Assembly (NCBI GenBank): GCA_003599425.1
Contig: QZKC01000091.1
Span: 1 to 38,245 of the forward strand
DNA from: Nitrospiraceae bacterium
GTDB taxonomy: Bacteria > Nitrospirota > Thermodesulfovibrionia > UBA6902
Reading direction: 5' to 3'
Length of the DNA stretch: 38,245 bases
The stretch's first letter is position 1. Every line of letters begins with the position of its first letter. The position numbers and the translations under genes are program-made. Below are positions 1-38,245 of the stretch, piece after piece. The notes beneath the pieces were generated by a model. That model saw nothing but the letters and a program-made list of their open reading frames with translations, was not told the DNA's origin and ran no database searches.

Positions 1-129
1 GCTCAGTTATGGTGGCACAACTGTTTGAGACGTCATTCCCGCAAGCGAAGCGCGTCGGGAATCAGCCTTACAAGCTTGATTCCGGACAAGCCGGAATGAC
101 AATAAGTCCCCGCATACCTGAGGGGTTAC
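1..129. repeat. MITE-like repeat, family A copy 1 (cut by window start)
   Basis: This is nearly identical to 20670-20797. It contains the inner inverted pair CATTCCCG / CGGAATG and ends with the right terminal inverted repeat CATACCTGAGGGGTTAC (113-129), which has two differences from copy 2. The left terminal repeat begins before the window, so the flanking duplication cannot be checked here. It lies directly upstream of the Crp/Fnr-type regulator. Confidence 0.85.
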
Positions 130-148
130 AAAGCACGTATGATTAATA

Positions 149-177
149 TTGACAGAAGCCATATTATTTTCTAATCT
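149..177 (+). promoter_or_regulatory. Candidate sigma70-type promoter of the Crp/Fnr gene
   Basis: A perfect TTGACA (149-154) is followed after 17 nt by TAATCT (172-177), a weak -10. The start codon lies 9 nt further on and there is only a marginal AGG before it, so the transcript could be leaderless. The weak -10 makes this tentative. Confidence 0.35.
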
Positions 178-186
178 TATTAGGTA

Positions 187-891
187 ATGAGCACGGTCTC
201 TCCCATAATTACTGAACTACGTACGCTCCCCTGCCTCTCTGCATTGAAGGAAGAAGAGCTGTACAGTCTTGGCGGACATTCCCACACAAAGAAATTTCAG
301 AAAAATGATACCTTGTTCCTGGAAGATGATCCTGTACATTCCCTTTTCGTGGTCAAAACAGGACGGATAAAACTGTTCAAGACCTCGTTTAACGGCAAGG
401 AATTGATCATAAAAATTATGAGGCCGGATGAGTATTTCTGCTGCGCGCCTGTTTATTGCGATAAAGTACATCCTGTTAGTGCAGCAGCCCTCGAAGACTC
501 TGAAATATTAGTGATCCCTGTGAAGGATTTCAAGGCGATGCTCAATAGCAGTGTGAGTGAGACGGGGTTAAGGATAATATCAGGCCTGTGCAGCAGGATA
601 AAATATCTGTCCGGTCTTTTAGAGGACATTTCTTTCAAGGACGTTGAACACAGGATACTCATGCTGCTTCTCCGGCTTGCTGAGGAGAAAGCTCCGGAGG
701 CCGACATTGTGCTGCTTACCATTACCCATCAGGATATCGCCGCAATGACAGGCACCGTGAGGGTCGTTGTCTCAAGGACCATGTCAAAGCTGAAAAAAGA
801 GAAAATAATTGTCGACAGCACGATAAAAGGTTTTACGTTGGATAAAGCAAGGCTATCCCGCCACATCTCACATTTCGAGAGGCCTGTGTAA
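187..891 (+). CDS. Crp/Fnr-family transcriptional regulator
   Basis: This 234-residue protein has the two-domain Crp/Fnr plan. Residues about 15-120 form a cyclic-nucleotide-binding-type beta-roll (for example FVVKTGRIKLFK, then a KELIIKIMRP strand). A linking helix follows, then a winged helix-turn-helix at about 176-210 (THQDIAAMTGTVRVVVSRTM). It lacks the N-terminal Cys cluster of Fnr that binds a 4Fe-4S centre, but has Cys16 and a CC-x4-C group (85, 86, 91) at the roll edge. The signal is therefore unknown; a redox, NO or haem-type ligand is possible. The next gene encodes a multihaem cytochrome, so control of anaerobic respiration is a plausible inference. The start is the first ATG; no strong ribosome-binding site is visible. 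Confidence 0.88.
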   Translation: MSTVSPIITELRTLPCLSALKEEELYSLGGHSHTKKFQKNDTLFLEDDPVHSLFVVKTGRIKLFKTSFNGKELIIKIMRPDEYFCCAPVYCDKVHPVSAAALEDSEILVIPVKDFKAMLNSSVSETGLRIISGLCSRIKYLSGLLEDISFKDVEHRILMLLLRLAEEKAPEADIVLLTITHQDIAAMTGTVRVVVSRTMSKLKKEKIIVDSTIKGFTLDKARLSRHISHFERPV

Positions 892-1075
892 CATAAGTAA
901 CTGACATCCATCCTTCCCTGATTTAAGATTTAGCCAGGGCCGTGTCCATCTGGTACCATCTTGGTTTTGAGACAGAGGAGAAGTCGAATATATCTATCCA
1001 GTTATTGCATTTCTTGTTATACTGGCAATAAAAGCAGGAATAATATTCTTCTTAAGAAAAAGAAGGGCGGCCAAA
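892..1075 (+). other. Intergenic stretch with an orphan membrane-helix reading frame
   Basis: From 971 to 1075 the frame of the downstream cytochrome stays open. It reads as a hydrophobic helix (VIAFLVILAIKAGIIFFL) followed by basic RKRR, but no ATG, GTG or TTG codon lies in frame after the TGA at 968-970. It resembles the C-terminal anchor of a lost membrane protein rather than random DNA. It may be a deletion scar fused to the cytochrome, or coding sequence with an unrecognised start. No clear promoter was seen. Confidence 0.3.
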
Positions 1076-2440
1076 ATGAAAACAGAACTGCATAGAGCCC
1101 CTATCCTGTGCGTCTGTTTGATCATCGGGTCAATATTCTATCTCGTCAGGGACATTTATCCACAGCAAAAAACTGATGGCAGGACAGTAGCCTGCATTAC
1201 AGCAGCGTGTCATGCTTCAATGGGAAAAGATGCATATGTACACCGCCCTGTAACAGAAGGGGAATGCACTGCGTGCCATGGAGAATTACAGGGTCATTCG
1301 GATAATCCAAAGAAGCATAAGTTTGAACGTGCAAAGAACCTTGATAAGATTTGTTATTTGTGTCATGAAAGATTTGAAGCAAAAAAATTTATTCATGTAC
1401 CTGTCAAGGAGGAAGAATGCATTGCCTGTCATAATCCCCATGGTTCGCCTTACAGGTTTCAGCTTGTGGCTCAGGGATCCGCGCTCTGTTTTCAGTGCCA
1501 TGAAGAAGGTCTTCTTTCCGGGAATTATGTTCACGGCCCTGCTGCTGCAGGGGGATGTATCGCGTGCCACGACCCTCATGCTGCAGATTATGCAAAAAAC
1601 CTGAAAGAAGATGGCCCGGAGCTGTGTTTTGCCTGCCATTCCGAGATGGGGGCGGAATTCCGGTCAGCAAAGGTCATTCACAAACCTGTTGCTGAGAATT
1701 GCCTGAATTGCCATAATCCTCATTCTGGCAGAAAGAAATTTATGCTGGGGGACGAGGCGCCGACACTTTGTTTTAAATGTCATGAGGAAAAAAAGGAATG
1801 GATCATGAACGCAGAGGTTCAGCACGGAGCTTTGATCACTGGGAATTCATGTCTGAACTGTCATAACCCTCATTCGTCGAATATCGAAAAAAGACTCTCT
1901 ATGGCCCCCCTGGATTTATGCCTGAGCTGTCACGATAAAGAACTGAAAACTCCTGACGGCAAACTTCTCACCAACATGAAAAAACTCCTTGAAGAGAATA
2001 AAGACCACCATGGCCCTATCAGGCAAAAAAACTGCGCCGGTTGTCATAACCCGCACGGCTCTCATGAATTCAGACTGTTGAAAGAGAAATATCCATCATC
2101 ATTCTATACTCCTTACAGAATTGAGAATTTCGAGCTCTGTTTTAAATGCCATGAAGAGGAGATCCTGCAGCATCCGGCAACCACCAAGCTTACAGATTTT
2201 CGCAACGGAGAAAACAACCTTCACTTCAAGCATATTAACAAACCTGACAAAGGCCGGACCTGCCGTGCATGCCATGAAACGCATGCCAGTAATCATCCCA
2301 AGCACATTCGAGATTCTGTCCCATTTGGCAAGTGGGAGTTCCCCCTGAATTATGTCAAAACTGAAACTGGCGGCAGTTGCTCCCCCGGATGCCATGAACT
2401 GAGAAAATACGACAGGTTAAATGCGGCTGACAACAAATAG
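1076..2440 (+). CDS. Multihaem c-type cytochrome (about 15 haem motifs)
   Basis: This 454-residue protein has an N-terminal signal or anchor helix (about residues 8-25), so it should be exported to the periplasmic side. I count 13 CXXCH motifs, plus one CX4CH (CITAACH, first motif) and one CX3CH (CSPGCH, last motif), giving up to 15 haems. The motifs come in pairs separated by His-containing stretches such as HNPHG and HGP. That is the doubled-CXXCH pattern of respiratory or extracellular electron-transfer cytochromes, in which the extra His residues serve as distal ligands. No catalytic domain other than the haem array is visible, so an electron-conduit role is likely. The upstream Crp/Fnr-type gene may regulate it. 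A hairpin with a T-rich tail follows the stop codon. Confidence 0.92.
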   Translation: MKTELHRAPILCVCLIIGSIFYLVRDIYPQQKTDGRTVACITAACHASMGKDAYVHRPVTEGECTACHGELQGHSDNPKKHKFERAKNLDKICYLCHERFEAKKFIHVPVKEEECIACHNPHGSPYRFQLVAQGSALCFQCHEEGLLSGNYVHGPAAAGGCIACHDPHAADYAKNLKEDGPELCFACHSEMGAEFRSAKVIHKPVAENCLNCHNPHSGRKKFMLGDEAPTLCFKCHEEKKEWIMNAEVQHGALITGNSCLNCHNPHSSNIEKRLSMAPLDLCLSCHDKELKTPDGKLLTNMKKLLEENKDHHGPIRQKNCAGCHNPHGSHEFRLLKEKYPSSFYTPYRIENFELCFKCHEEEILQHPATTKLTDFRNGENNLHFKHINKPDKGRTCRACHETHASNHPKHIRDSVPFGKWEFPLNYVKTETGGSCSPGCHELRKYDRLNAADNK

Positions 2441-2509
2441 TTTCAGCAACTCTTACTCCTTTTTTTATTAAATGGATGGCAAGCATACCTGCCTGCCGGC
2501 AGACAGGGT

Positions 2510-2540
2510 CCCCGTGGTCTTGCCATGGGGTTATTTATTT
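2510..2540 (+). terminator. Possible terminator after the multihaem cytochrome
   Basis: CCCCGTGG (2510-2517) can pair with CCATGGGG (2523-2530) with one G-T pair around a short loop. The T-rich stretch TTATTTATTT follows. Just before it is a small GC palindrome (GCCTGCCGGCAG). Confidence 0.4.
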
Positions 2541-2624
2541 CTCATTTGAACAATGTGTACCAAATTGACTTTAAAATGATATTTATGTTAAAAAATATGT
2601 CTATTTCTGGAATGGAGGCATATC

Positions 2625-2930
2625 ATGTACGCTATCATTGAAACAGGCGGCAAACAATACAGGGTTTCAGAAGGCGATGTCATTAAGATAGAGAATATCG
2701 AAGGAAGCGGTACGGTTACCTTTGACAAGGTCCTCATGGTAACTGACGGCGAAAAGATATCACTCGGCAAACCCTATCTCCCCTCTGCAAAGGTTACCGC
2801 TGATGTTGTGGAAACAGGCAAAGGGGACAAGGTGCTCGTATTTAAAATGAGGCCGAGAAAGAATTACAGGAAAATAAGAGGACACAGACAGCCCTATACC
2901 GCAGTCAAGATCAAAGGCATAGAGGTTTAG
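2625..2930 (+). CDS. rplU: 50S ribosomal protein L21
   Basis: At 101 residues this is full length for L21. It starts [18 protein letters not shown] and ends in the basic [19 protein letters not shown] stretch that contacts 23S rRNA. A strong GGAGG at 2611-2615 sets the ATG. It is followed 13 nt later by rpmA, the universal L21-L27 pair, so the two are co-transcribed. A TTGACT at 2565-2570 may be the -35 of the operon promoter, but the matching -10 is poor. Confidence 0.98.
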
Positions 2931-2943
2931 GAGGTTATCAGAA

Positions 2944-3210
2944 ATGGCTCATAAAAAAGGTGTTGGAAGTTCAAGAAACGGCCGCGAGAGCCACTCTCAA
3001 CGGCTTGGAGTAAAAAGATACGGCGGACAAATCGTTAAGGCTGGCAATGTCCTTGTCAGGCAGCGCGGCACAAAGTTCCATCCTGGACTTAATGTGGGCA
3101 AAGGGAGCGATGATACCCTTTTTGCCAAAATCACCGGGGTCATCAAGTTCGAGCGCAAAGGCAAAGACAGACAGCAGATAAGTGTTTATCCTGTAGCAGA
3201 GACCGCGTAA
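2944..3210 (+). CDS. rpmA: 50S ribosomal protein L27
   Basis: This 88-residue protein starts [20 protein letters not shown], the conserved flexible N-terminus that reaches the peptidyl-transferase centre. It has no Firmicutes-type cleavable extension. AGGAGG (2930-2935) sits before the ATG. A strong terminator follows at 3235-3260, so rplU-rpmA forms a closed unit separate from obgE. Confidence 0.98.
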
Positions 3211-3234
3211 ATTAATATTTTGTGACGACTTTGG

Positions 3235-3260
3235 AAAGGCGGATTGTATCCGCCTTTTTT
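3235..3260 (+). terminator. Rho-independent terminator of rplU-rpmA
   Basis: AAAGGCGGAT (3235-3244) pairs perfectly with ATCCGCCTTT (3248-3257) around a 3-nt loop, and the U-tract runs to 3260. It lies 24 nt after the rpmA stop. Confidence 0.93.
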
Positions 3261-3295
3261 ATTTTCTAAATTAACTTTGTAACACAACAAAACAA

Positions 3296-3325
3296 CAGGC
3301 AGAGACGCCTTCAAAACCTCTATCC
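3296..3325. repeat. Half-copy (left arm) of repeat family B
   Basis: GGCAGAGACGCCTTCAAAA and the CCTCTATC that follows match the left arm of the full family-B elements at 5928-6085 and 10381-10530. The matching right arm is absent; a family-C element begins 20 bp downstream. The gap 3211-3529 therefore holds a terminator, this arm, a C element and a promoter, with no gene seen. Confidence 0.6.
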
Positions 3326-3345
3326 CTGATATTTATAGTATTTAT

Positions 3346-3480
3346 TTGTACAAGCCATGTTTCAAAAACATCTTGAATGCGATGGGTTCTTAAATATACA
3401 TGATAATGCATATTCAACAGAACGTTTTTTTTAAGACGCCAAGGAATCGCTCAATATGTTTTTTCAACATACTTGTCCAA
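3346..3480. repeat. Palindromic repeat family C, copy 1
   Basis: Imperfect inverted ends (TTGTACAAGCCATG ... CATACTTGTCCAA) enclose about 135 bp. The element aligns along its length with the reverse complement of 29924-30059 and with 38156-38245, sharing blocks such as CAAAAACATCTTGAA, GCGAT and TCAATATGTTTTT. It sits between rpmA and obgE, just upstream of the obgE promoter. Confidence 0.75.
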
Positions 3481-3515
3481 ACTGTTGCAACATGCTATCG
3501 AACCCTTTTTTCATG

Positions 3516-3521
3516 TAAAAT
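3516..3521 (+). promoter_or_regulatory. Candidate -10 box of obgE
   Basis: TAAAAT lies 8 nt before the obgE ATG, which has no Shine-Dalgarno, so a leaderless or near-leaderless start is possible. No good -35 at 16-18 nt was found. Confidence 0.3.
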
Positions 3522-3529
3522 GAAAAACC

Positions 3530-4540
3530 ATGCAATTCATTGATCAGGTAAAGGTTTACGTTAAGGCAGGGGACGGCGGCAGGGGATGCATCAGTTTCCG
3601 GCGGGAGAAATATGTGCCCAGGGGCGGCCCGAACGGGGGGGACGGAGGACGGGGCGGCAACATCGTATTCAGGGCAACCAGAGAGCTGAACACCCTTCTG
3701 GACATTAAATACCAGCAGCAATACATGGCTGAGCGTGGAGAACACGGCATGGGCAAAGACATGCATGGCAAAAACGGCAAGGACACGGTACTTCCCGTGC
3801 CTCTCGGCACATTAATAAAGGATTATGAGACCGGAACAGTCCTTGCTGATCTCACTGATGAGGGGCAGGAATTTGTTGCAGCAAGAGGCGGAAGAGGCGG
3901 ACTTGGCAACACGCATTTCAAGACAGCCACCCGTCAGGCTCCACGATTCGCACAACCCGGTGAGAAAGGAGATGAGCGAACACTGACCCTTGAATTAAAA
4001 CTCCTTGCGGATGTGGGATTGGTCGGGCTCCCGAATGCGGGAAAATCCACATTAATATCTGTTGTGTCTGCAGCACGTCCCAAGATCGCTGATTATCCGT
4101 TCACCACACTTGTGCCAAACCTGGGTGTCGTCAAATATGGTGACTTTAAAAGCTTTGTTATAGCTGATATTCCCGGCCTGATAGAAGGCGCCCACAGGGG
4201 AGCTGGGCTGGGTTTCCAGTTCTTGCGCCATGTTGAAAGGACCTCCATCCTCCTACACCTTGTGGACATTTCAGAGATGTCAGTTGAAGACCCGGTTGAA
4301 AACTTCGAAAAGATAAACCGTGAGCTTGAGCTCTACAGCCCTGAGCTTATGCAAAAACCTCTTGCAGTAGCAGGGACAAAGCTCGATATCAAAGGCAATA
4401 ACGAAAGACTTGACAGACTTGCCCGTTATTGTAAAGATAATGACTATGATTTCTTCCCGGTATGCGCTATTACCGGCGAAGGCATAAAAGAATTGATGGG
4501 GTATCTGGGGAAGAAGGTGGAGGAGCATAAGAAGAATTAA
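3530..4540 (+). CDS. obgE: Obg-family ribosome-associated GTPase
   Basis: This 336-residue protein has the typical Obg plan. A glycine-rich N-terminal fold covers about residues 1-158 ([20 protein letters not shown]). The G domain follows: P-loop GLPNAGKST, switch I region [14 protein letters not shown]3 DIPGLIEGA, a G4 reading GTKLD instead of the usual NKxD, and G5 CAITGEG. Obg acts in 50S subunit maturation and stress signalling, consistent with its place after rplU-rpmA. There is no long C-terminal extension. The start at 3530 fits the conserved [17 protein letters not shown], although no ribosome-binding site precedes it. Confidence 0.97.
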
Positions 4541-4604
4541 GAGTGGTTGTCTATTGGGATGCTATTAATGAAACAGCTTAAAATTTATCCAGCATCATTG
4601 CATA

Positions 4605-4785
4605 CACAAAGGGCAGCTCTGTCTCGATATTTCTCTGATCGACAAAAGACATTTTACATTTTCTTTTATGGCTCTCATATATCTTTCACAAAAAAATTCT
4701 TTAGCCTGAAAAAGTCTATTTTAAAAATGTGTCGCATAGAAGTTCTCGCAGACTACCCTCTGTGCCTTTGTCACCATGTGCCTCA
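4605..4785. repeat. Repeat family D, copy 1 (upstream of proB)
   Basis: It shares a 25-bp identical core (4638-4662, ATCGACAAAAGACATTTTAC plus TTTT-rich end) with 17238-17262. It also shares a conserved right arm (GTCGCATAGAA ... GTGCCTTTG). The two arms are imperfect inverted repeats of about 45 bp. The overlapping open frame at 4547-4831 reads through the repeat and resembles no protein. Otherwise the stretch 4541-4827 holds nothing recognisable. Confidence 0.7.
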
Positions 4786-4827
4786 TATCGGAGCAGAGCC
4801 TATGATGAATAATCCTGGTCAGGTACC

Positions 4828-5922
4828 ATGAAACGTCTTGTCATCAAAATAGGCAGTAACATTCTTGCATCAGCAGACCGCGGTCTGAACACTGAAAGAC
4901 TCCATGCGTTGACAAAGGACATTTCAGACGTGATCGATGCGGGCAATAGCATTGTCATCGTCTCTTCCGGCGCGGTCGCCGCAGGGCTGAAGAAGCTCGG
5001 CCTGAAAGAGAAACCCAAGGATATAAAGCTCAAGCAGGCCGCTGCCGCCATAGGACAGTCCAGCCTGATGTGGGCCTACGAGCACAACTTTTCGGGCTTT
5101 CACAAAAAGGTCGCACAGGTGCTGCTTACAAAAGAAGATATCTCAAACCGCCAGCGGTATATTAATGCAAAGAACACCCTGTTTACTCTCATGAGTTATG
5201 GGGTCATCCCGGTCATTAATGAGAACGACCCGGTGGCAGTGGACGAGATCAAGTTCGGCGACAATGATATGCTTGCCGCACTTGTCGCGGGACTTGTAGA
5301 AGCAGATATGTTCATCATACTTTCAGATGTTGAAGGGCTATATACGAAAAATCCTTCTCTGCATGATTCCGAGCTCATCGGCTGTGTAGAAGAAATTACT
5401 CCTGCTATCGAAAAGACCGCAGGAAGTGCCGGCAGCGCCGTAAGCACCGGCGGCATGTACTCAAAAATACTCGCCGCAAAGCAGGCGACAAGCCACGGGA
5501 TCCCGGTTGCGATCATGAGCGGCAAAAAAAGCGGGCTCCTCATGCGCTTCATGAAGGGTGAAAAAATAGGGACTTACTTCAATCCAAAAACACAACGTCT
5601 CTCATCAAGAAAAGGATGGATCGCCTACGGGGTAAAGACCAAAGGCATAATTTATCTTGACGACGGCGCAGTGAATGCCCTGACGACTCAGGGCAAAAGC
5701 CTGCTTCCTTCAGGGATCGTAAAAATAGAAGGTGATTTTGGCGTTGGGGATTATGTAAAGTGCGTTGATAAGCACGGCGAAAAGATCGCAAAAGGCCTGA
5801 CCAACTACTCCTCAAAAGACCTCGACCTGATCAAAGGCAAAAAGACCTCCGAGATCGAAAAGATACTGGGCTACAAATATTCTGACGAAGTGGTGCACAG
5901 AAACAACCTGGTTCTGGTGTGA
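4828..5922 (+). CDS. proB: Glutamate 5-kinase
   Basis: This enzyme phosphorylates L-glutamate in the first step of proline synthesis. The 364 residues contain an amino-acid-kinase domain (about 1-255: KIGSNIL, VSSGAVAAG, NENDPVAVDEIKFGDND for substrate and Mg-ATP, LSDVEGLYTKNP) and a C-terminal PUA domain (about 275-360: GAVNALTTQGKSLLPSGI). Length and domains match the long bacterial form. The next enzyme (proA) is not in the window. obgE-proB is a common order in related phyla. Family-D repeat DNA forms most of its upstream region. Confidence 0.97.
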   Translation: MKRLVIKIGSNILASADRGLNTERLHALTKDISDVIDAGNSIVIVSSGAVAAGLKKLGLKEKPKDIKLKQAAAAIGQSSLMWAYEHNFSGFHKKVAQVLLTKEDISNRQRYINAKNTLFTLMSYGVIPVINENDPVAVDEIKFGDNDMLAALVAGLVEADMFIILSDVEGLYTKNPSLHDSELIGCVEEITPAIEKTAGSAGSAVSTGGMYSKILAAKQATSHGIPVAIMSGKKSGLLMRFMKGEKIGTYFNPKTQRLSSRKGWIAYGVKTKGIIYLDDGAVNALTTQGKSLLPSGIVKIEGDFGVGDYVKCVDKHGEKIAKGLTNYSSKDLDLIKGKKTSEIEKILGYKYSDEVVHRNNLVLV

Positions 5923-5927
5923 CCTCT

Positions 5928-6085
5928 GTTCAAGGCAAAGACACCTTCAAAAACTCTATAAGGCAACAGATTCATTTAAATCCATGTGTCTAATACCATA
6001 CATAGACTTATGCCGCTCAAGATGGCAACTTTAAATCTTCAAAGGTGTTGCCGATAGAGTTTTTTCAGGCGTCTCTGCCTTGAAC
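5928..6085. repeat. Palindromic repeat family B, copy 1
   Basis: The left arm GTTCAAGGCAAAGACACC then CTCTATAAGGCAACA pairs with the right arm TGTTGCCGATAGAG then GCGTCTCTGCCTTGAAC: about 40 bp of near-perfect inverted ends around an 80-bp centre. The same arms occur at 10381-10530 and as a half-copy at 3296-3325. It lies between the convergently unrelated ends of proB and the uvrC start. No direct repeats were found at its borders. Confidence 0.85.
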
Positions 6086-6129
6086 AATCTGATCTTAGTG
6101 TAGTTTTTTCCTTTTGAACTTCCGCTCTT

Positions 6130-6160
6130 TTGCTCTTCTGCACTTTAAGTGCGCTATAAT
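6130..6160 (+). promoter_or_regulatory. Candidate promoter of uvrC (leaderless)
   Basis: A perfect TATAAT (6155-6160) lies 6 nt before the ATG at 6167. A weak TTGCTC (6130-6135) is spaced 19 nt upstream. No Shine-Dalgarno is possible in this arrangement, which suggests transcription starts at or next to the start codon. Confidence 0.42.
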
Positions 6161-6166
6161 CTCTCT

Positions 6167-8002
6167 ATGGACATCAAGAAGAAATTAGAGAACGTCCCGT
6201 CTTCTCCCGGCATCTACATCCTGAAAGATTCCAAAGAAAAAGTTCTCTATGTCGGGAAGGCAATAAATCTCAGGAACAGATTGCGTTCATACTTCCAGAG
6301 CTCCGCATCTCTGGATATGAGAAAAACCCGGATGGTGCAGGAGGTCAAGGGCTTCGAATACCTCATCACAAAGAATGAACTTGAAGCGCTGGCGCTTGAA
6401 GCAAACTTTATCAAAAGGACCAAACCGCGCTATAACATCATCCTCAGGGATGATAAAAATTATCCGTACCTGAAGCTGACCCTTAATGAAGATTGGCCAA
6501 GGCTTGAAGTAGTACGAAGGATAGAAAAGGACGGTTCCCTCTATTTCGGCCCTTATATACCTGCCGGAGCCATGTGGGAGATGCTGAAGTTCATCCGCCG
6601 CAACTTCCCGATCCGCATATGCAAATACAACCTTGAAAAACCGTTCAGGCCCTGCGTTCAGCATCAAATGGGGAGGTGTCTTGCTCCCTGTTCTGAATCA
6701 GCGAGAACCCCGAATGCCCGGGACAGGTATATGGAAGTTGCTCATGATGTGCGATCATTTATTCAGGGCGAAAAAAAAAACCTCCTCGCAAGCCTGCAAA
6801 ACCGTATGCAGCGGCACTCGGACAACCTTGAGTATGAAGACGCCGCAAAGATCAGGGACCGGCTCCATGCGCTTGAACAGGCATGGGAGTCACAGCGCGT
6901 CATAGCGCCTGAGCTTGGAGACGCTGACATCATTGGCCTCTACAGGGAAGGAGAGGACGCTTCGATATTCCTGCTGTTCATAAGAAGCGGCATGGTCATC
7001 GGACAAAAAGATTTCTTCCTGAAAAAGACAGGAGATATTGAAAGCGGAGAACTTATCGCAAGTTTTATAGAGCAATTCTATTCAAAGGAGCTGCTCCTGC
7101 CGCCCCGTATAATCCTTCCTGTAAAAATAAAACTGCCGACCCAGAAACAATGGCTGGGCATGAGAAGGGGTGCTGCTGTTACACTTCATTATCCAAAAAA
7201 TGAATTCGAATCGAGGGTGCTGAAGATGGCGGATGATAATGCATTATATGCATTCAAAAAGCACAAAGAATCTGCGGTCGACGAGACCCTGCTGAAGATA
7301 AAAGAACTGCTTGGTCTGGACAGGTTCCCGGCAAGGATCGGTGCCATTGATGTTTCTAATATTTCCGGCTCAGAAGCAGTCGGCGCATTGATCGTCTATG
7401 AGAACGGAAAATTCGCGAAAGACGCGTACCGTTTGTTTAAAATAAAGACCGTTCAGGGGATCGATGATTTTGCAATGATCGGAGAAGTTGCGGGGCGGTA
7501 CCTCAAAAATATGTCAGAAGATACAAACAACCTTCCCGATCTCATTCTCATCGACGGCGGAAGAGGACAGCTCGAATCAGCGAGGAAGGCCATGAAACCT
7601 TTCAACCTGCCGGTTGATGTTGTTGGAATAGCCAAGGCAAAGGACAGAAGAAATGAGGGGAAATCAGATGGCATCCGCACGGATGTTGACAGGATATACC
7701 TGCCTGGAAAAAGACATCCTGTTTACCTTGAACCTTTTCTCGATACTACGCACCTGCTCCAGAAAATACGGGACGAAGTCCACCGCTTTGCGATCAGCTA
7801 CCACAAGAAAATACGTTCCAAGAGAACTCTCGAATCCCCTCTGGAGAAAATCAAAGGCATAGGCAAAACAAGACGGCTCCTGCTCCTGAAACATTTCGGC
7901 AGTCTTGATGGAATAAGAAAAGCATCGGTTGAGGATATTGCATCGTTAAAAGGGATGAATAGGAAGATAGCGGAAGTTGTGAAAGAGGCAATTGGTGGAT
8001 AA
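6167..8002 (+). CDS. uvrC: Excinuclease ABC subunit C
   Basis: UvrC makes both incisions in nucleotide-excision repair with UvrA and UvrB. The 611 residues show an N-terminal GIY-YIG nuclease (SSPGIYILKDSKEKVLYVGK), a Cys cluster at about 150-180 (C...C...GRCLAPC) known to bind Fe-S in UvrC, a UVR domain for UvrB contact (EYEDAAKIRDRLHALEQ), an RNase-H-like nuclease (GAIDVSNISG, LPDLILIDGGRGQL) and C-terminal helix-hairpin-helix repeats (IKGIGKTRRLLLLKHFG). A GTG at 6149 is in frame, but the ATG at 6167 gives the usual N-terminus MDIKKKLENVPSSPG and follows a TATAAT box. Confidence 0.96.
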   Translation: MDIKKKLENVPSSPGIYILKDSKEKVLYVGKAINLRNRLRSYFQSSASLDMRKTRMVQEVKGFEYLITKNELEALALEANFIKRTKPRYNIILRDDKNYPYLKLTLNEDWPRLEVVRRIEKDGSLYFGPYIPAGAMWEMLKFIRRNFPIRICKYNLEKPFRPCVQHQMGRCLAPCSESARTPNARDRYMEVAHDVRSFIQGEKKNLLASLQNRMQRHSDNLEYEDAAKIRDRLHALEQAWESQRVIAPELGDADIIGLYREGEDASIFLLFIRSGMVIGQKDFFLKKTGDIESGELIASFIEQFYSKELLLPPRIILPVKIKLPTQKQWLGMRRGAAVTLHYPKNEFESRVLKMADDNALYAFKKHKESAVDETLLKIKELLGLDRFPARIGAIDVSNISGSEAVGALIVYENGKFAKDAYRLFKIKTVQGIDDFAMIGEVAGRYLKNMSEDTNNLPDLILIDGGRGQLESARKAMKPFNLPVDVVGIAKAKDRRNEGKSDGIRTDVDRIYLPGKRHPVYLEPFLDTTHLLQKIRDEVHRFAISYHKKIRSKRTLESPLEKIKGIGKTRRLLLLKHFGSLDGIRKASVEDIASLKGMNRKIAEVVKEAIGG

Positions 8003-8007
8003 TTTTC

Positions 8008-8168
8008 AAAGGATCATGAAAGCACTCTCAAAAATCAATAATTCGATAAGATTTTTGAAATCAATCAGGGTATTGATAATCTTCTATTTGTATTCAAAAG
8101 AATTTTTATCAAGACAAAATATCCTCAAGGTATCGATATTTATTTTTTCGACCGCTTTCATGACCTTT
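8008..8168. repeat. Palindromic element E between uvrC and the phosphotransferase
   Basis: The left end AAAGGATCATGAAAGC then AAAAATCAATA matches the reverse complement of the right end (AAAGGTCATGAAAGC then AAAAAATAAATATCGATA), giving imperfect inverted ends of about 38 bp. It fills the gap. A 65-codon open frame across it is therefore judged not to be a gene. Only one copy is in the window, so membership in a family is inferred. Confidence 0.6.
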
Positions 8169-8185
8169 AAGGAACGAGCGTATTC

Positions 8186-9292
8186 ATGATCAATGAAAAA
8201 GCATTAAAAGCATATCTCAAAAAAGAATTCCCTGATGCGCTGCGCATTGACATAAGAAAACTCGGGGAAGGGGTGCAGGGCGCAGGCTTTCTCATAGAAG
8301 CGCACCTGCCTGATGGCATTAGATCATATGTGATCAAAGGCCTCTTCCCTGAAGGACTGGAACATGACTATCCCTCTGACCGGGCAGGAGTGTTCCTGTT
8401 AGACCTTGATGAATTCAAAAATCTCCCCAAACATGTGAAGGCGGTTGATGTGCTTGCTGAGATGGATGACGGCTCGATCAAATCCATCGGCGGCGGCAGG
8501 GAGTATTATCTCCTTATGGAGAGGGCTGAGGGCAGACACTATTTCCACGATCTGTCGGCATTTGCCGCAAAGAATAAACTTGATGCCGTCGATATCCAAA
8601 AGATACAGGCAATGACATCGTACCTTGCTGACATACACTCAGTAAAGAAAGATTCTAAACATCTGTACTGGAGAAAGGTCCGGGACACCATCGGTCACGG
8701 GGAATGCCTGATGGGAGTATTTGATACATATCCGGAAGAGACCATCAGTTATGATGAAATGGCGGCGATAGAAAAAAAATGTGTTGACTGGCGCATGAAA
8801 CTCAAGCCTTACCACACAAGGCTCTGTCAGATACACGGCGACTTCCATCCTGGGAATATATGGTTTAAAGGAGAGGGGCAAGGAACAGAAAAAAACCAAA
8901 TTCTTAACTCTAAACTCTTAACTCATAACTCTGGGATTGACTTCATCCTTCTTGACCGGAGCCGGGGGCCCTGGGGAGATGCAGCGGACGACGTAACTGC
9001 TCTGACGATCAACTACATCTTTTTTTCCATAAATCATTTCGGCAGGGTTCAAGGCGCATACCTTGAGGCGCTCCGGTTATTTTATGATGAATACATTAAA
9101 AAGACCGGAGATACAGAGCTGCTCGAGACCGCCGCACCGTTTTATGCATTCCGCGGAGCAGTGGTTGCAAATCCTGTCTTTTATCCTGATGTGACACGGG
9201 AAAACAGAAAAAAGATCTTCAACTTCGTACGTGGTGTTTTGGATGATGAATCGTTTAAAGTAGAAAGAGTGAATGAATACATCTTAAAGTAG
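8186..9292 (+). CDS. APH-fold phosphotransferase of unknown substrate
   Basis: This 368-residue protein has an aminoglycoside-phosphotransferase/choline-kinase-type fold. It contains the catalytic Brenner loop HGDFHPGNIWF (His217, Asp219, Asn224) and a metal-binding segment FILLDRSRGPWGDAADDV, where DRS replaces the usual DFD/DFE. Between the two lies an insert of about 17 residues (about 233-250) encoded by simple repeat DNA (8900-8932). The substrate cannot be read from sequence. It is followed by an inositol-monophosphatase-family gene, so small-molecule or sugar phosphorylation is more likely than drug resistance (inference). An AAGGAACGAG lies 11-14 nt before the ATG. Confidence 0.8.
   Translation: MINEKALKAYLKKEFPDALRIDIRKLGEGVQGAGFLIEAHLPDGIRSYVIKGLFPEGLEHDYPSDRAGVFLLDLDEFKNLPKHVKAVDVLAEMDDGSIKSIGGGREYYLLMERAEGRHYFHDLSAFAAKNKLDAVDIQKIQAMTSYLADIHSVKKDSKHLYWRKVRDTIGHGECLMGVFDTYPEETISYDEMAAIEKKCVDWRMKLKPYHTRLCQIHGDFHPGNIWFKGEGQGTEKNQILNSKLLTHNSGIDFILLDRSRGPWGDAADDVTALTINYIFFSINHFGRVQGAYLEALRLFYDEYIKKTGDTELLETAAPFYAFRGAVVANPVFYPDVTRENRKKIFNFVRGVLDDESFKVERVNEYILK
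8900..8932. repeat. Simple AACTCTAA-type repeat inside a coding region
   Basis: ATTCTTAACTC then TAAACTCTTAACTCATAACTCT is a run of degenerate 7-8-bp units. The same word type appears between genes at 17294-17330. Here it is translated in frame as roughly NSKLLTHNS, between the catalytic loop and the metal-binding motif of the phosphotransferase. Confidence 0.7.
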
Positions 9293-9301
9293 AGAGTAAA
9301 T

Positions 9302-9358
9302 AGCAGAGAGTAGAAAGACTTTTTATCACTGCCCTCTACTTTCTACTCTCTACCTGCT
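9302..9358. repeat. Hairpin of AGTAGAAAG-type simple repeat
   Basis: AGCAGAGAGTAGAAAG pairs with CTTTCTACTCTCTACCTGCT around a loop of about 21 nt, between the phosphotransferase and the phosphatase genes. It may act as a weak terminator or transcript stabiliser. The next ATG follows after a T-rich stretch. Confidence 0.65.
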
Positions 9359-9371
9359 ACTTTTATATTTT

Positions 9372-10166
9372 ATGGACATTAATACATTAAGAAAAATCGG
9401 CGACCGACTGAAAAAAGATATCCTCTCACATCTGACAGAGCTGCGCGCGTCTGAATCTTTCGGCAAAGGTGCAAGCGGAGATGTCACTAACGCTATCGAT
9501 AAAAGGGCTGAAGACATTGTTCTGGAAGAAGCTGAAAAGCTCGGAGAGCCTCTGACCATTATTTCTGAGGAGTGCGGTATCAGGGAGATAAGGGGAGGAG
9601 GGTTGAAACTCCTGGTGGACCCGATCGATGGAAGCAGAAACGCGCTGAGCGGTGTTCCCCTATTTTCCACATCCATTGCAGTTGTGGATGGAGACACTAT
9701 CGGTAATACTTCCCTGGGATATGTAGTGAACCTTATAAGCGGCGACGAATTCTGGGCGATAAAAGGGCAGGGAAGCTACCTGAACAATACCGCTATAAAA
9801 ACACAAAGGGATGATATCATGAAAGTTATTTCCTACGAAGCGCAGACCCCAAAGGTGGATATACCGAGGATCGTCCCGCTTCTTTCTCTTTTCAGAAGGG
9901 CGAGATGCTTTGGTTCTACAGCGCTCGATATGGCATTCCTATCCCAGGGAGCTATCAGCATCTTTATTACTCCGTCTCTGTCAAGGAGCTTTGATTTTGT
10001 CGCCGGTTACCTTCTGGTAAAAGAAGCCGGGGGCATTGTTACCGATACTGACGGCAATAATATTGATACGTTCGAGATCGGATTGAAAAAGTTGACGCCT
10101 CTCCTCGCCTCAGGGAATAAGCACCTGCATAGTAAGGCATTGGAGGTCCTGAAAAAAAGTCATTAG
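9372..10166 (+). CDS. Inositol-monophosphatase-family phosphatase
   Basis: This 264-residue protein belongs to the Mg-dependent, lithium-sensitive phosphatase superfamily (IMPase/FBPase/CysQ). Metal-site motifs are visible: SEECG (about 65-69) and DPIDGSRNALSG (83-94). The second aspartate segment is RSFDFVAGYLLVKEAGG instead of the common WDxAAG. Superfamily members hydrolyse inositol phosphates, fructose-1,6-bisphosphate or 3'-phosphoadenosine phosphates; the sequence does not decide between them. It follows the phosphotransferase gene after a hairpin, and the pair may act on related phosphates (inference). Confidence 0.88.
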   Translation: MDINTLRKIGDRLKKDILSHLTELRASESFGKGASGDVTNAIDKRAEDIVLEEAEKLGEPLTIISEECGIREIRGGGLKLLVDPIDGSRNALSGVPLFSTSIAVVDGDTIGNTSLGYVVNLISGDEFWAIKGQGSYLNNTAIKTQRDDIMKVISYEAQTPKVDIPRIVPLLSLFRRARCFGSTALDMAFLSQGAISIFITPSLSRSFDFVAGYLLVKEAGGIVTDTDGNNIDTFEIGLKKLTPLLASGNKHLHSKALEVLKKSH

Positions 10167-10176
10167 TGCTGTAAAA

Positions 10177-10326
10177 ATGCCGCCTAAAAAGAAGCTGAAG
10201 AAAAACCCATGTCCTGACTGCAAGTTCTGCCAGTGGTGCAGTGATGAGCGCTGCAACATGTGCAGACATTCATGCAAGAAAGTTAAAAAGAAAAAACCTC
10301 ACAAGCCGCTGTTCCTCAAGTACTGA
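10177..10326 (+). CDS. 49-residue Cys-rich basic protein, probable metal binder
   Basis: A short open frame directly after the phosphatase gene encodes a Lys-rich start (MPPKKKLKK), then seven cysteines in 22 residues. The pattern is C-x2-C-x2-C-x2-C-x4-C-x2-C-x3-C (Cys12 to Cys33), followed by a second Lys cluster (KKVKKKK) and the end PLFLKY. The spacing suggests a Zn or Fe-S site and the charge suggests nucleic-acid contact. It resembles small uncharacterised Cys-rich proteins of anaerobes, but no function can be given. Its ATG lies 10 nt after the previous stop, so it is probably co-transcribed. No strong Shine-Dalgarno is present. Confidence 0.62.
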   Translation: MPPKKKLKKNPCPDCKFCQWCSDERCNMCRHSCKKVKKKKPHKPLFLKY

Positions 10327-10380
10327 TCACAGAAACGCAATGGGATGCAGATGATCGCAGATTTTCCCAGATATTATTGA

Positions 10381-10530
10381 GACAGGGAGACGACTGAAAA
10401 AGCTCTATCAGCAACACCGATGAAGATTTAACGTCACCATTTAAAGCGGCAATGTATTATGCAGATTTTGAGACCCCTGCATTTTAGAACTTGTTGCTTT
10501 ATAGAGGTTTTTTAGGCGTCTCCCTGTGTC
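10381..10530. repeat. Palindromic repeat family B, copy 2
   Basis: GACAGGGAGACGACTGAAAA then GCTCTATCAGCAACA pairs imperfectly with TTGTTGCTTTATAGAGG then TAGGCGTCTCCCTGTGTC. Arms and size (150 bp) match 5928-6085. It lies between the Cys-rich gene and the stop of the minus-strand oxidoreductase, where it could terminate both transcripts. Confidence 0.83.
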
Positions 10531-10539
10531 GCAGCAGGC

Positions 10540-11658
10540 TCACAGATCGCCGGCGTCCTTCTCACGCGTCTTTGTCACGCAGTAAATCCCGTCGCCCCTC
10601 ATGCCGGGCCTGAAGCAGGAATTATCCGACTGGCAGGCTGACTTCCTGTGGTCGCCCGATTCCCAGCGGTTGATGATGTTCGGCTCACGGATCAAAGGCC
10701 GGCTCATCGATATATAGTCTGCAATCCCTTCACCAATAATTTTTTCCGCAACTTCAAAGGAACGGATGCCGCCTACAAGGATAAGAGGCGCCTTGATCCT
10801 TTGTTTGAACTGCGGGGCAGCTTCCCGGTAAAAGCCCTCTTTTTCTTCTGGCAAAATACCCGATCTCACGGGTACCAGCTTTTTATCAGACTGTATGGTT
10901 CCGCCGCTGAGCTCAACAGCATCAATGCCACTACTTTCAAGCATTCCTGCCAGTTCTATCATCTCTTCCCTCGTGAAACCTCCCTCCAGAAAGTCTTCTG
11001 AATTGAGTTTGATGAGCACCGGGAAATCATTGCCAGCGGCATTCCTTATCGCTCTGTACGCATCAAGGACGATGCGTGCGCGGTTTTCAAGGCTGCCGCC
11101 GTATTCATCCGTCCTTTTGTTGTAAAACGGTGACAGGAACTGACTCATGAGATACCCGTGGGCAGCATGCAACTGGACCCCGTCAAAGCCGGATTTTTTT
11201 GCCCGCAGCGCGGCTTCTCCGAAGGCTTTAATTGTCCCTGCGATTTCCTCACGGCTTATTTCCCGGCAAAGTGGTTTCCCATCACATATAAATACCGACG
11301 GCCCCACAGCCTCCATGCCTGAGAGATTTACACTGGCCTGACACCCTGCATGCGCAAGCTGAACGACTATACTTCCTCCCGCATTGTGAATAGCATCTGT
11401 CATATTCCGAAGTCCGGGGATATGTTCGTCTCTGTCGATGCCCAATTGATAAGGCCCTGCCTGTCCTGCTTTTTGTACATAGGCATGGCCTGTTATGATC
11501 AGCCCAACCCCGCCCTTGGCAAGCTGCACCAGCAGGTCAGTCAGTTTCTGTGTGCACGACCCGTCCTCTCCTGCCATCCCCTCCCATGTTGCAGAACGTA
11601 CAAACCTGCTTTTTATTGTGATGCTTTTTATCTGTGTTTTTTCGAAAAGTTTTGTCAT
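10540..11658 (-). CDS. Old Yellow Enzyme-family NADH:flavin oxidoreductase
   Basis: This is a 372-residue FMN-dependent TIM-barrel enzyme. Visible are the N-terminal strand KSRFVRSATWEGMA, the OYE signature HAAHGYLMSQFLSPFYNKR followed by TDEYGGSLENR, and C-terminal phosphate-loop strands (LILVGGIRSFEVAEKII, ADYISMSRPLIREP). The C-terminal tail has three Cys (CQSDNSC, YCV). It lacks the extra Fe-S and FAD/NADH domains of the long 2,4-dienoyl-CoA reductase type. The family reduces activated C=C bonds; the physiological substrate is unknown. AAAGGA precedes the ATG by 9 nt. It stands alone on the minus strand. Confidence 0.92.
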   Translation of the reverse strand: MTKLFEKTQIKSITIKSRFVRSATWEGMAGEDGSCTQKLTDLLVQLAKGGVGLIITGHAYVQKAGQAGPYQLGIDRDEHIPGLRNMTDAIHNAGGSIVVQLAHAGCQASVNLSGMEAVGPSVFICDGKPLCREISREEIAGTIKAFGEAALRAKKSGFDGVQLHAAHGYLMSQFLSPFYNKRTDEYGGSLENRARIVLDAYRAIRNAAGNDFPVLIKLNSEDFLEGGFTREEMIELAGMLESSGIDAVELSGGTIQSDKKLVPVRSGILPEEKEGFYREAAPQFKQRIKAPLILVGGIRSFEVAEKIIGEGIADYISMSRPLIREPNIINRWESGDHRKSACQSDNSCFRPGMRGDGIYCVTKTREKDAGDL

Positions 11659-11695
11659 GTCGTCATGTCCTTTCTCTGCTATTATTGTTACGTAT

Positions 11696-11701
11696 ATTAT
11701 A
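11696..11701 (-). promoter_or_regulatory. Candidate -10 box of the Old Yellow Enzyme gene
   Basis: On the minus strand TATAAT lies 37 nt before the start codon inside an AT-rich stretch (CTATATAATATACG). The -35 region (TTTCGG at 17 nt) is weak, so the gene may need an activator. Confidence 0.38.
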
Positions 11702-11784
11702 TAGACAAAAGATCGCTTCCGAAAGGGAAAGGTTTTTGTTTACAATAAACCGGGACGCACTATGAATTGACCCAAGAACGCAAA

Positions 11785-11923
11785 ACCGGAGCAGGGATGG
11801 CGAAAAACATATTAAGCGATACCGCAAGAAAATTTCAGGGAACCAGTAAAAGATATTTCCTAAATTGTATGCTTTTAAAATTTTATCGCATTTAAGATGT
11901 TCTTGAGCCATGCCTGCTCCGGT
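11785..11923. repeat. Palindromic repeat family C, copy 2
   Basis: The ends ACCGGAGCAGGGATGG ... GCCATGCCTGCTCCGGT are inverted repeats. Inner blocks (AAAACATATTAAGCGATACC and TATCGCATTTAAGATGTTC) match 29924-30059. It lies between the divergent oxidoreductase and HIT genes. Apart from it and the minus-strand promoter, 11659-11969 holds no gene that I can support. Confidence 0.82.
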
Positions 11924-11969
11924 ACAGTGATTGGCAAAGTTAATATATGAAAGTGAAAGGAGGCACTGG

Positions 11970-12311
11970 ATGAGCTGTCTGTTCTGCAAGATCATAGAGA
12001 AAAAAATCCTTGCAAAAATCATTTACGAAGACGAACAGGTAATCGCGTTTGAGGACATCAATCCCCAGGCGCCGGTACATACACTTATCATCCCGAGGAA
12101 GCATATTTCAACATCACTGGAGATCAAACAGGAAGATAACGCATTGATCGGACATATGTTTCAGGTCGCCAATACAATCGCAACAAACAAGAATGTTGCG
12201 GAAAAAGGTTTCAGGCTGGTGATGAACTGTAACAGGGAGTCAGGCCAGACCGTTTTTCACATTCATTTGCATCTTCTCGCAGGAAGGGCCATGCACTGGC
12301 CGCCGGGGTAA
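11970..12311 (+). CDS. HIT-family (HinT-like) nucleotide hydrolase
   Basis: This 113-residue protein carries the histidine triad HIHLHLLAGR (His97, His99, His101) and the usual N-terminus CLFCKIIEKKI then IIYEDEQVIAFEDINPQAPVH. Family members hydrolyse purine nucleoside phosphoramidates and aminoacyl-adenylates as dimers. The length and the short MHWPPG C-terminus match bacterial HinT. The start at 11970 is preceded by AAAGGAGG at good spacing. An upstream in-frame ATG (11931) would add 13 unlikely residues. Confidence 0.93.
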   Translation: MSCLFCKIIEKKILAKIIYEDEQVIAFEDINPQAPVHTLIIPRKHISTSLEIKQEDNALIGHMFQVANTIATNKNVAEKGFRLVMNCNRESGQTVFHIHLHLLAGRAMHWPPG

Positions 12312-12353
12312 AGACACGGGTTAGGGATCAGAGATCAGTGAAGAGCCGCTGGT

Positions 12354-12416
12354 CGTCATTCCCGCTTGTCGGGAATCTTTCTTTTAAAGTCAGATTGCGG
12401 ACAAGCCGCAATGACA
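12354..12416. repeat. Short family-A-like hairpin
   Basis: CGTCATTCCCGCTTGTCGGG, then a spacer, then TTGCGGACAAGCCGCAATGA. It has the same CATTCCCG / CGGACAAGCCG words as 1-129 and 20664-20797 but lacks the GTAAC terminal repeats. It lies directly upstream of the glycosylase start. A longer in-frame GTG start at 12338 would translate through it and is rejected. Confidence 0.65.
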
Positions 12417-12427
12417 GAACTGAATGT

Positions 12428-13078
12428 ATGGACAAGAAATTTCATAGAGAAATCCTCTCCGACATCTACAACACCCTCTTCAAATCCTTCGGCCCGCAGC
12501 ACTGGTGGCCTGGCGAGACTCCGTTTGAAGTTGCAGTCGGGGCGATACTTACACAAAATACGAACTGGGGCAATGTCGAGAAAGCGATCGACAATCTGAA
12601 GAGAGAAAAAGTCCTCACCGCAAAAGCCCTCCATGAAATGCCGCATGAAAAGCTCGCTTCACTAATCCGTCCAGCGGGATACTTCAATGTAAAAGCAAAG
12701 AGGCTATCTGAATTCCTTTCGTTTCTCATAACTCATTACAAAGGCAGCATGTCGAACATGATAAAGAAAGACACTGCCACATTACGGCATGGGCTTCTGA
12801 ATGTGAAAGGCATCGGCCCCGAGACAGCGGATTCCATACTTCTTTACGCGCTCGAAAAACCTGTTTTCGTTATTGACGCATATACCAAAAGAGTGCTTTC
12901 ACGGCACAAGATCATACCTGAAGACTCCACGTACCACGAAATGCAGGAGCTTTTCCACAATAACCTGCCGATGGATGTATCATTATTTAATGAGTACCAT
13001 GCGCTTTTTGTAATGGTAGGAAAGCACTATTGCAAACCAAAGCCGAGGTGTGCGGAGTGTCCGTTAAAGGGGATATGA
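12428..13078 (+). CDS. Endonuclease III-like DNA glycosylase (MagIII-type)
   Basis: This 216-residue HhH-GPD protein has WWPGETPFEVAVGAILTQNT, the hairpin LLNVKGIGPETADSILLYAL and the catalytic aspartate in VIDAYTKRVLSRH. The Lys of bifunctional endonuclease III (K in GRKTA) is Glu here (GPET), so a monofunctional glycosylase without lyase activity is expected. The overall pattern resembles Helicobacter 3-methyladenine glycosylase MagIII. The C-terminus YCKPKPRCAECPLKGI has only three Cys of the usual four of a 4Fe-4S site and stops where the fourth would come. I chose ATG 12428 because the upstream extension is repeat DNA. Confidence 0.85.
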   Translation: MDKKFHREILSDIYNTLFKSFGPQHWWPGETPFEVAVGAILTQNTNWGNVEKAIDNLKREKVLTAKALHEMPHEKLASLIRPAGYFNVKAKRLSEFLSFLITHYKGSMSNMIKKDTATLRHGLLNVKGIGPETADSILLYALEKPVFVIDAYTKRVLSRHKIIPEDSTYHEMQELFHNNLPMDVSLFNEYHALFVMVGKHYCKPKPRCAECPLKGI

Positions 13079-13104
13079 AGAAGTAAAAAAATCAAAATAT
13101 ACTA

Positions 13105-13110
13105 TATAAT
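13105..13110 (+). promoter_or_regulatory. Candidate -10 box ahead of the toxin-antitoxin-like remnant cluster
   Basis: A perfect TATAAT lies 16 nt before the ATG at 13127. No convincing -35 is present. Confidence 0.35.
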
Positions 13111-13126
13111 TGAAAATAGTTCAGCC

Positions 13127-13279
13127 ATGTTTTACGAAGAACTTTTTAAATTGCTCAATAAGAACCGCGTTGACTACATCGTCGATCTAATTCAGCTTAA
13201 GAAAATATCCGGAAGAAAACAGGACCTCGAAGATATAAAAGCGCTTCAAAAAATAAAAAAAGATGAAAACAAAAAATAA
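13127..13279 (+). pseudogene. Internally deleted nucleotidyltransferase (MNT-like) remnant
   Basis: A 50-codon open frame reads MFYEELFKLLNKNRVDYIV and then DLIQLKKISGRKQDLEDIKA. The first half looks like the N-terminus of minimal nucleotidyltransferases, which normally runs on into a VVGG motif and the catalytic GS/DxD site. The second half looks like the C-terminal end of the same family. Everything between, including all catalytic residues, is missing, and the frame is kept. This is best read as an in-frame internal deletion. It overlaps the next small ORF by 17 nt. The family assignment rests on recognition of the two termini only. Confidence 0.6.
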
Positions 13280-13457
13280 GGACAATAGTTTTGCATATAT
13301 CTTTTCAAATGAGAAGCTCCGTGAATTTAAAGACATGCCGATAAAGGCGCGCCTGCAGTGGCTCGAAGAAGCCAACGCATTCATAAATAAAGCGCTTGGT
13401 TTCAGGAAAAGGGCACGGTTTGATGAGAGATTTAAAGGGTTGGGGAAAAGACGATAG
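13263..13457 (+). CDS. Small basic protein, partner of an MNT-type gene
   Basis: This 64-residue ORF (MKTKNKDNSFAYIFSNEKLR, then MPIKARLQWLEEANAFINKA) is rich in Lys, Arg and Glu. Its middle, KARLQWLEEAN, resembles small proteins often encoded next to nucleotidyltransferase genes. It overlaps the preceding remnant, as expected for a coupled pair. It may be intact. No catalytic motif is present. It ends with TAG at 13455-13457, and the same frame then continues as the MNT remnant at 13458. Confidence 0.5.
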   Translation: MKTKNKDNSFAYIFSNEKLREFKDMPIKARLQWLEEANAFINKALGFRKRARFDERFKGLGKRR

Positions 13458-13541
13458 AGCAAGTACGATGAAGTAAAATTCCGGGAAGATAAATATGAAC
13501 CATTGTATATGAATGTCAGAAGGGAAGGGATAGTGTTATGA
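13458..13541 (+). pseudogene. 3' remnant of a second MNT nucleotidyltransferase gene
   Basis: Directly after the TAG of the small ORF the same frame reads SKYDEVKFREDKYEPLYMNV then RREGIVL and stops. The ending PLYMNVRREGIVL is like the C-terminus of MNT-type antitoxins. Its TGA overlaps the ATG of the HEPN-Fic gene (ATGA, 13538-13541), the translational coupling expected of MNT-HEPN pairs. The catalytic front of the gene is gone. Confidence 0.5.
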
Positions 13542-14137
13542 GTGAAGATAAATTAATCAAGAAGCTTCACGAAATCATGAGTAAATCAAGTCAGTCTCTT
13601 GACGACGCAACACTTCTTTATAAGAAAAGCAGTTATGATAGTTCTGCATCCTTAGCTTATTATGCAGTATTTCATGCGATTCAGGCGCTTTTGCTGACGA
13701 AGGGCTTGGCTTTTTCAAAACATACTCAAGTCAAGGGCGCCTTCAATAAGGAGTTTATTCACACAGGTATTTTCCCCAAGAGTTTCACTGGAATTGTCGA
13801 ACGTCTTTTTAAGGACAGACAAATAGGGGATTACGAGTACAGCGATGCAAAGGACAAGCACCCTCTTGAAAGGGCAAGCGACCTGCACGCTGAATTTGAA
13901 TCTATTCATCCATTCATAGACGGCAACGGCAGGATAGGAAGATTATTGTTGAGTATCTTTACTATGAAAAATGGTTACTGTCCTGTGATTATTCCTCCCA
14001 TTCGGAGGGCAGAGTATATTTCAGCATTGCAAAAGACCAACAAGAGAGATTTGAACGCCCTTCGAACTCTTCTCCTGAGCGTTGTCTATGAAGAGATGAA
14101 GTCATTACTAAAGCTTGTTGAAAGTCTTGTAAAATAA
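13538..14137 (+). CDS. HEPN-Fic fusion protein
   Basis: Residues about 1-100 are a HEPN domain of the UPF0332 kind (SYDSSASLAYYAVFHAIQAL, then KHTQVKGAFNKEFIHTG, ending KDRQIGDYEYS). Residues about 105-199 are the Fic core with the complete AMPylation motif HPFIDGNGRIGR (124-135), followed by MKNGYCPVII. HEPN toxins often use an R-x4-6-H pair; here the Arg position before AYYAVFH is Leu, so RNase activity is doubtful. The Fic N-terminal part with the target-binding flap is missing, and the last HEPN helix is replaced. The protein is either a genuine two-domain effector or a deletion chimera of adjacent HEPN and Fic genes. No close full-length family is known to me. Confidence 0.75.
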   Translation: MSEDKLIKKLHEIMSKSSQSLDDATLLYKKSSYDSSASLAYYAVFHAIQALLLTKGLAFSKHTQVKGAFNKEFIHTGIFPKSFTGIVERLFKDRQIGDYEYSDAKDKHPLERASDLHAEFESIHPFIDGNGRIGRLLLSIFTMKNGYCPVIIPPIRRAEYISALQKTNKRDLNALRTLLLSVVYEEMKSLLKLVESLVK

Positions 14138-14147
14138 TTTCATAAAG

Positions 14148-14244
14148 TCTCCCCTCCCTTGATGGGAGGGGATGAAGGGGAGGGTGAAAACAAATTCCTA
14201 ATTAACCCCCACCCTACCCCTCCCCCGTCAAGGGGGAGGGGATT
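14148..14244. repeat. GC-rich palindromic repeat family H, copy 1 (intergenic)
   Basis: CTCCCCTCCCTTGATGGGAG then GGGATGAAGGGGAGGGTG pairs with CCACCCTACCCCTCCCCC then GTCAAGGGGGAGGGG. The same sequence occurs inside addA (19235-19325), and a half-copy lies inside an MFS gene (27419-27452). This copy fills the space between the HEPN-Fic and AddB-like genes. Confidence 0.88.
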
Positions 14245-14296
14245 TTAAGAAAACCCTGTGGCAAGACCACTAAGAGTTCTCTTTTTATTAAATCTC

Positions 14297-17128
14297 ATGA
14301 AAAACGGAACCCTCATCATAGCCCCACCGGGCGCGTGGAATAAAAGAGAAACTCTTTTCCAGCACATTGTTTCTCTCTGCCCGGGGAGCGATTTTTCATC
14401 AGTGCTGTATCTCGCCCCGAATGATCCGGTCATTGGGACAGTTAGAAAACAGTTCTTCTCATTCCTGAAAAAAACTCACAACAGATCCGCTTACATTCCT
14501 TTTCAGGCATTGACCGTACGACAGCTTGCGTTGCAAATCTATGGAACTCTTAACACTGAAGGGCAACCACAGAGGGTTGCCCCTACAGTTATCTCCTCCC
14601 GCATGAGGACTCTACTGCTGTGCGCACTCCTCAAAGAGGACAATATCGGATACGCCCAGCTCTTATCCGACCTTTACAGGAAACTGAAACACTATTGTCC
14701 TGACATGACTTTTCCCGGCCTGAAGGATGAATTGAAGCGCCTCATATTTGAAGAAAAGACCGCTGAACGTGCTCTGAATGCAATTGATATCCTTCAGTCA
14801 TATGAACATTTCCTGAATGATAAGAGCCTCCTTGATCCTGAAGACATGCTGAGGGATGTGAGAGCAACTCTATGTGCCTGCCATGGTCAACCACACAGGG
14901 TTGCCTCTACAATCATCATTGAAGGATTCTTTGATCCCACGCCCCTTGAACTTTCCATTCTGAAAGCTTTGATAGAAAAAACAGATAACGTCTGCATCCT
15001 TGCAGATGAGAACACCGAGTTCTTCAGTCATGTTAGGCTGTATGAAAAAGAAATGCAGGTCATAACTCTCAAATGTCGCAGCAGCAGAGAAACTGTCAAA
15101 TACTATTCTTATCCATCAATTGAGGATGAGGTTAACGAGATCGCGAGGAACGTGAAGAAATGCATCCTTGATGGAATAAGGCCTTGGGAGATAGCTGTCT
15201 GTTTCCCATCACTATTCCCGTATCTCCCCATGCTCCAGAGGGTCTTCAGAAAGCATGGCATACCGGCAAGCATCAGTGAGTATGACCTCTCCGGAACAAA
15301 ACCTCTAACTGCATTGACAGACCTGATATCCTGCATTGAAAACAACTATCCAGCGCATGAGCTCCTCTCAGTTATTGCCTCACCCTGTTTTCCCGGCATA
15401 CCGGATATTGTGAGAGACCGTGCGGTAGCATATGCATACATGGCAGGTATTGTGAAAGGAAAACCGTCATGGCTTTCCATTGGAGACATCATCCTCCATT
15501 CATACAGGGAGGACGTGGATGATGAAGAAAAAAAGGCCCTGAACCTATTTCAACAAGGCATCGAAAAGATGATCTCATCGCTTGAGACAATAAAGGCTGC
15601 AAAGGACATAGGATCTTTTCTCGATTGCCTTGAAGCTGCGTTGATCACCTTCGGCTTTATTGAATTGCTGAATGACAGGGACTCTCAGTTTTACAGCATG
15701 GATGCGGCAAACCGTATTACCGGGATATTTTCTGAATTGAGACAGTTCGCAGAGCTACAGGGAAATGCCCGTAATCACCCGGACCCGGGGTTTTATTTCA
15801 AGTACTTGCTACAGGGCCTGAGGGCTTCTGATAAAGACAAGGCAGGAGTAAGTATCCTCCCATTTGAAATCGCTGCGGGGCTGGAGACAAAAGTGCTTTT
15901 TTTCGGAGGGCTGACAGAAGAGAATTTTCCATCAAATCCGGGCATTGACCCGATACTTCCTGAAAAGGTGAAAAAAGAGCTGGGGCTTCCCCACCTTGAA
16001 TTCTATCTGGACCGCCAGAGGGATTATTTTAAAAGGCTCATGAATGTCCCGGAGCTTGAGCCGTATTTTTCCTGTGCTTCTGCGGACGGAGAAAAGATAC
16101 TGCTCCCTTCTCCTTTTCTTGACTGGGAACAGGTTATCACTCTCCCGGAATTGAACATCTTCAGTGAGGAAGATGTTCTTCTAAGAGAGGGGGAAACGCT
16201 CTTTCGCGGAAGGGTCCCCGGAACATTCAGTGAAGGGGATATCACCCTGAGCAGGGCAGACACGGAAACGCTCAGAAAAAGGATAGCGGCAATGTCAAAA
16301 GGCCACTTCAGAGTAACCGATATAGACTTCTACAGAAGATGCCCCTTCAGGTTTTATATTGAGAAAGTTCTCGGGCTGGAGATGGCGCTGCCTCCCCGGT
16401 TTGAGGTCGAATCAAGGCTTTGGGGGAGCCTCGCGCACAAGACCATGGAGGAATTATACAGAGACGGAGACATCTTACCTGTGGAACTTGAAAAAAGGCT
16501 GTTTCAGTGTCTTGAAAAGAGCCTGAAGCAATTCCCCATCGGAGATTTCTGGTCTGCTGTTGCACGTGATATCTTCAATAAACTTATCCCACATCTGAAG
16601 CAGATGGAAACTGTTCTGCGCGAAGAGGGATTCAGCCCATACAAAGTTGAACAGAGTGTTAAGGCTGAGATAAACAGTCTCCGGCTAAAAGGGAAGATAG
16701 ACAGGATTGACAAGAAAAAGTCAGAAGTCAAAAGTCAGAAGTCAAAAGTAAAAGAACAGCGGACAACGGACAACGGACAACAGGAGACGGTCCTTCTCCT
16801 CGACTACAAAACAGGCTCCATTGACGGTAAAAGCCTACAGATGCCGCTATATGCGCGCATGTGGCAGGAGAATTTTTCAGGGGCTGTGGAAAAGGCAGGC
16901 TACTACTCACTCAAAGACGGTAGTATCGAGTGGTATCCAAAAAGGAATACGACCATGGAAGAGTTCATGAATGATGCGCTACAGAAAACAGAGGAGCTTA
17001 TAAAAGGAATGATGCAGGGCCTGTTCCCTTCAGAGCCATTTAATACGAATGAATGCAGGTATTGTTACCACGGCCCGATGTGTGAAACGACAGAACATAG
17101 AACTCAGAACCCAGATACCAGACTGTAA
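14297..17128 (+). CDS. addB: AddB-like nuclease subunit of a recombination complex
   Basis: This 943-residue protein has an AddB plan: an N-terminal inactivated helicase-like part whose P-loop has decayed (IIAPPGAWNKRE), and a C-terminal PD-(D/E)XK nuclease. The nuclease has GSLAHKTMEELY, KGKIDRID and DYKTG (Asp836, Lys838), with an iron-sulfur staple of Cys682 (CPFRFYI) and Cys920, 923, 929 (CRYCYHGPMC). With AddA it would resect double-strand breaks. Three repeat-derived inserts are translated in frame: about residues 89-97, 197-205 and 808-829. The last one widens the loop between two catalytic motifs. A GTG at 14258 is in frame, but ATG 14297 gives the normal KNGTLIIAPPG start; neither has a Shine-Dalgarno. 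Confidence 0.87.
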   Translation: MKNGTLIIAPPGAWNKRETLFQHIVSLCPGSDFSSVLYLAPNDPVIGTVRKQFFSFLKKTHNRSAYIPFQALTVRQLALQIYGTLNTEGQPQRVAPTVISSRMRTLLLCALLKEDNIGYAQLLSDLYRKLKHYCPDMTFPGLKDELKRLIFEEKTAERALNAIDILQSYEHFLNDKSLLDPEDMLRDVRATLCACHGQPHRVASTIIIEGFFDPTPLELSILKALIEKTDNVCILADENTEFFSHVRLYEKEMQVITLKCRSSRETVKYYSYPSIEDEVNEIARNVKKCILDGIRPWEIAVCFPSLFPYLPMLQRVFRKHGIPASISEYDLSGTKPLTALTDLISCIENNYPAHELLSVIASPCFPGIPDIVRDRAVAYAYMAGIVKGKPSWLSIGDIILHSYREDVDDEEKKALNLFQQGIEKMISSLETIKAAKDIGSFLDCLEAALITFGFIELLNDRDSQFYSMDAANRITGIFSELRQFAELQGNARNHPDPGFYFKYLLQGLRASDKDKAGVSILPFEIAAGLETKVLFFGGLTEENFPSNPGIDPILPEKVKKELGLPHLEFYLDRQRDYFKRLMNVPELEPYFSCASADGEKILLPSPFLDWEQVITLPELNIFSEEDVLLREGETLFRGRVPGTFSEGDITLSRADTETLRKRIAAMSKGHFRVTDIDFYRRCPFRFYIEKVLGLEMALPPRFEVESRLWGSLAHKTMEELYRDGDILPVELEKRLFQCLEKSLKQFPIGDFWSAVARDIFNKLIPHLKQMETVLREEGFSPYKVEQSVKAEINSLRLKGKIDRIDKKKSEVKSQKSKVKEQRTTDNGQQETVLLLDYKTGSIDGKSLQMPLYARMWQENFSGAVEKAGYYSLKDGSIEWYPKRNTTMEEFMNDALQKTEELIKGMMQGLFPSEPFNTNECRYCYHGPMCETTEHRTQNPDTRL
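14561..14587. repeat. Repeat family G, copy 1 (inside addB)
   Basis: GGGCAACCACAGAGGGTTGC then CCCTACA is a small palindrome translated as GQPQRVAPT. Its relatives are at 14885-14911 and, inverted, 20629-20655. Confidence 0.8.
14885..14911. repeat. Repeat family G, copy 2 (inside addB)
   Basis: GGTCAACCACACAGGGTTGC then CTCTACA is translated as GQPHRVAST. It differs from copy 1 at four positions and is in the same reading frame relative to the repeat. Confidence 0.8.
16719..16781. repeat. Tandem simple repeats inside addB
   Basis: AAGTCAGAAGTCAAAAGTCA-type units (16719-16754) are followed by CGGACAACGGACAACGGACA (16760-16781). They are translated as a hydrophilic loop (SEVKSQKSKVKEQ, TTDNGQQ) between the nuclease motifs KGKIDRID and DYKTG. 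The frame is kept. Confidence 0.8.
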
Positions 17129-17205
17129 ACTGGAAGTGTCTGTATTCTCTGAGGTCTCAATATTATGCTATTAATCATCAAAGATCTTAAAAAATATTTA
17201 GATAT

Positions 17206-17400
17206 CACAAAGGGAAGTCTGCCTCAGGATTTCTATAATCGACAAAAGACATTTTACATTTTTGCTTCTGCGCTGTTTTGTCTTTGTCTTCTTCTAAACT
17301 CTAAACTCCAAACTCTCAACTCGTTATTAACAGAGTCGTATAGAAACCTTCGCCAGTCTTCCATTTGTGCCTTTGCTCCTTTGTGCCTGTGTGCCTTCCA
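17206..17400. repeat. Repeat family D, copy 2 (upstream of addA)
   Basis: It shares the identical 25-bp core (17238-17262) and the right arm GTCGTATAGAA ... GTGCCTTTG with 4605-4785. Its centre holds a run of AACTCTAAACTCCAAACTCT units, the same simple repeat seen inside the phosphotransferase gene, suggesting nesting. The AddB-AddA gap 17129-17417 otherwise holds no gene. Confidence 0.7.
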
Positions 17401-17417
17401 TTGGAACGGAGTTCACT

Positions 17418-20400
17418 ATGAGTTATCTTGACACTGACAAAAGCGTAATCATTTCCTCACCCGCAGGGTCAGGTAAGACCGAGAAACTTGCGCGCAGGTA
17501 TATTTCGCTCCTTAATAATGGTGTGGATGTGGAGAGGATACTCGCCATAACCTTTACCGACAAGGCCGCAGCAGAGATGAAACAGAGGATACTGAACATC
17601 CTGAAGGCAGAAGCCCCTGAACTTTTCGCTTCTCTGATCCGGAAGATGCCTTTGATGAGGGTCACCACTATTCATTCTTTCTGCGGAACGCTTCTCAGGC
17701 GCTTTTCTTTTGAAGCGGGGATTGACCCGAACTATGTGATACAGGACGCGATCGATTCGCGGATGGCATGGGATGAAATACTGTACGAAGTGCTCATGGA
17801 CGCGGGACGGGAAAGCGAAGGACATGAACTCCTCCTCCAGTCTTTAAGCGACAACGGGTTCCGCGGCCTTGATCTTCTGAAAAGGACGATTGATTACCTG
17901 TTCCAGAAAAGCCCGTTCTCACTTGAGGCAGCTTCATATATTCATACACCAGGCATTTCAGAGGAAACAGTAGAGGAGCTCAAAGCCTGGGATGGTGTGA
18001 GAGGTGTTATTGATAATTACGACAGTTTTTTTGAAAAGGGCTATTTTACGGAAGCTCCTTCAGCCGAAGAGGTTTTTTTGACAGATAAAAAAGAGCCGCG
18101 CAAAAGAGCAAAGTCCGGCATGAAAAATATTCCTGATTTTCAAAACTGGACTTTAAGCATGTACAGGTACTGGAAAGACAGAAAGCTTGAGGAATATGCG
18201 CAAAGAAGCGAAAGGATACTGAAGATATTTACGAAATGTATCGGGAACTATGCTGCAAGAAAAAGAGCCGGCAGGATGCTCGACTTCAGCGATCTCGAAT
18301 ACCTCGCGTACAGAATACTCACGGAACACCCTGAATGGGCGAACATCCTGTATGCTTTTGATGAGAGGACAGACCATGTGCTCGTGGATGAGTTTCAGGA
18401 CACCAATACCTTCCAGTGGGCGATCATCAGCAAGCTCACCGAGGAGTGGCGTTCAGGCCTCGGCGCAAAAAGGGCTGAAGGGATACATCCTACTGTTTTT
18501 CTTGTCGGCGATGAAAAACAGTCCATATACTTTTTCAGGGGAGCAAACGTCGAGATATTCCAGGGCGCAAGGGAACAGCTTGAGGCTTGGCTCGGCAAGG
18601 AATTCCACTATGAAGAAGCAAAGGAAAATTACAGAAGTCTCCCGGTGATCACCGAATTTGCAAACCATGTGTGTTCAAAAATCATGTCTGCTCTCACGCC
18701 TCAATATCCCTGGAGGACGAGGTACGGTCCCTTCAGCGCAACAAGGCCCGGAAACCCTTATGCAGGCAAGGTCGAGATCATTTTACTTGAAGACAAAGAA
18801 AAGTCCACTATCAGCGACACAAAGCAAAATGAGGCCGAGACACTCGCGCAGAGGATAAAAGCCCTTGCGGGTAATTTCCAGATAACGGACAAGTCATCCC
18901 GTCAGCAGAGGTTGTGCCGGTACATGGATGTGGCTGTGCTCCTCAGGAAAAGGACACATTTAAAAAGCTATGAAGAGGCCTTGAGGAAATATCAGATACC
19001 GTTTGTAGCAGTAAAGGGAATTGGTTTTTACCAGGAGCCTGAGGTCGCCATGTTAAGGGCGCTCGTGTTCTTTCTTTCAAATCCTCGAGATGATTACAGT
19101 CTTTATATGCTGCTGAAAAGCAGGCTGTTCGACATTGACGAAGGTACTATTCTACAGCTCATCAGCAGAGAAGGTAGCAGCCTATTTGAGAAGATGAAGG
19201 CTGCTGCTCACGTGGTAAAACCACTTAATATTTCTTCTCCCTTGACGGGAGGAGATGAAGGGGAGGGTGAATTTGACTTCAGCACCACCCCCACCCTAAC
19301 CCTCCCCCATCCATGGGGAGGGAACTCAGCACATCAGATCAGTATAGTCGCGGAACTCCTTGATGACTGGCTTTCACAATGCGTTCACTCGCCACTCCCT
19401 GAGGTCATCGAAAAGGCCCTTGTCAGCACAAGGGCCTGGAGATATTTTCACGAGCCTCAAAAAAAAGCAAATATCAGGAAATTCATACGGCTCATGGAAA
19501 AGCTTGAGGCCGAAGGGAAGTCCCTCATCAGAATAAGAGATTTTCTCGAAAGAACATTCGACAGCGAAGATGAAGCTAAAGCCAATGTGAACACAGAAGG
19601 CATGGACGCTGTAAAGATAATGACCGTGCACGCTGCAAAGGGGCTTGAATTCCCCATAGTATTTGTGCCCGGCATAGAAGAACCTCTTTCAGCAAAGACA
19701 AGCGACAGCTTAATGTATGAACGAGGAGGCAGATTTTTCTATAAGTCTATCCCTGAGGCCTCCATACGCAGGGATGATGATGACTTCCTAATCCAGGAGG
19801 CAAAGGAAGAAGAGGAGCAGAAAAGACTTTTCTATGTTGCGGTCACAAGGGCTGCTGAAGGTCTTTTCCTTGTCGGCACATGGAATGACAAAGAAAGGAA
19901 CTTCCTGAGCTTTCTCAAAAAAGGGCTGGGCCTTGAGAAAAGAGAGGGGACTTTTATTATGGAATCCGACCTGTTAGGCATTGCGGTTTTGACGGGAGGG
20001 GATGTGCACAAGCTCTATGAGCGCGCGCCTGAACACAAAGAGCTGAAAAAGGAACGGCAAGCTATACAAGTCCTGCCATTGCCTGCACAGAAGCAGAAGC
20101 AATGGAGGTCTGTCACTGAAAGCGTTGAGATCAGGAGTCAACACGGTGAGGACCGGATGATGATGGGTGATATCATGCACACGATCTTCGAATGGATATC
20201 AACAGGCGCATTAGCAGAACAGGATATAAGGCAGAAGGCAGAGATACTGCTCCGCGAAAAAAACGTGCCGGAAAGCCTGAGAGAGGAAAAGATCGCGCTC
20301 ATTGAAAAAGATATCATAACGCTCAGGCAGAAAGGCGTCTGGAATGATATCATCATGCCAAGGGAGAATTCATACGCCGAGCTTCCCTTTACATATGAAG

Positions 20401-20633
20401 AAGGAGATATTGTCTATACCGGAAGGATCGACCGGATAATAAAAGAGGGCAGTGTCTATAACGTCTACGACTATAAGACCTTTCCGGTAAAAGACAAAGA
20501 GATCGGGTATCTTTTAAAGGAATATTCATTCCAGCTTCATCTTTACAAAAGAGCGGTCATGAAGCTATTTGATACAAAGGAAGTGAAGTCGTTCATTGTT
20601 TTCAGCCATACAGGGGAAATACATGAGGTGTAG
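17418..20633 (+). CDS. addA: AddA-like UvrD-family helicase/nuclease
   Basis: This 1071-residue protein carries all superfamily 1 helicase motifs: Walker A SSPAGSGKT (13-21), motif Ia ITFTDKAAAEMKQR, motif II LVDEFQDT (322-329), motif III VGDEKQSIYFFRG, motif V TVHAAKGLEFPIVF and motif VI RLFYVAVTRA. A C-terminal PD-(D/E)XK nuclease follows (GDIMHTIFEW, YTGRIDRI, YDYKTFP at about 1017-1023). It pairs with the upstream AddB-like gene for double-strand-break resection. An insert at about residues 607-636 (SSPLTGGDEGEGEF, then TTPTLTLPHPWGG) is translated repeat DNA. Start ATG 17418 has GGAG 7 nt upstream; an earlier in-frame ATG (17367) lies in repeat DNA. Confidence 0.92.
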   Translation: MSYLDTDKSVIISSPAGSGKTEKLARRYISLLNNGVDVERILAITFTDKAAAEMKQRILNILKAEAPELFASLIRKMPLMRVTTIHSFCGTLLRRFSFEAGIDPNYVIQDAIDSRMAWDEILYEVLMDAGRESEGHELLLQSLSDNGFRGLDLLKRTIDYLFQKSPFSLEAASYIHTPGISEETVEELKAWDGVRGVIDNYDSFFEKGYFTEAPSAEEVFLTDKKEPRKRAKSGMKNIPDFQNWTLSMYRYWKDRKLEEYAQRSERILKIFTKCIGNYAARKRAGRMLDFSDLEYLAYRILTEHPEWANILYAFDERTDHVLVDEFQDTNTFQWAIISKLTEEWRSGLGAKRAEGIHPTVFLVGDEKQSIYFFRGANVEIFQGAREQLEAWLGKEFHYEEAKENYRSLPVITEFANHVCSKIMSALTPQYPWRTRYGPFSATRPGNPYAGKVEIILLEDKEKSTISDTKQNEAETLAQRIKALAGNFQITDKSSRQQRLCRYMDVAVLLRKRTHLKSYEEALRKYQIPFVAVKGIGFYQEPEVAMLRALVFFLSNPRDDYSLYMLLKSRLFDIDEGTILQLISREGSSLFEKMKAAAHVVKPLNISSPLTGGDEGEGEFDFSTTPTLTLPHPWGGNSAHQISIVAELLDDWLSQCVHSPLPEVIEKALVSTRAWRYFHEPQKKANIRKFIRLMEKLEAEGKSLIRIRDFLERTFDSEDEAKANVNTEGMDAVKIMTVHAAKGLEFPIVFVPGIEEPLSAKTSDSLMYERGGRFFYKSIPEASIRRDDDDFLIQEAKEEEEQKRLFYVAVTRAAEGLFLVGTWNDKERNFLSFLKKGLGLEKREGTFIMESDLLGIAVLTGGDVHKLYERAPEHKELKKERQAIQVLPLPAQKQKQWRSVTESVEIRSQHGEDRMMMGDIMHTIFEWISTGALAEQDIRQKAEILLREKNVPESLREEKIALIEKDIITLRQKGVWNDIIMPRENSYAELPFTYEEGDIVYTGRIDRIIKEGSVYNVYDYKTFPVKDKEIGYLLKEYSFQLHLYKRAVMKLFDTKEVKSFIVFSHTGEIHEV
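19235..19325. repeat. Repeat family H, copy 2 (inside addA)
   Basis: TTCTCCCTTGACGGGAGGAG then ATGAAGGGGAGGGTGAA pairs with CCCCACCCTAACCCTCCCCC then ATCCATGGGGAGGGAA. It is the same palindrome as the intergenic copy at 14148-14244, here with no stop codon in the addA frame. Confidence 0.88.
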
Positions 20634-20655
20634 GGGCAATCCCCTGTGGTTGCCC
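20629..20655. repeat. Repeat family G, copy 3, spanning the addA stop codon
   Basis: TGTAGGGGCAATCCCCTGTG then GTTGCCC is the reverse complement of the family-G element found twice in addB. The addA stop TAG (20631-20633) is inside it, and the hairpin may also end the transcript. Confidence 0.75.
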
Positions 20656-20663
20656 AAGCCCCC

Positions 20664-20797
20664 GTAACCGCTCAGTTATGGGGCACAACTGTTTGAGACG
20701 TCATTCCCGCAAGCGAAGCGCGTCGGGAATCAGCCTTACAAGCTTGATTCCGGACAAGCCGGAATGACAATAAGTCCCCACATAACTGAGGGGTTAC
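20664..20797. mobile_element. MITE, family A copy 2, with 8-bp target duplication
   Basis: The terminal inverted repeats GTAACCGCTCAGTTATG (20664-20680) and CATAACTGAGGGGTTAC (20781-20797) differ at one base. Perfect 8-bp direct repeats AAGCCCCC flank it (20656-20663 and 20798-20805), as left by transposition. It has no coding capacity. Ends starting GTAA with 8-bp duplications are the signature of IS66-family elements, so an IS66-type transposase encoded elsewhere may have moved it (inference). Confidence 0.9.
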
Positions 20798-20816
20798 AAG
20801 CCCCCTTTAATTCTCC

Positions 20817-20846
20817 TTGCTCAACTTATTATCTTACAGGTAAAAT
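20817..20846 (+). promoter_or_regulatory. Candidate promoter of the DinD-like remnant
   Basis: TTGCTC (20817-20822) is followed after 18 nt by TAAAAT (20841-20846), 38 nt before the ATG, which is preceded by GGAGGGG. Transcription of the remnant is plausible. Confidence 0.4.
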
Positions 20847-20884
20847 GGAGCATCCTTGGTTTTTAGAGAATACATGGAGGGGTC

Positions 20885-21259
20885 ATGGCAAAAAAGGATT
20901 TAGTTTCAATCGGCAGTAAGTCGTTTGAGGATTTAAAGAAGGAAAATAAACACGGCGCGGAATATTGGAGCGCCAGAGAAATTCAATCTCTTTTGGGATA
21001 CTCCCAATGGAGACGTTTTAAAGACGCGATCAAAAGGGCCATAACATCGTGCAAACAATCAGGAAATGAGCCCTCACACCATTTTGCCGGCGTCGGCAAA
21101 GAGGTCAGAGATGCTATCAAACGCATCGGGGGAACACTTCCCGAGCGCTTGCCGCCTGCCGAACATATTAAGTTGGTGGAGAAACGTATTAAGAATATTC
21201 CTCCAAAACTGGAACTGGAAGAGAAAGATGCAAAAGGATTAAATGAAACTTCATTTTGA
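20885..21259 (+). pseudogene. DinD-like DNA-damage-inducible protein, internal deletion
   Basis: This 124-codon open frame starts like DinD: FEDLKKENKHGAEYWSAREI, then LLGYSQWRRFKDAI, up to about residue 72 (HHFAG). It then jumps to the C-terminal region EVRDAIKRIGGTLPERLP. DinD proteins are usually about 270 residues; roughly 150 middle residues, including the region after HF, are missing with the frame kept. E. coli DinD (RarA-linked, LexA-controlled) inhibits RecA. Here the product is probably non-functional or a short derivative. It has a good ribosome-binding site and overlaps the next remnant by 17 nt. Confidence 0.7.
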
Positions 21260-21419
21260 CAGCAACCAGGAATACCAGATTGAGGCTATCAGGGCTGTTA
21301 CCGATATATTTGAAGGACAACCGTTGAGCAGCAGAGATTTTGAATTCTCATTGGCTGCATCAGGGGGCGATGATGTAACTTTTAAAGGGCCGATTTCATC
21401 GGTTTCTGATCTGACATAA
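21243..21419 (+). pseudogene. N-terminal fragment of a type III restriction Res subunit
   Basis: A 58-codon frame begins MKLHFDSNQEYQIEAIRAVT then DIFEGQPLSSRDFEFSL. This is the characteristic start of type III restriction (Res) helicase-nucleases, which run to about 900-1000 residues. After about 45 codons the similarity ends, and the frame stops at TAA 21417-21419, immediately before the rsmA ATG at 21420. The methylase (Mod) gene and the rest of Res are absent. This is a scar of a lost restriction-modification system. Confidence 0.7.
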
Positions 21420-22202
21420 ATGAAGCGCCCCTTTGGACAGCACTTTCTTTTTGATCCCAACATCCTGAAAAAGATCATCGCGTGCAGCGGTGTTACTAAG
21501 GACGACACGGTCGTTGAGATCGGCCCCGGGCTTGGAACACTGACAAAGTTCCTCTCATTGTACGCAAAAAAGGTTATCGCAATCGAGATCGACAAGAGGC
21601 TCATCGGCAAGCTTGAAGAAATATTTTCAGAGAGCAGCAATGTTGAGATCGTACAGGCCGATGCCATGAAATATCCTTTTGACAAGATAAACGGAAGTTT
21701 TAAAGTGGTCGCGAATATCCCTTACAACATAACAACCCCTCTTCTTTTCAGGCTGCTTGAGTTCAAAGACAAGATAACAAGCATGACTCTCCTCATGCAG
21801 AAAGAAGTGGCAAAAAGGATCACGGCTACTCACGAAAACAAAGAATATGGCGTCCTTTCGATCACCACCCGGCTATATACAAAGCCAGGCATGAAGTTCA
21901 CAGTATCGAGAAAGGCCTTCCTGCCTCCTCCTGACATTGACTCGGCAGTCGTTCATTTTGATGTTCACCGGAAGCCGATTTATCCGGTTGAGGATGAAAA
22001 ATTATTTATCGAGGTCGTGAAGACCGCGTTCTCCCAGAGAAGAAAAACCATCATGAACAGCCTGAAAAAATTTGATGGCATAAAAGAATCCCTCCTTGCC
22101 GCAGGCATAGACCCGAAACTCAGGCCGGAGAATCTGAGTATAGAGGACTATGTGAAGTTGACGGATGCTATCGCAAAGAGGGCATATTTTACAGAAATAT
22201 AG
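21420..22202 (+). CDS. rsmA: 16S rRNA dimethyladenosine transferase
   Basis: RsmA/KsgA dimethylates two adjacent adenines near the 3' end of 16S rRNA during 30S maturation. The 260 residues show the N-terminal GQHFLFDPNIL, the SAM-binding motif VEIGPGLGTLT, an acidic motif IEIDKRL, the catalytic NIPYNIT and the C-terminal helical domain (FSQRRKTIMNSL). It is full length. The ATG directly follows the TAA of a restriction-gene remnant, and no Shine-Dalgarno is visible, so translation may depend on re-initiation from the remnant or on an internal promoter. Confidence 0.96.
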   Translation: MKRPFGQHFLFDPNILKKIIACSGVTKDDTVVEIGPGLGTLTKFLSLYAKKVIAIEIDKRLIGKLEEIFSESSNVEIVQADAMKYPFDKINGSFKVVANIPYNITTPLLFRLLEFKDKITSMTLLMQKEVAKRITATHENKEYGVLSITTRLYTKPGMKFTVSRKAFLPPPDIDSAVVHFDVHRKPIYPVEDEKLFIEVVKTAFSQRRKTIMNSLKKFDGIKESLLAAGIDPKLRPENLSIEDYVKLTDAIAKRAYFTEI

Positions 22203-22210
22203 TTCTTGGT

Positions 22211-22216
22211 TATAAT
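22211..22216 (+). promoter_or_regulatory. Candidate -10 box of the first subtilase gene
   Basis: A perfect TATAAT lies 10 nt before the ATG at 22227, just after the rsmA stop. There is no Shine-Dalgarno, which again fits a very short or absent leader. Confidence 0.35.
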
Positions 22217-22226
22217 GAAAGTCACA

Positions 22227-24392
22227 ATGAATAAAATCTCCTTCATATCCACAGTATTTATTGCAGTTTTCGTTCTCTGTCTTCTTGTTGCTCATACCAG
22301 CCTTGCCGCAGATTACGTCCCTGGTGAGCTGCTTGTAAAATTCAAAGACCGCGCGAACGTGTCCGCAATGCATGCCCTTCATTCCGGGATTAATTCCGCC
22401 ATAAGGAGAGAATTTAAAGATATCAGAGTCCAGCACATCAAACTCCCCAAAAGCATGCGCGTTGAAAAAGCGATCGAATATTACAGAAACGATCCTGATG
22501 TTGAGTATGCCGAACCAAATTACATTGTGCATAAAGCTGCAGCGGTTTTTCCTAATGATCCATCGTTTAGCATCCACCAGTGGGGATTGCATAATTTAGG
22601 TCAAACTGGCGGTACAACCGATGCCGATATAGACGCAACTGAGGCGTGGGATACTACGACAGGTTCAGCTAATGTGGTGATAGCTGTTATCGATACAGGA
22701 ACTGATTATAACCACCCTGACTTGAAGAACAATATATGGACAAACACAGGAGAGACAAATTGCAGCAATGGGATTGACAATGATGGAAACGGATACATAG
22801 ATGATTGCAGGGGATGGGATTTTGCCGATAATGACAATGATCCAATGGATATGTCTGAACACGGCACACATGTTTCCGGCATCATCGCGGCAGCAGGAAA
22901 TAATGCCGAAGGCATTGCCGGCGTCATGTGGAATGCCAGGATCATGCCGCTCAGATTCCTGTCAATCGACGGCACAGGTACAACTGCCGATGCAGCAGAA
23001 GCTATCGCATATGCAAAGGCAAACGGAGCTGATATCATCAATGCCAGTTGGGGCGGACCGGACCTGAGCCTGACACTTAAAAGCGCGATAGAAGCATTTA
23101 ACGGAGTCGTTGTCTGCGCAGCCGGAAGCGAAGGAACGAACAATGATTCTTCGCCAGTGTATCCCGCAAGCTTCACCAGCGCTAATGTCATATCAGTTGC
23201 AGCTTCAAATCATAATGATAGCCTTCCTTCTTTCTCCAACTTTGGGGGCACCTCAGTTGATCTGGCCGCACCGGGAACAAACATCCTCAGCACAGTCCGT
23301 GAAACACTTTTTACTGATGATTTCGATGATGGTAATCTCACAAATCCAGATTGGACTACAGGAGGATCAAACACATGGGGTATGGGGTGTAATAATAAAT
23401 GCCTGTCGGACAGTCCAGGAGGACTTTATTTTGATAATATGGATTACTGGGCTCAAACACCGGTAATTAATCTTTCAGCAAAAACAGCATGCGCCTTGAA
23501 TTATTTTATAAATACTGATCTTGCTTCAGGTGATACCTTGTTTGTTGAAATATCTACAGATGCTTCCAATTGGACATCTTTAAATTCTTTTACTGGAGAT
23601 ACCGACGGGTTTGAAGAAGTTATGGAAGACCTGACAAATTATAGTGGCCAATCAACAGTGTATATCAGGTTCAGACTGGTAACAAACGCCTCTCTCAATG
23701 CAGACGGGGTACTCATTGACGATGTCAGCATCAGGTGTTCTTCATCAGCGCTGTCATACAACGGCGATTATAGCTCCTTTTCAGGCACGTCCATGGCAGC
23801 TCCGCATGTCTCAGGAGTCGCGGGACTTATGCTCTCCGATGACCCCACTCTCACCTTTTGTCAGGTAAGAAATTTGATATTAAGCTCTGTTGACAGTGTA
23901 CCAGCCCTTACCGGCAAGGTCGCGACAGGCGGAAGATTGAACGCCCAAAAAGCATTTCAGGCATCTCCCGGCGATGCCCTATGCACTTCAGACAGCGGAG
24001 ACGGCAGTGATGGCAGCATCGGAGGCGATATTGGTGCTGGCAGTGGGGGCGGCGGTGGTGGTGGCGGCGGAGGAGGAGGCTGTTTCATCGCTACTGCGGC
24101 ATACGGGAGCATCCTTCACCCCTATGTGAACGCCTTGCAGGAATTCAGGGACAGGCATCTTTTGACCAATGCAATCGGCAGTATCTTTGTCGATCTTTAT
24201 TACGAATACTCACCCCCGGTGGCAGATATTATAAGAGACAGGGAGTATCTGAAACTTGCGGCGCGGGCCGCGCTGACGCCAGTGGTTATGGCGATCGTGT
24301 ATCCTTACGCAACAGCAGGCTTGCTTGCTATATTCCTCTTTAGTTCATTACGTTATCTGACAAGAAAGCGCAAGAGCGCCGTCCTGCATTAA
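22227..24392 (+). CDS. Secreted S8 subtilase with CFI-box C-terminal domain (1)
   Basis: This is a 721-residue exported protease. Signal peptide: about 1-28 ([19 protein letters not shown]). Propeptide: about 29-105 ([11 protein letters not shown] ... [10 protein letters not shown]). The catalytic triad is Asp156 (VIDTG), His212 (HGTHVSG) and Ser522 ([12 protein letters not shown]). A calcium-loop-like stretch [10 protein letters not shown] lies between Asp and His. About 145 residues between the oxyanion region and Ser form an inserted beta-sandwich-like domain. After the protease, 13 glycines lead to [10 protein letters not shown] (Cys619) and a region of about 100 residues ending in a hydrophobic helix and basic tail. 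The longer starts at 22206 (TTG) and 22215 give no better signal peptide. The next gene is a paralogue. Confidence 0.92.
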
Positions 24393-24423
24393 AGCATTAT
24401 TGTCATTGACACGAGAACAGAAA

Positions 24424-24478
24424 GCCATTCCCGACTTGATCGGGAATCCAGTTCTTTCTGGATACGCGGGTATGACAT
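24424..24478. repeat. Short CATTCCCG-type hairpin between the subtilase genes
   Basis: CCATTCCCGACTTGATCGGG pairs internally and GGATACGCGGGTATGACATT follows. It is related to the inner part of family A but lacks the GTAAC ends. The rest of the gap 24393-24621 shows no gene. Confidence 0.55.
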
Positions 24479-24621
24479 TATCCTAAAATAAGTATTTGTC
24501 CACTGATTAAAGCAGATATCGCAGCTTAAGAAGCAAAACCTTTTTGAAAACTACCGCTGTTAGGTCAATCACACCAATTCAAGCAAGCCCATAGTTCTGC
24601 CGAAAAGTAGCATGACAGATC

Positions 24622-26856
24622 ATGAAAAAAACATTAATACTCCTTTTCGCCGGGATACTTGTTCCTGCGCTTGGCCTGACAGTCCTAAGCAATGAAAGCA
24701 GCGCTGAATATGTCCCCGGAGAGGTTCTCGTAAAATTCAGGCATGGGACAGACCCTGTTATCATGAACAGGCTGCATAAAGGCATAGGCTCAGTCAGGAA
24801 AAAAGATTTCAGTGGGATCCGGATGCACCAGGTAAAGCTTCCTGATACCCTGAGTGTGCAGGAGGCAGTAGAGGCTTATAAAAGCGATCCGGATGTTGAA
24901 TATGCTGAGCCTAACTACATTATTCGTATCAGCACTGTTCCGGATGATACATACTTTTCCAATCTCTGGGGGCTCAACAATACAGGACAGATCATAAATG
25001 CAATAGATGGAACTCCTGACGCTGACATTGACGCGCCTGAGGCATGGGACCTCACAACCGGATCACCCGATGTTGTCATAGCAGTGATCGATACAGGAGT
25101 TGCATATGACCATCCGGACCTTGCCGGAAATATCTGGACAAATGCTGGAGAGACCGATTGTTCGGACGGTATTGATAATGACGGCAACGGGTATATTGAT
25201 GACTGCCGGGGATGGGACTTTGTTGGAAATGACAATGCCACTATGGATTATAACGGCCACGGCACACACGTGGCAGGGATTATAGCAGCAACCGGAAACA
25301 ACGCAGACGGGGTAACAGGCGTCCTCTGGAACGCAAGGATAATGCCCCTCAGATTCATGGGAGTAAATGGTTCAGGGACCACTGTTGATGCCTTATCAGC
25401 AATTCTGTATGCAAACGCAAACAGCGCGCACATCATCAATGCCAGTTGGGGCGGAAGCGGGTACAGCCAGTCACTGAAGGACGCCTTAAGCGCCTCAGGA
25501 GCAGTTGTAGTCTGTGCAGCAGGAAACAGCGGCAGCAATAATGATTCCTCGCCTTTTTACCCGGCAGGCTACGACCTCCCGAACATTATTTCGGTAGCAG
25601 CTACTGACCACCTTGACGCCCTCGCATTGTATTCAAATTACGGAGCGTCATCAGTAGACCTGGCCGCGCCGGGATCAGGCATTTACAGCACTATCCCTGT
25701 TATCAGCTATGGCGACTCCGTCACCCTGTACGGAGAGGAAAACTTTGACGGAACATCCGGAGCGCTTCCTCTTCTTGGATGGTCTAAAGGGGGCGCTAAT
25801 TCAACCTGGGCTGACACAGGCGGAACAGGTTACGACGGAACGAACAGCCTTGAGGACAGCCCCAGCGTAAACTACGCAAACAACACCTCGACATGGGCGG
25901 GATATATGACGCCGATCTCATCAGTTAAGGACAATATATATGTGCTGACTTTCAAGTGGAAGGGAACGCTTGAGGATGGATATGATTATCTCGACATTAA
26001 TTACTCTGCTGACGGAATTCATTGGGACTGGATGGACTACAGGACCGGGACTACGAATGGCGTTTTTATTTCGGATTCCACTCAGGACTTAACCGACATT
26101 GCTGAAATGAATGACCAGTTCTATTTTGGATTCGGGCTGACTGCCGATGCAACGATAAACAAAGAGGGCGTGTATCTTGACGATATCCGGTTGACGCGGA
26201 CGCCTGTTTCAGTCAGCAGCTACCAGTATATTTCTTTCAGCGGAACCTCCATGGCAGCGCCTTATGTATCAGGAGTTGCAGGTTTGGTAAAAGCTCTCAA
26301 ACCGGAATTGACAAACATTCAGATAAAAGCCGCTATATTAAACAGTGTTGCTGCCCTGCCTTCCCTTGCCGGCAAGGTATCAACTGGCGGACGACTGAAC
26401 GCCTACAAGGCTCTTACTGAGGAGAATTTGACAATCGGGGGAGAAGGCAGTGAGAGCGAAGAAAATACCGGCAACACTTCTGAAACCGTACATACTGCAT
26501 CTGGTGGTGGTGGCGGAGGAGGAGGATGTTTTATTGCAACAGCCGCATACGGGAGTATCATGCACCCATATGTGAAGGCCTTGCGGGAGTTCAGGGACCG
26601 GCACTTACTGACCAATGCTTTCGGCAAGAGGTTTGTTCAATACTATTACAAGTACTCCCCGCCCGTAGCGGATGTGATAAGAGACAATGAAAAATTAAGG
26701 TTGCTGACGAAAATCGCCCTGATTCCGGTCGTGATGGCAGTTGTATTCCCTTATGAGTCTGCATTTATACTGGCACTGGCTACAGGAGCCGCGTTCATAC
26801 TACGGATGAAAAAACGTTCAAGACTGTCTGTCCCTCATAACCCCGATAAAAAATAA
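24622..26856 (+). CDS. Secreted S8 subtilase with CFI-box C-terminal domain (2)
   Basis: This 744-residue paralogue of the preceding gene has the same order of parts. A signal peptide (about 1-28) precedes the propeptide (YVPGEVLVKF ... [10 protein letters not shown]). The triad is Asp157, His213 (HGTHVAG) and Ser543 ([12 protein letters not shown]), with [10 protein letters not shown] between Asp and His. About 165 inserted residues precede Ser, then come eight glycines, [10 protein letters not shown] (Cys636) and the terminal domain. The inserted domains of the two proteins are far less alike than the catalytic and C-terminal parts, so the pair may recognise different surfaces or substrates. 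Its 3' end overlaps the convergent MFS gene by 39 bp. The ribosome-binding site is weak. Confidence 0.92.
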   Translation: MKKTLILLFAGILVPALGLTVLSNESSAEYVPGEVLVKFRHGTDPVIMNRLHKGIGSVRKKDFSGIRMHQVKLPDTLSVQEAVEAYKSDPDVEYAEPNYIIRISTVPDDTYFSNLWGLNNTGQIINAIDGTPDADIDAPEAWDLTTGSPDVVIAVIDTGVAYDHPDLAGNIWTNAGETDCSDGIDNDGNGYIDDCRGWDFVGNDNATMDYNGHGTHVAGIIAATGNNADGVTGVLWNARIMPLRFMGVNGSGTTVDALSAILYANANSAHIINASWGGSGYSQSLKDALSASGAVVVCAAGNSGSNNDSSPFYPAGYDLPNIISVAATDHLDALALYSNYGASSVDLAAPGSGIYSTIPVISYGDSVTLYGEENFDGTSGALPLLGWSKGGANSTWADTGGTGYDGTNSLEDSPSVNYANNTSTWAGYMTPISSVKDNIYVLTFKWKGTLEDGYDYLDINYSADGIHWDWMDYRTGTTNGVFISDSTQDLTDIAEMNDQFYFGFGLTADATINKEGVYLDDIRLTRTPVSVSSYQYISFSGTSMAAPYVSGVAGLVKALKPELTNIQIKAAILNSVAALPSLAGKVSTGGRLNAYKALTEENLTIGGEGSESEENTGNTSETVHTASGGGGGGGGCFIATAAYGSIMHPYVKALREFRDRHLLTNAFGKRFVQYYYKYSPPVADVIRDNEKLRLLTKIALIPVVMAVVFPYESAFILALATGAAFILRMKKRSRLSVPHNPDKK

Positions 26857-28038
26857 TACTGCAATTGCTCCAAGCAGAGCAGATGAAAAAATAAATGCCT
26901 TTTCAAATCCAAAATAACCCGCAATGATACCTGATACCAGCGGGCCTGTTGTATGTCCGATGTCCATTATTGAACCGAGCACGCCCATTGCTGAGCCGTG
27001 CGTTTCCTTGCGGCTCAGATCTGCGATGAAGGCTGAGGTAGCAGCAGTAACAACCGAGAGGCTAAGGCCAAACAGGATGCTCAAAGCAAGCAGCGGAATA
27101 AATGATCTGAATAATCCAAAACTCCCGATACAAAATGCGCCTGTCAAAGCGCCTGCCAATATCTGGGGTTTTCTTCCATGCCTGTCGGAGAACCTGCCCA
27201 TAAGGGGTTTTGTAAGAGCAAGCGTGATCACCTGAATTGAAAGAAAGATGCCGATCTTATAGGCGCTCAATCCCGACTGAAGCGCATAAAGAGGAAGAAA
27301 TGTCTCAAAGGTCCCGTACGCAAAGAGTATCGCCGCCTCAACAATGCTGGTTATCAGAATCCTCCTGCTTGAAAGTATGTCCCTGAATCCGTCAAGGGTT
27401 TCCTTCCATCCTCTTTTTGCCCCCCCCTTGAGAGGGCGAGACGATGAAGGACCGGACCTTTCCCCGCTAAGAGAAAAAGATTCTTTTATCCTGAACGCGA
27501 GCACCAAAACAATTAATCCTGCAGCCCCGCATACAAGATAGACAAGCCTGTAACTTAGCCCCGGATTGAAAACTATTGCACCAATAATACTTCCCCCGGC
27601 TAAAGGCGCTAAAAACCTCCCGGCAAGAGTAGACGTGGAGAACCATCCGAGTTTCTCGCCCCGCTCCTTGTGGAACAGATCTGATACCAGTGCCATTGCA
27701 ACCGGCATGAATACAGCAGTGGCAAAACCGTGATAAAACCGTATAACAGCAAGCTGCCAAAGCTGAGTTACCAGGAGATAAAGAAAGGGCGCAGTTGCAA
27801 AAATGATGGCTGCAAATATCAGCATCTTCTTTCTTCCAAACCGGTCTGAAAACATCCCGGCCGGAATACTGACAATAATCCCTGTAAGCGCAGATACCGC
27901 TGCTATGACCCCGACCCCTGACGGAGCAGCGCCGAGATGAGAGGCAAAAAAAGGAAGCACAGGGCTTTTTGATATGGTGGAACTGAAGATCGCAAAAAGA
28001 CCAGTGATGCAAAGCAGTCTGAAAGGGTTGATTTTCAT
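26818..28038 (-). CDS. MFS transporter (2), last gene of the chromate/stress cluster
   Basis: This 406-residue protein has 12 predicted membrane helices and the MFS loop motif GMFSDRFGRKKMLI (between helices 2 and 3), repeated as GRFSDRHGRKPQIL in the second half. It is a drug/proton-antiporter-type carrier; the substrate is unknown. It is a paralogue of the MFS protein at 30102-31301. The central loop between helices 6 and 7 is about 14 residues longer here and contains PSSSRPLKGGAKR, which is translated repeat DNA (27419-27452). Its ATG overlaps the HD-gene stop (ATGA, 28035-28038), so the two are translationally coupled. Confidence 0.9.
   Translation of the reverse strand: MKINPFRLLCITGLFAIFSSTISKSPVLPFFASHLGAAPSGVGVIAAVSALTGIIVSIPAGMFSDRFGRKKMLIFAAIIFATAPFLYLLVTQLWQLAVIRFYHGFATAVFMPVAMALVSDLFHKERGEKLGWFSTSTLAGRFLAPLAGGSIIGAIVFNPGLSYRLVYLVCGAAGLIVLVLAFRIKESFSLSGERSGPSSSRPLKGGAKRGWKETLDGFRDILSSRRILITSIVEAAILFAYGTFETFLPLYALQSGLSAYKIGIFLSIQVITLALTKPLMGRFSDRHGRKPQILAGALTGAFCIGSFGLFRSFIPLLALSILFGLSLSVVTAATSAFIADLSRKETHGSAMGVLGSIMDIGHTTGPLVSGIIAGYFGFEKAFIFSSALLGAIAVLFFIGVMRDRQS
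27419..27452. repeat. Repeat family H, half-copy (inside an MFS gene)
   Basis: GCCCCCCCCTTGAGAGGGCG then AGACGATGAAG matches the first arm of 14148-14244 (CTCCCCTCCCTTGATGGGAG, GATGAAG). It is read on the minus strand as part of the central cytoplasmic loop of the transporter. Confidence 0.65.
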
Positions 28039-28583
28039 TTCTTCATCAAATTCTGAATCTCCCTATGATAACCCAAATACCTCTGAAGTGTTATTTCATT
28101 CTTGCCGTATTTCGGAAACTCACGGAGAATCTCCTCAAACCGAGTTTCAGCTTCTGCCTCACTGGTAATCGTCACAATCCCGTCAGTGATGATGTCCACA
28201 AGCCTGTCAGCGTATATAACTATTTTTTCTTCAAGGCTGGTCAACGTATAATTTTTTACCGGCAAGCCAAGCTCAATAGCTTCCTCCCCTGTCAACCCTC
28301 CCCTGATGTGCTTTTCCATGATATCCGTGATCCCCTTCGGCAGTCCTAATTGTCTTCCCATTTCAGCGCCGATCTTTCCGTGCTCCATCTCATGGGTTTT
28401 CGCTTTGCCAAGGTCATGAAACAAAGCGCCTCTGCCGACAAGCTCCAGGTTCACAGCATCTTTAGTCCTCTGTGCAACCTCCAGGGCCTTCTCCGCTACT
28501 TTAACGCAATGGCTTATGTCTTCTTCCGATACCCCTGCATTACGCAGGATATTGATGTCAGAATCCTGAATGATATACCTCAT
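28035..28583 (-). CDS. HD-domain phosphohydrolase
   Basis: This 182-residue protein has an HDIG-type HD domain: a first His (His25, SHCVKVAEKA), HDLGK (His56, Asp57), HGKIGAE, KHI and a later Asp (YADRLVD). The family hydrolyses nucleotides or phosphoesters with a two-metal centre; the substrate is unknown. GGGAGG before the ATG gives a good ribosome-binding site. It lies 39 nt after chrA in the same direction and overlaps the following MFS gene by four bases. Confidence 0.88.
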   Translation of the reverse strand: MRYIIQDSDINILRNAGVSEEDISHCVKVAEKALEVAQRTKDAVNLELVGRGALFHDLGKAKTHEMEHGKIGAEMGRQLGLPKGITDIMEKHIRGGLTGEEAIELGLPVKNYTLTSLEEKIVIYADRLVDIITDGIVTITSEAEAETRFEEILREFPKYGKNEITLQRYLGYHREIQNLMKK

Positions 28584-28622
28584 GGTTGCCTCCCATACTT
28601 TTATAGTTTTGATAAATTCTTA

Positions 28623-29888
28623 TTACATTATTTTCCAAATATACCCGGCTGCAGCAGAGCCGATGATCACCGGTATCATTCCCCATTTGAACTTTGTCAT
28701 ACCAATGAAAGTCACTATTGAAGCCACAAGGGCATACCACTCAAATCCGCCGGTTTCAGGAAAAAGAGTGTGGTGCGTGAAATTCACGGCAAGACTGAGA
28801 ACCACGCCTACCACCGCAGCAGTGATGGCTGTCAGGGCGGAAGCAAGTTTCAAGTTCCTGCGAAGAGATTCAATATAAGGCGCACCAATGAATATCCAGA
28901 TTATGGATGGGACAAATGTCACCCAGGTCGCAAGCAATCCGCCGAGCGCTCCTGCAACAGAAGGTGACAGTCCCGGCATATGGAGATAGGCTGCAACGTA
29001 AGCTACAAACTGGTTCACCATGATAAGAGGTCCCGGTGTGGTCTCTGCAAGAGCGAGTCCGTCCATCATCTGTTCAGGTGTGAGCCATCCGAAGTGATTC
29101 ACTGCCTGCTGGCTGATGTAGCCGAGCACAGCATATGCGCCACCAAAGGTTACGACAGCAGCCTTGCTAAACAGTATTCCAATGTTGACGAGCACGGAAT
29201 CCCATCCCTGCCATAATCCAAAAATAATGATCGGGGAAAACCACAGGAATATCCCGAACACCATAATTTTTATTGCACGCCCCCATTCGCCGGATATCAA
29301 TTTTGGTTCTGCATTAATTATGGGTGTACTATGTGCGGCTGATTGACCGGACATCCGGTGGTTTAATAAATAACCGATAGCGGCTGCGCTGAAGACGATA
29401 ACCGGGAATGGGATATTCAGAAAATAAATAGCTGTAAACGACGCACCAGCGAGAACAATGAGGCTCGCGGTTTTCAGGGACTTTTTCCCGATCCTCAACA
29501 CTGCTTCTGCTACTATAGCAACCACAGCCGGTTTGAGTCCGTACAAAAACGCAGCAACAGACGGCATGCTTCCAAAGGCAACATAGCCCCAAGTCAGTCC
29601 CCAAAGAATGAATACCGATGGCAGAACGAACAGCACGCCTGCTGCAATGCCTCCACGAGTGCGGTTAAGCCTCCAGCCGATGTAGGTTGCAAGCTGTTGA
29701 GCCTCAGGCCCCGGCAGGAGCATACAAAAGTTCAGTGCGTGCATAAACTGGTCTTCAGGAAGCCACTTTTTGTTTTCGACCACTTCCTTGTGCATCATGG
29801 CTATTTGGCCGGTTGGCCCGCCGAAACTGATAAATCCGAGCTTCAGCCAGTAGCGAAATGCCTCTTTGAATGATACGGGCTGTTCCAT
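28623..29888 (-). CDS. chrA: Chromate transporter ChrA, two-domain form
   Basis: This 421-residue membrane protein of the CHR family exports chromate from the cytoplasm. Two homologous halves are visible. The N-terminal half has FISFGGPTGQIAMMHKEVVE, then WLPEDQFMHALNFCMLLPGP and EAQQLATYIG. The C-terminal half has VVTFGGAYAVLGYISQQAV then LTPEQMMDGLALAETTPGPL. Together they form about ten or more helices. It belongs with chrB upstream, although a family-C repeat and an MFS gene lie between. No strong ribosome-binding site is seen before the ATG. Confidence 0.95.
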   Translation of the reverse strand: MEQPVSFKEAFRYWLKLGFISFGGPTGQIAMMHKEVVENKKWLPEDQFMHALNFCMLLPGPEAQQLATYIGWRLNRTRGGIAAGVLFVLPSVFILWGLTWGYVAFGSMPSVAAFLYGLKPAVVAIVAEAVLRIGKKSLKTASLIVLAGASFTAIYFLNIPFPVIVFSAAAIGYLLNHRMSGQSAAHSTPIINAEPKLISGEWGRAIKIMVFGIFLWFSPIIIFGLWQGWDSVLVNIGILFSKAAVVTFGGAYAVLGYISQQAVNHFGWLTPEQMMDGLALAETTPGPLIMVNQFVAYVAAYLHMPGLSPSVAGALGGLLATWVTFVPSIIWIFIGAPYIESLRRNLKLASALTAITAAVVGVVLSLAVNFTHHTLFPETGGFEWYALVASIVTFIGMTKFKWGMIPVIIGSAAAGYIWKIM

Positions 29889-29923
29889 AGTCTGTTCACT
29901 CTATCCCGCATTATTTATAAAAC

Positions 29924-30059
29924 TGGAGCAAGTATGGTGAGAAGACATATTGCGCGATACCTTAGCGATAAGTTGAGTAATACACTCTGTAAGAGAATTT
30001 TAATGTCTACTTTAAAATTCTATCGCATCCAAAATGTCTTTGAACCATGGCTTGCTCCA
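29924..30059. repeat. Palindromic repeat family C, copy 3
   Basis: TGGAGCAAGTATGG ... CCATGGCTTGCTCCA are inverted ends around about 136 bp. The inner blocks AGACATATTGCGCGATACC and TCTATCGCATCCAAAATGTC are also inverted to each other. It separates the MFS (1) and chrA genes of the minus-strand cluster. Confidence 0.85.
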
Positions 30060-30101
30060 AATAAAAGCATATGAATAATGTGGGCTATACTGCTCTTTTT
30101 T

Positions 30102-31301
30102 TCATGTCTTCTCGGTTACGCTCAATGTAAAGACCGGCACAGACAATAAAAGTATTGCGGACATTATCCAGAATGAGTATGTGTAATCCATATGCGCCAG
30201 TAATAAGCCCGCGAGTATCGGGCCAGATGCATGTCCGATGTCGAAGATCGTTCCGAACGTGCCCATGGCTGTTCCGAAATGTTTTTCTTTGCATATATCA
30301 GCAACAAAGGCAGCAGACGATGATGTTACAAAAGACTCTCCCAACCCGAAGAATACGGCGGCAATCATAAGAAGGTAAAAGTCCTTCAGCAGCGGAATTA
30401 ATCCGAAGGATACCGCGCATAATATCATGCCAACTGATATGAGCGGTTTTCTGCCGTGTCTGTCGGATATCTTTCCCATAACCGGCTTTGACAGGATAGT
30501 GATCACCACCTGCACTCCCCAGAGAAGTCCAGCCTGAAACTCATTGAGTCCGGCGACCGTCACAGCATAGATAGGAAGGAACGCCTCCAAAGCTCCCACT
30601 GTCATGTTCTGGAGACCTTCCATTGATGATGTAATTACAACCCTGCTGTCGCTGACAACTTCCTTTATTCCTGAAACAAACCTTTGGAAGATTTCACTGA
30701 GAGTTCTTGCTTTCTCAACTTTTTCATGTCCTCTCAAAACACTGATTCCGAGAACGAGTGACATCAGTCCGGCAAACCCGCTTGCAAGATATGCAGTGTA
30801 AAATTCGTTCAGCGTCGGATCTCCTTTGGACAAACCATGAAGTATGAACCCCCCAAGCGGAGCGCCCAGCAGATTTCCGATGATAGTTATTGAAGAAAAC
30901 CATGAGAGCATTTCCCCTTTACTTTTCCCGGCTACATCTGCCACAACCGCCATGGATACAGGGCCATAGACAGCAGTAGCAAGCCCATGAATAAACCGGA
31001 TGACTATAAGGAGATAGTAATCATGGACGAGGAGATAGGTAAAAGGCATTACAGCAAAAACCCCCAGTCCTATAAGCATTGTTTTCTTTCTTCCTATCAC
31101 ATCGGATAGTGCTCCCGAAGGCATTTTAAAAAATATGCCCGTTACTGTTGAAATGCCTACAGCAAATCCTATTGCCTCAGGCCCTGCTCCAAGATAAAGT
31201 GCAAACAAGGGCAGCACAGGGCTCCGTGCAAGGGCATATGAAAGCCTCGCAAAGAAGCCCACGGTGCAGAGAGCTGTGAATGGTGAAAAAATGTTTTTCA
31301 T
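30102..31301 (-). CDS. MFS transporter (1)
   Basis: This 399-residue protein has 12 membrane helices, with the MFS signature GALSDVIGRKKTML between helices 2 and 3 and its repeat GKISDRHGRKPLI in the second half. It resembles sugar- or drug-efflux-type MFS carriers; the substrate is unknown. It is a paralogue of the MFS protein at 26818-28038 but with a shorter central loop. The frame can start at TTG 31310, but ATG 31301 (MKNIFSPF) has GAGG at good distance and is preferred. It sits within the chrB-to-HD cluster, separated by palindromic elements on both sides. Confidence 0.9.
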   Translation of the reverse strand: MKNIFSPFTALCTVGFFARLSYALARSPVLPLFALYLGAGPEAIGFAVGISTVTGIFFKMPSGALSDVIGRKKTMLIGLGVFAVMPFTYLLVHDYYLLIVIRFIHGLATAVYGPVSMAVVADVAGKSKGEMLSWFSSITIIGNLLGAPLGGFILHGLSKGDPTLNEFYTAYLASGFAGLMSLVLGISVLRGHEKVEKARTLSEIFQRFVSGIKEVVSDSRVVITSSMEGLQNMTVGALEAFLPIYAVTVAGLNEFQAGLLWGVQVVITILSKPVMGKISDRHGRKPLISVGMILCAVSFGLIPLLKDFYLLMIAAVFFGLGESFVTSSSAAFVADICKEKHFGTAMGTFGTIFDIGHASGPILAGLLLAHMDYTYSFWIMSAILLLSVPVFTLSVTEKT

Positions 31302-31327
31302 CAAAAACAACCTCGTTTATGAATGCT

Positions 31328-31456
31328 GGCAGGATATGGTATTAAAGCGGGTTCTTTTGCCGATAGCCCATAAAAAAGATTTCATAAGTCAAGAGGCAAA
31401 AGCCTCGGAGTCCCGATTCATCGGGACGAGAATGAGCTGAAATACCATATCCTGCC
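31328..31456. mobile_element. Palindromic element with perfect 16-bp inverted ends
   Basis: GGCAGGATATGGTATT (31328-31343) and its exact complement AATACCATATCCTGCC (31441-31456) bound a 129-bp element. TGCT lies directly outside both ends (31324-31327 and 31457-31460), a possible 4-bp target duplication. It contains a smaller hairpin (AGTCCCGATTCATCGGGACG) and no gene. It lies between the DUF2148 and MFS genes. Confidence 0.75.
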
Positions 31457-31475
31457 TGCTTAAGCTTTAGCTTGT

Positions 31476-32030
31476 TTAATGTTTCACTGGCGTCTGTCTG
31501 TCATAATAGATACTCTTTCCGGTAATGCTCACAGGAATTCCCATAACTACTTCGCCTTTTATAAAACTTAGGGCCTTTGCAGCAGCCCCGACTCTCTGCT
31601 GAACTCTGTTGTCCACATTTAAAAGACTTGCTGTCTTTGCAGCAGAAGAGAGGGCGACTCCGATATCGATCATTCTCATCACACAGTGAGGGCCTGTATA
31701 TCCCATCTCTTTTTCTTTCATCTGTCTGTTTTTTGCAAATTCGGCGCATGTCTGGTAACCGCAACCTCCGCAATCGTAGCCTGCCGTTACCGGTTTGCTT
31801 AATCCTATCAGAAGCAATGCCTGTGAGTTTTCAATATTTGATGCATCCCTCATCCAGTACGCTTCATTTGTACTTTTTGGCGCATACTCTTTCATTGCCT
31901 CTGCGATCTTTTTCAGATCCTCATCTTTCGTGATTACCACTATTTCAAGAAAGTCCTTTCCCCCGGCCTTCGGCGCTGTCCGCGCTGATGCCGCCATAAA
32001 GTTTGCTGTCATAACTGCCACTTCCTTCAT
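31476..32030 (-). CDS. DUF2148 ferredoxin-domain protein
   Basis: This 184-residue protein has the DUF2148 pattern. An N-terminal MTANFMAASARTAPKAGGKD is followed by the Cys motif DCGGCGYQTC (Cys87, 90, 95) and Cys116 (PHCVM), together a likely 4Fe-4S site. It then has a C-terminal part with GVALSSAAKTASLLNVDNRV. Such proteins are found in anaerobes and their role is not established; a redox or flavin-linked function is assumed. GGGAGG precedes its ATG. It follows the UspA gene by 18 nt, so it belongs to the chrB transcript. Confidence 0.88.
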   Translation of the reverse strand: MKEVAVMTANFMAASARTAPKAGGKDFLEIVVITKDEDLKKIAEAMKEYAPKSTNEAYWMRDASNIENSQALLLIGLSKPVTAGYDCGGCGYQTCAEFAKNRQMKEKEMGYTGPHCVMRMIDIGVALSSAAKTASLLNVDNRVQQRVGAAAKALSFIKGEVVMGIPVSITGKSIYYDRQTPVKH

Positions 32031-32048
32031 AGCACACCTCCCTCTTTA

Positions 32049-32891
32049 TTACGTTCTTACAACAAGAACCGCACAGCCTGCGTAACCAATGACTTTTTCT
32101 GTTGAACTTCCCATTAATACTTTCCTGATCCCTGTCTTTCCATATGTTCCCATAACTATCAGATCAACGCCTCTGCCTCCTGCCGTCTCAACAATAACAT
32201 CATAAGACCTGCCAATCGGCGTTATTGTTTCAGCATTCACGCCCTCGTTTCGTGCAATGTCTGCTGCCCTGTTTACATGCGCCTGTGCCTCCTCTTGTTC
32301 GCTCTCATCCCTCATTGCAGAAAGGATAAGCAGTTCGCTTCCACAGCACTTTGCGATCCCAACTGCTTCGGCAACAGCCTGCTCGCTGTGCTGAGATCCA
32401 TCTGTGGCAACAAGGAGTTTTTTGAATTCAATTCTTGCCGCCTTTGGCACTACGAGAACTCTGCTCGGGGCATGGCCGATGACCTTTGCTGCCACTTCAC
32501 CCATGAGAAGCTTTTTCAGCCCTGTTTTGCCGCGTCTGCCGATCACTATCATATCAACACGATTTGCTGATGCTGCTTCAACGATCTCGGTGTACGGGTC
32601 TCCGTGAGCAATAAGGACCTCGCAATCTGTCTTCTCTTCTGAAGCACGGCTTTTGACAGACTCAAGATGTTTCTTAATCTCAGCATCCCGCATCTCCTCT
32701 ATGCGCTGAGGCGAGAAGGCTTCATAATCGGTTAATATCTCTGCGACAGACATTGCATAAACCTTGCTCGAGCAATTTTTCGCAAAATTTAGCGCCTCTC
32801 TTTCGGCACCTTCGCTAAATTGTGAACCGTCAGTTGCCAGAAGAATTTTACGAAGTCCTGATAATGGACATGTTGTTGCACAATTACTCAT
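32049..32891 (-). CDS. Tandem universal stress protein (two UspA domains)
   Basis: This 280-residue protein has two UspA domains (about 14-150 and 155-280). Both start with a Usp strand (ILLATDGSQFSEGA; LLVATDGSQHSEQA). Both have the ATP-binding G-x2-G-x9-G pattern: GRRGKTGLKKLLMGE and GTYGKTGIRKVLMGSS. In the first domain Glu replaces the usual Ser/Thr, so ATP binding may be limited to the second. The N-terminus SNCATTC has two Cys. A strong AAAGGAGG precedes the ATG. It lies 14 nt after chrB and is co-transcribed with it. Confidence 0.94.
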   Translation of the reverse strand: MSNCATTCPLSGLRKILLATDGSQFSEGAEREALNFAKNCSSKVYAMSVAEILTDYEAFSPQRIEEMRDAEIKKHLESVKSRASEEKTDCEVLIAHGDPYTEIVEAASANRVDMIVIGRRGKTGLKKLLMGEVAAKVIGHAPSRVLVVPKAARIEFKKLLVATDGSQHSEQAVAEAVGIAKCCGSELLILSAMRDESEQEEAQAHVNRAADIARNEGVNAETITPIGRSYDVIVETAGGRGVDLIVMGTYGKTGIRKVLMGSSTEKVIGYAGCAVLVVRT

Positions 32892-32905
32892 TGAATCCTC
32901 CTTTC

Positions 32906-33892
32906 CTATGTCTTCGAGACATACAGCATCTCGAAAACCTCCATCCCCTTTTCAAGGATTTCCAGATCGTTTTTTGCCGCTTTCCTGATACCGGCTAAAA
33001 TATCCTCTAATCCAGTTGCTCCAGGGGAGTTGTATTTTTTATCTTTTATATCGAGTTCGTGGACTGTTTCAGCAATCTTTCTCAGTGCTTTGTCTTTCAT
33101 CCCAAATGACTTCATCAGTACCTCAAAAGTGCACATATTACCTATATGCGTGAATTCTCCCCCTCTAATATCAAAGGGAACAGAATCTTTGTCAGGACGC
33201 TCCATCTCTTTTTCATCTATGAATTTAAACTCTGCTTTATTATCTATAAACTTCCGGATAAGCCAGGCAGATGCCATCCTGTCAACAAAAGGCCTTTTGC
33301 GCGTTACCCATGTCCGGCCCTGATAGTCCCCGGCATTTCTTGAAATCATTTCAAGGGGCGGTCTTCTGATGGATTTGGACAGCCCCAGCGTATCTTTCTG
33401 AAGCGCTTCGATCTTCTTTTTTAAAGACGCCCCTCTTTTCGACCTGAAAAAATCAATCTTCCTTATATCATCGAATTCTTTCTGGAGCCGGGCAAACTGA
33501 TCCATCATTTTTTTATTGTCCTGAGCGCCTGTTCCTTTATTAATGCTGTTTATCTTCCGCTCAAGGTCTTCCACCTTCCTTTCTACTGCGCCGTAATCCT
33601 TATCCCTTAAAAGATCAAACAAGGCGATTATCTCTTCATTCTTCATGGTCTCGATCTTGTCAACTGCGACAAATGCACCTTCCCCTTTTACTGCAGCGAC
33701 TTCCGATACAAGCCACTGGCAGAGCTCATAGTTTTCTTCATTGTAGGGCAATACGTACACTGCGCCTCTCAACTGCGCTGCTCCTGCCCTTGATAAGGTC
33801 CTCCAGATCTTCATCCGCGCATTTACAGGCTTTGACGGAACGCTGTAAAAAAACAGCAGCCATGTGAACCCTTTCAAATTCTTGTAACTCAT
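32906..33892 (-). CDS. chrB: ChrB-like chromate resistance/regulatory protein
   Basis: This 328-residue protein has a ChrB N-terminal domain (GFTWLLFFYSVPSKPVNARM), an extended helical middle (about 90-165, probable coiled coil) and the ChrB C-terminal domain (RTWVTRKRPFVDRMASAWLI then RKFIDNKAEFKF; GGEFTHIGNMCTFEVLM). In Ochrobactrum, ChrB controls the chr operon in response to chromate; chrA lies downstream in this cluster. I start it at ATG 33892. The open frame extends 19 codons further, but that part covers the promoter. The start codon lies inside an array of GTAAC/GTTAC half-sites, which suggests autoregulation. It leads the minus-strand cluster. Confidence 0.92.
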   Translation of the reverse strand: MSYKNLKGFTWLLFFYSVPSKPVNARMKIWRTLSRAGAAQLRGAVYVLPYNEENYELCQWLVSEVAAVKGEGAFVAVDKIETMKNEEIIALFDLLRDKDYGAVERKVEDLERKINSINKGTGAQDNKKMMDQFARLQKEFDDIRKIDFFRSKRGASLKKKIEALQKDTLGLSKSIRRPPLEMISRNAGDYQGRTWVTRKRPFVDRMASAWLIRKFIDNKAEFKFIDEKEMERPDKDSVPFDIRGGEFTHIGNMCTFEVLMKSFGMKDKALRKIAETVHELDIKDKKYNSPGATGLEDILAGIRKAAKNDLEILEKGMEVFEMLYVSKT

Positions 33893-33915
33893 GTTACCAC
33901 TGTAACAGATGTTAC
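33884..33915 (-). promoter_or_regulatory. Four-half-site operator over the chrB start
   Basis: GTAAC, GTTAC, GTAAC and GTTAC follow each other with exactly 4 nt between each (33884-33888, 33893-33897, 33902-33906, 33911-33915), so any two neighbours form a palindrome at 9-bp period. The array covers the -10 box and the start codon of chrB, ideal for a repressor. ChrB itself is the most likely ligand (inference). Confidence 0.75.
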
Positions 33916-33927
33916 TTTGCTTGTCAA
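33899..33927 (-). promoter_or_regulatory. chrB promoter
   Basis: On the minus strand, TTGACA (33922-33927) is followed after 17 nt by TACAGT (33899-33904), preceded by an extended -10 TG. The ATG begins 6 nt after the -10, so the mRNA is predicted to be leaderless. Confidence 0.75.
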
Positions 33928-33989
33928 GCCCTCCATCGCCTCGCAGCATGAATCCTGATCTTCGAATATGTGACGTTGGCCTGCACTTG

Positions 33990-34016
33990 TTGACAGGCTT
34001 TCATTACTGATACAAT
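33990..34016 (+). promoter_or_regulatory. Promoter of the hybrid histidine kinase gene
   Basis: TTGACA (33990-33995) is followed after 15 nt by TACAAT (34011-34016) with an extended TGA before it. It runs divergently from the chrB promoter, about 60 bp away. The gene has AAAGGT 7 nt before its ATG. Confidence 0.55.
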
Positions 34017-34037
34017 GTAAGCTGAAAGGTTGTTCAG

Positions 34038-36158
34038 ATGTCTAAACGTTCCCTCGCAGGAAAGTGGCAAATAATAACAATGATCGTCGCGCTGGGCGTT
34101 CTTTACTGGATAACCGATTCTTTCATTGAAGTCTTCATATTAGGCAAGCCTTCCCTGAAAACCCAGATATTTTCTCCGGCTGCACACAACATCTGGATGC
34201 GTCTGATGACTATCAGCGTTCTTATCTTCTTTGGCGTCCTTGCCCAATATCTGATTAGCGGTTATAAGCGGACAGCCTCTTCTCTTAAAGACAGCGAGGA
34301 GCGCTACCGTAGTTTATTTGATAACGCCCATGATCTGATTCAAAGCATTGCCCCGGACGGAAAAATTATCTACGTAAACCCCGCATGGTTAAGGACCATG
34401 GGTTATTCACTCGAAGAGTTGCGCAATATGACGGTATTCGACATTCTGCACCCGAACTACAGGGACAGTTGCCTGAATACGTTACAGCAAGTACTGTCAG
34501 GTGGGACAAAGGATAATATCGAAGCGGTATTCATATCCAAAGACGGCAGGCTGGTGAATGTGGAAGGGAACGCAAATGTGCAGTTAGTTGACGGAAAAGC
34601 AGTTGCCTGCAACGGGATATTCCGCGATGTAACGGAACGTAAAAGGATGGAAGAGCAGATCTTTCAGATCACCCACGATTGGGAAGACACCTTTAATACC
34701 ATCACGGACATGATCACAATCCATGACAAGGATTTCAATATAATACACGCCAATAAACCCGCAGAAAAGATACTCGGCCTCCCTATTTTAAATGTGTCTC
34801 CGGCAAAGTGTTACCAGTTTTATCACGGAACTGGTAGTCCTCCTGCAGTATGTCCAAGCTGCGATTGCCTCAAGACAGGAATGTCTTCAACAACTGAAAT
34901 ATATGAACCGCACTTAAAAATGTTCATTGAGATCAGGGCCATACCGAGGTTGGACAGCAATCATAACCTTATAGGGTTGATCCATGTCGCACGAGATATA
35001 ACAGAACGTAAAAAACTTGAAGACCAACTGCGTCAGGCGCAAAAGATGGAAGCAATCGGGCAGCTTGCAGGAGGCATCGCTCATGACTTCAACAATATGC
35101 TCACAGCTATAATAGGATACGCAAATATTTTAAAAATAAAGATGGGGGCTGATAATCCTCTGAAGATCAATATTGACCAGATACTCGCCGCGTCAGAAAG
35201 GGGCGCTTATCTGACACAAAGCCTTCTTGCTTTCAGCAGGCAACAGATAAGCAATCCAGACCTGGTAACTGTCAATGAGATAATAAGAAAGATTGAAACA
35301 CTCTTATTAAGGGTAATTGGGGAAGATATAGAGCTCAAGACAATATACAATGAAGATTTAACAGTAATGGCGGATCGCGTACAGATGGAGCAGGTACTAA
35401 TGAACTTATGTACAAATGCAAGGGATGCCATGCCGCACGGAGGGATTTTGACTATTGAAACGGGACGAATAGAATTGGATAGTGAATCTTCCGCAGCACA
35501 CGGAATTGGCAAACCCGGGAACTATTCTGTTATTTCTGTTTCGGATTCTGGTACCGGTATGGATAAAGGCATTCAGGAAAGAATATTTGAGCCGTTCTTT
35601 ACAACAAAAGATATTGGAAAGGGGACCGGGCTTGGATTATCAATAGTATATGGAATCATAAAACAGCATAACGGGTATATAAATTGTTATAGTGAACCAG
35701 GGAAGGGTACTAAATTTAAGATGTATCTCCCGATCGTTAAATCTACAGTTAAAGAGACCCTCCCGGCAGAGTCCCATGACCTAAAAGACACGACAGCAAC
35801 AATACTTCTGGCAGAGGATGAGCCTGCGGTCAGAAAATTAACCAGTCAAATCCTTAAAGAGTTCGGGCATGAAGTCATCGAAGCGGTCGACGGCGAGGAT
35901 GCTGAGGCCAAATTCCTTGAGAATAAGGATAAAATAGATCTCCTTATTTTTGACGTAATCATGCCGAAGATGAACGGCAAAATAGCCTATGACAGGATCA
36001 AGGCAGTGAACCCTGATATAAAAGCGCTTTTTACAAGTGGATACCCTGCTGATTTTGTACACAGGCAGGAGATAATTGACGAAGGATTGAATTTTGTATC
36101 AAAACCGATATCACCAGCAGGGCTTTTAAGAAAAGTCAAAGAGGTGCTGGCGATATAA
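34038..36158 (+). CDS. Hybrid sensor histidine kinase (TM-PAS-PAS-HisKA-HATPase-REC)
   Basis: This 706-residue membrane kinase has two N-terminal helices (about 12-32 and 52-72) and a first PAS domain (about 84-205, SEERYRSLFDNAHDLIQSI). A second PAS follows (about 215-330) with a Cys set (C-x12-14-CPSCDC). The HisKA box GGIAHDFNN has phospho-acceptor His349. The HATPase domain has MEQVLMNLCTNARDAM, DSGTGM and GTGLGLSIV. The receiver domain (about 590-706) has phospho-acceptor Asp639 (LIFDVIMP) and SKP. The PAS cysteines could sense redox state or bind a cofactor. No separate response regulator is adjacent. It may act with the divergent chromate cluster, but nothing proves that. Confidence 0.93.
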   Translation: MSKRSLAGKWQIITMIVALGVLYWITDSFIEVFILGKPSLKTQIFSPAAHNIWMRLMTISVLIFFGVLAQYLISGYKRTASSLKDSEERYRSLFDNAHDLIQSIAPDGKIIYVNPAWLRTMGYSLEELRNMTVFDILHPNYRDSCLNTLQQVLSGGTKDNIEAVFISKDGRLVNVEGNANVQLVDGKAVACNGIFRDVTERKRMEEQIFQITHDWEDTFNTITDMITIHDKDFNIIHANKPAEKILGLPILNVSPAKCYQFYHGTGSPPAVCPSCDCLKTGMSSTTEIYEPHLKMFIEIRAIPRLDSNHNLIGLIHVARDITERKKLEDQLRQAQKMEAIGQLAGGIAHDFNNMLTAIIGYANILKIKMGADNPLKINIDQILAASERGAYLTQSLLAFSRQQISNPDLVTVNEIIRKIETLLLRVIGEDIELKTIYNEDLTVMADRVQMEQVLMNLCTNARDAMPHGGILTIETGRIELDSESSAAHGIGKPGNYSVISVSDSGTGMDKGIQERIFEPFFTTKDIGKGTGLGLSIVYGIIKQHNGYINCYSEPGKGTKFKMYLPIVKSTVKETLPAESHDLKDTTATILLAEDEPAVRKLTSQILKEFGHEVIEAVDGEDAEAKFLENKDKIDLLIFDVIMPKMNGKIAYDRIKAVNPDIKALFTSGYPADFVHRQEIIDEGLNFVSKPISPAGLLRKVKEVLAI

Positions 36159-36213
36159 TCTATATAATTTGACTCCAACCCTCTTCCTGAGGCAGGACTT
36201 AACAAGCAAGTTT

Positions 36214-36219
36214 TATTAT
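36214..36219 (+). promoter_or_regulatory. Candidate -10 box of mnmG
   Basis: TATTAT ends 8 nt before the mnmG ATG, and no Shine-Dalgarno is present. The -35 is not recognisable. Confidence 0.28.
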
Positions 36220-36227
36220 CAATTCCC

Positions 36228-38114
36228 ATGAAACTGAACAGAGACTACAACATTATCGTCATCGGAGCGGGTCACGCCGGATGTGAAGCTGCATTGGCTA
36301 CGGCGAGGATGGGATTCAGTACGGCAATTTTCACCATGAGCCTCGATACCATTGGACAGATGTCCTGCAACCCCGCTATCGGAGGTTTGGCGAAAAGCCA
36401 TCTCGTCAAGGAGATAGACGCCCTTGGCGGAGAGATGGCAAGGATAACAGACAAAGCGGGCATACAGTTCAAGATACTGAACAGGAGCAAAGGTCCCGCT
36501 GTCTGGGCCACGAGGGTCCAGGCTGACCGGGCGCTCTACAGGAAATTCATGAGAGAAGCGCTTGAAGCTCAAATGGGACTGGACATTAAAGAGGAGCATG
36601 TCGAGGAACTGATAATTAAAGATGGTAGAATTTCAGGTATAAAAACCCCTGCATGCTTTTACAGCGCCAAGGCAGTCGTCATTGCAACAGGTACTTTTTT
36701 AAATGGCCTAATCCACATCGGACTGGAAAATTTTCCTGCCGGCAGAGTTGGCGAACCGCCCTCGATCAACCTTTCAAAAAGCCTCCGGGAAGCCGGATTT
36801 GAGATCGGCAGACTGAAGACCGGGACGCCTCCCCGCCTTGATGTACAAGGGATTGATTTTTCTGTTATGGAGCTACAGGAAGGGGATATGCCTCCCCCTC
36901 CCATGTCGCTCTTTACGCTGGATATCTCTAACCCGCAGTTGCCCTGCTATATGACATATACGAACAGCATCACGCATGAAATTATACAGGATGGTTTGAA
37001 ATATTCTCCTCTTTACAGTGGCCTGATCAAAGGCATTGGCCCGCGCTACTGTCCGTCAATTGAGGACAAAGTGGTCAGGTTCAAGGATAAAACAAGACAT
37101 CAGATATTCCTTGAACCTGAAGGAATTGAAGCTGCTGAATATTATACAAATGGTATTTCCACGAGCCTGCCGCGTGACGTGCAGAGCAAATTGGTGCAGA
37201 GCATAAAAGGACTTGAGACTGCGAAGATCAACAAATTTGGTTATGCGATCGAATATGATTTCGTTTATCCAACACAACTGAAACCGACATTGGAAACAAA
37301 GCGCATCGAAGGGCTTTTCCTTGCCGGACAGATCAATGGTACGTCTGGGTATGAAGAGGCTGCGGCTCAGGGGCTTATGGCAGGGATAAACTCAGCGCTC
37401 AAGCTTAAGCAGAAAGAGCCGTTCATCCCTGGCAGGCATGAGGCGTATATTGGTGTGCTGATAGATGACCTTGTTACAAAGGGGACACGGGAGCCATACA
37501 GGATGTTTACCTCGCGTGCGGAATACAGACTTCTCCTGAGACAAGACAACGCGGACCTCCGCCTGATGGAGAAAGGATATTCGCTCGGCCTGATAAATGA
37601 AGAACAGTACGCCGGGTTTGTCAGGAAAAAACAGTTGATAGAGAAGGAACTGAAACGCATCAGGACAACGCGCGTCAAGCCACATGTAATAAATCCCGTG
37701 CTCGAAATGCTTGGCAGCACGCCTGTTAAAGAAGACGTGAGCCTCTACCAGTTGCTGAAAAGGCCTGAGGTTAACTATGTGAACATTGAAGAAGTTTCTC
37801 CATCACCAAACAGCATGGCCCCCGATGTGATAACCCAGGTAGAAATACAGACAAAATACAAAGGCTATATCAGACGCCAGGCAGACATTGCAGAGAAACT
37901 GATAAAGATGGAAGAAAAACGCATTCCCCCGGGATTTGTTTATAGGGAGCTCAACGGCCTTTCAAAAGAGATCGTCGAGAAGTTTGAGGAGGTACAGCCG
38001 CTTAATCTCGGCCAGGCAAGCAGGATCCCCGGGGTTACCCCCGCTGCAATCTCTATCCTCATGATAGCGCTCATCAAACACCAAAACGGGCGGCATGCAC
38101 AAGCTCATGAATAG
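36228..38114 (+). CDS. mnmG: tRNA uridine-5-carboxymethylaminomethyl modification enzyme MnmG
   Basis: MnmG (GidA), with MnmE, modifies the wobble uridine of several tRNAs using FAD and methylene-tetrahydrofolate. The 628 residues are full length. They show the FAD Rossmann motif VIGAGHAGCEAALATARMG, NPAIGGLAKSHLVKEIDALG, ATGTFLNG, RLKTGTPPRLD, GTSGYEEAAAQGLMAGINSA, TSRAEYRLLLRQDNAD and the C-terminal helical domain (ASRIPGVTPAAISILM) that binds MnmE. mnmE is not in the window. The start gives the family N-terminus, and no ribosome-binding site is visible. Confidence 0.97.
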   Translation: MKLNRDYNIIVIGAGHAGCEAALATARMGFSTAIFTMSLDTIGQMSCNPAIGGLAKSHLVKEIDALGGEMARITDKAGIQFKILNRSKGPAVWATRVQADRALYRKFMREALEAQMGLDIKEEHVEELIIKDGRISGIKTPACFYSAKAVVIATGTFLNGLIHIGLENFPAGRVGEPPSINLSKSLREAGFEIGRLKTGTPPRLDVQGIDFSVMELQEGDMPPPPMSLFTLDISNPQLPCYMTYTNSITHEIIQDGLKYSPLYSGLIKGIGPRYCPSIEDKVVRFKDKTRHQIFLEPEGIEAAEYYTNGISTSLPRDVQSKLVQSIKGLETAKINKFGYAIEYDFVYPTQLKPTLETKRIEGLFLAGQINGTSGYEEAAAQGLMAGINSALKLKQKEPFIPGRHEAYIGVLIDDLVTKGTREPYRMFTSRAEYRLLLRQDNADLRLMEKGYSLGLINEEQYAGFVRKKQLIEKELKRIRTTRVKPHVINPVLEMLGSTPVKEDVSLYQLLKRPEVNYVNIEEVSPSPNSMAPDVITQVEIQTKYKGYIRRQADIAEKLIKMEEKRIPPGFVYRELNGLSKEIVEKFEEVQPLNLGQASRIPGVTPAAISILMIALIKHQNGRHAQAHE

Positions 38115-38155
38115 CGAATAACCGTTTTAATCCAGATTATTCATAAACTTTTCTT

Positions 38156-38245
38156 TGGAGCAGGCATGACTCAAAAACATCTTGAAAGCGATAAAATTTT
38201 AAAAATAATATACAGCGTCATTCATTACAGAGTGCATTTCTTCTG
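38156..38245. repeat. Palindromic repeat family C, copy 4 (cut by window end)
   Basis: TGGAGCAGGCATGACTCAAA then AACATCTTGAAAGCGATAAA matches the reverse complement of 29924-30059 and the left part of 3346-3480, including TTACAGAGTGCATT. The right inverted end lies beyond the window. It starts 42 bp after the mnmG stop. Confidence 0.78.

Follow-up and report, generated by a model that had tools for sequence, protein, structure and literature searches.

Upstream of chrB in the window (that is, the whole 38,245-nucleotide stretch of DNA analysed here) lies an array of four phased half-sites that, judged from sequence, very probably forms the autoregulatory operator of the chr operon, composed of two tandem 14-bp palindromes that would each presumably receive one ChrB dimer. 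Along the minus strand, the promoter sequence is TTGACA AGCAAA GTAAC ATCT GTTAC AGTG GTAAC ATGA GTTAC, in which the half-sites GTAAC (33915–33911), GTTAC (33906–33902), GTAAC (33897–33893) and GTTAC (33888–33884) are separated by gaps of exactly 4 nt each, giving a 9-bp period. The first palindrome (operator copy 1, GTAAC-ATCT-GTTAC, minus strand, 33902–33915; GTAACA-NN-TGTTAC in a frequency table of 54 loci) occupies the spacer between the −35 box (TTGACA, minus strand, 33922–33927, read directly and conserved in the same place when the Nitrospirota loci are aligned) and the −10 box (TACAGT, minus strand, 33899–33904; family form TACATT), and extends into the latter, which sits on its right arm. 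These two boxes, separated by a 17-bp spacer, are the sole sigma-70-like match in the region (10/12). The second palindrome (operator copy 2, GTAAC-ATGA-GTTAC, minus strand, 33884–33897), seen both by direct reading and in the Nitrospirota alignment, spans the opening codons of chrB together with the point at which transcription is expected to begin, and the chrB ATG (33892–33890) falls within it, 6 nt past the −10 box. The centres of the two 14-bp palindromes are 18 bp apart, so that, with a helical repeat of 10.5 bp, one copy is turned about 100 degrees relative to the other and the two do not share a face of the helix.

A preceding sequence-only reading had singled out the interval 33884–33927 (which reaches from the fourth half-site as far as the outer edge of the −35 box) and considered four phased half-sites with 4-nt gaps improbable by chance. 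The phasing is exact on the sequence, and the pattern GTWACN4GTWACN4GTWACN4GTWAC, allowed up to 3 mismatches, is expected 0.00 times per shuffle of the window; at the same tolerance, the window itself matches only at the real array and its two 9-bp offset overlaps. The 2.9-Mb genome has only 4 exact copies of GTAAC-N4-GTTAC, and the chrB promoter accounts for two of these. An exact palindrome at position 29445 of contig C19 lies within a coding gene and was taken as chance.

The gene headed by this promoter (chrB, minus strand, 32906–33892, 328 amino acids) matches PF09828 (1.7e-45), PF20229 (4.5e-7) and PF20803 (2.1e-5), and has the layout of ChrB (an N-terminal Cas2-like/PaaX_M domain, a helical middle and a ChrB_C sensor domain), with the ChrB_N and ChrB_C domains of the regulator of a ChrB-type chr operon recognized by PF09828 and PF20229, both over cut-off. 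On comparative grounds, the ATG at 33892 is the right start, because the alternative, a longer open reading frame from 33949, would begin upstream of the promoter and homologues align from about residue 7–10 of the short form. From 33892 down to 26818, chrB leads a same-strand run of genes that are probable members of one operon: a universal stress protein with two Usp domains (32049–32891, 14 bp after chrB), a DUF2148 Fe–S/ferredoxin-domain protein (31476–32030), an MFS transporter (30102–31310), chrA (28623–29888), an HD-domain protein (28035–28583, assigned by eye) and, last, a second MFS transporter (26818–28038, also by eye) that overlaps the HD-domain gene. The chrA product, a CHR-family chromate transporter with two PF02417 halves, is the presumed output of the operon, and its gene order (downstream of chrB on the same strand) is that of a ChrB-type chr operon. 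At another locus (L126), a protein similar to the HD-domain protein of the window adjoins chrB. A hybrid sensor kinase that combines two PAS domains with a receiver domain is encoded divergently (34038–36158), beginning 145 bp from the chrB start.

Sought upstream of related chrB genes, as the sequence-only reading had proposed, the array is present at 54 of the 67 chrB loci from Nitrospirota (relatives collected through protein, family and contig searches; spacer-4 score of ≥14 of 20 at ≤450 bp upstream of chrB, with about 3 of the 54 weak). These 54 loci align as TTGACA-N4-AT-GTAACA-NN-TGTTACAYT-N-xTA[AT]CA-NNN-G[TA]TACA, with the TTGACA frame usually kept, and this conserved array, tied to chrB in related promoters, upholds the idea of a repressor-type operator at this gene. 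The remaining Nitrospirota loci include variants in which the gap is 3 (L068 and L081), 5 (L073) or 6 bp (L095) and two in which the array stands about 3 kb upstream of chrB (L058 in genome G155 and L070 in G224); at L049, no convincing 14-mer pair was seen at chrB. Where a small gene comes first, the array was expected to stand in front of the whole operon and not directly at chrB. This held in about 16 loci, most of which have a small open reading frame before chrB and all of which carry the array about 200–410 bp upstream, ahead of the operon and in the TTGACA frame. In many Nitrospirota chr operons, the gene preceding chrB encodes a small protein (about 55–100 amino acids) with one or two FAEAGE-type repeats; such a frame lies between array and chrB at L031, L034, L035, L038, L051, L057, L061, L067, L072, L083 and L088.

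The array is also specific to chr operons. When 296 Nitrospirota genomes were searched with a degenerate pattern (≤3 mismatches), chr operon matches were found in 38 genomes and every match with ≤1 mismatch was a chr operon, whereas the 5 matches elsewhere all had 2–3 mismatches, against 9 for a reversed-pattern control. One matching genome that seemingly lacked chrB (G313) has the gene cut by a contig end directly behind the array. The array accompanies 38 of 60 genomes with chrB and 0 of 236 others (Fisher p ~1e-32, for genomes that are related and a pattern built from some of them). Two genomes (G162 and G155) have a second array at other genes of the chr operon, which fits a common regulator. 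A further copy directly after chrB, before a block of small-gene, HD and MFS genes, was observed at L126 (1501–1544) and, by coordinates only, at L132 (G244), suggesting that several chr transcription units may share the operator.

That chrB is probably leaderless, as the sequence-only reading had assumed, is supported by the 6 nt between −10 box and ATG and by mapped starts in Cupriavidus metallidurans, in which the transcripts of both chrB1 and chrB2 begin at the first base of the start codon, at a distance of 0 bp from the gene (PMC9045368). In our own reading of pMOL28 chrB1, a −10 box TAAGCT stands six bases before the ATG, a spacing equal to that of the window. Cupriavidus metallidurans differs in other respects: on pMOL28 the best palindrome, GTAGAGATCTCTAC, is upstream of the −35 box rather than over the −10 box, and a divergent chrI gene lies nearby. 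Among the Nitrospirota, 20 loci place an in-frame ATG within palindrome 2, either 23 or 25 bases on from where palindrome 1 begins; others start chrB further downstream, several with a ribosome-binding site. Given this variation in the position of the start codon, the operator is positioned by the promoter and not by the start codon.

An autoregulated repressor operator lying over its promoter is of an ordinary kind, and a ChrB operator region is already published. In Ochrobactrum tritici 5bvl1, ChrB of TnOtChr is mainly a dimer that binds and represses its own promoter region, with induction by chromate, and its operator was described as one 12-bp imperfect inverted repeat with a linker (PMC3817168). 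We find that this repeat, exactly 34 bp long, parses as 14-6-14 (GTAGATCTTATCTC ATTATT GTAGTAACATCTAC), and an identical 34-mer stands 3 bp before the chrB ATG in Comamonas. As in the window, the palindromic site overlaps the −10 box and reaches the chrB start and, in our own reading, consists of two tandem GTA-N8-TAC 14-mers; the half-sites, however, are GTAG/CTAC instead of GTAAC/GTTAC, the first copy is imperfect and the gap is 6 instead of 4. More generally in Proteobacteria, two GTA-N8-TAC 14-mers commonly precede chrB, mostly as GTAG...CTAC with a gap of 5, 6 or 7 bp, and the second abuts the chrB ATG; no convincing 14-mer pair was seen at chrB in L101, L102, L104, L112 or L115. The statement of the sequence-only reading that no ChrB operator of this form had been described therefore stands only in part: the O. 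tritici region, with its 14-6-14 layout, had been published, but as one imperfect repeat, and the open-licence literature searched yielded no division of the ChrB operator into two tandem palindromes that holds across phyla.

The residues on which regulation depends in O. tritici are likewise retained. R18 and R23 are needed there for repression, and R180, R187 and H229 for the chromate response (PMC3817168); the equivalents in the window (R26, R31, R198, R205 and H249, with numbering transferred by way of the Comamonas ChrB, whose operator is the identical 34-mer, and not from the O. tritici sequence itself) are invariant or almost invariant across 78 sequences. A structural model of ChrB (mean pLDDT 87, pTM 0.65) comprises an N-terminal ferredoxin-like domain, a helical middle and a C-terminal domain, places R26 and R31 in the predicted first helix (23–35) of the Cas2-like domain, and contains no recognizable helix-turn-helix. 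None of the PDB chains matches ChrB by sequence, and a Foldseek search with the model gave partial, weak matches (best E 0.02) to Cas2 proteins and to PaaX, the latter over a longer stretch.

We take GTAAC-N4-GTTAC, 14 bp in length, to be the operator unit, because this palindrome is constant while the gap between palindromes varies (nearly always 4 bp in Nitrospirota, with 3, 5 or 6 bp in single lineages, and 5–7 bp in most Proteobacteria). The sequence-only reading had also pointed to an overlapping second register, GTTAC-AGTG-GTAAC (minus strand, 33893–33906), itself a perfect palindrome in the window promoter, and supposed that two alternative registers could let ChrB slide or give graded occupancy; gliding of ChrB along the promoter was also speculated on by the O. 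tritici authors (PMC3817168). With the gap at 3, 4, 5, 6 or 7 bp by locus, however, the second register requires a gap of 4, and in the 54-locus frequency table the third of the four half-sites is the most degenerate, which makes the middle register the least conserved. Covariation in the 54-locus alignment is uninformative on this choice (arms 1 and 2 hardly vary, and arms 3 and 4 have no clear covariation). We therefore find the proposal of two registers unsupported and regard it as highly improbable: the second register simply follows from a gap of 4 bp and is not conserved by itself.

The palindromes might instead serve a CRP/FNR-family regulator, with chrB merely one of its targets. GTAAC-N4-GTTAC does resemble the boxes of that superfamily (for example, GTA-N8-TAC for NtcA and TTAACA-NN-TGTTAA for PrfA), and the genome has two single sites, GTAACATAAGT[TA]AC, each immediately behind a CRP/FNR-like gene (window 888–901 and contig C30 3012–3025). 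Such sites are only two, though, and single, without the tandem partner or the TTGACA frame, whereas the tandem array is found at chr operons only and not at many unrelated promoters of the genome, follows chrB through differing gene orders, and recurs with the same architecture in the Proteobacteria, where O. tritici ChrB itself binds; we thus consider this explanation unlikely. Some other protein of the chr operon could also bind the array, for example the small FAEAGE-repeat protein, given that ChrB has no recognizable helix-turn-helix and that at about 16 loci a small frame comes between chrB and the array. We give this hardly any credence, as the window and most array loci lack a small frame at that place, the FAEAGE-repeat protein has no significant Pfam match, and O. 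tritici ChrB binds its own promoter without it. Besides their location near CRP/FNR-like genes, the single sites, which read GTAACATAAGT[TA]ACTGA (window 888–901, and L018 on contig C30), stand upstream of a multiheme cytochrome c and an Fe–S flavoprotein, and are possibly boxes of the CRP/FNR family.

For the preferred reading, in which ChrB governs its own operon through the two tandem palindromes, we infer that in the Nitrospiraceae host one ChrB dimer binds each palindrome and that chromate brings release. Counting against this reading are the chrB loci at which no clear pair was seen, the pMOL28 palindrome placed upstream of the −35 box, and the lack of a recognizable helix-turn-helix in the ChrB model. 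The dimers would adjoin over the spacer, the −10 box, the start site and the start codon and, without chromate, would exclude RNA polymerase from the promoter; cooperativity between them is plausible, given the near-constant gap and 18-bp pitch within the phylum. Sensing of chromate by the C-terminal domain would then lift repression, allowing chrB, chrA and the remaining operon to be transcribed as a leaderless message. As chromate did not free ChrB from DNA in the O. tritici gel shifts (PMC3817168), release may not be simple dissociation. In the same system, a 3-nt change in the repeat cut expression, yet did not abolish binding (PMC3817168), and the tandem palindromes suggest why this partial mutation spared binding, in that an intact palindrome may remain. 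The reading puts a testable operator for ChrB in place of a vague 'AT-rich imperfect inverted repeat', one that could be used for annotation of chr regulons and for tuning chromate biosensors.

It also raises the question of how DNA is read by a protein without an evident helix-turn-helix. We tentatively propose, as a possibility that we hold with rather less than even confidence, that ChrB is a sequence-specific repressor that would read paired 14-bp palindromes with no helix-turn-helix at all, through the Cas2-like ferredoxin domain bearing the repression arginines, and that the tandem-palindrome operator may be general across phyla, with only the half-site letters and the gap changing. The PaaX_M Cas2-like domain of ChrB is shared with PaaX, which has an additional N-terminal winged-helix domain. 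PaaX-family regulators differ in using single sites and phenylacetyl-CoA as the effector, but the operator of the Thermus thermophilus member TTHA0973, CNAACGNNCGTTNG (PMC6651687), is similarly a 14-bp pseudopalindrome, with the core AAC-N4-GTT in common with the chrB array. Two N-terminal-only ChrB-like proteins (L113 and L114), one of which adjoins mcr-5 on a Salmonella plasmid, are preceded at about −60 to −10 by GAAACGGCCGTTAC or GTAACGACCGTAAC, near the PaaX core AAC-N4-GTT.
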